A stretch of DNA of 64,000 bases from Sediminicoccus rosea (GTDB lineage: Bacteria; Pseudomonadota; Alphaproteobacteria; Acetobacterales; Acetobacteraceae): the NCBI RefSeq assembly GCF_033547095.1, contig NZ_CP137852.1, positions 310,001 to 374,000 on the forward strand, written 5' to 3'. The position numbers and the translations under genes are program-made. The notes beneath the pieces were generated by a model. It worked only from the letters and a program-made list of their open reading frames with translations. It had not been told where the DNA came from and made no database searches. Positions 1 through 64,000 of the stretch are shown one piece after another. How positions within the stretch are numbered: the first letter of the stretch is position 1; each line of letters begins with the position of its first letter.

Positions 1-181
1 GATCCCCGGCGGTGGTGGCCCGCATGGCCGCCGCCTCGGCCCCTGGGGCACCTCGCAGCCGATCCAGATCGGCGTGGCGACGCTGGCCAATCCCTCGGGC
101 ACCGGCGGGCTGAACGTGCCGCATGACCTGGCCGCCGGCACCACGGTCACCTGCCGGGTCCTGCACCGCTCGGGCGCCTGA
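1..181 (+). CDS. C-terminal end of an unidentified protein (5' truncated by window)
   Basis: The window opens inside a gene whose frame runs from base 2 to a TGA at 179-181, about 59 codons. Third codon positions are almost all G or C, which supports real coding. The visible tail is rich in Gly, Pro and Thr and ends in CRVLHRSGA. No domain is recognised, so no function is assigned. The start lies upstream of the window. Confidence 0.55.
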   Translation, partial: IPGGGGPHGRRLGPWGTSQPIQIGVATLANPSGTGGLNVPHDLAAGTTVTCRVLHRSGA

Positions 182-276
182 GTCCGGCCGGCCACCCCTC
201 CTCGGGATGAGTAGCCGCAAGGCGGCTCGTCCGAGCAGGTCGTCGCGCCACTTCCCCATCCCAGGCGCGGCGGCAA

Positions 277-314
277 CCCCGGCGGGGTGATCCCCCCCAT
301 TGGCCCCGCCGGGG
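277..314. terminator. Perfect 11-bp inverted repeat between convergent genes
   Basis: CCCCGGCGGGG (277-287) and CCCCGCCGGGG (304-314) are exact reverse complements separated by 16 nt. The repeat lies between the plus-strand gene ending at 181 and the minus-strand gene ending at 334. It would form a very stable hairpin on either strand. The following T-run is weak (CTGTTTCC), so a bidirectional terminator is likely but not textbook. Confidence 0.5.
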
Positions 315-333
315 GCCCTGTTTCCGGGCGGCC

Positions 334-693
334 TCAACCCATGCGGCACGAGGCGCCGAGGCCGCGCAGCAGCGTCTCGGGCGGCAGGCCGGCGGATTGC
401 TCCTCCGGCAGGCGGAGCGCGAAGACCGTCTGGCCCTGGCGCACCAGCATCAGCGGCAGGCCCATCTGCGGCCGCCCGCCGCCCGTCATCAGCACGGGCT
501 GCAGCAGGATCGCCTCGCCGGTGCGATTGGCGACGGCCACGCTGATGCCCGTCGCGGCGCGGCCCGGCGCGTGCTCATGCCATTTCGGGCTGACGGCCAG
601 CACCTCCACGCGGCCCCCGCACAGGGTGCTCGCGCCCAGGGCGGGGCCGGCGAGAAGGCAGGCGAAGGCCGAGAGGGCCAGAATGCGGCGCAT
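334..693 (-). CDS. Hypothetical exported protein, 119 aa
   Basis: The start MRRILALSAFACLLAGPALGA is a clear Sec signal peptide (basic n-region, hydrophobic core, A-x-A type cleavage near residue 20). The mature part of about 99 residues has two cysteines near its ends (STLCGG and GASCRM) that could form a disulfide in the periplasm. The middle looks beta-rich (ISVAVANRTGEAILLQPVLM). No family is recognised. It is a monocistronic minus-strand gene between the partial gene at the window start and ccmB, and it converges on the hairpin at 277-314. Confidence 0.6.
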   Translation of the reverse strand: MRRILALSAFACLLAGPALGASTLCGGRVEVLAVSPKWHEHAPGRAATGISVAVANRTGEAILLQPVLMTGGGRPQMGLPLMLVRQGQTVFALRLPEEQSAGLPPETLLRGLGASCRMG

Positions 694-769
694 GGGATCG
701 CTCCATCCAACTGAGAACGTTCCCGTCCTATGGGATGAAGGTTAACCGCCGCCTAAGCGCGGCCTGGCC

Positions 770-1420
770 TCAATCGCCGCGCAGCGCCGCCCCGGCGGCG
801 AGCGGCGCGAGCGGGGCCGCCAGCGCCAGGATCGCGGCTTCCAGCAGCAGGTAGGGGCGGGGCGGCAGGCCGCTCGCCGCCGCCTCGATGGCCGCCGCGC
901 CGAAGATCACCGCGGGGATGGAAAGCGGCAGGACCAGCAGCGGCAGCAGTACGCCGCCGCGCCTGGCACCCAGCGTCAGCGCCGCGCCCGCCGCGCCGAA
1001 GACCGAGAGGATGGCCGAGGCGAGGCCGAGCGCCAGCATCGCGGCGGGCCAGGCCTCGGTCGGCAGGTTGAGCAGCGCGGCCGCCAGCGGCGTGGCCAGC
1101 ACCAGGGGGATGCCCGTGGTGATCCAGTGCCCCAGCGCCTTCACCGCCGCGATGCCCGCCGGATGCAGGCCCGAGAGCAGGAGCTGGTCGAGCGAGCCAT
1201 CCTCCGCCTCCGCGCCGAACAGCCGGTCGAGCGGCAGCAGCGCCGCGAGCAGGGCGGCCGCCAGCAGCACGCCGGGAGCGAGGCGGGCCAGCAGCTCGGG
1301 CGAGGGGCCGACGCCGAAGGGGAACATCGCCGCCACCAGTACGAAGAACATCACGGCCGAGAGCGTATCGGCCGGGTGGCGGATGGCGAGGCGCAGCTCG
1401 CGGAGCAACAGCGCGATCAC
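770..1420 (-). CDS. ccmB: Heme exporter protein CcmB
   Basis: This is the membrane subunit of the CcmAB(CD) ABC transporter that drives release of heme-charged CcmE during System I cytochrome c maturation. The protein is 216 aa, normal for the family, starts VIALLLRELRLAIRHPADT, and has about six hydrophobic segments with the conserved DRLFGAEAEDGSLDQLLLSG region near residues 65-90. It starts at GTG 1418-1420, overlapping the ccmA stop (GTGA), so the two are translationally coupled. ccmC, ccmD and ccmE are not in the window. Confidence 0.9.
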   Translation of the reverse strand: MIALLLRELRLAIRHPADTLSAVMFFVLVAAMFPFGVGPSPELLARLAPGVLLAAALLAALLPLDRLFGAEAEDGSLDQLLLSGLHPAGIAAVKALGHWITTGIPLVLATPLAAALLNLPTEAWPAAMLALGLASAILSVFGAAGAALTLGARRGGVLLPLLVLPLSIPAVIFGAAAIEAAASGLPPRPYLLLEAAILALAAPLAPLAAGAALRGD

Positions 1421-2019
1421 AGCCGGAGCTCCCGTGCGTCGGGCAGCGGCAGGGGCAGGTGAGTCGCCGCCAGGATCATGCCGCCCGCGGCGCGATGCGC
1501 GGCGAAGAGCGGCCCGAGGCGCGCGACCGAGGCCGCGTCCAGCCCGACCGAGGGCTCGTCCAGCAGCCAGAGCCGGGCGGGCGCCAGGGCCAGCCGCGCC
1601 AGCGCCAGCCGCCGCTTCTGGCCGGAGGAGAGCACCCGCGCCGGCAGCTCGGCCAGCGGCGTGAGGTCCAGCGCCTCCAGCGCCGCCGCCACCTCGCCGC
1701 CCCAGAGGCGCGCGAAGAAGGAGAGGTTCTCGCGCGCCGTCAGCGCGGGCTTCAGCGCATCCTGGTGGCCGATGTAGCGCGTGCGCGCGCCATGCGCCGG
1801 CAGGTCCGCCAGACAATCGGCGCCATCCCAGGCCAGGCTTCCTTCCGCCGCCGGAATCAACCCCGCGAGCAGCCGCAGCAGGGAGGATTTGCCCGCGCCA
1901 TTGGCGCCGGTCAGCAGCAGGGCCTCGCCTGGGGAAACCGCGAAGGACAGGCCGGCGAAGACAAGGCGTTCCGACCGCCAACAGGCCAATTCTCGCGCTT
2001 CGAGCAGGGCGGCCTCCAT
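1417..2019 (-). CDS. ccmA: Heme exporter ATP-binding protein CcmA
   Basis: This is the ATPase of the CcmAB cytochrome c maturation transporter, about 200 aa. Walker A is GANGAGKSS (near residue 40), the signature is LSSGQKRRLALARL (LSSGQ in place of LSGGQ), and Walker B is LWLLDEPSVGLD. I chose ATG at 2017-2019 (MEAALLEAREL) because GGAGAG (2024-2029) sits a few bases upstream. An in-frame ATG 13 codons further upstream has no good ribosome site. The gene is divergent from acnA with about 56 bp between starts. Confidence 0.9.
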   Translation of the reverse strand: MEAALLEARELACWRSERLVFAGLSFAVSPGEALLLTGANGAGKSSLLRLLAGLIPAAEGSLAWDGADCLADLPAHGARTRYIGHQDALKPALTARENLSFFARLWGGEVAAALEALDLTPLAELPARVLSSGQKRRLALARLALAPARLWLLDEPSVGLDAASVARLGPLFAAHRAAGGMILAATHLPLPLPDARELRL

Positions 2020-2075
2020 GGACCTCTCCACAAGGCCATGCTTAAAAGCGCGGCGCAAGAGTGAGGAAGAAAATC

Positions 2076-4766
<2,691 letters not shown>

Positions 4767-4782
4767 TCGCGCCCTGGCCGGT

Positions 4783-4807
4783 GGCCGCGCGGCCTTACCG
4801 CGCGGCC
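4783..4807. terminator. Hairpin between acnA and the convergent CHAP gene
   Basis: GGCCGCGCGG (4783-4792) and CCGCGCGGCC (4798-4807) form a perfect 10-bp stem with a 5-nt loop. The stem lies 16 nt after the acnA stop and overlaps the last codons of the convergent CHAP gene (stop 4795-4797). There is no T-tract on either side, so this may be a bidirectional transcript end-stabilising hairpin rather than a canonical intrinsic terminator. Confidence 0.5.
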
Positions 4808-5319
4808 ATCTGCATCCGCGGCAGGATGAAGCCGTGCGCCGCGAAGACGGTGTTCCCGTAGTCGTTGATGCGCGGATACCAGACGCGGATCTGCGTCCAG
4901 TCATTGCCGGGCGAGACGTCGATCACCGGCTGGTCCTGCGCGATGCGCCCGCGCGCGGCACCGCTCGCCCAGTTCGCATGGTCCACCCGGATCTCCCGCG
5001 CGGAGACGACGCGCGAGACGACGGCCACATGGCCCGTCGGCAGGCGGCGGGTGCGCGCCAGCACGATGACGCTGCCCGGCGAGGGGCGCCGCGCGCGGGT
5101 GTAGCGCCCGGCCGCCGCATCCCACCATTGCCAGGCATCGCCACGCAGCTCGATGCCTGAGCGCGCGCGCGCATAGGGCACGCAGGAGAGCTGCATGTCC
5201 GGGCCCATCCCCGGCACGCCCGAGGGCGTGGGCGCGCGCGAAGTGCCGCAACCCGCCAGCGCGGATAGCGCGATCAGCCCCAACCAGCGCCGACGGCTGG
5301 CGTGGAAGACGCTCGTCAC
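4795..5319 (-). CDS. CHAP-domain lipoprotein (putative peptidoglycan amidase/peptidase)
   Basis: The 174-aa protein has a basic N-terminus and lipobox LSALAGC (Cys about residue 24), so it is probably a lipoprotein. The body fits a CHAP/NlpC-P60 papain-like fold: catalytic Cys in QLSCVPYARARSGI, the WQWWDAAAGRY segment, then the His in GHVAVVSRV and an HANW stretch. CHAP enzymes cleave amide bonds in peptidoglycan stem peptides, so a cell-wall role at the periplasmic face is expected. It is alone on the minus strand and convergent with acnA. Confidence 0.8.
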   Translation of the reverse strand: MTSVFHASRRRWLGLIALSALAGCGTSRAPTPSGVPGMGPDMQLSCVPYARARSGIELRGDAWQWWDAAAGRYTRARRPSPGSVIVLARTRRLPTGHVAVVSRVVSAREIRVDHANWASGAARGRIAQDQPVIDVSPGNDWTQIRVWYPRINDYGNTVFAAHGFILPRMQMAAR

Positions 5320-5397
5320 CTGTAGAAACCCCCAAAGCCGCCTCCCCCGAGGCAGCCGGATGATTTTACCGGAAACCGGCGTGCGAAAAAAGCGCGA

Positions 5398-6021
5398 TCA
5401 TTCGGCTGGCTGGAAGTCGAGCGCGAGGGGGCCGATCCCGGGGCCGATCCACTGCTCGGCATAGCCCACGGCGCCGCTCTCGCGCTCGGCCCAGAAGCGG
5501 TTCACCACGGGCGAGAGACCGGGGACGCGGCAGCGCTCCTCCACCAGGATGTAGCCATCCTCCGTCTCGGCCGCGCGCAGCCGGCAATCGAAGGAGAGGC
5601 CGAAGCGCATGCTGGCGGGGTCGCGCGAGGCGCCGGAGACATCCACGAGGCGCCGGGTTTCCGCCGTGCGCGTCAGCAGCGCGCGCGGGTCGGTCAGCGG
5701 GTCGGGGCCGTCGAAGCGGGTGGCCATCACCATCTGCGGCAGGCCGGCGGTCCCGACCACGCGCGCGCCATCCGTTGCCACCACCACGCCGCCGGGCGCG
5801 CGCCACATGCGCCGCGTGCCTTGCTGCTGGATCAGCACCGCGCTGGCGCGCCGCCGGCCGAGCGCGAGGCGCAGCACCTCGCCGCTCTCCTCCGCCTCGG
5901 CGCTCTCGATCTCGGCGATGGCCAGGCGGTCTGGCTCGCCGCCCGGCAGGAACCCGCCGAAGGTCGAATCGCTGGTGCAGCCGGCCAGGGCGAGGAGGGC
6001 GATGGGCAGGAAAGCGCGCAT
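5398..6021 (-). CDS. YjbF-family lipoprotein
   Basis: The 207-aa protein starts [19 protein letters not shown], a type II signal peptide with lipobox LAGC. The body has the pattern of YjbF/GfcB group 4 capsule lipoproteins: [26 protein letters not shown] followed by a DPL motif and a beta-rich C-terminus. YjbEFGH/GfcABCD proteins act in exopolysaccharide secretion, but no partner genes of that kind are nearby. I chose the Met before the signal peptide (cat at 6019-6021). The frame stays open further upstream, but that part reads as non-native. Confidence 0.65.
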
Positions 6022-6119
6022 GCCGGATGATGCGAACACGCCCCGGTTGTGTCGAGGGGATTTCGCCCTGCCGCGGGGAGGCTGGACGCACCGCCGCAAA
6101 AGCCGCAGAGAAACGCGCC

Positions 6120-7241
6120 ATGTCGCCCCTGAACACCGCCCGTCGCATCGTCGTGAAGATCGGATCCGCCCTGTTGGTGGAGCAGGCGGAGCCGCGCCGC
6201 GCCTGGCTCGAATCGGTCGCCGCCGACATCGCCGCCTTCCGCGCGCGCGGGACGGAGGTGGTGGTGGTCTCCTCCGGCGCCGTCGCCTTGGCGCGCGGCA
6301 CGCTCGGCCTCACCCGCAAGACGCTGCGCCTGGAGGAGAAGCAGGCTGCCGCCGCGGTCGGCCAGATCCGCCTCGCCGGCGCGTGGGAGCAGGCGCTGGC
6401 CGGCCAGGGGCTGCGCGCCGCGCAATTGCTGCTGACGCTGGAGGACAGCGAGGATCGCCGCCGCTACCTCAATGCCCGCGCCACGCTGGCCACGCTCGCC
6501 GAGCTCGGCTGCGTGCCCGTCATCAACGAGAATGACACGGTGGCGACGGCGGAGATCCGCTTTGGCGACAATGACCGGCTGGCCGCCCGCGTGGCCGAGA
6601 TGATCTCGGCCGATGCGCTGATTCTTTTCTCCGACATTGACGGCCTCTACACCGCCGACCCCCGCAAGGACCCCGCGGCCCAGCACCTGCCCGTGGTGGA
6701 ACGGCTGACGGATGAGATCATGGCCATGGGGGGCGAACCGCCTCCTGGCTATTCCTCCGGCGGCATGCGCACCAAGCTCATCGCGGCGCGCATCGCGACG
6801 GGGGCGGGCTGCGCCATGGCGATCGCGATGGGCCATGCGCCGCACCCGCTGAAGCGCCTCTCCGAGGGCGAGCGCTGCACCTGGTTCCTCGCCTCGCCCG
6901 AGGGGCGTACGGCGCGCAAGCGCTGGATCGGCGGCAGCCTGCAGCCGCTTGGCGTGCTGGTGGTGGATGCGGGTGCCGCGCGCGCGCTGCAGCGCGGCGG
7001 CTCCCTGCTGCCGGCCGGCGTGCGCGCCGTGAGCGGCGATTTCTCCCGCGGCGATCCGCTCAGCGTGCAGGACGAGGCGGGGCGCGAGCTGGCGCGCGGG
7101 CTTTCCGCCTATGACGCGGCGGATGCCGTGCGCATCGCCGGGCACCGCAGCGCCGAGATCGAGGCCATCCTCGGCTGGCGCGGCCGGGACGAGCTGATCC
7201 ACCGCGACGACATGGTGCTGGCCGAGCAGGAGACTCGCTGA
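6120..7241 (+). CDS. proB: Glutamate 5-kinase
   Basis: ProB phosphorylates L-glutamate with ATP in the first step of proline synthesis. At 373 aa it has the full family length: an amino-acid kinase domain ([11 protein letters not shown] at the N-terminus, [44 protein letters not shown]) and a C-terminal PUA domain from about residue 285. I chose ATG 6120 because the amino-acid kinase fold starts right after it. Its stop overlaps the uppP start (TGATG), so the two are co-translated. proA is not in the window. Confidence 0.95.
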
Positions 7242-8032
7242 TGTTCAACGCCTTCCTGATGGGCGTGGTGGAGGGGCTGACCGAGTTCCTTCCCATCTCC
7301 TCCACCGGCCACCTGATCCTGCTGGGGGAGTTGCTGGATTTCCAGGGCCCGCCTGGCAAGGTCTTCGAGATCTCGATCCAGCTCGGCGCCATCCTCGCCG
7401 TCATCCTCGTCTTCTGGCGCAAGCTGTGGGACGTGGCCCGCGGCATGTGGAAGCCGCGCACGCCCGAGCGCTATTTCGCGGTGAACATCGCGCTCGCCTT
7501 CCTGCCGGCAATGGTGATCGGCGCCACGCTGCACGGCACCATCACGGCGCTGCTGTTCAACCCCTGGGTGGTCAGCATCGCGCTGATCGTCGGCGGCATC
7601 GCGATCATCGTGATCGAGCGCACCATTCGCGTGCCCACCATTCGCTCCGTGCCGGAGATCGGGCCGCTCGCCGCCATCCTCATCGGCTTCGGCCAGGCGC
7701 TGGCGATGATCCCGGGCACCTCGCGCTCGGGGGCGACCATCATCACCGCGCTGCTCTGCGGCGTGGACCGCAAGACGGCGGCGGAGTTCAGCTTCATCCT
7801 CGCGATCCCGACCATGCTGGCGGCGGCGGCCTATTCGCTGCTGAAGGCGCGCAACGAGCTCTCCCTGGAGGGAATCGGCCAGATCGGCATCGGCTTCGTC
7901 ACCGCCTTCGTCGTCGCGCTGGTGACGGTGCGCGCGGTGCTGGCGGTGATCAGCCGCATCGGCTTCACGCCCTTCGGCTGGTACCGCATCGTCATCGGCA
8001 CGGTGATGTTGGTCGCGCTCAGCCTGGGCTGA
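7241..8032 (+). CDS. uppP: Undecaprenyl-diphosphatase UppP (BacA type)
   Basis: This integral membrane phosphatase recycles undecaprenyl pyrophosphate to the monophosphate carrier for peptidoglycan and O-antigen synthesis. The protein is 263 aa with about 8 hydrophobic segments. Both signature motifs are present: EGLTEFLPISSTGHLIL near the N-terminus (the E-x3-E and PISSTGH motif) and PGTSRSGATI around residue 160. It overlaps proB by one base, so it is probably transcribed from the proB promoter. Confidence 0.95.
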   Translation: MFNAFLMGVVEGLTEFLPISSTGHLILLGELLDFQGPPGKVFEISIQLGAILAVILVFWRKLWDVARGMWKPRTPERYFAVNIALAFLPAMVIGATLHGTITALLFNPWVVSIALIVGGIAIIVIERTIRVPTIRSVPEIGPLAAILIGFGQALAMIPGTSRSGATIITALLCGVDRKTAAEFSFILAIPTMLAAAAYSLLKARNELSLEGIGQIGIGFVTAFVVALVTVRAVLAVISRIGFTPFGWYRIVIGTVMLVALSLG

Positions 8033-8117
8033 GCGCGCCCGCGCAACCGTGGCGGGCCATGCGGCGTTCTCCGTGGGATGGCAGCCAAGGGTGGCTGCCC
8101 CGCCGGAGGTTCCGACC

Positions 8118-8270
8118 ATGCGTCTCTCCCTTGCCGCCCTGCTTGCCCTGCCGCTGCTCGCGGCCTGCACCGTCAACAACCCGCCTGCCGCCACGCCCAT
8201 CGTCGTGCAGGAGCGGCCGGTGCAGCCCCAGGTGGTGATGCCGCCGCCCGTCGTCCTGCAGCGCTACTGA
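8118..8270 (+). CDS. Small lipoprotein, 50 aa
   Basis: The predicted protein starts MRLSLAALLALPLLAACTVNNPP, a lipoprotein signal with Cys at residue 17. The mature peptide is only about 34 residues, Pro/Val-rich, ending VLQRY. GGAGG at 8104-8108 is well placed before ATG 8118. Entericidin-like or spacer lipoproteins have this size, but no family match is claimed. It is immediately followed by another exported-protein gene on the same strand. Confidence 0.55.
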   Translation: MRLSLAALLALPLLAACTVNNPPAATPIVVQERPVQPQVVMPPPVVLQRY

Positions 8271-8286
8271 GCGGGTGGGGCGCGCG

Positions 8287-8724
8287 ATGCGAGCCTCCTT
8301 CATCCTGGCGGCGGGCCTTCTGGCCCTGCCCGCCGGGGCGCAACCCTGGCCCGGCCCCGGCGCCGCGGCGCCGCCGGACAGCATCGCCGAGCAGCAGCGC
8401 GAGATGCGGCGCCTGGGCGAGCCCTCCGTTCCCCTGCAGAACCGCGACAGCCGCCAGATTGACGCGCTGGGCGAGCTGGCCGGCCCGCGTGAATGGCTGA
8501 AGGAAGCACAGGTGGCGATCCGCGCGGGCCAGATCGGCCTGGCGAACGAGTTGCTCGAGCGCACGGCCACGCGCCTGTTGACCCGCAGCACCGACCCCGC
8601 CCGCGCCGGCGAGCCGATGCGCGACCCGCGCCTCGGCTATATCTCCGACGCCCGCCAGGCGCTGTTCCGGCGGGATCGTCGCGGGGCCGACGGGCTGATC
8701 GAGCTGGCGATCCAGGCCCCCTGA
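8287..8724 (+). CDS. Hypothetical exported protein, 145 aa
   Basis: MRASFILAAGLLALPAGAQP is a Sec signal peptide with a cleavage site after AGA. The mature part is helical and charged, with a segment (LAGPREWLKEAQVAIRAGQI) that resembles short TPR-like or helix-bundle proteins. Its C-terminus reads RRDRRGADGLIELAIQAP. The start is ATG 8287 with GGTGGGG upstream. It lies 16 nt after the small lipoprotein and probably shares its transcript. Function unknown. Confidence 0.6.
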   Translation: MRASFILAAGLLALPAGAQPWPGPGAAAPPDSIAEQQREMRRLGEPSVPLQNRDSRQIDALGELAGPREWLKEAQVAIRAGQIGLANELLERTATRLLTRSTDPARAGEPMRDPRLGYISDARQALFRRDRRGADGLIELAIQAP

Positions 8725-8813
8725 CGGGGCATGGACCGCCTGCCACAAAACTGTCACTCCCCAAGCGGCCGGGCTGCTTCTATGCGCTGTGACGACCAGC
8801 ATGGGGATTTCGC

Positions 8814-9158
8814 GTGGATATCAGCTTCGAGCAGTTGCCCTCGGGCGTCGCCGTCATCCGGCTCAAGGGCCGGCTGGACATCATGGGCGCGATGAAGATC
8901 GACGTGCAGTTTTCCGCCGTCACCGCCGCCAACCGGGCCGTGGTGGTGGATCTGGGCGGAGTCGAGTTCCTCGCCTCGATGGGCCTGCGCACGCTGATCA
9001 TGGGGGCCAAGTCCATGCGCAGCAAATCCGGCCGCATGGTGCTCTACCGCCCGATTCCCCTCGTCGAGGAGGTCCTGGTGACCAGCGGCACCACGACCCT
9101 CATCCCCATCGCGCATGACCTGGCCGAAGCGGAGGCCCAGGCCCAGGCCCAGGCGTGA
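8814..9158 (+). CDS. STAS-domain anti-anti-sigma factor
   Basis: The 114-aa STAS protein has the SpoIIAA/RsbV pattern: VAVIRLKGRLDIMGA at the first strand-turn, AVVVDLGGVEFLASMGLRTLI around the phosphorylatable Ser (Ser/Met in LASMGLR), and a C-terminal tail of Ala/Glu/Gln repeats (EAEAQAQAQA). Such proteins bind an anti-sigma kinase in partner-switching signalling. It starts at GTG 8814. Its stop overlaps the start of the HATPase gene downstream (GTGA), so the pair is coupled. Confidence 0.85.
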   Translation: MDISFEQLPSGVAVIRLKGRLDIMGAMKIDVQFSAVTAANRAVVVDLGGVEFLASMGLRTLIMGAKSMRSKSGRMVLYRPIPLVEEVLVTSGTTTLIPIAHDLAEAEAQAQAQA

Positions 9159-9559
9159 CCATCCGCGCGCTGCATCTCCGCGCCGAATTGGCGGAGATGC
9201 CGCGCCTCGCGGATTGGGTCGCGGCGCAGGCGCCCGGCCTCGGGCTGACGGAGCGGCAGCTTTACGCCATCCAGCTCTGCCTGGAGGAGGTGGTGGCGAA
9301 CCTCGTCATGCATGCCCGCCCCGCCACGGCGCGCGGCATCTCGGTCACGGTGCGGATCGAGCCGGCGCCGCTGCGCGTGACGGTGGAGGATGACGCCCTG
9401 CCCTTCGACCTGACGGTGGCCGCGCCGGCGGGCCCGCCCCCTTCCCTGGAAGCGGCGACGCCCGGCGGCCTCGGCCTCGGGCTGGTCACGGCCTATACCA
9501 CCGCGCGCGAATACCGGGCGGAGGCGGGGCGCAACCGGCTCGTGCTGCATTTCGGCTGA
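9155..9559 (+). CDS. HATPase_c_2 anti-sigma regulatory factor (RsbW-like serine kinase)
   Basis: The 134-aa GHKL-type ATPase has an N-box ALQLCLEEVVANLVMHA-like segment (residues about 40-56), an acidic VEDDALPFDL motif equivalent to the G1 box, and GGLGLGLVTAYT as the G2 box. The length and motif set match RsbW/SpoIIAB-like kinases that phosphorylate a STAS antagonist and bind a sigma factor or other target. It starts at GTG 9155, overlapping the STAS gene. No PP2C phosphatase or sigma factor gene lies nearby. Confidence 0.85.
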   Translation: MTIRALHLRAELAEMPRLADWVAAQAPGLGLTERQLYAIQLCLEEVVANLVMHARPATARGISVTVRIEPAPLRVTVEDDALPFDLTVAAPAGPPPSLEAATPGGLGLGLVTAYTTAREYRAEAGRNRLVLHFG

Positions 9560-9566
9560 GCCGAAG

Positions 9567-10517
9567 TCAGCCCCAGGCGTCGCGATGGAAGCGATACCCC
9601 TCGCCCTCGCGCGCGAGATGCCCGGTGGCCGGGAAGGGGAAATGATAGCCGGTGACGCGGATGCGGTCCGTCGCCGCCATGTCGAGGATGCGCCGCCGGC
9701 TGGCCCCTGCCGCCGCGCCGTCGAAGTCGAACAGCGAGGCATAGTCGGGGCGGCGGGCGAAGAGCTCGGGCCGGTGGGTGATGTCGGCCAGCACCAGGAA
9801 CTGCTCACCGCCATCGCTCACGCGGAACACGGTATGGCCGGGCGAATGGCCGAAGGCCGGCACGCTGGTGATGCCGGGCGAGACCTCGGCGCCCGGGGCG
9901 AAGCGGCGGATGCGGCCCTGATAGGGCGCGAAGCGGCGCGCGACATTGGCGAAGTTCACCCGCTGCCCCTGCGGGCTGCGGCTTTCATTCGCCGCATCGC
10001 TCCACCAGGCGAATTCCTCGGCGGCGATGGCGATCTCGGCGTTCGGGAAGGCGGCCGCGCCCTCGGCGGTGGTCAGGCCGTGGATATGGTCCTGGTGGCA
10101 ATGGGTGACGATGACGAGCCCGACGCGCGCGGGATCCAGCCCCGCCGCCGCCATGTTGGCACCAAGCCGCCCGGCGGTGGGCGTGAGCTGCCCGCCCGTG
10201 CCGGCATCGAAGGCGATGAGCAGCCGGCCCGTGTCCACGAAGGTGACGTTGTAGGGCCCGATGTAATGATCCGTCGGCAGGAAGGATTCCGCCAGAACGG
10301 CGCGCACCGTGTCAGCGGGCGCGTTCAGCACCAACCCCTCGATGTTGCGGCGGGCGAAGCCGTCCGAGATGGTGGTGACGGTGAAGCCGCCCACCCGGAA
10401 GCGGAACCAGCCCGGCGCCTGTGCGACCGGCGCGGTCGCTGGCGCCTGGGCCAGGGCGGGGGCCGCCGCGAGCAGGGCGGGCGCGGCGAGCAGGGGGCGG
10501 CGGCGCAGGGTCATCAT
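9567..10517 (-). CDS. Exported MBL-fold metallo-hydrolase
   Basis: The 316-aa metallo-beta-lactamase-fold protein has a signal peptide (LRRRPLLAAPALLAAAPALAQA, possibly Tat-like). The metal site is intact: THCHQDHIHG (HxHxDH), a later His in GHSPGHTVF, Asp in VLADITH, and a C-terminal GYHFPFPATGH. Two adjacent ATGs (10515-10517 and 10512-10514) follow GGAGGAA at 10520-10526; either could be used. The fold covers lactonases, sulfatases and alkyl-hydrolases, and the substrate cannot be told from sequence. It is monocistronic on the minus strand. Confidence 0.85.
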   Translation of the reverse strand: MMTLRRRPLLAAPALLAAAPALAQAPATAPVAQAPGWFRFRVGGFTVTTISDGFARRNIEGLVLNAPADTVRAVLAESFLPTDHYIGPYNVTFVDTGRLLIAFDAGTGGQLTPTAGRLGANMAAAGLDPARVGLVIVTHCHQDHIHGLTTAEGAAAFPNAEIAIAAEEFAWWSDAANESRSPQGQRVNFANVARRFAPYQGRIRRFAPGAEVSPGITSVPAFGHSPGHTVFRVSDGGEQFLVLADITHRPELFARRPDYASLFDFDGAAAGASRRRILDMAATDRIRVTGYHFPFPATGHLAREGEGYRFHRDAWG

Positions 10518-10573
10518 GGTTCCTCCCGTGTTGCGAGGGAGCATGAAACCGCGCGCCGCGCTGGTCCAGCGGT

Positions 10574-12601
10574 TCAATTCAGCTTCTTTGCCCGCTCCGC
10601 CTCGTGCAGATAATCCTCGGTCGTCTTGGTCTTCGGGCGCTCGGTGGTGGCATAGGGGTCGAGCGCGGCGTTTGTCGCCGCTGTCACGCGGCAATCCTCG
10701 CAGAGGTCCAGCATCGCGAGGCGCGCCGGGTCCTGGAACATCCAGTGGCCGGAGGCGACGAGCTTCGCCTTCACCCGCTCGACGCTCGACTTCATGCCGA
10801 AGAGCTTGCCGCAGGAGGGGCATTCCGCCGGCGGCTCCTCCTTCACCACCATCGGCCGCGCGGCCTCGGGCGCGAAGTTCAGGCGCGGTTCCAGCGTGAT
10901 CACCTTCTCCGGGCAGGTCACGGCGCAGAGGCCGCATTGCACGCAGGCATCCTCCAGGAAGCGCAGCTGCGGCGTGTCCGGATTGGCGGTGAAGGCCGAG
11001 GTCGGGCAGACCATGGTGCAGGAGAGGCAGAGGGTGCAGCCCTCGGTGTCCACCTTGGCGAGGCCGAAGGGCGCCTTCTCCGGCATCGCCACCTGGGTCG
11101 CGGTGGCCCCGCTCGCGCCATGCAGGGCGCGGAAGGCCTGGCGCATCACCTCGCGCGGGGCGCCGAGCGGCAGGAAGCTATCCGCCGTCCAGCGGGTGCG
11201 CAGCGGCTTCAGCGCGGACAGCGCCTCGCCCAGGGTGAAGGGGTCATCCGTCTCGATCGCGGCGGCGCGGGCGCCCAGGCCCATGCCCTCCAGCGCGGCG
11301 TTGAGATAGTCGAGGTTGCGGAACACGCCCTCGGTCCCGTGGCCGCGCCGCGCCGGCATCAGCAGGCGCAGCCCAGCCGCACCCCAGGCGAAGGCGCCGG
11401 CCAGCAGCGAGAGATCGAGCTGACTCACCTCATTCACGCGCAGCGGCAGCACGCGGGCGGGCAGGCCTTCGCCATGGCGGGCGAGGGCATCGATCAGCGC
11501 CTCGCCATGCGCGTCGTCATGAATGAGCAGGATGGGATCGCGCCCGCCGGCCTCGGCGAAGCCCAGCAGCATGGCGCGCATGCGCCGCGCCAGCGCATCG
11601 GCGGTGGGCAGCGCGTATTGGATGGCGCCGGTCGGGCAGACGGCGGCGCAGGCGCCGCAGCCGGCACAGATCTCGTTGGAGACGTTCACCCAATCCTTGC
11701 CGGAGGGCGTGATGGCGCCGGTCGGGCAGAGGTCCAGGCACCGCGTGCAGCCGGTCTTCTTGTTGCGGTTATGCGCGCAGAGCCCCTGCTCGAAATTCAC
11801 GAAACGCGGCTTGTCGAAGGTGCCGACCAGCTCGCCCGCCGCCGCCATGGCCTTGGCCACCGCCACCGCGTCATTCGGATCAGCGCGGAGGTAGCCCTGG
11901 CGCGTCTCGTGGAAGAGGGCGGGGCGGCCGGAGAGGTCCAGGATCACGTCGCAGCGGCTCTGCGTGCCGTTTTTGCCCTCGCCCCAGAGATAGGTGCCGC
12001 GCGAGGCGGGCGAGGCGGCGGAGGTGTCGTCCACCACCACGGTGAAATCGCCGAGATGCCCGGTGGCCGAGCGCGCGCGGCCACGCAACACCGGGAATTC
12101 CACCCGGCGGGCGGGGGTCACCGGCTCCTCGCCGGTCAGCAGCACGGTGATGTCGAGCTTGTCCGAGAGGGCGCGCGCCGCCTCCAGCGCCACCGCATCG
12201 CGGCCCAGGATCAGCGCGATGCCCTGGCTGGTCATCGACACCAGCGAGATGCCCGGCAGCGGCACGGCGGCGGCGGCCAGCAGGCCCGCCATCTTCGGCC
12301 CCGCCTCGCCGCCCTCGGCGCTCCAGCCGCCATGCTCGCGGACGTTCACGAAGTCGAGCGGGGCGTCGAATCCCACTTCTTCGGCTTCCTGCGCGAAGAG
12401 CGGCGCCTCCTGCGTGCAGGCGACGGTGACCGGGCGGTTCTCGCCCAGAGCCTTGAGGAAGCGGTCCATCTGGCTGCGGCAGAGATGCTCGGCGGTGCGC
12501 AGCTCGGCCCCCTGGGCGGCGCAGCCCTTGGCGAGGGCCTTGCCGTCCAGCGTCATCGTGTCCTCGCAGGAGCACACAAAGGCGATGCGCGATGCGGTCA
12601 T
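10574..12601 (-). CDS. Large 4Fe-4S polyferredoxin of the formate dehydrogenase locus
   Basis: The 675-aa protein has four 4Fe-4S ferredoxin motifs in two pairs: CTRCLDLCPTGAI (about residue 283) with CAGCGACAAVCPTGAI (about 310), and CTLCLSCTMVCP (about 520) with CVQCGLCAVTCP (about 551). An N-terminal CSCEDTM motif and C-terminal CPSCGKLFG plus LCEDC motifs add possible metal sites. Homologues sit in FDH loci of alpha- and gammaproteobacteria. Electron transfer or FDH maturation is likely, but the exact role is unproven. It is cytoplasmic (no signal peptide) and divergent from the accessory operon, with 81 bp between starts. Confidence 0.85.
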   Translation of the reverse strand: MTASRIAFVCSCEDTMTLDGKALAKGCAAQGAELRTAEHLCRSQMDRFLKALGENRPVTVACTQEAPLFAQEAEEVGFDAPLDFVNVREHGGWSAEGGEAGPKMAGLLAAAAVPLPGISLVSMTSQGIALILGRDAVALEAARALSDKLDITVLLTGEEPVTPARRVEFPVLRGRARSATGHLGDFTVVVDDTSAASPASRGTYLWGEGKNGTQSRCDVILDLSGRPALFHETRQGYLRADPNDAVAVAKAMAAAGELVGTFDKPRFVNFEQGLCAHNRNKKTGCTRCLDLCPTGAITPSGKDWVNVSNEICAGCGACAAVCPTGAIQYALPTADALARRMRAMLLGFAEAGGRDPILLIHDDAHGEALIDALARHGEGLPARVLPLRVNEVSQLDLSLLAGAFAWGAAGLRLLMPARRGHGTEGVFRNLDYLNAALEGMGLGARAAAIETDDPFTLGEALSALKPLRTRWTADSFLPLGAPREVMRQAFRALHGASGATATQVAMPEKAPFGLAKVDTEGCTLCLSCTMVCPTSAFTANPDTPQLRFLEDACVQCGLCAVTCPEKVITLEPRLNFAPEAARPMVVKEEPPAECPSCGKLFGMKSSVERVKAKLVASGHWMFQDPARLAMLDLCEDCRVTAATNAALDPYATTERPKTKTTEDYLHEAERAKKLN

Positions 12602-12682
12602 CAGGGCTGGCTTCCTTCCCGGCGGCGTTGCGGGCGCTTATATCCTTACACGCAAGTCAGGATAGATGGGGGGACCCCAACC

Positions 12683-13402
12683 GTGCATACCGGCCACCAG
12701 GGAGGGGGCGACACCCTGCCGCCACTGCCCAGCCTCTTCGCGCCCGTGATGCTGCGCGAGGGGGGCGATGCCATGGCCCGCGCGGTGGAACTGGCGCCCG
12801 AGGGGGCTTCGCCCATCGCCAGCGGGGCCGGCACGCTGGTCTGGGTCCGCGCCCTGAACCGTGCCGAGGCGGCGGTGGTGCTGGAGCCCGACCGGCCGCT
12901 CGGCCCCGCGCGCCTTGCCTATCTCGCCGCCGCCAATGCCCTGGCCGATACGCTCTCGGCCATCGCCCCGCCCGAGCTGCCGGTCACCTGGCGCTGGCCA
13001 GGCACGCTGGCCGTGAATGGCGGCGTGGTGGGGCAGATGCGCCTCGCCTTGCCCGAGGGCGCAACCGAGGACGCCATCCCCGACTGGATGGTGGTGGGCT
13101 TCGAGCTGCGGCTCGCTTGGCCGGAATCGGTGACGCCGGGCGAGCGCCCGGGCGAAACCTCCCTCCAGGAGGAAGGCTTCGAGGACCTCACTCCCGCCGG
13201 GCTGACCGAGGCCTGGGCGCGGCATCTGATGGCCAACATGGATGAGTGGAACGCCCGCGGCCCGCGCCGCGTGGCCGAGAAATACCTGGCCCGGCTGGAG
13301 GAAGCGGCGGGCGAGAAGGGCGTGAAGCGCGGCATCGACCCCAACACGGGCGCGCTGGTGATCCACCGCGAGGGGGGGCGCGAGACATGGCCCATCTCCT
13401 GA
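12683..13402 (+). CDS. Biotin/lipoate ligase-fold protein, probably catalytically inactive
   Basis: The 239-aa protein belongs to the BirA/LplA biotin-lipoate ligase superfamily variant found in FDH loci. Where active biotin ligases have WPND followed by a GRKxxG lysine loop, this protein has WPGTLAVNGGVVGQM (residues about 104-118), so both the Asp and the catalytic Lys are missing. That suggests a binding or scaffolding role rather than ligation. I chose GTG 12683 (VHTGHQGGG); no in-frame ATG fits. It is first in a tightly overlapping operon, and its 3' end overlaps the next gene by 16 nt. Confidence 0.75.
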   Translation: MHTGHQGGGDTLPPLPSLFAPVMLREGGDAMARAVELAPEGASPIASGAGTLVWVRALNRAEAAVVLEPDRPLGPARLAYLAAANALADTLSAIAPPELPVTWRWPGTLAVNGGVVGQMRLALPEGATEDAIPDWMVVGFELRLAWPESVTPGERPGETSLQEEGFEDLTPAGLTEAWARHLMANMDEWNARGPRRVAEKYLARLEEAAGEKGVKRGIDPNTGALVIHREGGRETWPIS

Positions 13403-13935
13403 GAACCCTGCGCCTCGACCCCTCCGACACGCTGATCTTCCCCCGCGCGGCGGAGCCTGGCGAATGGGCCGTGCCCGGCGGCTTCCAATTCTGGGATGAC
13501 GCGCCCGAGGCGCTTTCCGGCAAGCGGCAGCAGGCCTTCCGCAGCGGCTTCCTGGGGCTGTCCAGCTTCGGCTGGTCCACCCTGGTCGAGGTGGCCGAGA
13601 TCGCGCCCGAAACCCGCGCCGAGGTGCTGGAATCGCTGGCCGCCCATATCCAGGCCGAGCATGGCGCGCCCGACCGCGACGCCGCCCGTGCGGCGGCGGC
13701 CGAGGAGCTGGCCTTCGCCGAATCCCTCTGCGACCAGCCGACCGGCACCGTCTTCGCCCTGCACCGCAGCCATGACGAGGGCGGTGAGGTGCGCGAGGCC
13801 TTCCGCACCCTGCACCGGCGCGAGACGCCGCATCACGATTTCGGTGCCCTGCCGGTCTTCGCCATCTCCCAGGTGGAGGAGGAGGCGCCACCCGATTCCC
13901 CCGACCTCACCGCGCTCATCAAGGCCCGCAAATGA
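13387..13935 (+). CDS. DUF6505 family protein (formate dehydrogenase accessory)
   Basis: The 182-aa soluble protein begins MAHLLRTLRLDPSDTLIFPRAAEPGEWAVPGGF. It matches the DUF6505 type found only near this class of formate dehydrogenase. There are no cysteine clusters, signal peptide or membrane segments. Its start lies inside the 3' end of the ligase-like gene and its stop overlaps DUF6352 (ATGA), so it is made in step with its neighbours. No biochemical function is known to me. Confidence 0.75.
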   Translation: MAHLLRTLRLDPSDTLIFPRAAEPGEWAVPGGFQFWDDAPEALSGKRQQAFRSGFLGLSSFGWSTLVEVAEIAPETRAEVLESLAAHIQAEHGAPDRDAARAAAAEELAFAESLCDQPTGTVFALHRSHDEGGEVREAFRTLHRRETPHHDFGALPVFAISQVEEEAPPDSPDLTALIKARK

Positions 13936-14960
13936 CGCTCCTTTCCCCCGGTGATTTCTGGGTCGCCTCCGGCCATCACCTCTGCGACCTCGATGCGGAA
14001 GGCCGGCTGCGCGCGACGCCCGATCTCTGGCGTGCCTTCCTCGCCCGGCCCGAACTGGTGCCGCCCGAGGAAGCCTGCGATGCCGAGCGCGCGCTGCATG
14101 CGCGGCTGATGGAAAGCCCGCTGGCCGTGGTGGATCCGGCCGGCCTGGCCGACCCCGACGCCGGCGAGAACTGGCAGGTCTTCCTGAATTTCCGCGACAA
14201 GGTCGCCGCCGAGCCGACGCTGGAGGCCGCCTGGCTCAAGCTCTTCCGGGGCAATGTCGGCGGCATCCCGCCGCTGTTCCTGCAGATGCTGACCCACCTC
14301 GTCGCCCGCGCCGCGATGGAGGGCGAGGGCGACGCCTTCACGCTCCGCGCCGCCGAATGCCTCTTCCGCACCCAGCGCGCCGCCATCACCCAGGGTGCGA
14401 CCCTGCTGGCCGATGAGGAGGTGGTGGATGCCCGCCACGCCGATGGCGATCTCGGCGCACTTGGCCGCCTGCTGACCGAGGCCGGCGCCCCGCCCCGCGA
14501 GGTGGAGCTGGACGTGCTGAGCGAGGAGAATGCGCCCGGCTACAAGGCGCGCTCCGACGCACATGACATGGCGCTGGACATCGCCGAATCGCGCCAGGGC
14601 CAGTTCGGCCTGGCCCGCGCTTTGGAGCGCTTCACGCGGCACATGTTCGGCGAGACGGTGCGGATCAAGCCGGTGCCCGTCATCGAGGACCGCAACTGGA
14701 CCTGGCATGTCGGCCTGGATGCGGAGGCCACGCGCATCGCGAACGCGCTGTGGGACGGCAAGAAGGTGAAGCAGGCGGACCTCGCCCGCATCCTCTGGCT
14801 GGGCGTGCTGGAATTCGAGGATCCGACGCGGGTCGTGAAGCGCGCCCAGGGGCGGCCGGTCTATCTGGCGCTGGCCATGGATGCGGCGCAGCGCGTGCGG
14901 ATGAAGCCGCAGAACCTGGTGAGCGGCCTGCCGCTGGTGGAAGCGGAGAAGGCGGCATGA
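13932..14960 (+). CDS. DUF6352 family protein (formate dehydrogenase accessory)
   Basis: The 342-aa soluble protein begins MTLLSPGDFWVASGHHL and contains the ENWQVFLNFRDKVAAEPTLE stretch typical of DUF6352. It is mostly helical with no metal-binding motif or signal peptide visible. It overlaps its upstream and downstream neighbours by 4 bp each. Conserved position in FDH loci suggests a maturation or quality-control role. This is inference from context only. Confidence 0.75.
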   Translation: MTLLSPGDFWVASGHHLCDLDAEGRLRATPDLWRAFLARPELVPPEEACDAERALHARLMESPLAVVDPAGLADPDAGENWQVFLNFRDKVAAEPTLEAAWLKLFRGNVGGIPPLFLQMLTHLVARAAMEGEGDAFTLRAAECLFRTQRAAITQGATLLADEEVVDARHADGDLGALGRLLTEAGAPPREVELDVLSEENAPGYKARSDAHDMALDIAESRQGQFGLARALERFTRHMFGETVRIKPVPVIEDRNWTWHVGLDAEATRIANALWDGKKVKQADLARILWLGVLEFEDPTRVVKRAQGRPVYLALAMDAAQRVRMKPQNLVSGLPLVEAEKAA

Positions 14961-15457
14961 GCGAAGCGGCACTCCCCTCCGAACTCACCATCCCCGTGGC
15001 CATCCTGGCCGAGCGCCGGCCGGGCGTGACCATCTGGCAGTCCCATGTCTGGCGCGCCCTGGCCGTGCTGGAGGAGGCGCCGCCCGTTCCCGCCTGGACC
15101 AGATTGCGCGAGGAGAATGGCCGAGAGGTCTTCTTCGCCGGCACGGCGGAGGTGAAGCTCCATCGCACCGACACGCCCAACTACAAGGACAATCTGGAAG
15201 CCGCCGAGCCGCGCATCTGGGTGGTGCTGCGCGACACGCCGGAGGGCATGAGCATCCAGGCCGTGACGGTGGATCCCGGCGAGGCCGAGATCTACACCGA
15301 AGGCCCCTCCGACCTGATCGAGGCGCTGCCGCTGCCACCCGGCCTCGCCGTGCTGCTGGCGAGCTTCGTCGCGACCCATCACGTCGAGCGCGAATTCCAC
15401 AAGCGCAAGCGCGACCGGCAGGACATCGATTCGCTGGGCCGGAAGGGCCGCGTGTGA
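14957..15457 (+). CDS. DUF3305 family protein (formate dehydrogenase accessory)
   Basis: The 166-aa protein has the DUF3305 pattern: IPVAILAERRPGVTIWQSHVWRALAVL at the N-terminus, an internal ELHRTDTPNYKDNLEA-like segment (KLHRTDTPNYKDNLE), then PRIWVVLRD and a basic tail EREFHKRKRDRQD. DUF3305 and DUF3306 occur as an adjacent pair upstream of periplasmic FDH genes in many proteobacteria, including Shewanella. The ATG overlaps the DUF6352 stop (ATGA). Confidence 0.85.
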   Translation: MSEAALPSELTIPVAILAERRPGVTIWQSHVWRALAVLEEAPPVPAWTRLREENGREVFFAGTAEVKLHRTDTPNYKDNLEAAEPRIWVVLRDTPEGMSIQAVTVDPGEAEIYTEGPSDLIEALPLPPGLAVLLASFVATHHVEREFHKRKRDRQDIDSLGRKGRV

Positions 15458-16149
15458 TGCCGGAGGAGGCGGAAAAGCTCGGCTTCCTGAGCCGCTGGTC
15501 GCGCCGCAAGCGCGGCGAGGAGGTGCCAGAGCCCGAACCACCCGCCCCGCCGGTCCAGGCGCAGCCGGAGCCCGAGCCCGAACCGGTGGCCGAGGCGCCG
15601 CCGCCCGAGCCGGAATTCGACATCTCCACCCTGCCGCCCATCGAGACGCTGGATGCGAGCAGCGACTTCACCGTCTTCCTCAAGCCCGGCGTGCCCCAGG
15701 CGCTGCGGAATGCCGCGCTGCGCAAGGCCTGGCTCGCTGATCCGCTGATCCGCGACTACATGAGCCCGCTCGACTACGCCTGGGACTTCAACACCCCGGG
15801 CGGCCTGCCGCATGGCTTCAGCAATGTGCTGGCCGAGACGGGCGAGGCGCTGCGGAAGCTGGTCAACCAGGCCATCGGCGAGATGGAGGCGGAGGAGGAG
15901 AAGCCGGCCGAACCGCCGCCCGGCGCCCTGGCCCTGGCCGAGGCCGGCCAGCCACAGCCGGAAGGCGAGCCGCCGCCGGCGGAAGAGCCCCTGCTGGTGG
16001 AAGGACCGTCCGCTTCGGATGACAGCCAGGACATCTTGGCGCTGGACCCGATCCGCCTGAGCGAGGCGCCGCTGCCGGTGCCGCCGCCCACGCTGGAGGA
16101 GCCGCCGCCGCCGCCCCGGCGCCGCCATGGCGGCGCCATGCCCGCCTGA
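15457..16149 (+). CDS. DUF3306 family protein (formate dehydrogenase accessory)
   Basis: The 230-aa protein has a conserved N-terminal segment FLSRWSRRKRGEE, a long acidic/Pro-rich linker (residues about 25-50), a central block LPPIETLDASSDFTVFLKPGVPQALRNAALRKAW...DYAWDFNTPGG (about 53-115) typical of DUF3306, and a disordered Pro/Glu C-terminus. GTGATG offers two starts: GTG 15454 (GTGA overlap with DUF3305) and ATG 15457. I used ATG 15457, 9 nt from GGAAGGG. Function unknown; part of the FDH accessory set. Confidence 0.8.
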   Translation: MPEEAEKLGFLSRWSRRKRGEEVPEPEPPAPPVQAQPEPEPEPVAEAPPPEPEFDISTLPPIETLDASSDFTVFLKPGVPQALRNAALRKAWLADPLIRDYMSPLDYAWDFNTPGGLPHGFSNVLAETGEALRKLVNQAIGEMEAEEEKPAEPPPGALALAEAGQPQPEGEPPPAEEPLLVEGPSASDDSQDILALDPIRLSEAPLPVPPPTLEEPPPPPRRRHGGAMPA

Positions 16150-16173
16150 AGGCCGGTTTGCGCCTGCCGTCTT

Positions 16174-16201
16174 TTGAGAATGCTTCGCATTCTCATATAA
16201 G
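16174..16201 (+). promoter_or_regulatory. Sigma70-like promoter with a 21-bp palindromic operator in its spacer
   Basis: TTGAGA (16174-16179, 5/6 to consensus) and TATAAG (16196-16201, 5/6) are separated by 16 bp. A perfect palindrome fills this interval: arms GAGAATGC (16176-16183) and GCATTCTC (16187-16194) around TTC, extended by one T/A pair to 16175-16195. A protein bound here would block polymerase. The core matches 13 of 19 positions of the classical Fur box. An alternative reader is the HTH domain of the downstream YdaS-TorD fusion. It drives the torD-fdhABC segment. Confidence 0.65.
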
Positions 16202-16271
16202 TCTTTGAAAACGCGGCCTGTTTTGTTCGTCCCGGTTGACGCCGGTGCAAGATTTCTGCACTGTCATCTCA

Positions 16272-17054
16272 ATGGACCGGGGAACACAGACAGGCGGGCT
16301 AGACGCAGCCATCGCCGCGGCTGGGGGCATGGAAGCCTTCCAGTCGGCGCTCAATGTCGCGCGCCGCACGGTCTTCCTCTGGAAACAACAGGGTGTTCCC
16401 GCCGAACGCGTGCCCGAGATCGAGGCCGCGACCGGCATCTCGCGCCACGCCCTGCGCCCCGACCTCTGGCCCGCCCCCTCGGCCCAGGCGGCCGATCCGC
16501 TGCGCGAGGGCCGCGCCAACCTCTACGCCCTGCTCGGCCATCTGCTGAGCGACGTGCCGGACCCTGCCCTGCTCGCGCGTCTCACCGCCATCCCGGCGGA
16601 TGACTCGCCCATCGGCCGCGCGCTGGGCGCGCTCGCCGCCGCCGCCCGCGCGGCCGAGCCCGCGGCGCTGGAGCGCGAGTATCACGAGCTCTTCATCGGC
16701 CTGGGGCGCGGCGAGTTGCTGCCCTACGCCTCCTACTACCTGACCGGCTTCCTGCATGAGCGCCCGCTCGCCGAGCTGCGCTCCGACCTCAAGCGGCTGG
16801 GCATTGCCCGCTCCGCCGGGGTGCATGAGCCCGAGGACCACATCGCCTTCCTCTGTGAGGTGATGGCGGGCCTGCTCCGCGGCGGCGTCCCGGAGGAGGC
16901 CGATGCGATGTTCCAGCGGCATATCCGCCCCTGGGCGATGCGCTGCTTCAGCGATTTGTGCGTGGCCCAGGCGGCGGTGTTCTACCGGCCCGTCGGCGAA
17001 TTGGGCCGCGCGCTGATGGATGTGGAATTGGCCGCGGCCGAGCTGCCGGCCTGA
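16272..17054 (+). CDS. YdaS/Cro-like HTH domain fused to TorD-family chaperone
   Basis: Of 260 aa, residues about 9-60 have the YdaS-type HTH pattern (AAIAAAGGMEAFQSAL, RRTVFLWKQQGVPAERVPEI, then EAATGISRHALRPDLWP). Residues about 70-255 are a TorD/DmsD chaperone (REGRANLYALLGHLL, LEREYHELFIGLGRGELLPY, EPEDHIAFLCEVMAGLL). TorD proteins bind Tat signals of molybdoenzymes until cofactor is inserted. The HTH suggests an added DNA-binding role. ATG 16272 has no clear Shine-Dalgarno site. It lies 70 bp after the promoter/palindrome at 16174-16201 and just upstream of fdhA. Confidence 0.85.
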   Translation: MDRGTQTGGLDAAIAAAGGMEAFQSALNVARRTVFLWKQQGVPAERVPEIEAATGISRHALRPDLWPAPSAQAADPLREGRANLYALLGHLLSDVPDPALLARLTAIPADDSPIGRALGALAAAARAAEPAALEREYHELFIGLGRGELLPYASYYLTGFLHERPLAELRSDLKRLGIARSAGVHEPEDHIAFLCEVMAGLLRGGVPEEADAMFQRHIRPWAMRCFSDLCVAQAAVFYRPVGELGRALMDVELAAAELPA

Positions 17055-17081
17055 CTTTTTTGAAGGGAGAGGAGAATCGCC

Positions 17082-17312
17082 ATGGCGAATGAACAGGAGA
17101 CGGCCGGCAAGCGCCGTGGGTTCCTCAAGACCTTGGGCTTCGGCACCGCCGCCGCGGCGGCGGCCGTGACGCCGGCGCTGGCGCAGCGCGCCGATTCCGT
17201 GCCGGCGCGTGACGCCCGCAAGGAGAACGCGGCCACCCGCGTCGCGGCGCGCTACCAGCCCAACTCGCCCTCGGTGCAGGCCTTCTACCGCACCAACCGC
17301 TACGAAACCTGA
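17082..17312 (+). CDS. Formate dehydrogenase region Tat-signal small protein
   Basis: The 76-aa protein belongs to the small FDH-locus Tat-target family (TIGR02811 type). It has a twin-arginine signal KRRGFLKTLGFGTAAAAAAVTPALA and a 40-residue mature tail, PNSPSVQAFYRTNRYET. Placement just before fdhA is conserved in this type of locus. It may be exported and assemble with the enzyme or serve as decoy/guide for the TorD chaperone; neither is shown. A good ribosome site (GGGAGAGGAGAA) precedes ATG 17082. Confidence 0.85.
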   Translation: MANEQETAGKRRGFLKTLGFGTAAAAAAVTPALAQRADSVPARDARKENAATRVAARYQPNSPSVQAFYRTNRYET

Positions 17313-17332
17313 GCCCGGGAGAGACTCGCACC

Positions 17333-20272
17333 ATGCTCATCAAGCGCTCCGACGGGGTCCGCGCCAAGCAGCGCCTCGCCTCCGCCTATCAGGGCCTCTC
17401 CGCCGGCGGTCTCGATCGCCGCGGCTTCCTCAAGCAGGCTGGTCTTGCCGGCGCCGGCGTGGCCGCGCTGGCCGGCATCGCGCCGCGCATGGCCGAGGCC
17501 GCAGGTGCGGCCACCGGCGTGATCAACCACGAACAGCCGGTCACCCGCGTCAAGAACATCTGCACCCATTGCTCGGTCGGCTGCACGGTCGTCGCCGAGG
17601 TGCAGAACGGCGTCTGGGTCGGTCAGGAGCCCGCCTGGGAATCGCCGATCAACCGCGGCACGCATTGCGCCAAGGGCGCCTCGGTGCGTGAGCTGGTGCA
17701 TGGCGACCGCCGCATCAAGTTCCCGATGAAGCTCGTGGGCGGCCAGTGGCAGCGCATGAGCTGGGACGCCGCGATGTCCGAGATCGGCGAGAAGATGATG
17801 GAGATCCGGCAGAAGTCCGGTCCCGACTCCGTCTTCCTGCTCGGCAGCGCCAAGTTCTCCAATGAGGGCGCCTACCTGTACCGCAAGTTCGCCGCCTTCT
17901 GGGGCACGAACAGCGTGGACCACCAGGCGCGCATCTGCCACTCGACCACGGTGGCGGGCGTCGCCAACACCTGGGGCTACGGCGCGCAGACCAACTCCTA
18001 CAACGACATCCGCAATTCCAAGACCATGATCATCATGGGCGGGAACCCGGCGGAGGCGCACCCCGTCTCGCTGCAGCACGTGCTGTCCGGCAAGGAGACG
18101 AACCGCGCCAACCTGATCGTCATCGATCCGCGCTACACGCGCACGGCCGCCCATGCGACCGATTACGTCCGCATCCGCCCGGGCACCGACATCCCCATCA
18201 TCTGGGGCATGCTCTGGCACATCTTCCAGAACGGCTGGGAGGACAAGGAGTTCATCCGCCAGCGCGTGCACGGCATGGACGACGTGCGTGCGGAAGTCGC
18301 CAAGTGGACGCCGCAGGAAGTCGAGCGCGTGACCGGCGTGCCGGGCGCGCAGCTCCGCGCGGTCGCCGAGAAGTTCGCGACGCAGAAGCCCTCGACGCTG
18401 ATCTGGTGCATGGGCGCCACGCAGAAGACGGTCGGCACCGCCAATGTGCGCGCCTACTCCATCCTGCTGCTGGCCACCGGCAATGTCGGCAAGGAAGGCA
18501 CGGGCGCCAACATCTTCCGCGGCCACTGCAACGTGCAGGGCGCGTCGGACTTCGGCCTCGATGTCGCGACGCTTCCCGCGTACTACGGCATTGATGAGAA
18601 CGCCTGGCGCCACTGGTCGCGTGTCTGGGGCGTCTCCTTCGAGAGCATGCGCGCGCGCTTCGACACGCCGCAGATGATGCACACCCCGGGCATCCCGACG
18701 ACGCGCTACTTCGACGCGATCCTGCTGCCCAAGGACCAGGTGCAGCAGCGCGACAACACCAAGGGCATGATCGTCTTCGGCCATGGCGGCAACACCGTCA
18801 CCCGCATGCCCGAGGCGGTGAAGGGCCTGGAGGCGCTGGATCTGCTGGTCGTCGCCGACCCGCATCCGACGACCTTCGCCGTGCTCTCCGGCCGCCGCGA
18901 GAACACCTATCTGCTGCCCATCTGCACGCAGTTCGAGTGCAATGGCAGCCGCACCAGCTCCAACCGCTCGGTGCAGTGGTGCTCCAAGGTGGTGGATCCG
19001 ATCTTCGAGAGCCGCACCGACTATCGCGTGATCTATGACCTCGCGAAGTCGCTCGATGCCGCCGCCACGCGCCGCAACATGACCTACCGCATCGCGGAGG
19101 AGATGTTCCGGCCTTATGAGATCGTGAACGGCGAACCGACGGCCGAGAGCATCCTGGGCGAGATCAACCGCGGCGCCTGGGGCACGGGTTACTCGGGCAT
19201 CTCCGCCGCGCGCCTCAAGCTGCACCAGCAGCACCAGGACAAGTTCGACCTGGTGACGCTGCGCGCCGGTGCGAACGCGCCCGCCGAGATTCGCGGCGAC
19301 TACTACGGCCTGCCCTGGCCCTGCTGGGGCACGCCCGAGATGCGCCACCCCGGCAGCCACATCCTCTACAACACGAACATCGCCGTGAAGGATGGCGGCG
19401 GCAGCTTCCGCCCGCGCTTCGGCCTGGAGCGCAACGGCGTCACCATGCTGGCCGAGGGCAGCTGGTCCAAGGATTCCGACATCCAGGACGGCTACCCCGA
19501 GTTCACGGTGGCCGTGCTCAAGCGCCTCGGCTGGTTCGATGAACTGACGGCGGCCGAGAAGGAAAGCATCGCCCGTGTGGGTGGCGCCAACCAGGACGCG
19601 GTGTCCTGGATGACCGACCTCTCGGGCGGCATCCAGCGCGTGGCCATCGCGCATGGCTGCTCGCCCTTCGGCAATGGCAAGGCCCGCGCCAATGCGTGGA
19701 ACCTGCCCGACCCGATCCCGGTCCATCGCGAGCCGATCTACACGCCGCGCAACGACCTGATCGCCCAGTATCCGACGCTCCCCGACCGGCGTGGCTTCCG
19801 CCTGCCGCATCTGGGCCAGTCGGTGCAGGCGCGCAGCCCGCAACTGGCGGCGGAATTCCCGATCATCCTCACCTCCGGCCGACTGGTGGAGTATGAGGGC
19901 GGCGGCGAGGAAACCCGCTCGAACAAGTGGCTGGCCGAGCTGCAGCAGGACATGTTCGTGGAGATCAACCCGCGCGACGCCGCGGCCCGCAACATCCGCG
20001 ACGGCGGCTGGGTCTGGGTCATGGGCCCCGAGAGCAGCAGCCGCACCCGCGTGAAGGCGCTGGTGACGGAGCGCGTGGGCCCCGGCGTGGCCTTCATGCC
20101 CTTCCACTTCGCCGGCTGGTTCCAGGGCACGGACCAGCGCAGCAAGTACCCGCAGGGCACGGACCCGATCGTGCTCGGCGAGTCGGTGAACACGCTCACC
20201 AGCTACGGCTATGACCCGGTGACCTTCATGCAGGAAACCAAGGTCACCATCTGCCAGATCCGTGCGGCTTAA
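17333..20272 (+). CDS. fdhA: Formate dehydrogenase major (alpha) subunit, molybdopterin, Tat-exported
   Basis: The 979-aa catalytic subunit oxidises formate to CO2 in the periplasm. It has a Tat motif DRRGFLKQAG at residues about 29-38, an N-terminal 4Fe-4S site CTHCSVGC...GTHCAKG (residues about 78-115), and a bis-MGD Mo domain. The Mo ligand is Cys202 (HQARICHSTT, codon TGC 17936-17938), where some enzymes have selenocysteine. The MGD dinucleotide-binding C-terminal domain starts near residue 835 (FPIILTSGRLVEYEGGGEETRSN). It is organised torD-tat-fdhA-fdhB-fdhC. Confidence 0.96.
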   Translation: MLIKRSDGVRAKQRLASAYQGLSAGGLDRRGFLKQAGLAGAGVAALAGIAPRMAEAAGAATGVINHEQPVTRVKNICTHCSVGCTVVAEVQNGVWVGQEPAWESPINRGTHCAKGASVRELVHGDRRIKFPMKLVGGQWQRMSWDAAMSEIGEKMMEIRQKSGPDSVFLLGSAKFSNEGAYLYRKFAAFWGTNSVDHQARICHSTTVAGVANTWGYGAQTNSYNDIRNSKTMIIMGGNPAEAHPVSLQHVLSGKETNRANLIVIDPRYTRTAAHATDYVRIRPGTDIPIIWGMLWHIFQNGWEDKEFIRQRVHGMDDVRAEVAKWTPQEVERVTGVPGAQLRAVAEKFATQKPSTLIWCMGATQKTVGTANVRAYSILLLATGNVGKEGTGANIFRGHCNVQGASDFGLDVATLPAYYGIDENAWRHWSRVWGVSFESMRARFDTPQMMHTPGIPTTRYFDAILLPKDQVQQRDNTKGMIVFGHGGNTVTRMPEAVKGLEALDLLVVADPHPTTFAVLSGRRENTYLLPICTQFECNGSRTSSNRSVQWCSKVVDPIFESRTDYRVIYDLAKSLDAAATRRNMTYRIAEEMFRPYEIVNGEPTAESILGEINRGAWGTGYSGISAARLKLHQQHQDKFDLVTLRAGANAPAEIRGDYYGLPWPCWGTPEMRHPGSHILYNTNIAVKDGGGSFRPRFGLERNGVTMLAEGSWSKDSDIQDGYPEFTVAVLKRLGWFDELTAAEKESIARVGGANQDAVSWMTDLSGGIQRVAIAHGCSPFGNGKARANAWNLPDPIPVHREPIYTPRNDLIAQYPTLPDRRGFRLPHLGQSVQARSPQLAAEFPIILTSGRLVEYEGGGEETRSNKWLAELQQDMFVEINPRDAAARNIRDGGWVWVMGPESSSRTRVKALVTERVGPGVAFMPFHFAGWFQGTDQRSKYPQGTDPIVLGESVNTLTSYGYDPVTFMQETKVTICQIRAA

Positions 20273-20284
20273 GGGAGAAACGAC

Positions 20285-20881
20285 ATGGCCCGCATGAAAT
20301 TCCTCTGCGACGCGGATCGCTGCATCGAGTGCAACGCCTGCGTCACCGCCTGCAAGAACGAGCATGAGGTGCCCTGGGGCATCAACCGCCGCCGCGTCGT
20401 CACCATCAATGACGGCAAGCCCGGCGAGCGCTCGATCTCCATGGCCTGCATGCACTGCACCGACGCGCCCTGCGCGGCGGTGTGCCCGACCTCGTGCTTC
20501 TACACCACGGCCGATGCCGTGGTGCTGCACGACAAGGACACCTGCATCGGCTGCGGCTACTGCTTCTACGCCTGCCCCTTCGGCGCGCCGCAGTACCCCC
20601 GCGTGGGCAACTTCGGCGGCCGCGGCAAGATGGACAAGTGCACCTATTGCGCCGGCGGTCCGCAGCAGGACAACACGCGCGTGGAGTACACGCAGTACGG
20701 CAGCAACCGCCTGGCCGAAGGCAAGCTGCCGCTCTGCGCCGAGATGTGCTCCACCAAGGCGCTGCTCGCCGGCGATGGCGAGATGATCGCGACCATCTAC
20801 CGTGAGCGCGTGCAGCGCCGCGGCTATGGCTCGGGCGCCTGGGGCTGGCGCACCGCCTATCGCGAGAACATCACCACCTGA
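20285..20881 (+). CDS. fdhB: Formate dehydrogenase beta (iron-sulfur) subunit, FDH3 type
   Basis: The 198-aa electron-transfer subunit carries four 4Fe-4S clusters. Motifs in order: CDADRCIECNACVTAC, CMHCTDAPCAAVCP, CIGCGYCFYACPFGAPQ, and CTYCAGG...CAEMCSTKAL. It is shorter than the E. coli FdnH type and lacks a C-terminal membrane anchor, so the gamma subunit must provide attachment. It starts 12 bp after fdhA with a GGGAGAA site. A terminator-like hairpin follows within 10 bp of the stop. Confidence 0.95.
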   Translation: MARMKFLCDADRCIECNACVTACKNEHEVPWGINRRRVVTINDGKPGERSISMACMHCTDAPCAAVCPTSCFYTTADAVVLHDKDTCIGCGYCFYACPFGAPQYPRVGNFGGRGKMDKCTYCAGGPQQDNTRVEYTQYGSNRLAEGKLPLCAEMCSTKALLAGDGEMIATIYRERVQRRGYGSGAWGWRTAYRENITT

Positions 20882-20889
20882 TCGGATAC

Positions 20890-20920
20890 GGCCCCGGCGA
20901 GAGCCGGGGCCAAGTTTTTT
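20890..20920 (+). terminator. Intrinsic terminator inside the fdh operon, between fdhB and fdhC
   Basis: GGCCCCGGC (20890-20898), loop GAGA, GCCGGGGCC (20903-20911), then AAG and six T (20915-20920). This is a near-textbook Rho-independent terminator only 8 nt after the fdhB stop and 33 nt before the fdhC start. Partial termination here would lower gamma-subunit mRNA relative to alpha/beta, or it may protect the upstream transcript 3' end. Confidence 0.8.
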
Positions 20921-20923
20921 CGA

Positions 20924-20945
20924 GGGAGGCGAAACCTCCCGGAGG
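20924..20945 (+). promoter_or_regulatory. Second hairpin adjacent to the fdhC ribosome binding site
   Basis: GGGAGG (20924-20929) pairs with CCTCCC (20935-20940) across a 5-nt loop. This directly abuts the GGAGG Shine-Dalgarno of fdhC (20941-20945). CCTCCC could not pair with the adjacent GGAGG in a tight loop, so the stem mainly insulates the site. An attenuation-type arrangement with the preceding terminator is possible. Confidence 0.4.
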
Positions 20946-20952
20946 AATGCAC

Positions 20953-21969
20953 ATGAAACGGCTCATTCTCGCACCCTTCCTGGTGCTGCTCCTGGCCTTC
21001 TCGACCGCCAGCCTCGCGCCGGCCTTCGCACAGAACGCGCCGACCCAGGCCGGCTCCGGCCGCGGCACGGTCAGCGCGGACGAGATGGAGATGCAGCGCC
21101 TGCTGCAGGGCGGCCGCGTCGAGGGTCGCACCTCGATCCCCGACCCGCGCTCGGAAGTCCTCATCCAGCCGCAGGGCAAGGCCTGGCGCGACTTCCACAA
21201 CGTGACGCTGGCCTGGGTCGGCGGCATCGCGGTGGGCGGCATGGCGCTGATCCTGATCGCGTTCTACGCCACGCGCGGCCGCATCCGGATCGAGGGCGGG
21301 CCGGCCGGCCGCACCATCAGCCGCTTCAACATGCTGGAGCGCGCAAACCACTGGATGGTCGCCTCCTCCTTCATCGTGCTGGGCCTGACCGGCCTGAACC
21401 TGACCTTCGGCCGGCACATCCTGCTGCCGATCCTCGGCCCCTATACCTTCGCCGAGGTGTCGCTCTGGGGGAAGATCGCGCACAACTTCGTGGCCTTCCC
21501 CTTCACGCTCGGCATCGTCGTCATGCTGCTGCTCTGGGTGAAGGACAACATCCCGAACGGCCGTGACATCGAGTGGTTCAAGATGGGCGGTGGCCTGATC
21601 GGCAAGGGCCATCCGAAGGCCGGCCGCTTCAACGGCGGCCAGAAGATGGTGTTCTGGATCACCGTGCTGGGCGGCGGCATCGTCGCGGCCTCTGGCTACT
21701 TCCTGATCTTCCCCTTCTGGGGCGAGTTCGGCGTGGCCGACATGCAGCTGGCGCACATCATCCACTCCATCCTCTCGGTGCTGATGGTGGCGGCGATGAT
21801 CGCACACATCTACATCGGCTCGGTCGGCATGGAAGGCGCCTTCGATGCCATGGGCTCGGGCGAGGTGGACCTGAACTGGGCCAAGGAGCACCACGGCCTC
21901 TGGGTCGAGCAGGAGATGGCCAAGGCTCGCCAGGTCGTGGCGCCCTCCGGCGTGAAGCCGGCGGAGTAA
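20953..21969 (+). CDS. fdhC: Formate dehydrogenase gamma subunit (cytochrome b556)
   Basis: The 338-aa membrane subunit passes electrons from FdhB to the quinone pool using b-type hemes. It has an N-terminal signal peptide (KRLILAPFLVLLLAFSTASLAPAFA), a periplasmic stretch to about residue 75, then four to five TM helices. Likely heme-ligand His lie in ERANHWMVASSF, HNFVAFPF and LAHIIHSIL. I chose ATG 20953 because GGAGG (20941-20945) is 7 nt away; an in-frame ATG two codons earlier is too close. A hairpin follows at 21993-22017. Confidence 0.93.
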   Translation: MKRLILAPFLVLLLAFSTASLAPAFAQNAPTQAGSGRGTVSADEMEMQRLLQGGRVEGRTSIPDPRSEVLIQPQGKAWRDFHNVTLAWVGGIAVGGMALILIAFYATRGRIRIEGGPAGRTISRFNMLERANHWMVASSFIVLGLTGLNLTFGRHILLPILGPYTFAEVSLWGKIAHNFVAFPFTLGIVVMLLLWVKDNIPNGRDIEWFKMGGGLIGKGHPKAGRFNGGQKMVFWITVLGGGIVAASGYFLIFPFWGEFGVADMQLAHIIHSILSVLMVAAMIAHIYIGSVGMEGAFDAMGSGEVDLNWAKEHHGLWVEQEMAKARQVVAPSGVKPAE

Positions 21970-21992
21970 GGCCGGCGACCCCTTCGCGGGAG

Positions 21993-22017
21993 GGCGGTTC
22001 TGGGTTACAGGACCGCC
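21993..22017 (+). terminator. Hairpin after fdhC
   Basis: GGCGGTTCTG (21993-22002) and CAGGACCGCC (22008-22017) form a 10-bp stem with one G-U pair and a 5-nt loop, followed by ATCTTTATC. It lies 24 nt after the fdhC stop and 19 nt before the next gene. It probably marks the end of the fdh operon, though the T-run is short. Confidence 0.55.
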
Positions 22018-22036
22018 ATCTTTATCGGGGGTTCCC

Positions 22037-22792
22037 ATGCGTCACATTCAACTTGCGGCCATCGCCCCGGCGATGGCCGTTTTCCTCTCCTTCGGCGCCG
22101 CCGCGCAGGACCGTTCGGCCTGGCGGCTCGACCTCGAATCCGGCGCGACCTTCCAGACCAAGAACCAGGTCCGCAACCCCGGCAACACCGGCACGCAGTT
22201 CAACATGAACGCGCTGCAGGGCGACCCGGTCTCGCCCTTCTTCCGCGCGACCCTCGCCTGGGACCCGTGGGAGCGGCATGGTTTCCTCGTCGCCTACCAG
22301 TATCTGCGCAATGAGGGCTCGGGTACGCTGCTGGGCCCCACCAACTTCGCCAACACCACCTTCGCGCCGGGCGTTCGCACCACGGGTGATTACCGCTTCG
22401 ACACCTGGCGGGCGACCTATCGCTACACGCTGGTGCAGACGCCCGATTTCCGCCTGCGCGTCGGCCTCACCGGCCTGATCCGCGACGCCGAAATCCGGCT
22501 CAGCCAGAACGGGATCACGCGCAGCGATTCCAATGTCGGCTTCGTGCCGCTGCTGCATGCGAGCTTCGACTGGCGCGTGGCGCCGCGCCTCAGCCTGATG
22601 GGCGAGGTGGATGGGCTCGCCGCCTCCCAAGGCAGCGCGGTGGATCTCGGCCTGCGCGCCGGCTTCGACCTGACGCCGCAATGGCAGGCAACGCTCGGCT
22701 GGCGCATGCTGACCGGCGGCGTGGACAATGACACCACCTACAACTTCGCCACCTTCCAGACCATCACGGCGGGCGTGGCCTATCGGTTCTGA
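22037..22792 (+). CDS. Outer-membrane beta-barrel protein, 251 aa
   Basis: A signal peptide (residues 1-23, ending AAAQ) is followed by alternating amphipathic strands of WRLDLESGATFQT, FFRATLAWDP, RATYRYTLVQT, LRVGLTGLI type and a terminal aromatic strand ending AGVAYRF, as in outer-membrane barrels that end in Phe. About 10-12 strands are likely. It sits between fdhC and mobB, but the intervening terminator hairpin suggests separate transcription. Specific function is not recognisable. Confidence 0.7.
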   Translation: MRHIQLAAIAPAMAVFLSFGAAAQDRSAWRLDLESGATFQTKNQVRNPGNTGTQFNMNALQGDPVSPFFRATLAWDPWERHGFLVAYQYLRNEGSGTLLGPTNFANTTFAPGVRTTGDYRFDTWRATYRYTLVQTPDFRLRVGLTGLIRDAEIRLSQNGITRSDSNVGFVPLLHASFDWRVAPRLSLMGEVDGLAASQGSAVDLGLRAGFDLTPQWQATLGWRMLTGGVDNDTTYNFATFQTITAGVAYRF

Positions 22793-22836
22793 CGCGCATG
22801 CTTGACGCGCCGCGCCTGGGGGTTTGAAAGGCCCCC

Positions 22837-23337
22837 ATGCGCATCATCGGCCTCGCGGGATGGAGCGGCGCGGGCAAGACCACGCTCCTCACCCGGCTCA
22901 TTCCGGAACTGCGGGGGCGCGGGCTTCGCGTCTCCACCCTCAAGCACGCGCACCACGCTTTCGACGTGGACCAGCCGGGCAAGGATTCCTTCGAGCATCG
23001 CGCGGCCGGCGCCTCACAGGTGCTGGTCGCCTCTGCGAAGCGCTGGGCGCTGATGACCGAACATCGCGACGCGCCGGAACCGGCCCTCGCGGAACTGCTC
23101 ACGCATCTCTCCCCGGTGGACCTCGTCATCATCGAGGGCTTCAAGCGCGAGGCGCATCCGAAGATCGAGGTGCACCGCGCCGCCAACGGCAAGCCCTGGC
23201 TGCACCCGGAAGATCCGCGCATCGGCCTGGTGGCGAGCGATGTAGCCCCACCCCCGGGCGCCCCCGCCTGGGTGTCGCTGGACGACATCCCCGCCATCGC
23301 CGATGCCGCGCTGCGCCTCGCGGTGGACTATCGCTGA
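22837..23337 (+). CDS. mobB: Molybdopterin-guanine dinucleotide biosynthesis protein B
   Basis: The 166-aa P-loop GTPase has Walker A GWSGAGKTTLLTRL near the N-terminus, LKHAHHAFDVDQPGKDSFEHRAAGA (the conserved KHxHHxFDxDxPGKDS region, residues about 33-57), and VIIEGFKREAHPKIEV. MobB assists attachment of GMP to molybdopterin for bis-MGD enzymes such as FdhA. It is followed 3 nt later by moeA. Its place downstream of the fdh genes fits cofactor supply. Confidence 0.93.
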   Translation: MRIIGLAGWSGAGKTTLLTRLIPELRGRGLRVSTLKHAHHAFDVDQPGKDSFEHRAAGASQVLVASAKRWALMTEHRDAPEPALAELLTHLSPVDLVIIEGFKREAHPKIEVHRAANGKPWLHPEDPRIGLVASDVAPPPGAPAWVSLDDIPAIADAALRLAVDYR

Positions 23338-23340
23338 GCC

Positions 23341-24588
23341 ATGGCGCAGCTCTCCGATGACTGCTTCGCCTTCGGGGGACCGCTGCTCACGGTGGAGCAG
23401 GCGCAGGCGCTGATCCTGGAGCGCGTGACGCCGCTGCCGGGCGCCGAGGAGGTTCCGCTGCGCGCGGCGCTGGGTCGCGTGCTCTCTGGCCCGTTGCGGG
23501 CGCAAACGCCGCTGCCGCCCTTCTTCAACTCGGCGGTGGATGGCTATGCCTTCCGCCATGCCGATCTCTCGCCCGATGGCGAGACGCGCCTGACGCTGGC
23601 CGGCCGCATCGCCGCCGGGCATTCCGGCGGCATGGTCGCCCCCGGCACCGCCGCCCGCATCTTCACCGGCGCGCCCATGCCCGAGGGCGCGGACACGGTG
23701 ATGATGCAGGAGGATGCGCGGCTGGAGGGTGATGCGCTGCTGCTGCCGCCCGGCCTCAAGCCCGGCGCCAATGCCCGCCCCGCCGGCGAGGATGTGTCCC
23801 AGGGCAGCGAGGCCCTGCCCGAGGGCCGCCGCCTGCGCGCGCCCGAGCTCGGCCTTGCCGCGGCGCTCGGTTTCGCGACGCTGCCGGTGCGGCCGCTGCT
23901 GCGCGTGGGCGTCTTCTCCACCGGCGATGAGCTGGCCTCGCCCGGTGCCGCGCTCGGCCCGGCGCAGACCTTCGACAGCAACCGCTTCACGCTGATGGCC
24001 ATGCTGGCGCGCCTGCCGGTGCAGGTGACAGACCTTGGCATCCTGCCCGACGACGCGGCCGAGACGGCGCGCGCGCTGCATGCCGCCGCCGCCACGCAGG
24101 ACCTGCTGGTCACTTCCGGCGGCGTCTCGACCGGTGAGGAGGATCACGTCCGTGCCGCGATCGAGGGTGCGGGCAAGCTCGTCTTCTGGCGCCTCGCGGT
24201 GAAGCCGGGGCGGCCGGCGGCGATGGGCGTGGTGCAGGGCGTGCCCATGGTGGGTCTGCCGGGCAATCCTGTCGCGGCCGTCGTCACCTTCCTGCATCTG
24301 GTGCGGCCGCTGGCGCTGCGCCTCGCTGGTGCGGCGCCCGAGACGCTATTGCGCGTGCCGGCCGTCAGCGGCTTCGCCTATCGCAAGAAGCTGGGCCGCC
24401 GCGAATATGTGCGCGTGACGCTCGCGGAAACCGAGGCAGGTCTCGTCGCCCAAAAATTCCCGCGCGAGGGCGCGGGGCTGCTCACCTCGCTCACGCAGTC
24501 GGACGGCTTCGCGGAACTGCCCGAAAGCGTCACGGAACTGGCGCCCGGAGCCCCCATCCGCATCCTCCCCTTCGCCGCGATCTTCTGA
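23341..24588 (+). CDS. moeA: Molybdopterin molybdotransferase MoeA
   Basis: MoeA inserts molybdate into adenylylated molybdopterin. The 415-aa protein has all four regions: PFFNSAVDGYAF, TGAPMPEGADTVMMQED, the MoCF-binding domain (LLRVGVFSTGDEL, TFDSNRFTLMAMLA, LVTSGGVSTGEEDHV) and VGLPGNPVAAVVTFLHLVRP, plus a C-terminal beta-barrel domain ending LRILPF-like (IRILPFAAIF). It lies 3 nt downstream of mobB and is co-transcribed. Confidence 0.95.
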   Translation: MAQLSDDCFAFGGPLLTVEQAQALILERVTPLPGAEEVPLRAALGRVLSGPLRAQTPLPPFFNSAVDGYAFRHADLSPDGETRLTLAGRIAAGHSGGMVAPGTAARIFTGAPMPEGADTVMMQEDARLEGDALLLPPGLKPGANARPAGEDVSQGSEALPEGRRLRAPELGLAAALGFATLPVRPLLRVGVFSTGDELASPGAALGPAQTFDSNRFTLMAMLARLPVQVTDLGILPDDAAETARALHAAAATQDLLVTSGGVSTGEEDHVRAAIEGAGKLVFWRLAVKPGRPAAMGVVQGVPMVGLPGNPVAAVVTFLHLVRPLALRLAGAAPETLLRVPAVSGFAYRKKLGRREYVRVTLAETEAGLVAQKFPREGAGLLTSLTQSDGFAELPESVTELAPGAPIRILPFAAIF

Positions 24589-24618
24589 TCTAATTCCCCT
24601 CCGCAAAGGGGAAACGCG

Positions 24619-25371
24619 ATGACCGACCATGTGCTGACCGAGCGCCACGGCGCCGTCATGACCATCCGCCTCAACCGGCCGGAGAAGAAGAACGCGCTGA
24701 CGCGCGACATGTATCGCGGCATGGCGGCCGGGCTGCACGCCGCGGCCGCCGATGAAGCGGTGCATGTGGTGCTGTTGGCCGGCGGCGCGGATTTCACCGC
24801 GGGCAACGACATCGGCGACTTCGCCAAGGCCGGTGAGCGTGACCCGAAGGACCCCGGTGCCGCCTTCGATTTCCTCGAGGCGATCCTCGCCTTCCGGAAG
24901 CCCGTCGTCGCTGCCGTGCGCGGCAATGCGGTGGGCATCGGCACCACCATGCTGCTGCATTGCGACGTGGTGGTGGCCAGCGAGACGGCACGGCTCATGA
25001 TGCCCTTCACGCGCCTCGCCCTCTGCCCCGAGGCCGGGTCCTCCCTGCTCATGCCCGCGCGCGTCGGCCCCGCCATCGCCAATTGGTGGCTGTTGGCGAG
25101 TGCGGGCTTCAGCGGCGCGGATGCGGCGGCTGCGGGCCTCGCCACGCGGGCCGTCGCGGATGACGAGGTGGAGGCGACGGCGGCGCAGATGGCCGCCACG
25201 CTGGCCGCGCTCCCGCCCGGCTCGGTGCAGGAATCCAAGCGCCTGATCCGCGCGCCGCACATGGAGGCGGTGAAGGCCGCGATGGCGGCCGAGCGTGTCA
25301 GCTTCGGCGAGCGGCTGCGCAGCCCGGAGGCGCAGGCGGCGTTTGCGGGATTCCTCAAGAAGGCGAGCTGA
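24619..25371 (+). CDS. Enoyl-CoA hydratase/isomerase family protein
   Basis: The 250-aa crotonase-fold protein has VMTIRLNRPEKKNALTRDMY at the N-terminus, the oxyanion-hole segment LAGGADFTAGNDIGDF (about residues 52-68), VVAAVRGNAVGIGTTMLLHCDVVVA, and SRL-type MMPFTRLALCPEAGSSLLMP. The catalytic Glu position carries PEAG as in enoyl-CoA isomerases/hydratases. The likely substrate is a medium-chain or unsaturated acyl-CoA in beta-oxidation. It is monocistronic after moeA with a GGGGAAACGCG leader. Confidence 0.85.
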   Translation: MTDHVLTERHGAVMTIRLNRPEKKNALTRDMYRGMAAGLHAAAADEAVHVVLLAGGADFTAGNDIGDFAKAGERDPKDPGAAFDFLEAILAFRKPVVAAVRGNAVGIGTTMLLHCDVVVASETARLMMPFTRLALCPEAGSSLLMPARVGPAIANWWLLASAGFSGADAAAAGLATRAVADDEVEATAAQMAATLAALPPGSVQESKRLIRAPHMEAVKAAMAAERVSFGERLRSPEAQAAFAGFLKKAS

Positions 25372-25378
25372 GGCCTTT

Positions 25379-25472
25379 GCGAGAGGGCGCTGCCCTCTCG
25401 CGCTCTCGCGCCGACAAACTCAGTTTCTTGGATCTTCTGTGTGATGAAGGTGCAGGAAACTCAAGTTTCCTG
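25379..25472. terminator. Two perfect hairpins in an AT-richer spacer between convergent genes
   Basis: Hairpin 1 has GCGAGAGGG (25379-25387) and CCCTCTCGC (25393-25401), 8 nt after the enoyl-CoA hydratase stop. Hairpin 2 has CAGGAAACT (25453-25461) and AGTTTCCTG (25464-25472), 5 nt beyond the rdgB stop on the minus strand. The 50 nt between them is unusually AT-rich for this genome. The likely job is terminating both convergent genes; a small RNA within the spacer cannot be excluded. Confidence 0.5.
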
Positions 25473-25476
25473 CCGG

Positions 25477-26076
25477 TCAGCCCAAACACCCTGCCGCCAG
25501 CGCGGCGAAGGCCCGCGCCCGGTGGCTATGCCGCGCCTTTTCCTCCGGCGTCATCTCGCCGAAGGTCAGCGCAGCGCCATCGGGCACGAACATCGGGTCA
25601 TAGCCAAAGCCATTCCCGCCGCGCGGCGGCGCCACCCAATGCCCGGCGCAGATCCCCTCGAACGCCTCGCTGTGGCCATCGGGCCAGGCCAGCACCAGCA
25701 CGGCGACGAAGGCGCAGCGGCGCCGCGCGCTGCGATCCTCCGCGGCGATGCGCGCCATGGCAGCGGCATAGTCGCGCGTGCCGTCCGGCTGCATGGCCCA
25801 ATCCGCCGTATAGACGCCAGGCGAACCCCCAAGCGCGGCCACGGCCACGCCGCTGTCATCGGCCAGGGCCGGCAGGCCGGTGGCGTGCGTGGCGGCCAGC
25901 GCCTTGATCCTGGCATTCTCGATGAAGGTCGTGCCCGTCTCCGCCGGCTCCGGCAGGCCGAGCGCGCCAGCCGAGGCCAGCTCCAGGCCATGCGGGGCCA
26001 GCAGCGCGGAAAACTCGCGCAGCTTGCCCGCATTGTGGCTGGCAAGGACCAGCCGGCCCGGCGCCAGCTTCCTCAC
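25477..26076 (-). CDS. rdgB: Non-canonical purine NTP pyrophosphatase (XTP/dITP)
   Basis: RdgB hydrolyses XTP, dITP and ITP to keep deaminated purines out of nucleic acids. The 199-aa protein has [18 protein letters not shown] at the N-terminus, [27 protein letters not shown] (residues about 47-73), PGVYTADWA, and [15 protein letters not shown] chose GTG 26074-26076, overlapping the rph stop (GTGA). It is co-transcribed with rph. Confidence 0.94.
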
Positions 26077-26789
26077 AGGCCGACGGCGACCTTCTGGGCG
26101 GCGACCAGCTGCGCCACGCCGTCCCGCGCCATGTCCAGCATCGCGAGGAACTGCGCCTCGCTGAAGGGCGCTCCCTCGGCCGTGGCCTGCACCTCGATCA
26201 GGTTGCCATTGCCGGCGAGCACGAAATTCGCATCCGCATCGGCCGTGCTGTCCTCGGCATAGTCGAGGTCGAGGATCGCCTCGCCGCCCGCGATGCCGCA
26301 GGAGATGGCGGCGACATGATCGGTCAGCGGGATGGCGCTGAGGATGTTGTTGCGCTTGGCATGCTGGAAGGCCAGGTGCAGCGCGACCCAGGCGCCGGTG
26401 ATGGCCGCGCAGCGCGTGCCGGCATCGGCGTTGATCACGTCGCAATCCAGCGTGACGGTCATCTCACCCATCGCCTTGCGGTCGGTCACGGCGCGGAGCG
26501 AACGGCCGATCAGGCGCTGGATCTCCTGCGTGCGGCCGGATTGCTTGCCGCGGGCCGCCTCGCGGTCGCCGCGGGTATGGGTGGCGCGGGGCAGCATGCC
26601 GTATTCGGCCGTCACCCAGCCCAGGCCCTGGTTCCGCATGAAGGGCGGCACGCGCGCCTCCAGGCTCGCGGCGCAGAGCACCTCGGTGTTGCCCATGCGG
26701 ATCAGGCAGGAGCCCTCCGCATGCTTGGCGATGCCGGTCTCGATGGAGATGGGGCGCAGGGCGTCGGGGGCGCGGCCGGATGGGCGCAT
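26073..26789 (-). CDS. rph: Ribonuclease PH
   Basis: RNase PH is a phosphorolytic 3'-5' exoribonuclease that trims tRNA 3' ends. The 238-aa protein starts [19 protein letters not shown] (ATG at 26787-26789). Visible motifs are [82 protein letters not shown], and [34 protein letters not shown]. It is divergent from hrcA with 141 bp between starts. Confidence 0.96.
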
Positions 26790-26930
26790 GTTCGGGCAAT
26801 CCTCAGGTTTCTGGGGCCGCAATAGGCAAAGCGCGGCCCGCTGACCAGGGGCCACCCTTTGGGGCACCCTTGGGGGGCCGCCCGGGAAAGGTTGACCAAT
26901 GCCCCCCGGATAACCAAGCTATCGCCAGCG

Positions 26931-28007
26931 ATGCACACCCCCATCAAGACACCCCTCTTCGCGGTGCCGAGTATCGCCACCAGCGCGTTGGACCCCCGCT
27001 CGACCGCCGTGCTGCGCGAGCTGGTGGAAGTCTATGTCGCGACGGGCGAGCCCGTGGGCAGCCGCACCCTCTCCCGCCGCCTGCCGCTGAACCTCTCGCC
27101 CGCCTCCATCCGCAACGTGATGGCCGATCTTGAGGAAGCGGGGCTGCTCTACGCGCCGCACACCAGCGCCGGCCGCCTGCCGACGCAGCAGGGGCTGCGC
27201 CTCTTCGTGGATGGCCTGCTGGAATTCGGCGACCTGGCCGAGGAGGAGCGCGCCGAGATCGCCGCCCGCTGCGCCGCGCATGGGCGCTCCCTGCAGGACA
27301 CGTTGGCGGAAGCCGGGCAGATGCTCTCGGGCCTGGCCGGCGCCGCGGGCCTGGTCGTGGCGCCGAAGGGTGAGGCGCCGCTGCGCCATATCGAATTCGT
27401 GCCGCTCGGCCCCGGCCGCGCGCTGGTGGTGCTGGTGCAGGGCGATGGCCGCGTGGAGAACCGCGTGATCGAGGTGCCGCCCGGCCTGCCGCCTTCGGCG
27501 CTGGTGCAGGCGGGCAATTATCTCAACGCCCGCCTCTCCGACCGCACGCTGGACGAGACGCGCGCCAATGTGATGGCCGAGATCGCCGCCAACCGCACCG
27601 CGCTGGACGCGCTGACCACCCAGGTGGTGGAGGCGGGCATGGCGACCTGGGCGGGCGGTGGCAGCGGCTCGCTCATCCTGCGTGGCCAGGCGCGGCTGCT
27701 GGAGAACATGGAGAACCTGGCCCGCGTGCAGGAGATCCAGGCGCTGTTCGAGCGGCTGGAGGCGCAGGAGACCACGCTCAAGCTGCTGGAACTGGCCCAG
27801 CGGGGCGAGGGCGTGCAGATCTTCATCGGCGCCGAAAGCGGCATCTTCTCCACCGCGGGGCTTTCCGTGGTGGTCGCGCCCTTCCGCAACGCGCAGGAGA
27901 AGATCGTGGGCGCGATCGGCGTGATCGGGCCGTCCCGCATCAATTACGGCCGTGTGATCCCGGTGGTGGACTACACGGCCCGCGTCATCGGCCGGCTGCT
28001 GGGTTGA
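26931..28007 (+). CDS. hrcA: Heat-inducible transcription repressor HrcA
   Basis: HrcA represses groESL-type heat-shock operons by binding CIRCE. The 358-aa protein has an N-terminal winged helix (LDPRSTAVLRELVEVYVATGEPVGSRTLSRRLPLNLSPASIRNVMADLEEAGLL) and the ASAGRLPT-type TSAGRLPTQQGLRLFVDGLL segment. Its C-terminal GAF-like domain ends IGPSRINYGRVIPVVDYTARVIG. I chose ATG 26931; translation upstream reads as non-native. No CIRCE element is visible in its own upstream region. grpE follows 31 bp downstream. Confidence 0.94.
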   Translation: MHTPIKTPLFAVPSIATSALDPRSTAVLRELVEVYVATGEPVGSRTLSRRLPLNLSPASIRNVMADLEEAGLLYAPHTSAGRLPTQQGLRLFVDGLLEFGDLAEEERAEIAARCAAHGRSLQDTLAEAGQMLSGLAGAAGLVVAPKGEAPLRHIEFVPLGPGRALVVLVQGDGRVENRVIEVPPGLPPSALVQAGNYLNARLSDRTLDETRANVMAEIAANRTALDALTTQVVEAGMATWAGGGSGSLILRGQARLLENMENLARVQEIQALFERLEAQETTLKLLELAQRGEGVQIFIGAESGIFSTAGLSVVVAPFRNAQEKIVGAIGVIGPSRINYGRVIPVVDYTARVIGRLLG

Positions 28008-28038
28008 TCCGGCGCCGCCACGCGCCTACCTCTGAGGC

Positions 28039-28590
28039 ATGAGCGAACAACCCAACCCTTCCCCGGCCGAAGCCACGCCGGAGACCCCTGACGCGCCCCC
28101 GCCCGCCCCCACGCCGGAGGAGCGCATCGCCGCCCTCGAGGCCGAGCTGGCCGAGATGAAGGACCGTTGGCTGCGCGCCGAGGCCGAGGTCCAGAACGTC
28201 CGCAACCGCGGCAAGGACGAGGTGGAGAAGGCGCGCAACTACGCCGTGCAGAAATTCGCCACCGACATGACGGAAGTGGCGGAAAACCTGCGCCGCGGGC
28301 TCGATCTTCTGCCCAAGGCGGAGGAAGGCGAGGCCGAGATCATCGGCAAGATGCGCGGCGGCTTCGAGGGGGTGGAGCGCTTCCTGCTGCAGCGCCTCGA
28401 AACCCACGGCGTGCACCGCAAGCCGGCCGAGGGCCAGCCCTTCGACCCCGAGCTGCACCAGGCGATGAGCGAGGCCCCCGCGCCGGAAGGCGTGGAGCCC
28501 GGCACGGTGCTCCAGGCATGGACCAGCGCCTGGACGCTGAATGGCCGCCTGCTGAAGCCCGCCATGGTGGTGGTGGCCGGCAAGGGCTGA
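28039..28590 (+). CDS. grpE: GrpE nucleotide exchange factor
   Basis: GrpE releases ADP from DnaK. The 183-aa protein has an acidic disordered N-terminus (residues 1-30), a long coiled-coil (RIAALEAELAEMKDRWLRAEAEVQNVRNRGKDE, about 31-65), then the YAVQKFATDMTEVAENLRRGLD core and the C-terminal beta domain with QPFDPELHQAM and GTVLQAWTSAWTLNGRLLKPAMVVV. It is co-oriented with hrcA, the usual hrcA-grpE pair. Confidence 0.94.
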   Translation: MSEQPNPSPAEATPETPDAPPPAPTPEERIAALEAELAEMKDRWLRAEAEVQNVRNRGKDEVEKARNYAVQKFATDMTEVAENLRRGLDLLPKAEEGEAEIIGKMRGGFEGVERFLLQRLETHGVHRKPAEGQPFDPELHQAMSEAPAPEGVEPGTVLQAWTSAWTLNGRLLKPAMVVVAGKG

Positions 28591-28678
28591 TCCTGCCTCT
28601 GGCATGATTTTCGCTCCGCCGAGGGGTGCGGCGCCGGATTCTCCGGTTTCTGCCGCGCCTTTCAGCAGGAGTGAGCCC

Positions 28679-29635
28679 ATGCCCCTGTCCCGCCGCCTCA
28701 TCCTGGGCAGCGCGCTCGCCGCGCCTGTCACCCTCGCGGCGCAACCGGCCTGGCCCAGCCGCCCGGTGCGCGTGATCAATCCCTATTCCCCCGGCGGCAC
28801 CACCGATGTGGTGATGCGCCTGATGAGCGAGCGGCTGGAGCGCGCCTTCGGCCAGCCCTTCGTGGTGGAGGCGCGGCCGGGCGCCGGCGGCTCGGTCGGC
28901 ACGGCGCAGGCGGCGCAGGCCGCGCCCGATGGCCACACCCTGCTCATCACCAACACCGGGCCGCTGACGGTCGCACCCACGCTGATGGGCAATATCACCT
29001 ATCGGCCGGAGAGCTTCACCTTCATCACCATGTTTGGCGGCGCGCCTATCGTCTGCGCGGTGCGTGCGCAAAGCCCCTACCAGACGATCCAGGACTATGC
29101 GGCCGCCGCCCGCGCGCGGCCCGAGGGCATCAGCTTCGGCAATTCCGGCGCCGGCTCCATCGGGCATCTCGCCGGCATGCTCTTCGAGCAGGCGGTGGGG
29201 GTCAGGCTGCTGCATGTGCCCTTCCGCGGCGCGCCCGAGGCGCAGGCGGCGGTGCTCTCGGGCGACGTGACCTCGCTCTGGGATACGATCGGCGCGCATG
29301 CGGGCTCGGTGCGGCAGGGCGCGCTGCGGGCGCTGGCCTTCACCAGCGCCGAGCGCATCGGGATCTTCCCGAATGTGCCCACGGTGCGGGAATCGGGCTT
29401 CCCATCCGTCGTGGCGAACAACTGGTTCCTGCTGGCCGGCCCCGCCGGCATCCCGCCGGCCATCGCCACGCGCATCAACGAAATCTGTCAGGCCGCGATG
29501 CAGGAGGCCGTGGTGCGCGAGCGCATGGACGCGCTGGGGCTCGCCTCGCTCGGCAACATGAGCGGGGCGCAGATGCAGGCCTTCGTGGTGGAGGAAACGG
29601 CACGCTGGGCGCCGGTGGCGCGGGCGGCTGGATGA
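28679..29635 (+). CDS. Bug-family tripartite tricarboxylate transporter substrate-binding protein (1)
   Basis: The 318-aa periplasmic binding protein has a Tat-like/Sec signal (PLSRRLILGSALAAPVTLAAQP). The Bug signature WPSRPVRVINPYSPGGTTDVVMRLM is near residues 24-48, then PFVVEARPGAGGSVGTAQAAQAAPDGHTLL and FPNVPTVRESGFPSV near the C-terminus. Bug proteins capture small carboxylates or aromatic acids. No TctA/TctB membrane genes lie nearby. AGGAG at 28667-28671 supports ATG 28679. Confidence 0.9.
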   Translation: MPLSRRLILGSALAAPVTLAAQPAWPSRPVRVINPYSPGGTTDVVMRLMSERLERAFGQPFVVEARPGAGGSVGTAQAAQAAPDGHTLLITNTGPLTVAPTLMGNITYRPESFTFITMFGGAPIVCAVRAQSPYQTIQDYAAAARARPEGISFGNSGAGSIGHLAGMLFEQAVGVRLLHVPFRGAPEAQAAVLSGDVTSLWDTIGAHAGSVRQGALRALAFTSAERIGIFPNVPTVRESGFPSVVANNWFLLAGPAGIPPAIATRINEICQAAMQEAVVRERMDALGLASLGNMSGAQMQAFVVEETARWAPVARAAG

Positions 29636-29637
29636 TG

Positions 29638-29659
29638 GGGGAGCGCTCGCGCGCTCCCC
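29638..29659. terminator. Hairpin between convergent Bug and ODC genes
   Basis: GGGGAGCGC (29638-29646) and GCGCTCCCC (29651-29659) form a perfect 9-bp stem with a TCGC loop, 2 nt after the Bug stop and 7 nt from the ODC stop. It lies symmetrically between convergent genes and lacks a strong T-run. Bidirectional terminator likely. Confidence 0.5.
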
Positions 29660-29666
29660 GTCTCGA

Positions 29667-30797
29667 TCAGATGTAGTGCTCGGCCAGCGGCTCGAAGCCG
29701 TTGAACTTCTGGCTGGCATAGGTGGTGACGTAGGCGCCGGTGGCCAGAAGCTCCACGCGGTCACCGGCCGTCAGCGCCATCGGCAGCCGGTAGTTGCTCT
29801 TCTCGTAGAGCGTGTCCGTGCTGTCACAGGTCGGGCCCGCGATGGTCACGGGGCCGTCGCTGCCGCCGTCATGCGGCGTGCGGAAGGCGTACTTGATCGA
29901 CTCGCCCTCGGTCTCCGCCAGGCCACCGAACCGGCCGATATCGAGATAGACCCAGCGCACCGGGTCATTCTCGGCCTTGCGGCTGACCAGCACGACCTCG
30001 CTCGAGACCACGCCCGCATCGGCCACCAGGAAGCGGCCGGGCTCGATCACGATCTCGGGGATCGCATTGCCGAAATGCTCGGCCATGGCGCCCATGATCG
30101 CGGAGCCGAAATCGTCGATCTCGGGCACTTCCGCCTTGTAGCGCACGGGGTAGCCACCGCCGAGATTGACCATGCGCACCTTCACGCCAGCATCGGCGAG
30201 GTCGGTGAAGAGCATGGCGACCTTGGCGATCGCGGCCTCATAGGCGGCGGTCTTGGTCTGCTGGCTGCCGACATGGAAGGAGAGGCCGAAGGCATCGAGC
30301 CCGAGCTGCCCCGCGCGGATCATCAGCGCGCGCGCCATCTCGACCTCGCAGCCGAACTTGCGGCTGAGCGGCCACTCGGCGCCGTCATTGCCGACCAGGA
30401 TGCGGCAATAGACGCGGCTGCCCGGCGCGGAGCGCGCGAGCTTCTCCAGCTCCATCTCGCTGTCGAAGGCGAACATGCGCACGCCTGCCGCATAGGCGGC
30501 GGCGATGTCGCGCTCGCGCTTGATGGTGTTGCCGTAGGAGATGGAGTCCGGCGCGGCGCCCGAGGCGAGGCACATCTCGACCTCCTGGAAGGAGGCGGCG
30601 TCGAAGTAGGAGCCGAGGCCCACCAGCCGGTCGAGGATCGGCGCGGCAGGGTTGGCCTTCACGGCGTAGTAGATGCGCGCCAGCGGCATCGCCTGCCGGA
30701 GGCGGGCGAAATTATGCGCAACGCGGTCCACATCCAGCACGAGGCAGGGCGTGGCCGGCTGGTGATCCGCCAGGTAGCGAGCGACCTTGGGGGTCAT
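29667..30797 (-). CDS. Ornithine/lysine decarboxylase, PLP fold type III
   Basis: The 376-aa alanine-racemase-fold decarboxylase makes putrescine (or cadaverine), the first step of polyamine synthesis. PLP lysine is Lys47 in YYAVKANPAA. Other motifs are FHVGSQQTK, LGGGYPV, IEPGRFLVADAG, and the catalytic Cys in GPTCDSTDTL. The length and GPTCDSxD motif fit the bacterial Odc/LdcA clade rather than diaminopimelate decarboxylase. I chose the second Met (30795-30797, MTPK) because GGAG lies upstream; the first Met, 7 codons earlier, has no ribosome site. A long structured leader precedes it. Confidence 0.9.
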   Translation of the reverse strand: MTPKVARYLADHQPATPCLVLDVDRVAHNFARLRQAMPLARIYYAVKANPAAPILDRLVGLGSYFDAASFQEVEMCLASGAAPDSISYGNTIKRERDIAAAYAAGVRMFAFDSEMELEKLARSAPGSRVYCRILVGNDGAEWPLSRKFGCEVEMARALMIRAGQLGLDAFGLSFHVGSQQTKTAAYEAAIAKVAMLFTDLADAGVKVRMVNLGGGYPVRYKAEVPEIDDFGSAIMGAMAEHFGNAIPEIVIEPGRFLVADAGVVSSEVVLVSRKAENDPVRWVYLDIGRFGGLAETEGESIKYAFRTPHDGGSDGPVTIAGPTCDSTDTLYEKSNYRLPMALTAGDRVELLATGAYVTTYASQKFNGFEPLAEHYI

Positions 30798-31075
30798 CGC
30801 ACGATACTCCACAAACATGTGGAACCGACCCCATCAGGGGTGGCCCCAGATTGACGAAACGGTCGAACGAACCAGCGACCAGAAAAAAACCGTGGCGTGA
30901 ACCACGGGGTTGCCAGAACGCTTGACGTCGTTGCGTAAACCTTGCGCCGCGGTGGCAAGCCTTATTCAGGGGCTCAGCTCCGTGGGCCTGGGGCCAGAGG
31001 CACGTGCGTACTGCGTCTTGTGAGGCGCGATGTAGGGCCAGCGGCACCAGCATGCAAGCGGGAAATCCCGGATGG
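30798..31075 (-). ncRNA. 5' leader of ornithine decarboxylase, candidate speF-type regulatory RNA
   Basis: The stretch of more than 250 nt before the decarboxylase has no convincing gene. It includes stems such as CTTGC/GCAAG near 30940-30960 and a textbook terminator (30883-30907) about 85 nt before the start codon. The speF motif (Corbino et al. 2005; Rfam speF) is a long conserved leader upstream of ornithine decarboxylase genes in alphaproteobacteria. Position, host group and attenuator layout fit. I have not matched the conserved core base by base, so identity as speF is inferred from context, and the 5' limit is a guess. Confidence 0.5.
30883..30907 (-). terminator. Attenuator-like terminator in the ODC leader
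   Basis: Read on the minus strand: CCGTGG (30907-30902), loop TTCACG, CCACGG (30895-30890), then seven T (30889-30883). This perfect stem with a T7 tract precedes the coding start by 85 nt, so it would stop transcription before the gene unless an alternative structure forms. Confidence 0.8.
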
Positions 31076-31094
31076 GCGAAGTTTTTTCGTGTCT

Positions 31095-31172
31095 CCCCCC
31101 GGGGGCGCCGGAAACCCCGCCGAAAGCCCCCCGGGGGGCCACGGGAAAATGCCGGAATCTCCCCCAGGGAGG
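31095..31172. repeat. Three-unit tandem GC palindrome, about 33-nt period
   Basis: CCCCCCGGGGG (31095-31105), CCCCCCGGGGGG (31127-31138) and a diverged CCCCCAGGGAGG (31161-31172) are spaced 32-33 nt apart with related purine-rich spacers (GGAAA, GGGAAAA, GCCGG). The period gives PPGG-containing 11-residue repeats on the minus strand, but no start or ribosome site supports translation. It lies inside the 584-nt gene-free region before ODC. The rest of that region from 31173 to 31273 shows nothing recognisable. Confidence 0.6.
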
Positions 31173-31273
31173 CAGGAGTGTTTCCGGCGCGTGTCAGCAT
31201 TGCACCCGGCGCATCGGGGCGGGCGGCCGATTCGGTGAGCGTCACCCAACTCGGATCGAGAGCTGGCCTCGAC

Positions 31274-31378
31274 GAATCCGGCCGCAACGCGGCCGGCGCC
31301 GCCCAACTGACCTCACGGCCAGCACACCTGTCGCGCGGCGAAGCCAAGCGCGCGGAGCGCGCGCCCGGCGTCTGAGGG
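31274..31378 (+). repeat. Interspersed structured repeat, copy A
   Basis: This 105-nt element is closely similar to 34512-34617. It begins GAATCCGGCCGC, with hairpin CCGGCCGC-AAC-GCGGCCGG (31278-31296). It has a variable middle, a conserved GTCGCGCGGCGAAGCCAAG, a second hairpin GCGCGC-GGA-GCGCGC, and ends CCCGGCGTCTGAGGG. It sits 3 nt beyond the stop of the SDR gene, in antisense to it. The frame across it reads SRGEAKRAERAPGV before a stop, but no start is credible. Confidence 0.8.
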
Positions 31379-31381
31379 CTT

Positions 31382-32161
31382 TTACAAAGTCCCCGGGTAG
31401 GAGCCGCCGTCGAGCAGGATGCTCTGGCCCGTCGTGAAGCCCGCATGGACCGAGCACAGGAAGGCCGCGAAGGCGCCGAACTCCTCGGCCGTGCCCAGGC
31501 GGCCAGCCGGGATGCCTGCCACCGCCCGGCGCTCCAGCTCCGCCACATCGGCGCCGCCGCCTTTGGCAACCACCTCCCAATTGCCGCGCACGCGGTCCGT
31601 GTCGAAGGGGCCCGGCAGCAGGTGATTGATGGTCACGTTGTGCGCGGCCACCCGTCGCGCCAGCGAGGCCAGCGCCCCGGTCAGCCCGGCGCGGGCACCG
31701 TTGGAGAGCTCCAGCCGGCCGATCGGCATCTTCACCGAATAGCTGGTGATGTTCAGGATCCGGCCGAAACGCCGCGCCTGCATGGCCGGCAGCGCGGCGC
31801 GGATCAGCGCGATCGGCGTCAGCATGTTGGCCTCCACGGCGCGGCGCCAATCCTCCAACTCGAATTGCGAGAACTCGCCCTGCGGCGGCCCGCCGGCATT
31901 GGTGATGAGGATGTCGGGCTCGGGGCAGGCGGCGAAGAGGGCGGTGCGCCCGGCCTCGGTCGTCACATCGCCCTGCACGGTGGTGACGGAGATGCCGGTC
32001 TCGGCGCGGATGGCGGCGGCCGTGGCTTCCAGCGCCTCGCCGCCCCGCGCGGAGATGACGAGCGAGACGCCCTCGCGCGCGAGGGCAAAGGCGCAGCCGC
32101 GCCCAAGCCCCTTGGAGGCCGCGCAGACGACGGCGGTGCGGCCCTTGATGCCGAGATCCAT
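31382..32161 (-). CDS. SDR-family protein with altered catalytic residues (BKR-like)
   Basis: The 259-aa Rossmann-fold protein has AASKGLGRG in place of TGxxxGIG near residue 13, NAGG at about 89, and the ITS serine near 143. The usual YxxxK motif is replaced by the SNGAR stretch in LELSNGARAGL, so Tyr and Lys are Ser and Arg. This matches the divergent ketoacyl-ACP-reductase-like SDR group that lacks a standard catalytic tetrad. It may be a non-canonical reductase or a non-catalytic protein. Its upstream end is 36 bp from the thiG stop; possible read-through from thiSG. Confidence 0.85.
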   Translation of the reverse strand: MDLGIKGRTAVVCAASKGLGRGCAFALAREGVSLVISARGGEALEATAAAIRAETGISVTTVQGDVTTEAGRTALFAACPEPDILITNAGGPPQGEFSQFELEDWRRAVEANMLTPIALIRAALPAMQARRFGRILNITSYSVKMPIGRLELSNGARAGLTGALASLARRVAAHNVTINHLLPGPFDTDRVRGNWEVVAKGGGADVAELERRAVAGIPAGRLGTAEEFGAFAAFLCSVHAGFTTGQSILLDGGSYPGTL

Positions 32162-32197
32162 GATGTTTCCCCCTGGGTTCAGGGGGATGAGGCTATC

Positions 32198-32974
32198 TCA
32201 GCGGATCAGCCCCGTCATGGGGCTGGAGGCATCGGCCTTGTAGTCGCGCGGCATGCGGCCCGCGAGGTGCGCGGCGCGGCCGGCGATGACGGCGTGCTTC
32301 ATCGCCACCGCCATCTTCACCGGATCCTGCGCGTGGGCGATGGCGCTGTTCAGCAGCACCGCGTCGCAGCCGAGCTCCATGGCGAAGGCCGCCTCGCTCG
32401 CCGTGCCGATGCCGGCATCCACCAGGACCGGCACCTTGGCCGCCGCCTTGATGGCGCGGATCATGTAAGGATTCACGACGCCCATGCCCGAGCCGATGGG
32501 CGCGCCCAGCGGCATGATGGCGACGCAGCCCATCTCCTCCAGTCGCTTCGCGGCCACGGGGTCATCGGCGCAATAGACCATCACCTCGAAGCCATCGGCG
32601 ATCAACGCCGCGGCCGCCTCGAAGGTCGCGGCCATGTCGGGGTAGAGGAAGGGCGGCGGGCCCAGCACCTCCAGCTTCACCAGGTTCCAGCCGCCCGCCT
32701 CGCGAGCCAAGCGCAGCGTGCGGACGGCGTCCTGTGCGGTGAAGCAGCCGGCGGTGTTGGGTAAGTAAGTGTAACGGTCCGGCGGCACGAAATCCTGCAG
32801 CATCGGCGCCGAGGGGTCGCTCAGATTCACCCGGCGGACGGCGACGGTGACGATCTCGGCGCCGCTGGCCGCGATGCTGTCCCGCGTCTCCTCGAGCGAC
32901 TTGTAGCGCCCCGTGCCGACGATGAGGCGCGAGGTGAAGCGGCGCCCGGCGACTTCCCAGCTGTCTTCGGTCAA
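32198..32974 (-). CDS. thiG: Thiazole synthase ThiG
   Basis: ThiG makes the thiazole phosphate of thiamin from DXP, dehydroglycine and ThiS thiocarboxylate. The 258-aa TIM-barrel protein has [14 protein letters not shown], the Schiff-base Lys in [54 protein letters not shown], and [22 protein letters not shown]. It starts with TTG (32972-32974), 3 nt after the thiS stop. It is controlled with thiS by the TPP riboswitch upstream. Confidence 0.95.
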
Positions 32975-32977
32975 TTC

Positions 32978-33199
32978 TCAGCCACCCCCGATGAAATGGA
33001 CGATCTCGATGGCGTCGCCATCGGCCAGCGCCGTCGTCGCGTATTGGGAACGCGGCACGATCTCGAGGTTGCGCTCGACGGCGACCTTGCGCGCGGCGAG
33101 GCCGATTTCCGCCAGCAGATCCGCCACGGTCAGGCCGGCCGGCACGCTGCGCGCCTCGCCGTTCACGGTGAGCTTCAGGCGTTCAGCCAGCTCGGACAT
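32978..33199 (-). CDS. thiS: Sulfur carrier protein ThiS
   Basis: The 73-aa ubiquitin-like carrier carries sulfur as a C-terminal thiocarboxylate. The C-terminus is VHFIGGG, keeping the required Gly-Gly end. The N-terminus [19 protein letters not shown] leads into the beta-grasp fold. ATG at 33197-33199 is preceded by GGGAGAG (33206-33212). It is the first gene of thiS-thiG. Confidence 0.92.
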
Positions 33200-33250
33200 C
33201 GCACGCTCTCCCGCCAGGGGGGCCAGGCCGGCGTGGGAGGGGAACGGGTG

Positions 33251-33350
33251 CCCATCCCTTCGCCGGCATGACCCGGATCAGGTTCGAAGGGTCACCGCTG
33301 CCGCGCGGACTCTCAGCCCCGACCTTTGGTGTTTCCGGGCGGGGCTCCCC
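33251..33350 (-). promoter_or_regulatory. TPP riboswitch (thi box) upstream of thiS
   Basis: Read on the minus strand, the region holds the hallmark CTGAGAGTCC segment, then ACCCTTCGAACCTGATCCGG and GTCATGCCGGCGAAGGGA, the conserved P2-P5 core of the TPP aptamer. It lies about 50 nt upstream of thiS. Downstream CTCCC (33235-33239, minus strand) can pair with the GGGAG of the thiS ribosome site (33212-33206), suggesting translational control when TPP binds. Confidence 0.93.
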
Positions 33351-33467
33351 TTGGTCCAGGGCAATCTGGTTCCGCGCGGCCCCGGGGTCAATGACCGGGC
33401 CGCGCTTGCCGCTGCCGCATGCCCCATGCTAGCCCCGCCAATCCATTCCCTGTTTGACCGAACCGCC

Positions 33468-33923
33468 ATGAACCTCATCGCCGTCTTCAACGGCCCGAAC
33501 CTCAACATGCTGGGCACGCGCGAGCCGGAGAAATACGGCACGGCGACGCTCGACGATGTGGAGAATCTCTGCGCCGAGGCGGCGGAGGAGCTCGGGCTCG
33601 CGATTGATTTCCGGCAGTCCAACACGGAAGGGGAGCTGGTCTCCTGGATTCAGGAATGCCGCGGCCGCGCCGCGGGCATCGTGATCAACCCGGCCGGCTA
33701 CACCACCACCTCGGTCGCCATCCTGGACGCGCTGCTGGCCGTCGGGCTGCCGGTGATCGAGGTCCATATCACCAATATTCACCGGCGCGAGGAGTTCCGG
33801 CAGCACAGCCTGGTCTCCAAGGCCGCCACCGGCGTGATCGCCGGCCTGGGCGTCGCGGGCTATGCCCTGGCGCTGCAGGCCATGGCCAATCTCGTCGGCG
33901 GAAACGAGGATGACGACGCATGA
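33468..33923 (+). CDS. aroQ: Type II 3-dehydroquinate dehydratase
   Basis: AroQ catalyses dehydroquinate to dehydroshikimate in the shikimate pathway. The 151-aa protein has the type II pattern: [18 protein letters not shown] with catalytic Tyr28-type region, [55 protein letters not shown]. It starts at ATG 33468. Its stop overlaps accB (ATGA). The aroQ-accB-accC order is common in proteobacteria. Confidence 0.95.
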
Positions 33924-34429
33924 CCAGCGGCATTCAGTTCGATGCGGAGGCGATCCGCAAGCTCGCCGAAATCCTCCGCGAGACGGACCTGACCGAGATC
34001 GAGCTCTCCGAGAAGGAATCGCGCATCCGGGTCGCGCGGATCATCCCGCCCGCGCCGGTGGCGCCCGCGCAGTATTACGCGGCGCCCTCCATGCCGATGC
34101 CCATGCAGATGCCGATGCCGATGGGCGCGCCCGCGCAGGCGGCGCCGGCCCCGGCCGTGCCCGCTGCCGACCCCGAGGCGATCGACCCCAAGCATCCGGG
34201 CCTGATCACCTCGCCCATGGTGGGTGTGGCCTATCTCTCGCCCGAGCCGGGGGCCGCGCCCTTCATCACGGTCGGCGCCAAGGTCAGCGCGGGGCAGACC
34301 GTGCTGCTGATCGAGGCGATGAAGACCTTCAACCAGATCAAGACCAGCCGCGCCGGCACGGTCACGCGCATCCTGGTGGAAGCCGGCACGCCCGTGGAAT
34401 ACGGCGAGCCGCTGGTGCTGGTGGAATAG
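33920..34429 (+). CDS. accB: Biotin carboxyl carrier protein of acetyl-CoA carboxylase
   Basis: AccB carries biotin between carboxylase and carboxyltransferase. The 169-aa protein has a folded N-terminal part, a Pro/Ala/Met-rich linker (residues about 47-85, with [21 protein letters not shown]) and a biotinyl domain. Its biotin Lys135 is in [16 protein letters not shown], where the more usual motif is AMKL/M. The ATG overlaps aroQ. A hairpin and a repeat separate it from accC by 197 nt. Confidence 0.94.
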
Positions 34430-34474
34430 GGCGATGCCCCCGCGCATGCGCGCGTTTCCAGGACCATTCGTGCC

Positions 34475-34507
34475 GGGTGCGGGCCATGACCGGGCCGCAC
34501 CCGTTTT
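34475..34507 (+). terminator. Terminator-like hairpin between accB and accC
   Basis: GGGTGCGG (34475-34482) pairs with CCGCACCC (34495-34502) around a 12-nt loop, followed directly by GTTTT (34503-34507). This sits 45 nt after the accB stop and just before repeat copy B. Partial termination could lower accC expression, or the hairpin may serve processing of the accBC transcript. Confidence 0.5.
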
Positions 34508-34511
34508 CCCA

Positions 34512-34617
34512 GAATCCGGCCGCAATGCGGCCGGCGCCGCCCAACCGGATGCTTGGCCCAGCGCGCCCGTCGCGCGGCGAAGCCAAGCCGGCGGAGCCGG
34601 CGCCCGGCGCCTGAGGG
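34512..34617 (+). repeat. Interspersed structured repeat, copy B
   Basis: This 106-nt element is closely similar to copy A (31274-31378). It has the same start GAATCCGGCCGC, hairpin CCGGCCGC-AAT-GCGGCCGG, diverged middle (about 22 nt), identical GTCGCGCGGCGAAGCCAAG, hairpin GCCGGC-GGA-GCCGGC, and end CCTGAGGG. It differs from A at two base-paired positions in the second stem, both compensated. It lies in the accB-accC spacer, 9 nt before the accC start, in sense orientation. Confidence 0.8.
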
Positions 34618-34626
34618 CATAAATCC

Positions 34627-35967
<1,341 letters not shown>

Positions 35968-36027
35968 AGGCTCTCCTTGCATGCCCGGCTGATCCCGGTG
36001 ACGTTCCAGGGGCACAGGAGGCCCCGC

Positions 36028-36993
36028 ATGCAAGCTCTCTCCCGCCGCGCAGCGCTGATCGGCGCGGGCGCGCTCGCCACGCCCGCGCTGGCCCAGGCGC
36101 CCTGGCCCGACCGCCCCATCCGCTGGGTCGTGAACTTCCCGCCGGGCGGCGCGGCCGACACCCTGTCGCGCATCCTCGCGCCCGTGGTGAGCACACGGCT
36201 CGGCCAGCCGGTGGTGGTGGAGAACCGGCCGGGCGCGGGTGGTGCCCTGGGGGCGGACATCCTGGCCAAGGCGCCGGGCGACCGCTTCCTGGTGATGATC
36301 TCCTCCGCCGCCTCGCACGGCATCGGGCCGGTGCTCTATCGCAATCCGCCCTATGACGCGCTGCGGGATTTCACCCACATCCGGCTGATCGGCACCTTCC
36401 CCTCGGTGCTGGCGGTGAACCTGGATTTCCCCGCGCGGAACCTCGCGGAATTCCTCGCCGTGGCGCGGCAGCGGCCGGTCTCCTACGGCTCGGGCGGCAA
36501 TGGCACGCTGAACCACCTGATCGGGCAATTGCTCGCGCGCGCTGCCGGGGTGGACCTGACGCATGTGCCCTATCGCGGCTCGGCCCCCGCACTGACCGAC
36601 ACGATCAGCGGCCAGATCCCGGCCATCATGGAGAGCCTGCCCATCGCGCTGCCGCATCTGCGCGGTGGGCGGCTGCGTGCGCTGGCCAGCAGCGAGGCGA
36701 CGCGCCCGGCCTCGTTCGCCGATGTGCCGACCTTCGCCGAGCAGGGCTTCCCCCAGGTGGTGGCGAGCAACTGGTTCGGTTTCTCGGCGCCGGCCGGCCT
36801 GCCGCCCGAAATCATCGCCCGCTGGGATGCCGAGATCGCGCACGCCCTGGCCGATCCGGCGGTGGTGGAGCGCTTCACGCCCATCGGCGTCCGGCCAGGC
36901 GCGGAGGGGCCGGCCGGCTATACCGCGCTGGTGCGGAGCGAGCTGGAGCGCTGGCGGGCGGTGATCGCGGCCGGGAACATCACGGCGGACTGA
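36028..36993 (+). CDS. Bug-family tripartite tricarboxylate transporter substrate-binding protein (2)
   Basis: The 321-aa periplasmic protein has a signal peptide LSRRAALIGAGALATPALAQA. The Bug pattern WPDRPIRWVVNFPPGGAADTLSRIL lies near residues 26-50, then VVVENRPGAGGALGADILAKAPGD and FADVPTFAEQGFPQVVASNWFGF. CAGGAGG at 36015-36021 supports ATG 36028. It lies 60 bp after accC without transporter membrane genes. Ligand unknown; probably a carboxylate. Confidence 0.9.
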   Translation: MQALSRRAALIGAGALATPALAQAPWPDRPIRWVVNFPPGGAADTLSRILAPVVSTRLGQPVVVENRPGAGGALGADILAKAPGDRFLVMISSAASHGIGPVLYRNPPYDALRDFTHIRLIGTFPSVLAVNLDFPARNLAEFLAVARQRPVSYGSGGNGTLNHLIGQLLARAAGVDLTHVPYRGSAPALTDTISGQIPAIMESLPIALPHLRGGRLRALASSEATRPASFADVPTFAEQGFPQVVASNWFGFSAPAGLPPEIIARWDAEIAHALADPAVVERFTPIGVRPGAEGPAGYTALVRSELERWRAVIAAGNITAD

Positions 36994-37036
36994 GTCCCCG
37001 CTTGCGCCCGGACGCCCGCGGGCCAATCTTGCGGGC

Positions 37037-37675
37037 ATGATCACACCCGCCCCCGACCAAGCGATCCTCGGCGCCTTCTGGCGCGTCCTGGCCGGCAGCG
37101 GCTGGCATGGGCTGACGCTGCGCGCCGTCGCGGCCGAGGCCGGCCTGCCCCTGGCCGAGCTGCGCCGCCACTTCGCCACCCCGCTCCACATCCTGGCCGC
37201 GCATCAGCGCGCCGTGGATGCGGCGGTGCTGGAGGGGACGATCGAGGACCTCGGCAGCACGCCGCGCGACCGGCTGTTCGACGTGCTGATGCGCCGCCTC
37301 GATGCCCTCCAGCCGGACCGCGCCGGCGTGGTGCGCCTGCTGCGCGACCTGCCGCGCGCGCCGCTGCTGGCGCTGTGGTTCGCGCCGCGCAACGCGAGCT
37401 CCATGGCCTGGATGCTGGAGGCGGCCGGGCTGGACGCGGCGGGCCCGCGGGGGCTGCTGCGCGTGCAGGGATTGGTGGGCGTCTGGCTCGCGGCCCTGCG
37501 CGCCTGGGAGAAGGATGAGAGCGAGGACCTCTCCGCCACCATGGCCGCGCTGGACCGCGCCCTGGACCAGGCGGACCGCGCGGCGCGCTGGTTCGGCATG
37601 GCGCCCAGGGAAGCGGCGGCCGAGGCGGAGCCGGTGGCCGAAACCGACCCCGAATCGGCCGACGAAGTCATTTGA
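37037..37675 (+). CDS. TetR-like transcriptional regulator
   Basis: The N-terminal helix-turn-helix reads GAFWRVLAGSGWHGLTLRAVAAEAGLPLAELRRHFATPLHILAAHQ (residues about 10-55), a TetR-type DNA-binding domain. It is followed by an all-helical C-terminal domain and an acidic tail (EAEPVAETDPESADEVI). The protein is 212 aa. COQ9-like proteins have a similar N-terminus, so a phasin- or PHB-linked TetR regulator and a COQ9-type protein are alternatives. It lies about 100 bp upstream of the phasin gene on the same strand. Confidence 0.7.
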   Translation: MITPAPDQAILGAFWRVLAGSGWHGLTLRAVAAEAGLPLAELRRHFATPLHILAAHQRAVDAAVLEGTIEDLGSTPRDRLFDVLMRRLDALQPDRAGVVRLLRDLPRAPLLALWFAPRNASSMAWMLEAAGLDAAGPRGLLRVQGLVGVWLAALRAWEKDESEDLSATMAALDRALDQADRAARWFGMAPREAAAEAEPVAETDPESADEVI

Positions 37676-37776
37676 CCGGCTTGCCCCCGGGCGTCTAGGA
37701 GTCGAAGAGGCGGTTTCCCGCCGGAACAACGGGTCGCTGGGGCCGGTTGCGGGGCGGGGGCGCGGAGACTCACGCC

Positions 37777-38196
37777 ATGACGAACAGCTTCAACCCCGAA
37801 GACATGATGCGCGCCTTCACCTCGATGAAGATGCCGGGCCTGCCGGATTTCCAGGCCTTCGCCGACGCGCAGAAGCGCAACCTCGAGGCGCTGACCACCG
37901 CGAACAAGCTCGCCATGGAGGGTGCCCAGGCCGTGGGCCGCCGCAACATGGAAATCATCCAGCAGGTGATGGCGGAGATGACGCAGGCCATCCAGAGCCT
38001 CGGTGCCGCCGAAGCCTCGCCCAACGCCAAGGCCGCGCAGCAGGCCGAACTGATGCGCACGGCCTATGAGCGCGCGGTGGCGAACATGCAGGAGATCGCC
38101 GAGCTCATCCAGAAGTCCAATGGCGAGGCCGTGGGCGTGCTGAACCGCCGCTTCGCCGAGGCGCTGGAAGAGGTGAAGGAACTGGTGAAGACCTGA
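37777..38196 (+). CDS. Phasin family protein
   Basis: The 139-aa Phasin_2-type protein coats polyhydroxyalkanoate granules. It has MKMPGLPDFQAFADAQKRNLEALTTANKLAMEGAQAVGRRNMEIIQQVM then a coiled-coil C-terminal half ending FAEALEEVKELVKT. It has no signal peptide and is amphipathic throughout. I chose ATG 37777 with GGAG upstream. No PHA synthase is in the window. The preceding TetR-like gene may regulate it. Confidence 0.88.
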   Translation: MTNSFNPEDMMRAFTSMKMPGLPDFQAFADAQKRNLEALTTANKLAMEGAQAVGRRNMEIIQQVMAEMTQAIQSLGAAEASPNAKAAQQAELMRTAYERAVANMQEIAELIQKSNGEAVGVLNRRFAEALEEVKELVKT

Positions 38197-38253
38197 AGCC
38201 GGGGATGATCCCGGATCGCGGCCCGCCGGCGTGCGGGCCCGATCCGGCCCGAC

Positions 38254-39219
38254 TCAATCGAGGAAGGCGCCCGTGGCGCGCACCACCTGCGCCCAGGCCT
38301 GCCGCTCACGGCGGCCGAGCGCGCCCAACTCCTCCGGCGTCGAGGGCTCGGGCACCGCGCCTTGCTGGCGCAGCGTCTCGACGAAGGCGGGCGTGCGCAT
38401 CGCCTCATGCGCGGCGGCGTTCAGCCGGGTGATGATCGGCGCGGGCGTCGCGCTCGGCGCATAGAGGGCGAGCCAAAGGCCGGCATCGAGCTCGCCGCCC
38501 AGTTCGAGCAGAGTCGGCACCTCGGGCAGCAGGGCGACGCGCTGCTTCGCCAGCACCGCCAGGGGCCGCACGCGCCCCACCTGGGCCATCTGCGCCACGC
38601 CGCCTGCGGGCAGCACGGTGCAATCCACTTGCCCCGCCACCACCGCCTGCAAGGCCGGCGCCGCCCCGGCGAAGGGGACGTGCAGCATCTCGATCCGGCG
38701 CGGCAGGATGATGCGCTGCATGGCGAGATGCGGCGTCGAGGCCACGCCCCAGGAGGAGAAGGAGATCGCCTCCGGCCGCACCGCCGCCGCGGCCATCAGC
38801 GCCTCGAAACTGCCGATCGCCGGCTTGGAGGGGCCGACCGCCATGGCGAAGGGCGCGTTGCAGATGAAGGTGATGGGCGCGAAATCCCGGTCGGGATCAT
38901 AGGCCAGGTTGCGCATGGAGGTCGGCAGGATGGCCTGCGTGTCCACGATGCCCATCCAGAGCGTGTAGCCATCGGGCGCCGCGCGGGCGGCGAAGGTGGC
39001 GCCGATGCTGGCCCCCGCGCCGGGCCGGTTCTCGACCACGACGGATTGCCCCAGCAGCGCGGCCAGCGGCTGGGCCATGGCGCGCGCCACGATGTCGTTC
39101 AGCCCGCCCGGCGGGCCGCCGATCACGATCCGCAGCGGGCGTTCGGGATAGGCCAGCGCCGGGGCGGCCAGGGCGGCCCCCGCCAGCGCGAGGACAGTGC
39201 GACGACCGAGAGGGGACAT
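38254..39219 (-). CDS. Bug-family tripartite tricarboxylate transporter substrate-binding protein (3)
   Basis: The 321-aa periplasmic protein has a signal peptide SPLGRRTVLALAGAALAAPALAYP. The Bug signature YPERPLRIVIGGPPGGLNDIVARAM follows, then SVVVENRPGAGASIGATFAARAAPDGYTLW and LLPEVPTLLELGGEL. It starts at 39217-39219 (MSPLGRR). It is the third Bug protein in 11 kb, again with no TctAB partner. It lies 68 bp downstream of the M20 amidohydrolase gene, on the same strand. Confidence 0.9.
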   Translation of the reverse strand: MSPLGRRTVLALAGAALAAPALAYPERPLRIVIGGPPGGLNDIVARAMAQPLAALLGQSVVVENRPGAGASIGATFAARAAPDGYTLWMGIVDTQAILPTSMRNLAYDPDRDFAPITFICNAPFAMAVGPSKPAIGSFEALMAAAAVRPEAISFSSWGVASTPHLAMQRIILPRRIEMLHVPFAGAAPALQAVVAGQVDCTVLPAGGVAQMAQVGRVRPLAVLAKQRVALLPEVPTLLELGGELDAGLWLALYAPSATPAPIITRLNAAAHEAMRTPAFVETLRQQGAVPEPSTPEELGALGRRERQAWAQVVRATGAFLD

Positions 39220-39287
39220 GCGCGGCTCCGATCTGGATTTGTCCGGACCAGAGTGGCAGCCGGCGAAGGCGCCGGTCAATCGTCCGT

Positions 39288-40454
39288 CTATTCGACGCGC
39301 TTCAGCTTCGCCTCGACCACGGCGGCCAGCACGCCCGCGCCATGGGGGATGGCGGCGTCGTTGAAGTCGAAGCGCGGATTATGCACCTCGGCGCTGTCGC
39401 CATTGCCGGTGACGATGTAGGCGCCAGGGCATTTCTCCAGCATGTAGGCGAAATCCTCGCCGCCCATCACGGCCGGGAATTCGCGCTTCACATGGCCCTC
39501 GCCCACCAGGGATGCGGCGGCATCGCCCAGCGCCACCGCCTCCATCGCGTCGTTCACCAGCGGCGTCGTGATCACCCGGAAGTCCAGCACGGCGGAGCCG
39601 CCCAGGCCGGTGGCCACGCCCTCGCTGATGGCGCGCATCCGGTCCTCGACCAGCTTCATGATCTCGTTGCTGAAGGCACGCACGGTGCCGCCGAGGCGCA
39701 CCTCGTTCGGGATCACGTTGTAGGCGTTGCCGGCATCGAAGCGGGTCACGCTGAGCACCGCGCGCTCGGCCGCCGGCACGTTGCGGGCCACCACGGATTG
39801 CAGCGCCTGGACGATGGCGGCCCCCATCACCACGGGGTCGTTCGTCGTCTCGGGCCGCGCGCCGTGGCCGCCCTTGCCGGTGACCTGGATGTCGTAGAAG
39901 GCGACGCCCGCCATCATCGGGCCGGGGCGGATGCCGTAGTGGCCCACGGGCATCCCCGGCCGGTTGTGCAAGCCGAAGACGGCGTCGCAGGGGAAGCGCT
40001 CGAACAGGCCGTCCTCGAGCATGGCGAGCGCGCCGCCCGCGCCTTCCTCGCCCGGCTGGAAGATCAGGTGGATGGCGCCGTCGAAGCGCTTGGTCGTCTG
40101 CAGATATTTCGCGGCGGCGAGCAGCATGGTGGTGTGCCCGTCATGCCCGCAGGCGTGCATCTTGCCGGGGATGGTGCTGGCATGGGCGAAGCCGTTGGCC
40201 TCGGTCATCGCCAGTGCGTCCATGTCGGCGCGCAGGCCGATCCGGCCTTGCCCGTTGCCGTTGCGGATCACGCCGACCACGCCGGTGACGCCCACGCCGC
40301 GATGCACCTCGATGCCCATCTCCGTGAGCTTGCGGGCGACGAGATCGGCGGTGCGATGCTCCTCCAGCCCGAGCTCGGGATGCGCGTGGATGTCGCGGCG
40401 GATGGCGGTGAACTCATCCTGCCACTGGGCGATGATCTCGGTCGGTGTGCTCAT
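39288..40454 (-). CDS. M20-family amidohydrolase (hippurate hydrolase-like)
   Basis: The 388-aa M20D peptidase/amidohydrolase has a two-metal site in MHACGHDGHTTMLLAAAKYL (about residues 99-120) and GEEGAGGALAMLEDG. A dimerisation lid domain lies in the middle (GKGGHGARPETTNDPVVMGA), and FPAVMGGEDFAYML follows near the C-terminus. Such enzymes cleave N-acyl amino acids such as hippurate or indole acetyl conjugates. It is last in the operon MBL-FAD-DUF2783-M20 and begins 7 nt after DUF2783. Substrate unproven. Confidence 0.92.
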   Translation of the reverse strand: MSTPTEIIAQWQDEFTAIRRDIHAHPELGLEEHRTADLVARKLTEMGIEVHRGVGVTGVVGVIRNGNGQGRIGLRADMDALAMTEANGFAHASTIPGKMHACGHDGHTTMLLAAAKYLQTTKRFDGAIHLIFQPGEEGAGGALAMLEDGLFERFPCDAVFGLHNRPGMPVGHYGIRPGPMMAGVAFYDIQVTGKGGHGARPETTNDPVVMGAAIVQALQSVVARNVPAAERAVLSVTRFDAGNAYNVIPNEVRLGGTVRAFSNEIMKLVEDRMRAISEGVATGLGGSAVLDFRVITTPLVNDAMEAVALGDAAASLVGEGHVKREFPAVMGGEDFAYMLEKCPGAYIVTGNGDSAEVHNPRFDFNDAAIPHGAGVLAAVVEAKLKRVE

Positions 40455-40461
40455 GCGTGCA

Positions 40462-40665
40462 TTATTCCTCCGGCTTGCCGCCTTGGGCAATCGCCAGCGC
40501 CTGGCGCAGCACCGTCATGTCGCCGATGTGATTGGCCAGCAGCAGGATGAGCTTGGCGTCGAGCTTGCGCGAGGCCGCGTCATCCAGTGCGCGATGCGCC
40601 TCCATCAGCGCGGCGTAGAATTCGTCGGGTTCGGTGAGGCGGGGGGCGGTGCGGAGCTGCGTCAT
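40462..40665 (-). CDS. DUF2783 family protein
   Basis: The 67-aa helical protein matches the DUF2783 pattern (LTEPDEFYAALMEAHRALDDAASRKLDAKLILLLANHIGD). DUF2783 genes typically follow a large FAD-dependent aromatic hydroxylase. The ATG overlaps the FAD-gene stop (ATGA) and the M20 gene follows 7 nt downstream, so it is embedded in the operon. Role unknown; may help the hydroxylase. Confidence 0.85.
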   Translation of the reverse strand: MTQLRTAPRLTEPDEFYAALMEAHRALDDAASRKLDAKLILLLANHIGDMTVLRQALAIAQGGKPEE

Positions 40666-42257
40666 CGTCCAAGAGCCTTGTCACGGGCGGCGAGGATGGG
40701 CCCGGGGGCCGCGGTGGTGAAGCGCGCGGCGACATGCTGGTCGGGCCGCAGCAGCACGCATTCACCGGGGCTGAGGCCGTAGCGCGCGGCGACAAGGCCC
40801 GAATGGTCCAGCAGCGTGCCGGGGCGCGGCGTGTCGGTGAGCACGAGCGTCGTGATGCCGGGCAGGGGCACGGGCGTCACCTCGCGCGCCAGCAGCGTGA
40901 ACCCGCCATCAGCGCCGATCTGGCGCAGCAGCCAGTCGCGCGTCTCGCCGCGCAGCACGGGCGCATCGGGCGCGGGCGTGCCGGGCGGGGCCTGCCCCGG
41001 CGCTTCGTCCGGGCCGTTCAGCGGGCTGTTCCAGAGCGTCGAGGGGCGCGAGAGGCGGCCGGAATTCACCAGCGGACGGGCCAGCGCCCAATCCTCCGCC
41101 AGTTCCAGCACAGCGTCGCGGAAGGCGCGCGCGGCGGCGTTCTTCGGCGTGATGAAATCCGTGCTGCGGGTGGAGTTCAGGATGTTCTCATCCGCAGCCG
41201 GGATGCGCTCAGCGTCGTAGCTGTCGAGCAGCGCCTCGGGCGCTTCGCCGCGCAGCACAGCGGCGAGCTTCCAGCATAGGTTGTCGGCATCCTGCACGCC
41301 GCCATTGCCGCCGCGCGCGCCGAAGGGGCTCACCTGGTGCGCGGCGTCGCCGAGGAAGAAGATCCGGCCATGGCGGAAGCGCTCCATACGGCGGCAGCGG
41401 AAGGTGTAGACGCTGACCCATTCGAGGTCGAAGGGCACGTCGGGGCCCAGCATCTGCGTCACGCGCTGGCGCACCCGCTCGGGGTCCTTCTCGCGCTCCG
41501 GATCGGCGTCCCAGCCGAGCTGGAAATCAATGCGCCAGACATCGTCCGGCTGCTTGTGCAGCAGCACCGACTGGCCGGGATGGAAGGGCGGATCGAACCA
41601 GAACCAGCGCTCGGTCGGGAAGGGGGCGTTCATCACCACATCGGCGATGAGGAAGCGGTCGCGGAACACCTGCCCGGTGAAGGCGAGGCCCAGCGTCTCG
41701 CGGATGAAGCTGCGCGCGCCATCGGCGGCCAGCAGCCAGTCGGCGTGCAGCGTGTAGGAACCGGCCGGCGTCTCGATGGCGAGGCGCGCGCCATCCGTCC
41801 GGTTCTCGATCCCGGTGACACGCGACTTCCAGCGCAGATCCACGAGGCCCGTGCCCTCGCAGGCCTCCACCAGCCATTGCTCGGCGTAATACTGCTGCAG
41901 GTTCACGAAGGCCGGGAATTCGTGGCCGTCCTCCGGCAGCAGGTTGAAGCTATAGGCCTCGCGCGACTGGAAGAAGACGCGGCCCTGGTTCCAGGTGATG
42001 CCCTTCTCCAGGAACTTCTCACCAAGGCCGAGCCGCGCGAAGATCTCCAGACTGCGCTTGGCAAAGCAGATGGCGCGGCTGCCGAAGCTCACCGTGTCAT
42101 CCTCATCCACCACCACCACGCGCAGCCCGCGCCGCGCGAGGTCGAGCGCGGCGGTCAGTCCGACCAGACCGGCGCCCGCTATGACGATGGGCGCCCGTTC
42201 CTCACTGCCCGGATGCGGGCGGAAGGCGTAGCGCGGCTGCGTATATGTCGTCGGCAA
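40662..42257 (-). CDS. FAD-dependent monooxygenase, aromatic-ring hydroxylase type
   Basis: The 531-aa flavoprotein of the MhpA/PobA class has an FAD dinucleotide motif PIVIAGAGLVGLTAALDLARRGLRVVVVDED (about residues 24-54) and a second FAD site FFLGDAAHQVSPFGARGGNGGVQDADNLCWKL (about 290-320). A C-terminal thioredoxin-like domain (GADGGFTLLARE) is of the phenol-hydroxylase type. It probably hydroxylates an aromatic acid or phenol. It starts with TTG 42255-42257, 1 nt after the upstream MBL stop; no in-frame ATG is available near the N-terminus. Confidence 0.88.
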   Translation of the reverse strand: MPTTYTQPRYAFRPHPGSEERAPIVIAGAGLVGLTAALDLARRGLRVVVVDEDDTVSFGSRAICFAKRSLEIFARLGLGEKFLEKGITWNQGRVFFQSREAYSFNLLPEDGHEFPAFVNLQQYYAEQWLVEACEGTGLVDLRWKSRVTGIENRTDGARLAIETPAGSYTLHADWLLAADGARSFIRETLGLAFTGQVFRDRFLIADVVMNAPFPTERWFWFDPPFHPGQSVLLHKQPDDVWRIDFQLGWDADPEREKDPERVRQRVTQMLGPDVPFDLEWVSVYTFRCRRMERFRHGRIFFLGDAAHQVSPFGARGGNGGVQDADNLCWKLAAVLRGEAPEALLDSYDAERIPAADENILNSTRSTDFITPKNAAARAFRDAVLELAEDWALARPLVNSGRLSRPSTLWNSPLNGPDEAPGQAPPGTPAPDAPVLRGETRDWLLRQIGADGGFTLLAREVTPVPLPGITTLVLTDTPRPGTLLDHSGLVAARYGLSPGECVLLRPDQHVAARFTTAAPGPILAARDKALGR

Positions 42258-42258
42258 G

Positions 42259-43233
42259 TCAGTGCACTTCGGCGGACTTCATGGGCGACGCGCCCTCGAC
42301 CGCGCGCCACATCTCGAGGTCGCGCTCGGCGGTCCAGATGCGCGGATGGGTGATGCCGCTCGCCTCGTCGAAGGCGCGGCTGACATTGAAGGGCATGCAA
42401 TGCTCGAAGATCACCCAATGCCCGTATTTCGGTCGCATCACGCCCATCGCCTCGGCATAGAGCTGCGTCAGGTTCCAGCCCTTCGCCACCGCCTGCTTTG
42501 CGAGGCCGAAGAGGTCACTGGTGAAGCTCTCCGTCTCGTGCAGCGCCTGGGCCACGTCGGCCTTGGTCAGCAGCGCGGCACCGCGGCCAGGGACGAGCTT
42601 CTCGGGCCCCAGTTCGCGGATGGCGGCGATGGTGGCGGGCCAGTCGGCGAAATGCGCGTCGCCGCAATAGGGGGTCGCGCCGAACTCCACCGTGTCACCG
42701 GCGAAGAGGACCTTCTCCTTCGGCATCCAGACCACCGTGTCGCCCGATGTGTGGCTGCGGCCGATATGGATGATCCGCGCCTCGCGCTCGCCGAGCCAGA
42801 GCGACATCTTCCGGTGGAAGCTCTGCGTCGGCCAGGTGAGGCCGGGGATGCTCTCCCGCCCGCGGAAGAGGCGTGGGAAGCGGCCGATCTCGCTGTCCCT
42901 GTCCTGCGCGCCGCGCTCGACGATGAGGTCGCGCGTCGCGTCCGAGCAGATGATGGAATGCGCCGGATAGCCCGAGGCACCCAGCACGCGCACCGCGTGA
43001 TAATGCGAGAGGACCACCTGCTTCACGGGCAGGGGTGTCACGGTGGCGATCCGTGCCTGCACATCGGCGGCCATGATCGGCGTGGCCTGCGCATCCACCA
43101 CCACCACACCGTCCGGTCCCACGATGACGCCGGAATTGGGGTCGCCCTCGGCGGTATAGGCATAGAGGCCGGGGCCGAGCTCGTCGAAGGAGACGTGCTT
43201 GTCGGCCAGGTCCTGCGTGGAGGCGAAGCTCAT
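42259..43233 (-). CDS. MBL-fold protein with incomplete metal-binding motif
   Basis: The 324-aa metallo-beta-lactamase-fold protein has a cytosolic N-terminus (MSFASTQDLADKHVSF). The HxHxDH motif is degraded to SHYHAVRVLG (two His kept, Asp and third His lost). A late GRSHTSGDTVVWMP keeps a His and Asp, and the C-terminus is intact. Such variants resemble the SoxH group, so metal binding may be altered. It is first in the operon MBL-FAD monooxygenase-DUF2783-M20 and may act on the same substrate pathway. Confidence 0.8.
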   Translation of the reverse strand: MSFASTQDLADKHVSFDELGPGLYAYTAEGDPNSGVIVGPDGVVVVDAQATPIMAADVQARIATVTPLPVKQVVLSHYHAVRVLGASGYPAHSIICSDATRDLIVERGAQDRDSEIGRFPRLFRGRESIPGLTWPTQSFHRKMSLWLGEREARIIHIGRSHTSGDTVVWMPKEKVLFAGDTVEFGATPYCGDAHFADWPATIAAIRELGPEKLVPGRGAALLTKADVAQALHETESFTSDLFGLAKQAVAKGWNLTQLYAEAMGVMRPKYGHWVIFEHCMPFNVSRAFDEASGITHPRIWTAERDLEMWRAVEGASPMKSAEVH

Positions 43234-43302
43234 GGAATGGCGGCCCTTCTCGCTTTGGCGTCGGCCCCCACTATAACCCCATTCTGGCCGGGGCGCTGCC
43301 CC

Positions 43303-43671
43303 TCAGACCAGGCGGAAGCGGGCGGCGGCCAGTGCATCCTCGGCGAGCGCCGTGCGCACCGCCGCGCCCGCGCCGTCCTCGTCCAGCACCAGGACGCGGT
43401 CGAACCAGCCGGACTGGCCGCGCACGCGGGCCTGGAACAGCCGGTCCAGCGCCTGGGCGGCGGGGCTGCGGCCCTGGCAGCAGGCGCAGGCGACGGCGTG
43501 GGCCGTCACCCCCGCCTCGAAGGAGACGGCGGAGACGGCGCCCGCCGGCAAGGGCCCGGGCGGCGCCAGGGTGACGAGCGCGGCCGGCTTGCCGCCCGCC
43601 AGCGCCGCGGTCAGCGCGCTGGGTTCGGGCAGGATGGAAATGGGGATTCGGGCGTCCAAAGACCAAGCCAT
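43303..43671 (-). CDS. Small CxCC protein resembling a piece of CobW/COG0523 GTPases
   Basis: The 122-aa protein is unassigned. Its part VACACCQGRSPAAQALDRLFQARVRGQSGWFDRVLVLDE (residues about 58-97) matches the spacing of the CxCC-to-FDRVxIE segment of COG0523 GTPases. There is no Walker A loop, so it would be a non-GTPase remnant or derived zinc-binding protein. It starts at 43669-43671, 8 nt from the SahR-type palindrome, with no Shine-Dalgarno site. It is divergent from the sahR-metH operon, so the two may be regulated together. Confidence 0.55.
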   Translation of the reverse strand: MAWSLDARIPISILPEPSALTAALAGGKPAALVTLAPPGPLPAGAVSAVSFEAGVTAHAVACACCQGRSPAAQALDRLFQARVRGQSGWFDRVLVLDEDGAGAAVRTALAEDALAAARFRLV

Positions 43672-43679
43672 AGGGTAGA

Positions 43680-43697
43680 CATAAGGATATCTTTATG
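43680..43697. promoter_or_regulatory. Palindromic operator, SahR-type
   Basis: CATAAGGATATCTTTATG is an 18-bp near-perfect palindrome (one mismatched pair; half-sites CATAAGGAT and CATAAAGAT). It lies between the divergent CxCC gene and the ArsR/methyltransferase gene, 14 bp before the latter. SahR regulons in alphaproteobacteria include metH and use AT-rich palindromes of this kind. The regulator gene beside it supports autoregulation. Confidence 0.75.
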
Positions 43698-43711
43698 CCA
43701 TTTGCAACCCC

Positions 43712-44650
43712 ATGGACACGCTCCTCTCCCAGCTGCGCGCGACGGCCGAGCCCACCCGGCTCCGGCTGCTGGCGCTTTGCGCCCGTGGCGCCTTCTGCGT
43801 GACGGAGCTTTGCGCCGTGCTGGGCCAGTCCCAGCCGCGCCTTTCCCGCCACCTGAAGCTGCTGACCGAGGCCGGGCTGCTTGAGCGCCTGCCCGAGGGC
43901 TCCAACGTCTATTTCCAGGTGCCCGCCCAGGCCGAGCTGGTGCGCGTCATCCTCGCCCGCCTGCCGGAGGAGGAGCCGGTGCTGCAGGCCGATCGCCGCC
44001 AGGCCGCGCGCATCGCCGCCGAACGCGCCCGCGCGGCCTCCGACGCCTTCCAGCGCGAGGGGATGGACTGGGACGAACTGCGCGCGCTCGACCTCGACGC
44101 CGCCGCCATCGAGGCCGCGCTGCTCGATGCCCTCCCCGACCGGATCGAGGCGCTGCTCGACATCGGCACCGGCACCGGCCGCCTGCTGGAGGTGCTGGCC
44201 CCGCGCACCCGCCGCGCGCTGGGCGTGGATGCGAGCCGCGAGATGCTGGCCCTCGCCCGCGCCCGCCTTTCCGAGCGCGGCCTCGCGGAATCCTGCACCG
44301 TCCGCCAGGCCGACATGTATCGCCTCCCGCTGGCGGACCGCAGCTTCGATGCCGTCACGCTGCAGATGGTGCTGCACTACGCGGAAGACCCCGCCGCCGC
44401 GCTGGCCGAGGCGGCGCGCGTGCTGCGTCCCGGCGGCACGCTCCTGCTGGCCGACCTCGCCTCGCACGGCGCCGCCGAGGTGCTGGCCCGCTTCGCCCAT
44501 CGCTGGCCGGGCTTCGATGATTCCGAACTCGCCGGCTGGCTCGGCCAGGCCGGCTGCGCGCTCGCCGCCCGGGCCGACATTCCCGGCCGGCTTCCCGTTC
44601 GCGTCTGGCGCGCCGAAAAACTGCCCGCCGACGCCCTCACCCACGCCTGA
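43712..44650 (+). CDS. sahR: ArsR-family regulator fused to SAM-binding methyltransferase domain (SahR-like)
   Basis: In 312 aa, residues about 1-75 form a winged helix (LRATAEPTRLRLLALCARGAFCVTELCAVLGQSQPRLSRHLKLLTEAGLL). Residues about 140-270 form a class I methyltransferase fold (LLDIGTGTGRLLEVLAP, GVDASREMLALAR, LPLADRSFDAVTLQMVLHY). SahR responds to S-adenosylhomocysteine and controls methionine-cycle genes. It lies 17 bp upstream of metH and near the palindrome at 43680-43697, supporting repression of the metH operon. ATG 43712 has no ribosome site. Confidence 0.85.
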   Translation: MDTLLSQLRATAEPTRLRLLALCARGAFCVTELCAVLGQSQPRLSRHLKLLTEAGLLERLPEGSNVYFQVPAQAELVRVILARLPEEEPVLQADRRQAARIAAERARAASDAFQREGMDWDELRALDLDAAAIEAALLDALPDRIEALLDIGTGTGRLLEVLAPRTRRALGVDASREMLALARARLSERGLAESCTVRQADMYRLPLADRSFDAVTLQMVLHYAEDPAAALAEAARVLRPGGTLLLADLASHGAAEVLARFAHRWPGFDDSELAGWLGQAGCALAARADIPGRLPVRVWRAEKLPADALTHA

Positions 44651-44667
44651 CCTGAAGAAGAATCACC

Positions 44668-47600
44668 ATGGCCTCTCGCCCGCACCTCCTTGATGCCCTG
44701 CGCGACCGCGTCCTGCTCTGCGACGGCGGGATGGGCAGCCGCGTCCAGGCGCTGACGCTCGATATCGTCAAGGACTTCTGGGACAAGGAGAACTGCACCG
44801 AGGTGCTGAGCCTCTCCCGCCCCGAACTGATCCGCGAGATCCATCGCGGCTATTTCGAAGCGGGCGCCGACATGGTGCTGACCAACACCTTCGGCGGCAG
44901 CCCGATCACGCTCGAGGAATTCGAGCTTGGCAGCCGCGCCTTCGAGATCAACAAGCTCGGCGTGGAGCTGGCGCGCGAGGCGGCGGAGAGCTTCGCCGAT
45001 GGCCGCCACCGCTGGGTGGTGGGCGACATCGGGCCTGGCACCAAGCTGCCGAGCCTCGGCCACATCACCTATGACGCGCTGGAAGAGGCGCTGACCGAAC
45101 AGTGCCTCGGCCTGATCGCGGGCGGCTGCGACGCGATCCTGACCGAGACGAACCAGGACACGCTCTACATCAAGGCCGCCGTGAACGCGGCGAAGATCGC
45201 CAAGGCCAAGACCAAGAGCGACATCCCCATCTTCGTGCAGGTGACGGTGGAGACCACTGGCACGCTGCTGGTCGGCCCCGACATCGCCGCCGCCGCGGCC
45301 GTCGTGCATTCGCTGGACGTGCCGCTGCTGGGCCTCAACTGCGCCTCCGGCCCGCAGGAGATGGCGGAGCATCTGCGCTGGCTCAGCCAGAACTGGCCCG
45401 GCCTGCTCAGCGTGCAGCCCAATGCCGGCCTGCCGGAGCTGGTGGATGGCAAGACGCATTACCCGCTGGGCGCCGAGGAGATGGCGGTCTGGATGGAGCG
45501 CTTCGTGGTCGAGGACGGCTTCAACCTGATCGGCGGCTGCTGCGGCACCTCCACGCCCCATATCGCAGCCCAGGACGCGATGCTGCGCCGCCTGGGCGGC
45601 GACAAGCACCGGCCCACGCCGGTGCGCCGCAAGTTCCATTGGGTGCCCTCCGTCGCCTCGCTCTATTCGGCGACGGCGCTGCGGCAGGAGAATTCCTATT
45701 TCTCCATCGGGGAGCGTTGCAACGCCAATGGGTCCAAGGCCTGGCGCATCGCGCAGGAGGCCAATGACTGGGACAGCTGCCTCGCCATCGGCCGCGAGCA
45801 GGTGGCGGAGGGCTCCAACAGCCTCGACATCTGCACCGCCTTCGTCGGCCGCGACGAAATGCGCGAGATGAGCGAGGTGATCACGCGCTTCACCGCCAGC
45901 GTGAACAGCCCGCTCGTCATCGACAGCACCGAGACCAATGTCATCGAGGCCTCGCTCAAGCTGCATGGCGGCAAGCCCATCATCAACTCGATCAATTTCG
46001 AGGAAGGCGAGGGTGCGGCGCATGACCGCATGAAGCTCGCCAAGAAGTTCGGCGCGGCGGTCATCGCGCTGACGATTGACGAAGTGGGCATGGCGAAGAC
46101 CGCCGAGGACAAGCTCCGCATCGCCGAGCGCCTGGTGGATTTCGCCTGCAACAAGTATGGCCTGCCGCAGTCCGACCTGATGATCGACCCGCTGACCTTC
46201 ACGATCGCGACGGGCAACGAGGATGACCGCAAGCTCGGCCAGTGGACGCTGGAGGGCATCCGCATGATCCGGGACAAGTTCCCGGATATCCAGATCATCC
46301 TGGGCCTCTCCAACATCTCCTTCGGCCTGAACCCGGCAGCGCGCCATGTGCTGAATTCGGTGTTCCTGGACCACGCCGTGAAGGCGGGCATGACGGGCGC
46401 CATCGTGCACGTCAGCAAGATCAAGCCGCTGCACAAGATCCCGGCCGAGGAGGTGAAGGTCATGGAAGACCTCATCTTCGACCGCCGCGAGGAAGGCTAT
46501 GACCCGCTGCAGAAGGTGCTGGAGATGTTCTCCGGCCGGAAGGCGGCGGACAATGTGGCGAAGGTCAAGGCCGCGACCGTCCAGGGCCGCCTCAAGGACC
46601 GCATCGTGGATGGCGACCGCAAGGGCCTCGACGACGAACTCGCCGCCGCCATGGCCGAGGGCATGAAGCCGCTCGACATCATCAACGACGTGCTGCTGGA
46701 CGGCATGAAGGTGGTGGGCGACCTGTTCGGCGCCGGCAAGATGCAGCTGCCCTTCGTGCTGCAGAGCGCGGAGACGATGAAGGCCGCCGTCGCCTATCTC
46801 GAGCCCTTCATGGAGCGCGTCGAAGGTCAGGAGAAGGGCACCATCGTGCTCGGCACCGTGCGTGGCGACGTGCACGACATCGGCAAGAACCTGGTGGACA
46901 TCATCCTGACGAACAACGGCTACAAGGTCGTGAACCTCGGCATCAAGGTGCCGTTGAACGACATCGTCGCCGCCGCGAAGGAGCACAAGGCCAACGCCAT
47001 CGGCATGTCCGGCCTGCTGGTGAAGTCCACCGTGGTGATGCGCGAGAACCTGGAGGAGATGTCCCGCCAGGGCATCGACATCCCGGTGCTGCTCGGCGGC
47101 GCGGCGCTGACCCGCAACTATGTCGAGGAGGACTGCGTCCAGGCCTATGCCTGCGGCAAGGTCGTCTATGCGCGCGACGCCTTCGACGGCCTGCACCTGA
47201 TGGACAAGGTGATGGGCAACGACTTCGAGGGCTATCTCGGCGCCATCCAGGCCAAGCGCGCCGGCAAGTCGCGCAACGAGAAGCGCACCCTCGGCACCGC
47301 CGATCCGCGCGGCTTCGCGCCGGTGGACGTGGCCTATGCCCAGAAGCGCCGCCGGCGCGAGACGGCCGGCCTGCCGACCCCCGTGCCGCCCTTCTGGGGT
47401 GCCAAGATCATCGAGACCGACCCCAAGGCGCTGGTGCCCTTCATCAACGAGCGCAGCCTCTACCAGTTCCAGTGGGGCTTCCGGAAAGCCGGCCGCAGCC
47501 TGGAGGATTTCCTGGGCTGGGCGAAGCAGGAGCTGCGCCCCGTGCTGAAGCGCATGCTGGCGCTGACGCAGGAGCAGAATATCCTCAAGCCGCAGGCCAT

Positions 47601-48165
47601 CTACGGCTACTGGAAATGCGCGGGCCAGGGCAATGACCTGATCCTCTTCGCCGAGGATGGCACGACCGAGGTCGCGCGCTTCAACATGCCGCGCCAGCCC
47701 AAGGAGGATGGCGACTGCATCGCCGATTTCGTGCGCGACGTGGATGATGCCGAGCGCGACGTGATTGGCCTGCAGGTCGTCACCGTGGGCCAGAAGGCCT
47801 CCGACATGGCGCGCGAGTGGTTCGAGGACAACCGCTACCAGGACTACCTCTACCTGCACGGCCTTTCGGTCGAGATGGCGGAAGCGCTGGCGGAGGTCAC
47901 CCACAAGCGCATCCGCGCCGAGCTCGGCTTCGCCGGCGAGGATGACCGTGACATCGAGAAGATGCTGAGCCAGGGCTATCGTGGCGGCCGCTACTCCTTC
48001 GGCTATCCCGCCTGCCCCAAGCTCGAGGACCAGGCGCCGCTGCTGGAACTGCTGGATGCGAAGCGCATCGGCGTGGACATCAGCGACGAATGGCAGTTGC
48101 ACCCCGAGCAGAGCACCAGCGCCATCGTGCTGCACCACCCGCGCGCCAAATACTTCTCGGTCTGA
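44668..48165 (+). CDS. metH: Cobalamin-dependent methionine synthase
   Basis: MetH moves a methyl from methyl-THF to homocysteine through cobalamin. The 1165-aa protein has the homocysteine domain with zinc Cys in GLNCASGP and GGCCGTSTPH (about residues 225-295), the pterin domain (FSIGERCNANGSKAWR...), the cap and B12 domain with DVHDIGKN (His736, cobalt ligand) and VLLGGAALTRNYVEE, and the activation domain (about 870-1165; RYSFGYPACPKLEDQ). It is slightly shorter than E. coli MetH. It is co-transcribed with sahR; four cob genes are 3-6 kb away. Confidence 0.97.
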   Translation: MASRPHLLDALRDRVLLCDGGMGSRVQALTLDIVKDFWDKENCTEVLSLSRPELIREIHRGYFEAGADMVLTNTFGGSPITLEEFELGSRAFEINKLGVELAREAAESFADGRHRWVVGDIGPGTKLPSLGHITYDALEEALTEQCLGLIAGGCDAILTETNQDTLYIKAAVNAAKIAKAKTKSDIPIFVQVTVETTGTLLVGPDIAAAAAVVHSLDVPLLGLNCASGPQEMAEHLRWLSQNWPGLLSVQPNAGLPELVDGKTHYPLGAEEMAVWMERFVVEDGFNLIGGCCGTSTPHIAAQDAMLRRLGGDKHRPTPVRRKFHWVPSVASLYSATALRQENSYFSIGERCNANGSKAWRIAQEANDWDSCLAIGREQVAEGSNSLDICTAFVGRDEMREMSEVITRFTASVNSPLVIDSTETNVIEASLKLHGGKPIINSINFEEGEGAAHDRMKLAKKFGAAVIALTIDEVGMAKTAEDKLRIAERLVDFACNKYGLPQSDLMIDPLTFTIATGNEDDRKLGQWTLEGIRMIRDKFPDIQIILGLSNISFGLNPAARHVLNSVFLDHAVKAGMTGAIVHVSKIKPLHKIPAEEVKVMEDLIFDRREEGYDPLQKVLEMFSGRKAADNVAKVKAATVQGRLKDRIVDGDRKGLDDELAAAMAEGMKPLDIINDVLLDGMKVVGDLFGAGKMQLPFVLQSAETMKAAVAYLEPFMERVEGQEKGTIVLGTVRGDVHDIGKNLVDIILTNNGYKVVNLGIKVPLNDIVAAAKEHKANAIGMSGLLVKSTVVMRENLEEMSRQGIDIPVLLGGAALTRNYVEEDCVQAYACGKVVYARDAFDGLHLMDKVMGNDFEGYLGAIQAKRAGKSRNEKRTLGTADPRGFAPVDVAYAQKRRRRETAGLPTPVPPFWGAKIIETDPKALVPFINERSLYQFQWGFRKAGRSLEDFLGWAKQELRPVLKRMLALTQEQNILKPQAIYGYWKCAGQGNDLILFAEDGTTEVARFNMPRQPKEDGDCIADFVRDVDDAERDVIGLQVVTVGQKASDMAREWFEDNRYQDYLYLHGLSVEMAEALAEVTHKRIRAELGFAGEDDRDIEKMLSQGYRGGRYSFGYPACPKLEDQAPLLELLDAKRIGVDISDEWQLHPEQSTSAIVLHHPRAKYFSV

Positions 48166-48167
48166 GG

Positions 48168-49097
48168 GTGCGCGCCGCCCTCGCCCTCGCCTGCGCCCTG
48201 CCGCTGCTGGGCTGCGGGCTGGGCGAGCGCCGGGTTACCGATGTGGGCGACAGCTTCTGCGCCAGCCGGCTGCGCGCTTCCGTCGCGCATCTGCCGGCCC
48301 CGGCGCCGGGCGAGGCGGAGCGGCTGTTGGCCGCGGGCTTCAGCGCCGAGGCGATCGAAACCGCCGAGGCCATCGGTGTGCTGGGCCGCATGCAGGCGCT
48401 GGCCGAGACCGAGCGGCGGCCGGGCAATGGCGTGCCCGTCATCCTGGCGCGCCAGGCGGTGACGGACCGCGTCCTGCTCGCGCTGCTCGACGTGCAGGCG
48501 ACGCTCGCCACCATCGACTGCGAGGGCGAGCGCGCGGACCAGCTGCGGGGCCAGCTCCAGCGCAACGAGGCGCGGCGCGCGCGCAACCTCGGGCTGGCCG
48601 GCATCCTCATCGGCGCCAGCACGGCGGCGCTGACCGGCGGCCTCTCCCTCGCCGGCTCGACGGCGGCGGGCGACACTGCCGGCATCATCGGCGGCGCGAG
48701 CGAGGCGGGGGTGGCGAGCCTGCTGCTCTTCGGCAGCGGCAGCGGCATGTTGCGCACCCGCGCCAACCTGCTGGCCGAGATCTACCGGCAGCCGGCCCAG
48801 TCCAGCCTCTTTCCCCCGATCGTCTGGCGCTACCTGACGCGGCGCGATGCGCCGGGCGAGACGAACATCGCCGAGGAGATCGTCGCCGAATGGCGCGGCG
48901 CCGGCCTGCTGGAGGAGGCGGAGGCGGATGATCCCCTGTTCCGCCCCGAGGCGCGCCTCACCATTGACGAGCTGGAACGGCGCGACGCCATGCTGGACCT
49001 GACCGAGGCGCGGATCGCGCTGATGAGCCGCGACCTCCGGCAATTGCTGGAGGAGGTCACCTCCCGCCCGGTTCCCACCCGCGCCCGCCGCCCGTGA
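48168..49097 (+). CDS. Hypothetical lipoprotein, 309 aa
   Basis: It starts with GTG 48168, 2 nt after metH, and reads VRAALALACALPLLGCGLGERR, a lipoprotein signal (lipobox LLGC). The mature part is helix-rich with an internal hydrophobic stretch (GLAGILIGASTAALTGGLSLAGSTAAGDTAGIIGGA, about residues 147-182) that could be a membrane segment or glycine-zipper. It contains several Arg-rich amphipathic stretches. No family is recognised. Although adjacent to metH, the function is not obviously linked. Confidence 0.6.
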   Translation: MRAALALACALPLLGCGLGERRVTDVGDSFCASRLRASVAHLPAPAPGEAERLLAAGFSAEAIETAEAIGVLGRMQALAETERRPGNGVPVILARQAVTDRVLLALLDVQATLATIDCEGERADQLRGQLQRNEARRARNLGLAGILIGASTAALTGGLSLAGSTAAGDTAGIIGGASEAGVASLLLFGSGSGMLRTRANLLAEIYRQPAQSSLFPPIVWRYLTRRDAPGETNIAEEIVAEWRGAGLLEEAEADDPLFRPEARLTIDELERRDAMLDLTEARIALMSRDLRQLLEEVTSRPVPTRARRP

Positions 49098-49197
49098 GGG
49101 GCGAGAAATCCGGTGGGCTTCCATGCGAGTGTCATGCTTCGCGGGCTGGCGGGAATGGGCTAGACCAGGGCCTTCCGCCGCTGCGAAGAGGTAGAGC

Positions 49198-50085
49198 TTG
49201 ACCCGCGCCGTTTCCCTGGCGGCCGGCAGTGTTGCCGTGGCCCTCGCCGTGCTGGCGATGAAGCTGGTCGCCTGGTGGCTGACCGGCAGCGTGGCGCTGT
49301 TCGCCGACGCGCTGGAGAGCGTGGTGAATGTGGCCGCCGCCGCCGCCGCGCTGGTGGCGGTGCATTACGCCGCCCAGCCCGCGGATGCGAACCACCCCTA
49401 TGGCCATGACAAGGCCGAGTATTTCTCGGCCGTGCTGGAAGGCGCGCTGATCCTCGTCGCCGCCTTCATCATCCTGCATGAGTGCTGGCAGGTCTGGCAG
49501 GCGCCCCGCACGCCCGAGCTCAGCCTCATCGCCTTCGCCGTGGCGGCGACCGCGACGGCGGTGAACGCTGCCTGGTGCGCCGTGCTGTTCAAGCAGGGCA
49601 AGCGCCTGCGCTCACCTGCGCTGCTGGCCGATGCGCGGCATCTGCTGGCCGATGTGGTCACCTCCATCGGCGTGCTGCTGGGCGTGGCCCTCGCGCTCGC
49701 CTCCGGCCTGCTCTGGCTTGATCCGCTGCTGGCCGCCCTCACCGCCGTGAACATCCTGTTCAGCGGCGCCCGGCTGGTGCGCGAGAGCGTGGGCGGGCTG
49801 ATGGATGAGGCGCTGTCGCCGCAGATGCTGGCCCGCATCCGCGCCACGGTCGCCGCCGAGGCGGAAGGCGCGATCGAGGCGCATGACATCCGCTCCCGCC
49901 AGGCGGGCCGCTCCACCTTCATCGAATTCCACCTGGTGGTGCCCGGCGACATGCGCGTGGTCGAGGCGCATGCGATCTGCGACCGCGTGGAAGCGGCGCT
50001 GAAGGCCGAGCTGGGCAGCGCCATCATCACCATCCATGTGGAGCCGGACACCAAGGCGAAGCACAGCGGGGTGCTGGTCCTGTGA
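49198..50085 (+). CDS. Cation diffusion facilitator transporter
   Basis: The 295-aa six-helix CDF transporter (Zn/Co/Fe/Mn export) has VAVALAVLAMKLVAWWLTGSVALFADALESVVN in helices 1-2, PYGHDKAEYF metal-site region (near residue 67), and a C-terminal cytosolic ferredoxin-like domain with the AHAICDRVEAALK metal-binding helix. It starts at TTG 49198 with GAGGTAGAG upstream. Its stop overlaps the TonB gene start (GTGA). Confidence 0.92.
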   Translation: MTRAVSLAAGSVAVALAVLAMKLVAWWLTGSVALFADALESVVNVAAAAAALVAVHYAAQPADANHPYGHDKAEYFSAVLEGALILVAAFIILHECWQVWQAPRTPELSLIAFAVAATATAVNAAWCAVLFKQGKRLRSPALLADARHLLADVVTSIGVLLGVALALASGLLWLDPLLAALTAVNILFSGARLVRESVGGLMDEALSPQMLARIRATVAAEAEGAIEAHDIRSRQAGRSTFIEFHLVVPGDMRVVEAHAICDRVEAALKAELGSAIITIHVEPDTKAKHSGVLVL

Positions 50086-51059
50086 CTCCGGGCGGGCGCT
50101 GGGCGGCGCCGGAGCGGGGCGCGAGCATCTCCCGCGCCGCGCTGCTTTCGCTCCTGCTGCACGGCGCCGCCCTGGCCGCCCTGGTCGGGTGGATTGATCG
50201 CGCCCCCAAGACGGAGCCCGCGCCCGAGCGTGGCGTGGAGATCGTCTGGGACCAGGACAGCTCCGAGGCGGTGAGCGAGCCGGACGAGCCCGCCGCCCCC
50301 GGTGCGCCGCCCGATCCGGCACCGCCCCCGGTGGCCGAGGCGCCGCCGCCCGCGCCGCCGCCGCCCGTCGCCCCGCCCCCGTCTTTGCTGGCCCAGGCCC
50401 CGCCACCTCCGCCGCAGCCCTTCAGCCTGCCGCCGCTGGAGCTGCCCGCACCCGATCTCTCCGTCGCTCCGCCGCAGGAGGCGCCGAGCGTGGCGCCGCC
50501 CGCGCCCGAACCGCCGCCGCCCGCTCCGGAGCCGCCCCCGCTCGAGCCGCCTCCCCCAGCGCCGGAGCCACCGCCGCCCGAACCGCCGCGCCCGGAACCC
50601 CCGCCGCCGGAACCCCGCCCGCCGGAGCCTCGGCCCGAGCCCGCGCGACAGCCGCCGCGCCCGCGCCCCACACCACCCGCGCGGCCGGCCCCGCGCAACC
50701 AGCCCCCGGCCGAAGCCGGGCGCGGCGGCGAGGAGCCGGCCGCGCAACAGGCAGCAGGCGTGGGCCGCGCCACCGGCGCCGTCGTCCCGCCCGGCCCGGA
50801 TGCGCGCTACAACAACGCCGCCCCCAGCTATCCGGAGGCGGCGCGGCTGCGGGGCGAGCAGGGAACGGTCGGCCTGGAATTGGCGGTCGGCACGGATGGC
50901 CGCGTCATCACCGTCACGGTGGCGCGCAGCTCAGGCTCGCCCATGCTCGATGCGGCGGCGCGGCGCGCGGTGCAGGAATGGCGCTTCCGTCCCGCCATGC
51001 GCGATGGCGAGCCGGTGCCCGGCACCATCCGCACCTCGGTGCATTTCCGACTGCAATAG
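50082..51059 (+). CDS. TonB-family protein with long Pro-rich linker
   Basis: The 325-aa protein has one N-terminal membrane anchor (LLSLLLHGAALAALVGWID, about residues 22-40), a 170-residue Pro/Glu/Ala linker (PPPAPEPPPPEPPRPEPP type), and a C-terminal TonB domain (NAAPSYPEAARLRGEQGTVGLELAV... RAVQEWRFRPAMRDGEPVPGTIRTSVHFRLQ, residues about 240-325). It couples inner-membrane energy to outer-membrane receptors such as siderophore or cobalamin uptake. No exbBD pair lies here. It starts at GTG 50082, coupled to the CDF transporter. Confidence 0.85.
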   Translation: MTPGGRWAAPERGASISRAALLSLLLHGAALAALVGWIDRAPKTEPAPERGVEIVWDQDSSEAVSEPDEPAAPGAPPDPAPPPVAEAPPPAPPPPVAPPPSLLAQAPPPPPQPFSLPPLELPAPDLSVAPPQEAPSVAPPAPEPPPPAPEPPPLEPPPPAPEPPPPEPPRPEPPPPEPRPPEPRPEPARQPPRPRPTPPARPAPRNQPPAEAGRGGEEPAAQQAAGVGRATGAVVPPGPDARYNNAAPSYPEAARLRGEQGTVGLELAVGTDGRVITVTVARSSGSPMLDAAARRAVQEWRFRPAMRDGEPVPGTIRTSVHFRLQ

Positions 51060-51073
51060 GCGCCCGCGCGGCG

Positions 51074-51676
51074 TCAGAAATCGATACCGCGCTGCGCCTT
51101 GATGCCGGCCTGGAAGGGATGCTTCACCTCGCGCATCTCGGTGACGAGGTCGGCCATCTCCATGATCTCTGGCTTCGCGTTGCGCCCGGTGAGGATGACG
51201 CTGGTGCGCTGTGCCCGGCCCTCCAGCGCGGCCAGCACCGCCGGCACCGTCAGGAAGCCGAATTGCAGCGCGATGTTGATCTCGTCCAGCACGACCAGGT
51301 CATGCGCGCCGCTCGCCAGCATCTCCGCGGCGGCCGCGAGCGCGGCCTCGGCCGTCTTCGTGTCGCGCGCCAGGTTCTGCGTGTCCCAGGTGAAGCCCTC
51401 GCCCATGGTGCGCCAGGTGACCTGGCCGCCCAGCTTGTCGAAGAACTGCTTCTCGCCCGTCGGCCAGTCGCCCTTGATGAACTGCACCACGCCCACGCTG
51501 TGGCCCCAGCCCAGCGCGCGGATGATCACGCCGAAGGCCGAGCTGGACTTGCCCTTGCCATCCCCGGTGTGGACCAGGACGAGGCCGCGGCCCGGGTCCC
51601 GCGCCTCGGTGATCTTGCGGCGCTGCTCGGCCTTCAGGGCCTCCATTTCCGCCTTGTGGCTCTCGTCATCCGGCAT
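51074..51676 (-). CDS. cobO: Cob(I)yrinic acid a,c-diamide adenosyltransferase
   Basis: CobO/BtuR transfers adenosyl from ATP to cob(I)alamin-type corrinoids. The 200-aa P-loop protein has RGLVLVHTGDGKGKSSSAFGVIIRALGWG (Walker A GDGKGKSS, about residues 28-55), VLDEINIALQFGFL, and ILTGRNAKPEIMEMADLVTEM. It is preceded by AGGAGAACACC. It is last in the cobT-cobS-cobC-cobO operon. Confidence 0.95.
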   Translation of the reverse strand: MPDDESHKAEMEALKAEQRRKITEARDPGRGLVLVHTGDGKGKSSSAFGVIIRALGWGHSVGVVQFIKGDWPTGEKQFFDKLGGQVTWRTMGEGFTWDTQNLARDTKTAEAALAAAAEMLASGAHDLVVLDEINIALQFGFLTVPAVLAALEGRAQRTSVILTGRNAKPEIMEMADLVTEMREVKHPFQAGIKAQRGIDF

Positions 51677-51694
51677 GGTGTTCTCCTTTGGCGG

Positions 51695-52207
51695 TCAGAT
51701 GGTCACGAACTCGCCGAAGGCGAGGGCGGGCGGCCAATCCTCGGCGCGCGGGCCGGTGGCGAGGGCCGCCTTGATCACGCCGGCATGGGTGACGAGCAGC
51801 GCGTGTCCCGCGCGGGCGCGATGATCCACCAGCGCCGCTCGCGTGCGCGCCTGGAGCTGCGCCACGCTCTCGCCACCATGCGGCCGGGCATGCAGGAAAT
51901 CGGCGGCCCATTCGTCCAGCTCCGCACGCGGGATGTCGTTCCACGCCACGCCTTCCCAGGCGCCGAAATCCATCTCCATCAGGCGCGGATCGGCGAGGAC
52001 GGGCAGGCCGCGCGCCTCGCCGATCGCCTCGGCCAGCAGGCGGCAGCGGCGCAGCGGGCTGGTGGCGATGGCACTGGCTGGCGGCAGCCGCGCCAGCAGC
52101 GCGTCCAGCGCGGCCGCGGGCGCCTCGGCAAGATCGAGGTCGGTGACACCGTAGCAGATGCCCGGAGCCACCACCGGCCGCAAATGCCGCAGCAGCGTCA
52201 GAGCCAT
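51695..52207 (-). CDS. cobC: Histidine phosphatase, alpha-ribazole phosphatase (CobC) type
   Basis: The 170-aa phosphoglycerate-mutase-like phosphatase has its catalytic His in TLLRHLRPVVAPGICYG (an LRHxRP variant of RHGE/RHA). It also has YGVTDLDLAEAP, ATSPLRRCRLLAEAIG, MEMDFGAWEGVAWNDI and LLVTHAGVIKAAL. In cobalamin synthesis such enzymes dephosphorylate alpha-ribazole-5'-P. I chose the internal ATG at 52205-52207, overlapping cobS by 10 bp; upstream sequence does not look coding. Placement in the cobTS-cobO operon supports the role. Confidence 0.88.
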   Translation of the reverse strand: MALTLLRHLRPVVAPGICYGVTDLDLAEAPAAALDALLARLPPASAIATSPLRRCRLLAEAIGEARGLPVLADPRLMEMDFGAWEGVAWNDIPRAELDEWAADFLHARPHGGESVAQLQARTRAALVDHRARAGHALLVTHAGVIKAALATGPRAEDWPPALAFGEFVTI

Positions 52208-52956
52208 GCCAGCAGGCCCAGGTAGAAGCCGAGCTCGCTGCCCTGCTGCACGGCGCCCAGGCAATCCCCGGTATAGCCGCCCAGTTTGCGCTCGAAGACG
52301 CGGCGGATGCCCCAATGCCCCAGCGCCAGCCCGAGCAGGCCGAGCAGCGCCGGCACGGGGCCGAGTCCGAGCGCCAGCCCGAGCCACAGCACCAGCGCGG
52401 TGCCGGTGGCGATGACCAGGCTCTCGCGGCTCAGGCCGTCGGCCACCGGCTTTCCGGTGCCGTGGTCCCGTACATAGGCGCTGGTGGCGATGACCAGCAC
52501 GGAGGAGAAGCGGCTGAGGCCATGCCCCAGGATGAGCGCCAGGATCACCACACTGGGCGGCATCGCCGCCAGCAGCGCGACCTTCAGGCCGAGTGCCAGC
52601 ACCAGCGCTGCCGTCCCGTAGGTGCCGAGGCGGCTGTCCTTCATGATCTCCAGCGCGCGCTCGCGCGTCAGCCCGCCGCCCACGCCGTCGAACATGTCGG
52701 CCAGGCCGTCCTCGTGGAAGGCGCCGGTCAGCAGCAGGCTGGCGGCGAGCGAGAGCAGCAAGGCCACCAGCGGCGGCCAGGCCAGCAGCGCCAGCGCATA
52801 GACCAGTGCGACCAGCGCGCCGATCAGGACCCCCACCAGGGGGTGGTAGCGCGTGGAGGCCGTCAGCCGCTCTGGCGTGAAGCCCGCGCTGGCCGGCACC
52901 GGCAGCCGGGTGAGGAACTGCACGGCGAGCAGCAGGATCGCGAACTGTTCCCTCAT
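52198..52956 (-). CDS. cobS: Adenosylcobinamide-GDP ribazoletransferase
   Basis: CobS (CobV) joins adenosylcobinamide-GDP with alpha-ribazole to make adenosylcobalamin. The 252-aa multi-pass membrane protein has the FLTRLPVP start, the catalytic motif GAFHEDGLADMFDGVGGGLTRERALEIMKDSRLGTYG (about residues 78-115), and six or so TM helices. It overlaps cobT (ATGA) upstream and cobC downstream. Confidence 0.94.
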   Translation of the reverse strand: MREQFAILLLAVQFLTRLPVPASAGFTPERLTASTRYHPLVGVLIGALVALVYALALLAWPPLVALLLSLAASLLLTGAFHEDGLADMFDGVGGGLTRERALEIMKDSRLGTYGTAALVLALGLKVALLAAMPPSVVILALILGHGLSRFSSVLVIATSAYVRDHGTGKPVADGLSRESLVIATGTALVLWLGLALGLGPVPALLGLLGLALGHWGIRRVFERKLGGYTGDCLGAVQQGSELGFYLGLLAWL

Positions 52957-53963
52957 GCGGGCCCGCTCACCGCGGCACTCTCGAAGCTCGCCATCTCGTT
53001 CAGCATGGCCGCGGCGGCGCGCAGCAGCGGCCAGGCCAGCAGCGCGCCCGAGCCCTCGCCGAGGCGCAGCCCGAGATCGAGCAGCGGTTCGGCCCCGAGT
53101 GCGGCCAGCAGCGCGGCATGGCCGTGCTCGGCCGAGCGATGGGCGAAGACGAGGTTGCCGCGAAGGCCCGGCTCCAGCGCAAGCGCCATCAGCGCGGCGG
53201 CACCCGCGATGAAGCCATCCACCAGGACGAGGCGCCGCGCATCCGCCGCGCCCAGCATGGCGCCCGCCATCGCCGCGATCTCGAAGCCACCATATTCGGC
53301 CAGCGCCTCGGCCGGGGCGAGCCGGGGCGCGGTGCGGGCGGCCGCCGCCTCCAGCACGGCCTGCTTGCGCGCAAGGCCGGCCGCATCCACCCCCGTGCCG
53401 CGCCCGATGAAGCCCGCCACGGGCTGGCCGGTGAGCTTCGCCGCCAGCAGCGCGGCGGCGGAGGTGTTGCCGATGCCCATCTCGCCCAGGCAGAGCGCGT
53501 CGAAATCGCCCTCCCGTGCCAGTTCGCGGCCCGCGGCCAGGGCGGCGTCGCGCCCGGCATGCGTCATGGCCGGGCTGTGCCGGGCATTGGCCGTGCCGGG
53601 GCCGATGCGCCGCGCCACCAGCCGCGCATCCGTGATCGGCGGGCCGGCCACGCCGCAATCCACCACCGTGACCGGCATGCCCGCCTGCCGCGCGAAGACA
53701 TTGGCCGCCGCCCCGCCGGCGAGGAAGTTCAGCACCATCTGCCGCGTCACCTCGGGCGGATAGGCCGAGACGCCCTCCGCCGCGATGCCATGGTCGGCCG
53801 CGAAGAGGATCAGCCGGCAGCTCTCCATGCGGGGCGCGAGGCTGTGCTGCGCGCGGGCGATCTGCGCTGCCAGCGTCTCGATCCGGCCCAGCGCGCCGAG
53901 CGGCTTGGTCTTGCCGTCGATCTTCGCGCGAAGCGCGGCCTCGAATTCCTGCGTGGGCATCAT
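52953..53963 (-). CDS. cobT: Nicotinate-nucleotide-dimethylbenzimidazole phosphoribosyltransferase
   Basis: CobT makes alpha-ribazole-5'-phosphate from NaMN and dimethylbenzimidazole. The 336-aa protein has KTKPLGALGRIETLAAQIAR near the start, FAADHGIAAEGVSAYPPEVTRQMVLNFLAGGAAANV, CLGEMGIGNTSAAALLAAKL, GRGTGVDAAGLARKQAVLEAA and DLGLRLGEGSGALLAWPLLRAA. Two adjacent ATGs (53961-53963 and 53958-53960) are both possible. It is first in the cob operon; the region upstream shows no cobalamin riboswitch. Confidence 0.95.
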   Translation of the reverse strand: MMPTQEFEAALRAKIDGKTKPLGALGRIETLAAQIARAQHSLAPRMESCRLILFAADHGIAAEGVSAYPPEVTRQMVLNFLAGGAAANVFARQAGMPVTVVDCGVAGPPITDARLVARRIGPGTANARHSPAMTHAGRDAALAAGRELAREGDFDALCLGEMGIGNTSAAALLAAKLTGQPVAGFIGRGTGVDAAGLARKQAVLEAAAARTAPRLAPAEALAEYGGFEIAAMAGAMLGAADARRLVLVDGFIAGAAALMALALEPGLRGNLVFAHRSAEHGHAALLAALGAEPLLDLGLRLGEGSGALLAWPLLRAAAAMLNEMASFESAAVSGPA

Positions 53964-54084
53964 GCGCGACGTTGAAGTCGGTCCCGCCCAGGTTGTCCAG
54001 CTATGCCGCTCCAGGGCGGTCCCGCGTTCCGCTCCGCGGCGGGCCAGCTTGGGCGCTTGGCGAAACCCTGCTATCCGCCCCGCC

Positions 54085-55107
54085 ATGCGCGCACTCCAGC
54101 TCCTTGCCGACCGCGACCTCCGCCTGGTCGAGATCCCGCCCCCGCCGCCGCCCGGCCCGGGCGAGGTCCAGCTCGCCATGCGGGCGGTGGCGCTGAACCA
54201 CATCGACGTCTGGGGCTGGCGCGGCATGGCCTTCGCCAAGCGCGAGCTTCCCATCAGCGTCGGCGCCGAGGGCGTGGGCGAAATCGTCGCCCTGGGCGAG
54301 GGCGTGACGGGCTTCACCCCGGGCCGCCTCGCCGTGCCCTATGGCGGGCTGACCTGCGGCACCTGCAAGGAGTGCCTGCGCGGGCGTGACAACCTCTGTG
54401 AGAACATCGCCGGCATCCGCGGCTTCCATGTGGATGGCTTCGCACGCGGCCTGATCAACATCCCCGCGCGGCAATGCGTGCCGGTGCCGGCCGGCGTCGC
54501 CGTCGAGGACGCGGCCTGCGCGGGCATCACCTTCTCCACCGTGCAGCACATGCTGTTCGACAACGCGAAGCTGGAGCCGGGCGAGACGGTGCTGGTGCAT
54601 GCGGCGGGCTCGGGCATCGGCACCGTCGCGGTGCGCATGGCCAAGGCCATCGGCTGCACCGTGATCGGCACGGTGGGCGATGAGTTCAAGGCGGCCAAGG
54701 CCCGCGCCGAGGGCGTGGACCACGTGGTCAACTACAACACCGACCGCTTCGAGAGCGTGGCGCGCCGCGTCACCGGCAAGCGCGGCGTGGATGTGGTGTT
54801 CGAGCATGTGGGTGCGGCCACCTGGGCCGGTTCGCTGCTCTCGATGAAGATGGGCGGGCGGCTTGTCACCTGCGGCAGCACCAGCGGCGTCTCGGCCGAG
54901 ACGAACCTGATGATGATCTTCCAGCGCCAGCTGAAGATCCAGGGCAGCTTCGGCGCCACGCTGCGCAACATCGCGGAAGGCGTGGAGAAGATGGCGCAGG
55001 GCATCCGCCCCGTGCTCGACACCGTGCTGCCCATCGAACGCTTCGAGGAAGGCCTGGCCCGCCTTGAAGCGCGGAACGTCTACGGGAAGATCGTCATCAA
55101 GCTGTGA
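54085..55107 (+). CDS. Zinc-binding/quinone-oxidoreductase-type alcohol dehydrogenase
   Basis: The 340-aa MDR-family NADP-dependent dehydrogenase has the N-terminal GroES-like fold with GAEGVGEIVALGEGV, zinc-site cysteines in CGTCKECLRGRDNLCENIAG, and a Rossmann fold (GETVLVHAAGSGIGTVAVRMAKAIG). The structural-zinc cysteine set is present, which favours a true zinc MDR over plain quinone reductase. Substrate unknown. It is divergent from cobT. Its stop overlaps the LpxL-type acyltransferase start (GTGA). Confidence 0.88.
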   Translation: MRALQLLADRDLRLVEIPPPPPPGPGEVQLAMRAVALNHIDVWGWRGMAFAKRELPISVGAEGVGEIVALGEGVTGFTPGRLAVPYGGLTCGTCKECLRGRDNLCENIAGIRGFHVDGFARGLINIPARQCVPVPAGVAVEDAACAGITFSTVQHMLFDNAKLEPGETVLVHAAGSGIGTVAVRMAKAIGCTVIGTVGDEFKAAKARAEGVDHVVNYNTDRFESVARRVTGKRGVDVVFEHVGAATWAGSLLSMKMGGRLVTCGSTSGVSAETNLMMIFQRQLKIQGSFGATLRNIAEGVEKMAQGIRPVLDTVLPIERFEEGLARLEARNVYGKIVIKL

Positions 55108-55988
55108 AGCGGTTGCAGCGCATCGGGGAATGGCTGGTCGCCTGGCTCGCGCGCCGGGTGTTCGGCCTGCTGCGTCTTCTGGGCCCGGACCGCGCCTCCA
55201 ATCTCGGCGCCTGGATTTCCCCGCGGGTGGGACGCTTCCTGCCGCATCATCGCCACGCGATGGAAAACCTCCGCCTCGCCTTCCCCGAGAAGAGCGAGGC
55301 CGAGCGCCAGGCGATCGCGCTGGAATCCTGGGCCAATCTCGGTCGCACCGTCTGCGAGTATCCGCATCTGGATGTGCTCTATGACGGCGACGGCAAGCGC
55401 GTGGAGTCCGAACAGGCGACGAAGGACCGCTTCGCCGCGATCCGCGAGGGCGGGCGGCCGGTCCTGATCTTCGGCGCGCATCTGGCGAACTGGGAATTGC
55501 CCGCGGTGATCGCGCATGCCTTCGGGCAGCGCGCGGCGCTGCTCTACCGCACGCCGAACAACCCCTATATCGCGGCCGACATCGTGAAGATGCGCGAGCC
55601 CATCATGGGCGAACTGATCCCGACCGGCATCTCGGCGCCGATCCGCATGACCCAGGCGGTGGATGAGGGGATCAATCTCGGCATGCTGGTGGACCAGCGC
55701 TTCGGCCGCGGGCCGCGCGTCCCCTTCTTCGGCCACCCCGTCGCGGCCAATCCCTTCATCGCGCGGCTGGCGCGGCGCTTCGAGGCGCCGGTACATGGCA
55801 TGCGCGCGATTCGCCTGCCGAACAACCGCTTTCGCCTGGACCTGACCGCGCCGCTCGACCTGCCGCGCGACGCGTCCGGCAAGATCGACGTCGAAGCGGC
55901 GACGGCGATGATCAACCGCGTGATCGAGGAGTGGGTGCGGGAGCATCCAGGCCAGTGGCTCTGGATGCACCGCCGCTGGCGGCCCTGA
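55104..55988 (+). CDS. Lipid A biosynthesis late acyltransferase (LpxL/HtrB family)
   Basis: The 294-aa inner-membrane acyltransferase adds a secondary acyl chain to lipid A. It has an N-terminal membrane segment (LVAWLARRVFGLLRLLG), the catalytic H-x4-E motif GAHLANWELPA (about residue 130), and the substrate block VDQRFGRGPRVPFFGHPVAANPF. The C-terminus is WMHRRW. Start is GTG 55104 (GTGA overlap with the dehydrogenase). It is co-transcribed with it. Which of LpxL or LpxM it is cannot be told. Confidence 0.9.
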   Translation: MKRLQRIGEWLVAWLARRVFGLLRLLGPDRASNLGAWISPRVGRFLPHHRHAMENLRLAFPEKSEAERQAIALESWANLGRTVCEYPHLDVLYDGDGKRVESEQATKDRFAAIREGGRPVLIFGAHLANWELPAVIAHAFGQRAALLYRTPNNPYIAADIVKMREPIMGELIPTGISAPIRMTQAVDEGINLGMLVDQRFGRGPRVPFFGHPVAANPFIARLARRFEAPVHGMRAIRLPNNRFRLDLTAPLDLPRDASGKIDVEAATAMINRVIEEWVREHPGQWLWMHRRWRP

Positions 55989-56005
55989 CCCGCGGGGTCA
56001 GGGCC
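55981..56005. terminator. Hairpin between convergent lpxL-type and pckA genes
   Basis: GGCCCTGACCC (55981-55991) and GGGTCAGGGCC (55995-56005) form a perfect 11-bp stem with a GCG loop. It overlaps the acyltransferase stop and lies 8 nt beyond the pckA stop. No T-run follows, so the assignment as a bidirectional terminator is moderate. Confidence 0.5.
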
Positions 56006-56012
56006 CTGACGC

Positions 56013-57602
<1,590 letters not shown>

Positions 57603-57755
57603 GCGGAATGTCCCTGTTTCGAGCAAAAAGCCGTGACCGTTTCCATGTCCCGGCGGTGTTGGTTCACTCGGGGGCATTTCGATGACAGTCGAGGCGGAAT
57701 TACGGCGTGCGGGCGGCCCTGGTCAATGCCGCCAAACGGTTCAAATCCAAAGGAT

Positions 57756-58511
57756 TCATGAATTCCGATATTGCTGCGATGCAGCAAGTGCCGCGCGCGC
57801 CGCGCGTGCTGACCGGACCAATTCCTGGCGCACGCCATCGGCGTCGGCGACGGGTGCCGCGAAGGTGAGGCGCAGCACCGTCTCCCCTGCCGCGATGTCC
57901 AGCCCGTCCACATCCACGGCGGAGAGGCGCCATGCCTCCGGCGCGGCGCCGAGCAGCCCGGTGGCGATGGCTTCCACGGCGTCGGCATGGTCGGCATTCA
58001 CATGGGCCATGATGTCGCCCTCCGCCTCCGCGATGGCGGCGACCGCCGCGGCGTCGGGCAGGAGCTGCGCCACGCGCAGCCGCGTGGCCCGCGCGAAGCC
58101 GCCCACCATGAGCGCGCCGAGCGGGTTGATCCGCCACAGCCCGAAATCCCCGAATTCCGCATAGAGCGCCGCATAGGGGTGGCGCGCCAGCCAGCGCGCC
58201 TTCAGCGCCGCATCGGTGATCTGCTCCGCCATGCCGGTCAGCGTGACGCGGGGCGCGGTCTGCGGATTGGCCCCTTCGGCCGCCCCGGTGAAGAGCAGCG
58301 CGCAGCGCGGATCGCGCTGCAGGTGGCGCGTGTGCTCGGAGAGCGAGGAGAGCCAGAGCAGCGGCGCGAGGTCAGGCGCCGGGGCCGGCGTCACCAGGCT
58401 CGCGAAGGGTTGGCCGTCCTGCTGCGTGGCCAGTGTGGCCGCGGCGGCGGCGCGGATGATGCGGCGGGCTTCGAAGCCGGGAACCTCTGTCATGGCCTGG
58501 AGAATGGGCAT
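57756..58511 (-). CDS. HugZ-like pyridoxamine 5'-phosphate-oxidase-fold protein
   Basis: The 251-aa protein has an N-terminal split-barrel (AAAATLATQQDGQPFASLVTPAP, then LLWLSSLSEHTRHLQRDPRCALLFT, about residues 20-80) and a C-terminal DUF2470 domain (IMAHVNADHADAVEAIATGLLG, about 160-185). HugZ-type proteins bind or degrade heme with FMN-like fold but no FMN. I chose the middle of three in-frame ATGs (58509-58511, MPILQ), which has AGGA 9 nt away; the others are 58527-58529 and 58491-58493. It lies between pckA and the inserted genes before chvI. Confidence 0.8.
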   Translation of the reverse strand: MPILQAMTEVPGFEARRIIRAAAAATLATQQDGQPFASLVTPAPAPDLAPLLWLSSLSEHTRHLQRDPRCALLFTGAAEGANPQTAPRVTLTGMAEQITDAALKARWLARHPYAALYAEFGDFGLWRINPLGALMVGGFARATRLRVAQLLPDAAAVAAIAEAEGDIMAHVNADHADAVEAIATGLLGAAPEAWRLSAVDVDGLDIAAGETVLRLTFAAPVADADGVRQELVRSARAARAALAASQQYRNS

Positions 58512-58651
58512 GGCGGGCGGTCCTGTCATCCCGCGGCCGGCAGCGCGTGCGATCTTGCGCGGCCGGCGATTTAGGGCGCAGAGTCATGTACCAGCCGGTG
58601 CGAAGAATCCCACGCACGGCAACCTTTTGATGATTGCGGAGGAGACCGCCC

Positions 58652-59491
58652 ATGTCCGAGCCACAGCACCGCGCCGCCGCGCTGGGCGCTCTTCTCGGGG
58701 TCGCGCTGCTCTCCTCGGCCGCCATGGCGCAGACCGTGCCCGACGCGAATGATCCGGGCTGGCGCTTCTCGCTCACGCCCTATCTCTGGCTGCCGACGCT
58801 GGGCGGCGAGCTGCGCTACGGCCCGCGCGAGCGTGGCACCGCCTATGTGGACGTGGATCCGCAGAGCATCGTGGACACGCTGAAATTCGGCATCACCTTC
58901 GGCGCCGAGGCGCGCTACGGCCGCTTCACCCTGGCGACGGACCTGCTCTACCTGAACCTCGGCAACCAGACGAGCTGGGTGCGGAACGTGGATTTCCCGG
59001 ATGGCCGCGTCCAGGCCTCGGCCAATCTGGGCACGCAGAGCTCGCTGAGCACCACGCTCTGGACGCTGGCGCCGGGCTATACCCTGGCCGAGGGCGCCTG
59101 GGGCAATGTGGACATCCAGGCCGGTTTCCGCCTGCTCGCCGTCAGCGCGCGCACCAATGTGCAGCTGGCGACCGATGTGGTCAGCCCGCGCACGGGCGAG
59201 GTCTTCGCCCGCGCCGGCCGACTGAGCGCGAGCGACCAGCTCTGGGACGGCATCGTCGGCCTGCGTGGCCGCTTCAACCTTGGCCATGGCTTCTACATCC
59301 CCTACGCGGCTGATGTCGGCGCCGGTGGCTCCACCACGACCTGGCAGGTGCAGGGCGGCCTTGGCTATTCCACAGGCTGGGCCGGGGTCGTCGCGGGCTA
59401 TCGCTACCTGTCCTACACGGCCAGCGGCAATGCGCTGATCCGCGACCTGCACATGGGCGGGCCCTTCATCGCGCTGAACATGAAGTTCTGA
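58652..59491 (+). CDS. Outer-membrane beta-barrel protein, 279 aa
   Basis: Signal peptide SEPQHRAAALGALLGVALLSSAAMAQ is followed by alternating hydrophobic strands such as WRFSLTPYLWLPTLGG, LKFGITFGAEARYGR and FTLATDLLYLNLG, then a terminal LHMGGPFIALNMKF ending in Phe. About 12-14 strands are likely. GGAGGAG (58639-58645) supports ATG 58652. Function not recognised. It is divergent from the HugZ-like gene. Confidence 0.7.
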   Translation: MSEPQHRAAALGALLGVALLSSAAMAQTVPDANDPGWRFSLTPYLWLPTLGGELRYGPRERGTAYVDVDPQSIVDTLKFGITFGAEARYGRFTLATDLLYLNLGNQTSWVRNVDFPDGRVQASANLGTQSSLSTTLWTLAPGYTLAEGAWGNVDIQAGFRLLAVSARTNVQLATDVVSPRTGEVFARAGRLSASDQLWDGIVGLRGRFNLGHGFYIPYAADVGAGGSTTTWQVQGGLGYSTGWAGVVAGYRYLSYTASGNALIRDLHMGGPFIALNMKF

Positions 59492-59570
59492 CCGCCCGGC
59501 TTGATCCGGATCATGGCGGCCCTGCGCGTGCCGCCCAGGATGCCCGCTCGGTCGGGAGGGAGTGTTCCGG

Positions 59571-60944
59571 ATGACGCAGCCGCCAGGGGAAGGGCACGCC
59601 ACGCCCGCGGAACGCGCCAGCGCCGGCAAGCTCCTCCGGGCTCGGGTTCCGCGCCGCTCCCACGCCATCTGGAAGCCGCGCGGCCGGCGCGAGGACGCCA
59701 TCGCCCTCCTCCGCGCCGGGGACAAGGAGCGCGTCCCGGAACTGGTGCCCATCCGCTATGGGCGGATGCTGCGAACGCCCTTCACCTTCTTCCGCGGCTC
59801 GGCCGCGATCATGGCGCGGGACCTCGCCGCCGCGCCCGCCACGGGCCTCCGTGTCCAGGCCTGCGGGGACGCGCATCTGATGAATTTCGGCGGCTTTGCG
59901 ACCCCTGAGCGGCGCCTCGTCTTCGACATCAACGACCTGGACGAGACGCTGCCCGCCCCCTGGGAGTGGGATGTGAAGCGCCTCGCCGCCTCCTTCGTGC
60001 TGGCCGCGCGGTCCAACGGCCTCTCCGACCATGTGGGGCGGGAGGCCGCGATGGCCTGCGCCACCGCCTACCGCAAGCGCATGCGCGACTACGCCACGAT
60101 GGACGTGCTCGACATCTGGTATGCCCGGATCGATGCCGATGACGTGCTGGACATGCTGCCGGACGAGCGGCGCGCGACACTGGAACGGCGCATCGCCAAG
60201 GTCACCGGCACCAGCGGCTCCGAACTCCTCTTCCCCAAGCTGGTGGAGCAGGGCGATGGCCCGCCGCGCATCCGCGACCAGCCGCCCCTGCTCTACCACT
60301 GGACGCCCCGCGGCGGCGCGCGCCTGATGGAGGTGATCAGCGAGGCGATGCTGCTCTATCGCGAGACGCTGGCCGAGGACCGGCGCGTCCTCTTCGACCG
60401 CTACCGGCTCGCGGATGGCGCCATGAAGGTCGTCGGCATCGGCAGTGTGGGCACCTTCTGCGCCGTGCTGCTTTTCACCTCGATCGCGGGGAAGCCGCTC
60501 TTCCTGCAGGTCAAGCAGGCCAACGCCTCGGTGCTGGAGCCCTATGCCGGCGCCAGCGTCCATATGCATCACGGCCAGCGCGTGGTGATGGGCCAGCGCC
60601 TGATGCAGCCCGCCTCCGACATCTTCCTGGGCTGGGTGACGACGCGGGGCGGGAGCCAGCTGTACGTGCGCCAGCTGCGTGACGCGAAGCTCAGCCCCGT
60701 GGTGGAAAGCTTCGACGCCGAGATGCTGGAGATCTATGGCAGCTTGTGCGGCTGGGCCCTGGCCCGCGCCCATGCGAAGGCGGGCGACCCCTGGACCATC
60801 AGCGGCTATCTCGGCGGCAGCGCCGGGTTCGACGAGGCGATGGGCGAATTCGCCCTCGCCTACGCCGACCAGGCCGAGCGCGACCACGCGACGCTGAAGG
60901 CCGAGGTCCGCGCGGGGCGGATCGCGGTCGAGATGGAGCGCTAG
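59571..60944 (+). CDS. DUF2252 family protein
   Basis: The 457-aa protein has the DUF2252 pattern: PFTFFRGSAAIMARDL, ACGDAHLMNFGGFATPERRLVFDINDLDETLPAPWEWDVKRLAAS (residues about 100-145), FLQVKQANASVLEPY and GQRVVMGQRLMQPASDIFLGW. The GDxHxxNFG and FDxNDxDE motifs recall protein-kinase-like or aminoglycoside-phosphotransferase folds, so a phosphotransfer or related ATP-binding role is possible but unproven. ATG 59571 follows GGGAGGG at a 10-nt spacing; an in-frame GTG 9 nt upstream is too close. Confidence 0.85.
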   Translation: MTQPPGEGHATPAERASAGKLLRARVPRRSHAIWKPRGRREDAIALLRAGDKERVPELVPIRYGRMLRTPFTFFRGSAAIMARDLAAAPATGLRVQACGDAHLMNFGGFATPERRLVFDINDLDETLPAPWEWDVKRLAASFVLAARSNGLSDHVGREAAMACATAYRKRMRDYATMDVLDIWYARIDADDVLDMLPDERRATLERRIAKVTGTSGSELLFPKLVEQGDGPPRIRDQPPLLYHWTPRGGARLMEVISEAMLLYRETLAEDRRVLFDRYRLADGAMKVVGIGSVGTFCAVLLFTSIAGKPLFLQVKQANASVLEPYAGASVHMHHGQRVVMGQRLMQPASDIFLGWVTTRGGSQLYVRQLRDAKLSPVVESFDAEMLEIYGSLCGWALARAHAKAGDPWTISGYLGGSAGFDEAMGEFALAYADQAERDHATLKAEVRAGRIAVEMER

Positions 60945-61090
60945 GAGCCGAGCGTGTCCGGTGGAAACACCGGGCGCGTGAACCAGCCTCTCAGCCCATG
61001 GCGGGACAGTGACCGGCGCCCTTCGATCACGGTCCGGGCCCGCGCGGAGTTCGCAAGACGGATCAAGCGGCCTTGCGGCATAAGCGCCGC

Positions 61091-61954
61091 ATGCCGACCA
61101 CGACACGCACGCCCAAGACCCGGACCCTGGCCGACCACGCCGCGCGCATCGCGCGCGCCATGGCCCACCTCGCCGCCCATCCGGACCGCACCCCGAGCCT
61201 GGAGGAGCTGGCCGGCGTCGCCGCCTTCTCGCCCTGGCATTTCCATCGCGCCTATCGCTCCCTGACCGGCGAGACGCCGGCCGAGACGCTCACGCGCATC
61301 CGCCTCTCGCGCGCCGCGGCCGCGCTCATCAAGAGCGACGCGCCGATGGCGCGGGTCGCAGCCGCGGCGGGCTACGGCTCGACCGCTGCCTTCACCCGCG
61401 CCTTTCGCGAGGCGCTGGGCATCCCGCCCGGCGCCTATCGCCAGCGTGCCGCCATCGGCACCCCCATCCCGGAGGAGGACAGCATGCAGGACATCATCAT
61501 CGTCGAGACGCCGCCGCTGCATCTGGCGGCGCTGCCGCATCGCGGCTCCTTCGACGCGATCGGCCCGGTCTTCGACCGGCTGAGCGCCTGGGCCGGCGCG
61601 CGCGGCCTGATCCAGGACGCCACGCGCTTCATCGGCATCTACCTCGATGACCCGCACAGCACGCCCGAGGCCGAGCTGCGCTCCAAGGCCGCGCTCACCG
61701 TGCCGCCGGGCACCCCGCTCGATCCGGGCATGGAGGCGGTGGAGCTGCCCGCGCTGCGCTGCGCCCGGCTGCGCTACCAGGGCCCCTATGCCGAGCTGGA
61801 GGCGATCTATGACCGGCTCTATGGCGAATGGCTGCCGCAGTCGGGCGAGGAACCGGGCGAGTTCCCGGTCCTCGAGGAATACCTGAATGACTGCCGCACC
61901 CTGCCGCCCGCCGAATGGCTGACCGACATCCTGCTGCCGCTGAAGCCACGCTGA
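61091..61954 (+). CDS. AraC-family regulator with GyrI-like effector domain
   Basis: The 287-aa protein has an N-terminal double HTH (IARAMAHLAAHPDRTPSLEELAGVAAFSPWHFHRAYRSLTGETPAETLTRIRLSRAAAAL, then VAAAAGYGSTAAFTRAFREALGIPPGAYR, residues about 15-125). The C-terminal GyrI/BmrR-type small-molecule domain spans residues about 137-287 (IIIVETPPLHLAALPHRGSFDAIGPVFDRLSAW...FPVLEEYLNDCRTLPPAEWLTDILLPLK). It resembles Rob-like regulators with the domain order reversed from MerR types. It is monocistronic. The target is not evident. Confidence 0.88.
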   Translation: MPTTTRTPKTRTLADHAARIARAMAHLAAHPDRTPSLEELAGVAAFSPWHFHRAYRSLTGETPAETLTRIRLSRAAAALIKSDAPMARVAAAAGYGSTAAFTRAFREALGIPPGAYRQRAAIGTPIPEEDSMQDIIIVETPPLHLAALPHRGSFDAIGPVFDRLSAWAGARGLIQDATRFIGIYLDDPHSTPEAELRSKAALTVPPGTPLDPGMEAVELPALRCARLRYQGPYAELEAIYDRLYGEWLPQSGEEPGEFPVLEEYLNDCRTLPPAEWLTDILLPLKPR

Positions 61955-62026
61955 AGGCGGAATTGCCCCAAGCCGGCCTGTTTTGTGCCACCATCGGCGC
62001 CTATAAGCGTCGTCAAGGAGGCCCCC

Positions 62027-62728
62027 ATGCCGCAAACCATCGCCCTCGTGGATGACGACCGCAACATCCTCACCTCGCTGTCCATGACGCTGGAGCAGGA
62101 GGGCTACACCGTCCGCACCTACACGGATGGCGAGAGCGCGCTTCAGGGGCTGATGGGCAAGCCCGCCGACCTCGCCGTGCTCGACATCAAGATGCCGCGC
62201 ATGGACGGGATGGAGCTGCTGCAGCGCCTGCGTGCGCGCAGCGCCATGCCGGTGATCTTCCTCACCTCCAAGGATGAGGAAGTGGATGAGCTGATGGGCC
62301 TGCGCCTCGGCGCGGATGACTACATCACCAAGCCCTTCAGCCAGCGCCTGGTGCTGGAGCGCATCCGCGCGCTGCTTCGCCGGAACGAGGCGATGAAGGC
62401 CGAGAGCAGCGGCGTGGTGGCGGGCGGCCTGCTGGTGCGCGGCGACCTCACGCTGGACGAGACGAAGCACACCTGCACCTGGAAGGGAAAGCAGGTGCAG
62501 CTGACCGTCACCGAATTCCTGCTGGTGAAGACGCTCGCCCTGCGCCCCGGCCTGGTGAAAAATCGCGACCAGCTGATCGACGCCGCCTATGGCGAGAACA
62601 TCTACGTGGATGACCGCACCATCGACAGCCACGTGAAGCGCGTGCGCAAGAAATTCCGCGCCGTGGATGACGAGTTCGCGCAGATCGAGACGCTCTACGG
62701 GATCGGCTACCGCTACAAGGAGCAGTAG
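62027..62728 (+). CDS. chvI: Response regulator ChvI
   Basis: The 233-aa OmpR-type regulator controls envelope/acid stress genes with sensor ChvG. The receiver (residues about 1-120) has acidic DDD near the start, phospho-acceptor Asp in [17 protein letters not shown] (about residue 52), and [27 protein letters not shown]. The winged helix ends [20 protein letters not shown] (62015-62021) gives a strong start at ATG 62027. chvG is not downstream; a chemotaxis receptor on the opposite strand follows. Confidence 0.92.
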
Positions 62729-62740
62729 CCGGGCCTGCCC

Positions 62741-64000
62741 TCAGGCGGCGCGGATCTCCGCCAGGAACCGGTCCACCTGGCCGCGCATCTGATCCGCCTG
62801 GCGGGCGAGGTTGCCGGAGGCGCCGCGCAGTTCGACGGCGGAGCTGCCGGTCCGCTCGGCGCCTTCGCGCACTCCGGCGGCATGGCGCGCGGCGTCCTGC
62901 GTGCCCGCCGCGGCCTCCGCCACCGCGCGGCCGATCTCCCGCGTCGCGGCCGACTGCTGTTCCGCCGCCGCCGCAACGGCGCTGGTATTCGCTTCCATCT
63001 GCGAGATGGTGCGCGAGATGCCGGCGATGGCGGCCACGGTGCGCGCGGTCTCCTGCTGCATCGTGCCAATCTGCGCGCCGATCTCCTCGGTGGCCTTGGC
63101 GGTCTGGGCCGCGAGTGTCTTCACCTCGGAGGCGACGACGGCGAAGCCCTTGCCCGCCTCGCCCGCGCGGGCGGCCTCGATCGTCGCGTTCAGGGCGAGA
63201 AGGTTGGTCTGGCTGGCGATGCCGCTGATGAGTTGCACCACCTCGCCGATGCGCTGGGCGGCATTGGCCAGGCCCTGCACCGTCGCATCTGTCTCCTGCG
63301 CATTGCTGGCGGCGTCGCGCGCCACGGCCGCGGCCTCCTGCACCTGGCGCGAGATCTCGGCGATCGAGGCGGAAAGCTCCTCCGAGGCGCCAGCCACGGA
63401 TTGCACATTGGCACTCGCCTGCTCGGCGGCGGCGGCGACGGAGGTGGCGCGCTCGGTGCCGTCGGTGGCGTTCACGCTCATCTCCGTCGAGGTCTGTTCC
63501 AGCCCGCTGGCCGCGACGGTGAGGGCGCCCAGCACCTCCGCCGTCTCGGATTCGAAGCGGTGGATCAGCGCCTCGATCCGCTGGGCGCGGTCGGCCTTGG
63601 CGGATTCCTCCGCCAGGCGCGCCGCGGCCAGTTCCTCGCGCTGCAGCGCGCCGCGGCGCAGCGTCTCCACCGCCGTGGCCAGGCGGCCCAGCTCATCCTG
63701 CCGGTCCTGGCCGGGCACGGCGGTGGTGAGTTCGCCGGTGGCGATGCGGTCCACCACCTCGGTCGTGGCCTGCAGGGGCGAGACCACGCGGCGCAGCAGC
63801 AGCAGCACGGCGGCGGCCGAGAGCAGCGCCGTCACCAGCACGAGCGCGAGGCCGATGCCGAGCGACAGCCAGGCCGCGCGCGTCATGTCCCGCGCCTTGC
63901 CCAGCGCATCGTCCAGCGCGGTGTCGCGCAGCTGCAGGATGCTGGCCTGGGCCGGGAGGGACCAGGCGCGGAAGGCCGTGAGATCCTCCGACCAGGGGGT
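62741..64000 (-). CDS. Methyl-accepting chemotaxis protein (5' end beyond window)
   Basis: The minus-strand reading frame stays open to the window end, so the N-terminus is missing. The visible part has a periplasmic/transmembrane segment ([28 protein letters not shown]), a HAMP domain ([35 protein letters not shown]), and a long MCP signalling coiled coil with the hairpin tip [33 protein letters not shown]. It senses an unknown signal and signals to CheA. It converges on chvI with only 12 bp between stops. Confidence 0.95.

Follow-up and report, generated by a model that had tools for sequence, protein, structure and literature searches.

To our knowledge, most proteins that control their own genes by way of a fused DNA-binding domain are isolated cases. 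PutA, NadR, BirA, MocR and BzdR either join a DNA-binding domain to an enzyme or enzyme-like domain or are themselves enzymes that bind DNA. The HTH (helix-turn-helix) families and partners that they use are, as far as we know, other than those of the protein described here. A second line of comparison comes from phage. The Cro protein Xfaso 1 (PDB 3bd1) and the N-terminal domain of YdaS from E. coli O157 (8co2) are small DNA-binding domains of prophage origin, and a similar N-terminal domain on CarA is described by the NCBIfam model carph-isopro (NF046037). The third group comprises the redox enzyme maturation chaperones TorD, DmsD and NarJ, which share the Pfam family PF02613.

These lines meet in one gene of Sediminicoccus rosea, found in the 64,000-nucleotide stretch of DNA that was analysed here and is called the window throughout (Table 1). 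Like PutA, NadR, BirA, MocR and BzdR, its product holds DNA-binding and metabolic domains in one chain. It differs from Xfaso 1 Cro and YdaS in that the domain is fused to a chaperone and lies within a metabolic gene cluster, and from TorD, DmsD and NarJ by the added N-terminal HTH. With carph-isopro CarA it shares a similar N-terminal domain, but it scores under the cut-off of that model and has a different helix, palindrome and partner. The original prediction knew of no described example. This agrees with a search of the open-access literature, which covers part of the field: we found there no report of an HTH-TorD fusion, none of one Cro-type domain common to many housekeeping proteins with matched operators, and no paper on the name carph-isopro.

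Table 1. The fusion gene, its domains, its gene cluster and candidate regulatory sites (window coordinates)
Feature	Position	Strand	Basis
DUF3306 gene, directly upstream of torD	15454..16149	+	PF11748 over cut-off; synteny
Second palindrome TGAGAATGCTTCGCATTCTCA, 21 bp, 9-bp arms, upstream of torD	16175..16195	.	sequence
TTGACG, -35-like box 3 bp before predicted operator	16236..16241	+	TTGAC kept in class A loci
Predicted operator GTGCAAGATTTCTGCAC (GTGCA-N7-TGCAC)	16245..16261	.	conserved palindrome
HTH-TorD fusion gene	16272..17054	+	ATG 16272, stop 17052-17054, 260 aa, open frame
YdaS/Cro-type HTH domain, aa 10-66	16299..16469	+	PF15943
Predicted recognition helix, aa 31-40 (RRTVFLWKQQ)	16362..16391	+	AlphaFold2 helix
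TorD/NarJ-type chaperone domain, aa 75-260	16494..17051	+	PF02613 match, aa 109-226
Small Tat-signal protein (formate_TAT-like)	17082..17312	+	TIGR02811 under cut-off; TIGR01409 Tat signal over cut-off
FdhA, formate dehydrogenase alpha	17333..20272	+	TIGR01591 Fdh-alpha best NCBIfam match (464 bits, under cut-off 666); beside FdhB and FdhC
FdhB, FDH3 beta subunit	20285..20881	+	NF038355, 335.5 vs 240 bits
FdhC, formate dehydrogenase gamma (cytochrome b)	20947..21969	+	TIGR01583, 155 vs 115.85 bits

That the protein begins with a YdaS/Cro-type HTH and continues as a TorD chaperone had been proposed from the letters alone, and both halves are borne out by profile searches. The Pfam family PF15943 (YdaS_toxin) matches residues 10-66 with 46.4 bits against a cut-off of 30 (E 3.4e-12), and PF02613 matches residues 109-226 with 106.3 bits against 22.2 (E 1.6e-30). 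More specific models stay below their thresholds: carph-isopro on residues 11-61 reaches 29.8 bits for the whole protein and 34.2 for the domain alone (cut-off 38), and the NCBIfam equivalogs for TorD and DmsD score far under theirs (39.8/132 and 42.9/162). AlphaFold2 places five helices across residues 8-61, of which 20-27 and 31-40 form the HTH, with pLDDT block means of 82-91 over residues 11-60. The domain adopts an all-helical Cro fold with a helix-turn-helix, and its closest structure is Xfaso 1 Cro. In structure comparisons the fold relatives of the chaperone domain are NarJ, YcdY, DmsD and TtrD. The chaperone part of the fusion was predicted poorly from an input alignment of 10 sequences (pLDDT block means 31-67), so no arrangement of the HTH and TorD domains relative to each other is claimed.

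In an alignment of 10 sequences nine of the ten positions of the recognition helix are invariant, compared with 113 of 186 in the TorD part, 37 of 57 in the whole HTH and three of eight in helix 20-27; outside the recognition helix the HTH shows no special conservation. This pattern argues for a kept DNA contact rather than for general conservation.

The DNA-binding domain and the chaperone domain are truly fused in one polypeptide. A frame or assembly artefact is ruled out by 12 further congeneric genomes and one from another genus, all with an identical domain order free of stops. An HTH family, a predicted HTH and relatives with the same fusion were all found where the original prediction had allowed for their absence. 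Among 60 relatives, own genome included, the congeneric proteins are 71-96% identical to the window protein (two are cut by a contig end), and that of the other genus is 52% identical. Across 299 Acetobacteraceae genomes, again with the own genome counted, 20 carry the fused TorD, 19 in full length and one split (G309), and 57 match the TorD part only, with E below 1e-30; among these 57, one match starts at a contig end (G308), one is in pieces (G207) and three have a stop in the matched stretch (G130, G301 and G025). In the wider class, a set of 385 alphaproteobacterial genomes holds the fusion in nine beside the own genome, spanning seven other families. In one genome, G536, TorD stands behind a different HTH family (HTH_31/HTH_3; L181, G536:C87:24000-25800), apparently as an independent fusion.

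The genomic setting connects the chaperone with a likely client. The second gene 3' of the fusion torD is fdhA, which links the chaperone to a Tat-dependent molybdoenzyme, and a twin-arginine signal, RRGFLK, can be read by eye in FdhA. When 21 fdh (formate dehydrogenase, FDH) regions were compared, the order DUF3305-DUF3306-TorD-FdhA-FdhB-FdhC held for loci with and without the fusion, to the extent that the contigs cover them. The gene fdhA lies downstream in 20 of the 21, the remaining locus being cut by a contig end. Among these same regions, L152 and L153 showed neither DUF6352 nor the small Tat protein, and the latter was also not found in L140-L144. FdhA of at least 83% identity occurs in 12 of the 13 fused genomes of the genus (in two as fragments) versus none of eight others; G019, the remaining fused genome, has a contig that stops shortly after torD. 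Beside the fusion gene no ydaT was found; its neighbours are DUF3306 and the small Tat-signal protein, syntenic across genomes. At 17036-17051, where torD gives way to the next gene, lies a terminator-like stem (one found, 0.6 expected in shuffles), which would weaken the reading of torD and fdh as a co-transcribed operon.

Which DNA might such a domain recognise? We grouped fused TorD proteins by their recognition helix, class A being those with RRTVFxWKQ or close to it, the window protein among them. The palindrome GTGCA-N7-TGCAC is exact upstream of 15 of 17 class A genes; L016 departs from it at one position and L087 at two. Shared ancestry of these loci inflates the count, which becomes 9/11 once near-copies are removed. 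In 3400 dinucleotide shuffles of the same regions the palindrome never appeared exactly. All 17 loci have TTGAC 2-4 bp before the palindrome or, in L016 and L087, its variant; a consensus promoter scan found no sigma-70-type promoter. The own genome of 5.1 Mb contains the palindrome three times, and the two copies other than that of torD fall inside open reading frames. Across 18 genomes there are one to five copies each, also in four congeneric genomes that lack the fusion, and single copies elsewhere are therefore background.

Two further observations concern individual sites. In L087 (G322), where the palindrome is off at two positions, the end of the HTH is altered as well (RLNPW for RPDLW), which may reflect a joint decay of protein and operator. 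Farther upstream of the window gene lies TGAGAATGCTTCGCATTCTCA, which by eye resembles a Fur box, and similar stretches can be seen by eye in several class A loci. Iron control of FDH through this element is possible.

Other helix types come with other palindromes. Class B (helix SQPA[VI]S) has ATAAG-N5-CTTAT, exact in six of eight loci and with at most one mismatch in all eight, compared with no exact occurrence in 1600 shuffles. In five of the eight genomes the copy before torD is the only exact one genome-wide, and in G152 it is one of three; in G024 and G110 the torD site is one mismatch away and exact copies lie elsewhere in the genome. Class C (helix [AS]QPS[VIL]S), whose loci come from Acetobacteraceae and five other families, has ATAG-N7-CTAT in 9/9 (shuffle maximum 3), and in three of them the palindrome runs into TTGAC. 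The fused torD genes of class D have ACAAA-N4-TTTGT in 3/3 (shuffle maximum 2). The unfused comparison set consists of 14 torD loci, 12 from Acetobacteraceae and two from other families (L017 and L018), drawn from at least 57 unfused matches; none of the six palindromes that we tested occurs upstream of any of them. The same holds for L181, with its different HTH, which was kept apart from the classes. Before upstream motifs were counted we excluded L078 (contig ends at the gene), L096 (internal stop) and L100 (same locus as L014).

An enumeration blind to these motifs gave the same picture. All palindromes with 5-bp arms and a 3-9 bp spacer within 200 nt upstream were listed after removal of near-copies, and the top patterns were GTGCA-N7 in class A (9/11) and ATAAG-N5 in class B (6/8). 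In 200 shuffled sets the highest count for any pattern was two or three. At unfused torD the best 5-bp-arm palindrome occurs in two of 14 loci and the best 4-bp-arm palindrome in three of 14, a value that 111 of 200 shuffles attained as well.

When six palindromes were crossed with eight gene sets, each occurred at its own set only, with zero elsewhere: class A 15/17, class B 6/8, class C 9/9, carA 26/30, pyk 20/21 and cysD 7/8. For torD this cross-table is not blind, classes A to D having been fixed after the helices and the upstream DNA were viewed; the helix letters alone reproduce the split (RRT in 17/17 of A, QPA in 8/8 of B, QPS in 9/9 of C). The palindrome sequence appears to go with the type of recognition helix, with helix type and descent inseparable for A and B because each forms one clade. 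This can be seen in a tree of the TorD domain with 51 rows, from which L016 was left out as too short. Class A is sister to 10 unfused rows, within a larger group that also holds fused rows of classes B and C. The unfused rows force at least three changes, which means repeated loss, or repeated gain, of the HTH domain. On the best tree class C takes three changes, and one origin is compatible with the well-supported branches.

Similar HTH domains are also found on proteins of unrelated activity. The own genome carries them on CarA (L135) and pyruvate kinase (L136), and further loci have them on CysD (L124), an NAD(P)HX epimerase/dehydratase (L180), MurA (L179) and a CcdA-type antitoxin (L131). 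Partner domains were confirmed over the Pfam cut-off at one locus each; the remaining members of the pyk, cysD and carA sets were assigned by inspection of the sequence or from a short motif, and PAPS_reduct and EPSP_synthase are the Pfam families that we interpret as CysD and MurA. The HTH of the L124, L180, L179 and L131 proteins exceeds the PF15943 cut-off, that of pyruvate kinase exceeds the cut-off of the Pfam family P22_Cro, and that of the own CarA is under the Pfam cut-off (17.1 of 30) but reaches 67.1 bits against 38 with carph-isopro. The latter model matches in 115 of 120 family genomes, 113 of them over cut-off, and its 30 best-scoring loci all look like CarA.

At these genes, too, gene-specific palindromes are found. 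The carA fusions (L135 at G000:C1:4829600-4832300 and L029-L058) have GGGAA-N5-TTCCC upstream, often in two copies; it is the top enumerated pattern, in 26 of the 30 best-scoring loci, and one of its three copies in the own genome lies at carA. A control with 30 other alphaproteobacterial genomes, the best of 46 with a match, showed this palindrome in 0/30 within 400 nt before the CPSase domain, and no N-terminal HTH was recognisable by eye in their CarA. Of the 21 pyk fusions (L136, L105-L121, L024, L025 and L028), 20 have CTTA-N7-TAAG upstream, in one or two copies. At an arm length of 5 bp the enumeration gave two patterns, GCTTA and ACTTA, with 4/17 each, and the 4-bp form CTTA-N7 reached 16/17 (shuffle maximum 6). 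At the cysD fusions (L123-L130) TTTAG-N5-CTAAA is the top enumerated pattern, in seven of eight. The pyk, cysD, class C and class D sets are matches of a TorD-fusion query or profile or of PF15943, and the carA set is the 30 best matches, all of them incomplete surveys. We read these genes as a family of self-regulating fusions that would be built on a phage repressor domain. The TorD fusion is one member of a wider set of proteins with a similar domain, among them CarA, pyruvate kinase and CysD, for which a palindrome specific to the gene was seen as well.

Several loci at the margin of the set were inspected by eye. The MurA fusion (L179, G628) and the NAD(P)HX-repair enzyme (L180, G051) combine a YdaS domain with a palindrome-like stretch upstream. 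An HTH is joined to a CcdA-type antitoxin in L021, L022, L026, L122 and L131-L133, according to Pfam for L131 and by reading for the rest. The stand-alone or CcdA-joined YdaS-type genes L131-L134 have upstream repeats, for example of the GTGGG/CCCAC type in L134. Finally, the large proteins L163-L178 match the HTH part of the fusion profile weakly; a membrane-like stretch can be seen in many of them, and GTAC-rich repeats lie upstream of some. L163 contains HemD and a weak Mitofilin match, and a Pfam HTH match was not found in it.

We propose that the window protein, a TorD-type chaperone joined to a phage Cro/YdaS-type HTH, regulates its own gene cluster, torD-tat-fdhA-fdhB-fdhC, most likely by repression, and put the probability of this at about 0.77. 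Judged from sequence, the proposal draws on the pair of domains, on the conservation and location of the palindrome, on its absence from the unfused torD genes compared and on the different palindrome for each helix type. The protein, which probably also helps assemble formate dehydrogenase, would act as a dimer, probably binding GTGCA-N7-TGCAC from 3 bp after the -35-like box and so likely blocking the torD-fdh promoter. The gene torD would be co-transcribed with fdh, and any signal would be passed on by the TorD domain. That fdh transcription is under the control of the fusion protein, as the original prediction had it, is likely given an HTH and a helix-matched palindrome just before this row of genes. 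Activation in place of repression would accord with the ability of phage regulators of the Cro kind to activate. The class A palindrome lies 2-4 bp downstream of TTGAC in all 17 loci, two variants counted, where a bound protein is expected to block polymerase, and we consider an activator unlikely. It is still less probable that a different regulator binds the palindromes, with the HTH being a remnant or a protein-protein interface. Such a view could point to the HTH as a whole, where conservation barely exceeds that of the TorD part, but the torD and carA palindromes are present with the fusion and absent without it, they differ as the helices differ, and the recognition helix is nearly invariant. 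As for a toxin or toxin-antitoxin component, the Pfam name YdaS_toxin is all that speaks for it, and whether YdaS is a toxin at all is described as debated (PMC5917428). The fusion sits in a formate dehydrogenase cluster that is syntenic across genomes, and we reject the toxin reading as hardly conceivable.

If the fusion protein is an autogenous repressor, what might it respond to? In the simpler case the HTH would gauge the level of its own protein and repress the operon accordingly, with no part for the TorD domain in the switch. This special case of autoregulation has close to an even chance in our judgement. It is favoured by the feature common to the tested members, a gene-specific palindrome at the fusion gene itself on partners of unrelated activity, and it leaves the choice of these particular proteins unexplained. 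The other special case, which takes up the original prediction, is a loop in which occupancy of TorD by pre-FdhA or by the small Tat protein alters DNA binding, in either direction, so that FDH assembly would set fdh transcription. Chaperone and HTH do share one chain; among the fold relatives of the chaperone are signal-peptide binders, including E. coli NarJ, which was solved with the NarG signal peptide; and fdhA follows torD in all fdh loci but the truncated one, with a closely similar FdhA in nearly all fused genomes of the genus and in none of the others compared. CarA, CysD and CcdA have, like TorD, a stoichiometric partner protein, which suits titration models. Pyruvate kinase and MurA are not known to have one, and with the NAD(P)HX-repair enzyme they make up fusions with no such known client, so client sensing is not the common denominator of the set. 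We hold the loop to be possible and advance it tentatively, the data fitting it and plain negative autoregulation alike.

In its most far-reaching form the proposal is that Alphaproteobacteria, and Acetobacteraceae above all, use a phage Cro-type domain as an interchangeable tag by which TorD, CarA, pyruvate kinase, CysD, NAD(P)HX repair, MurA and CcdA regulate their own genes, each with its own palindrome, and that loading of TorD with pre-FdhA switches DNA binding, so that Tat-dependent assembly sets fdh transcription. Taken as a whole this is speculative, and we regard it as somewhat more doubtful than the loop by itself. One small phage-type domain on several unrelated proteins, with candidate operators readable from sequence, offers a direct approach to the question of how metabolic proteins and chaperones turn into transcription factors, and it provides ready helix-operator pairs for decoding Cro-type specificity. 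For the TorD member, transcription would be tied to export quality control in a way that is open to testing.
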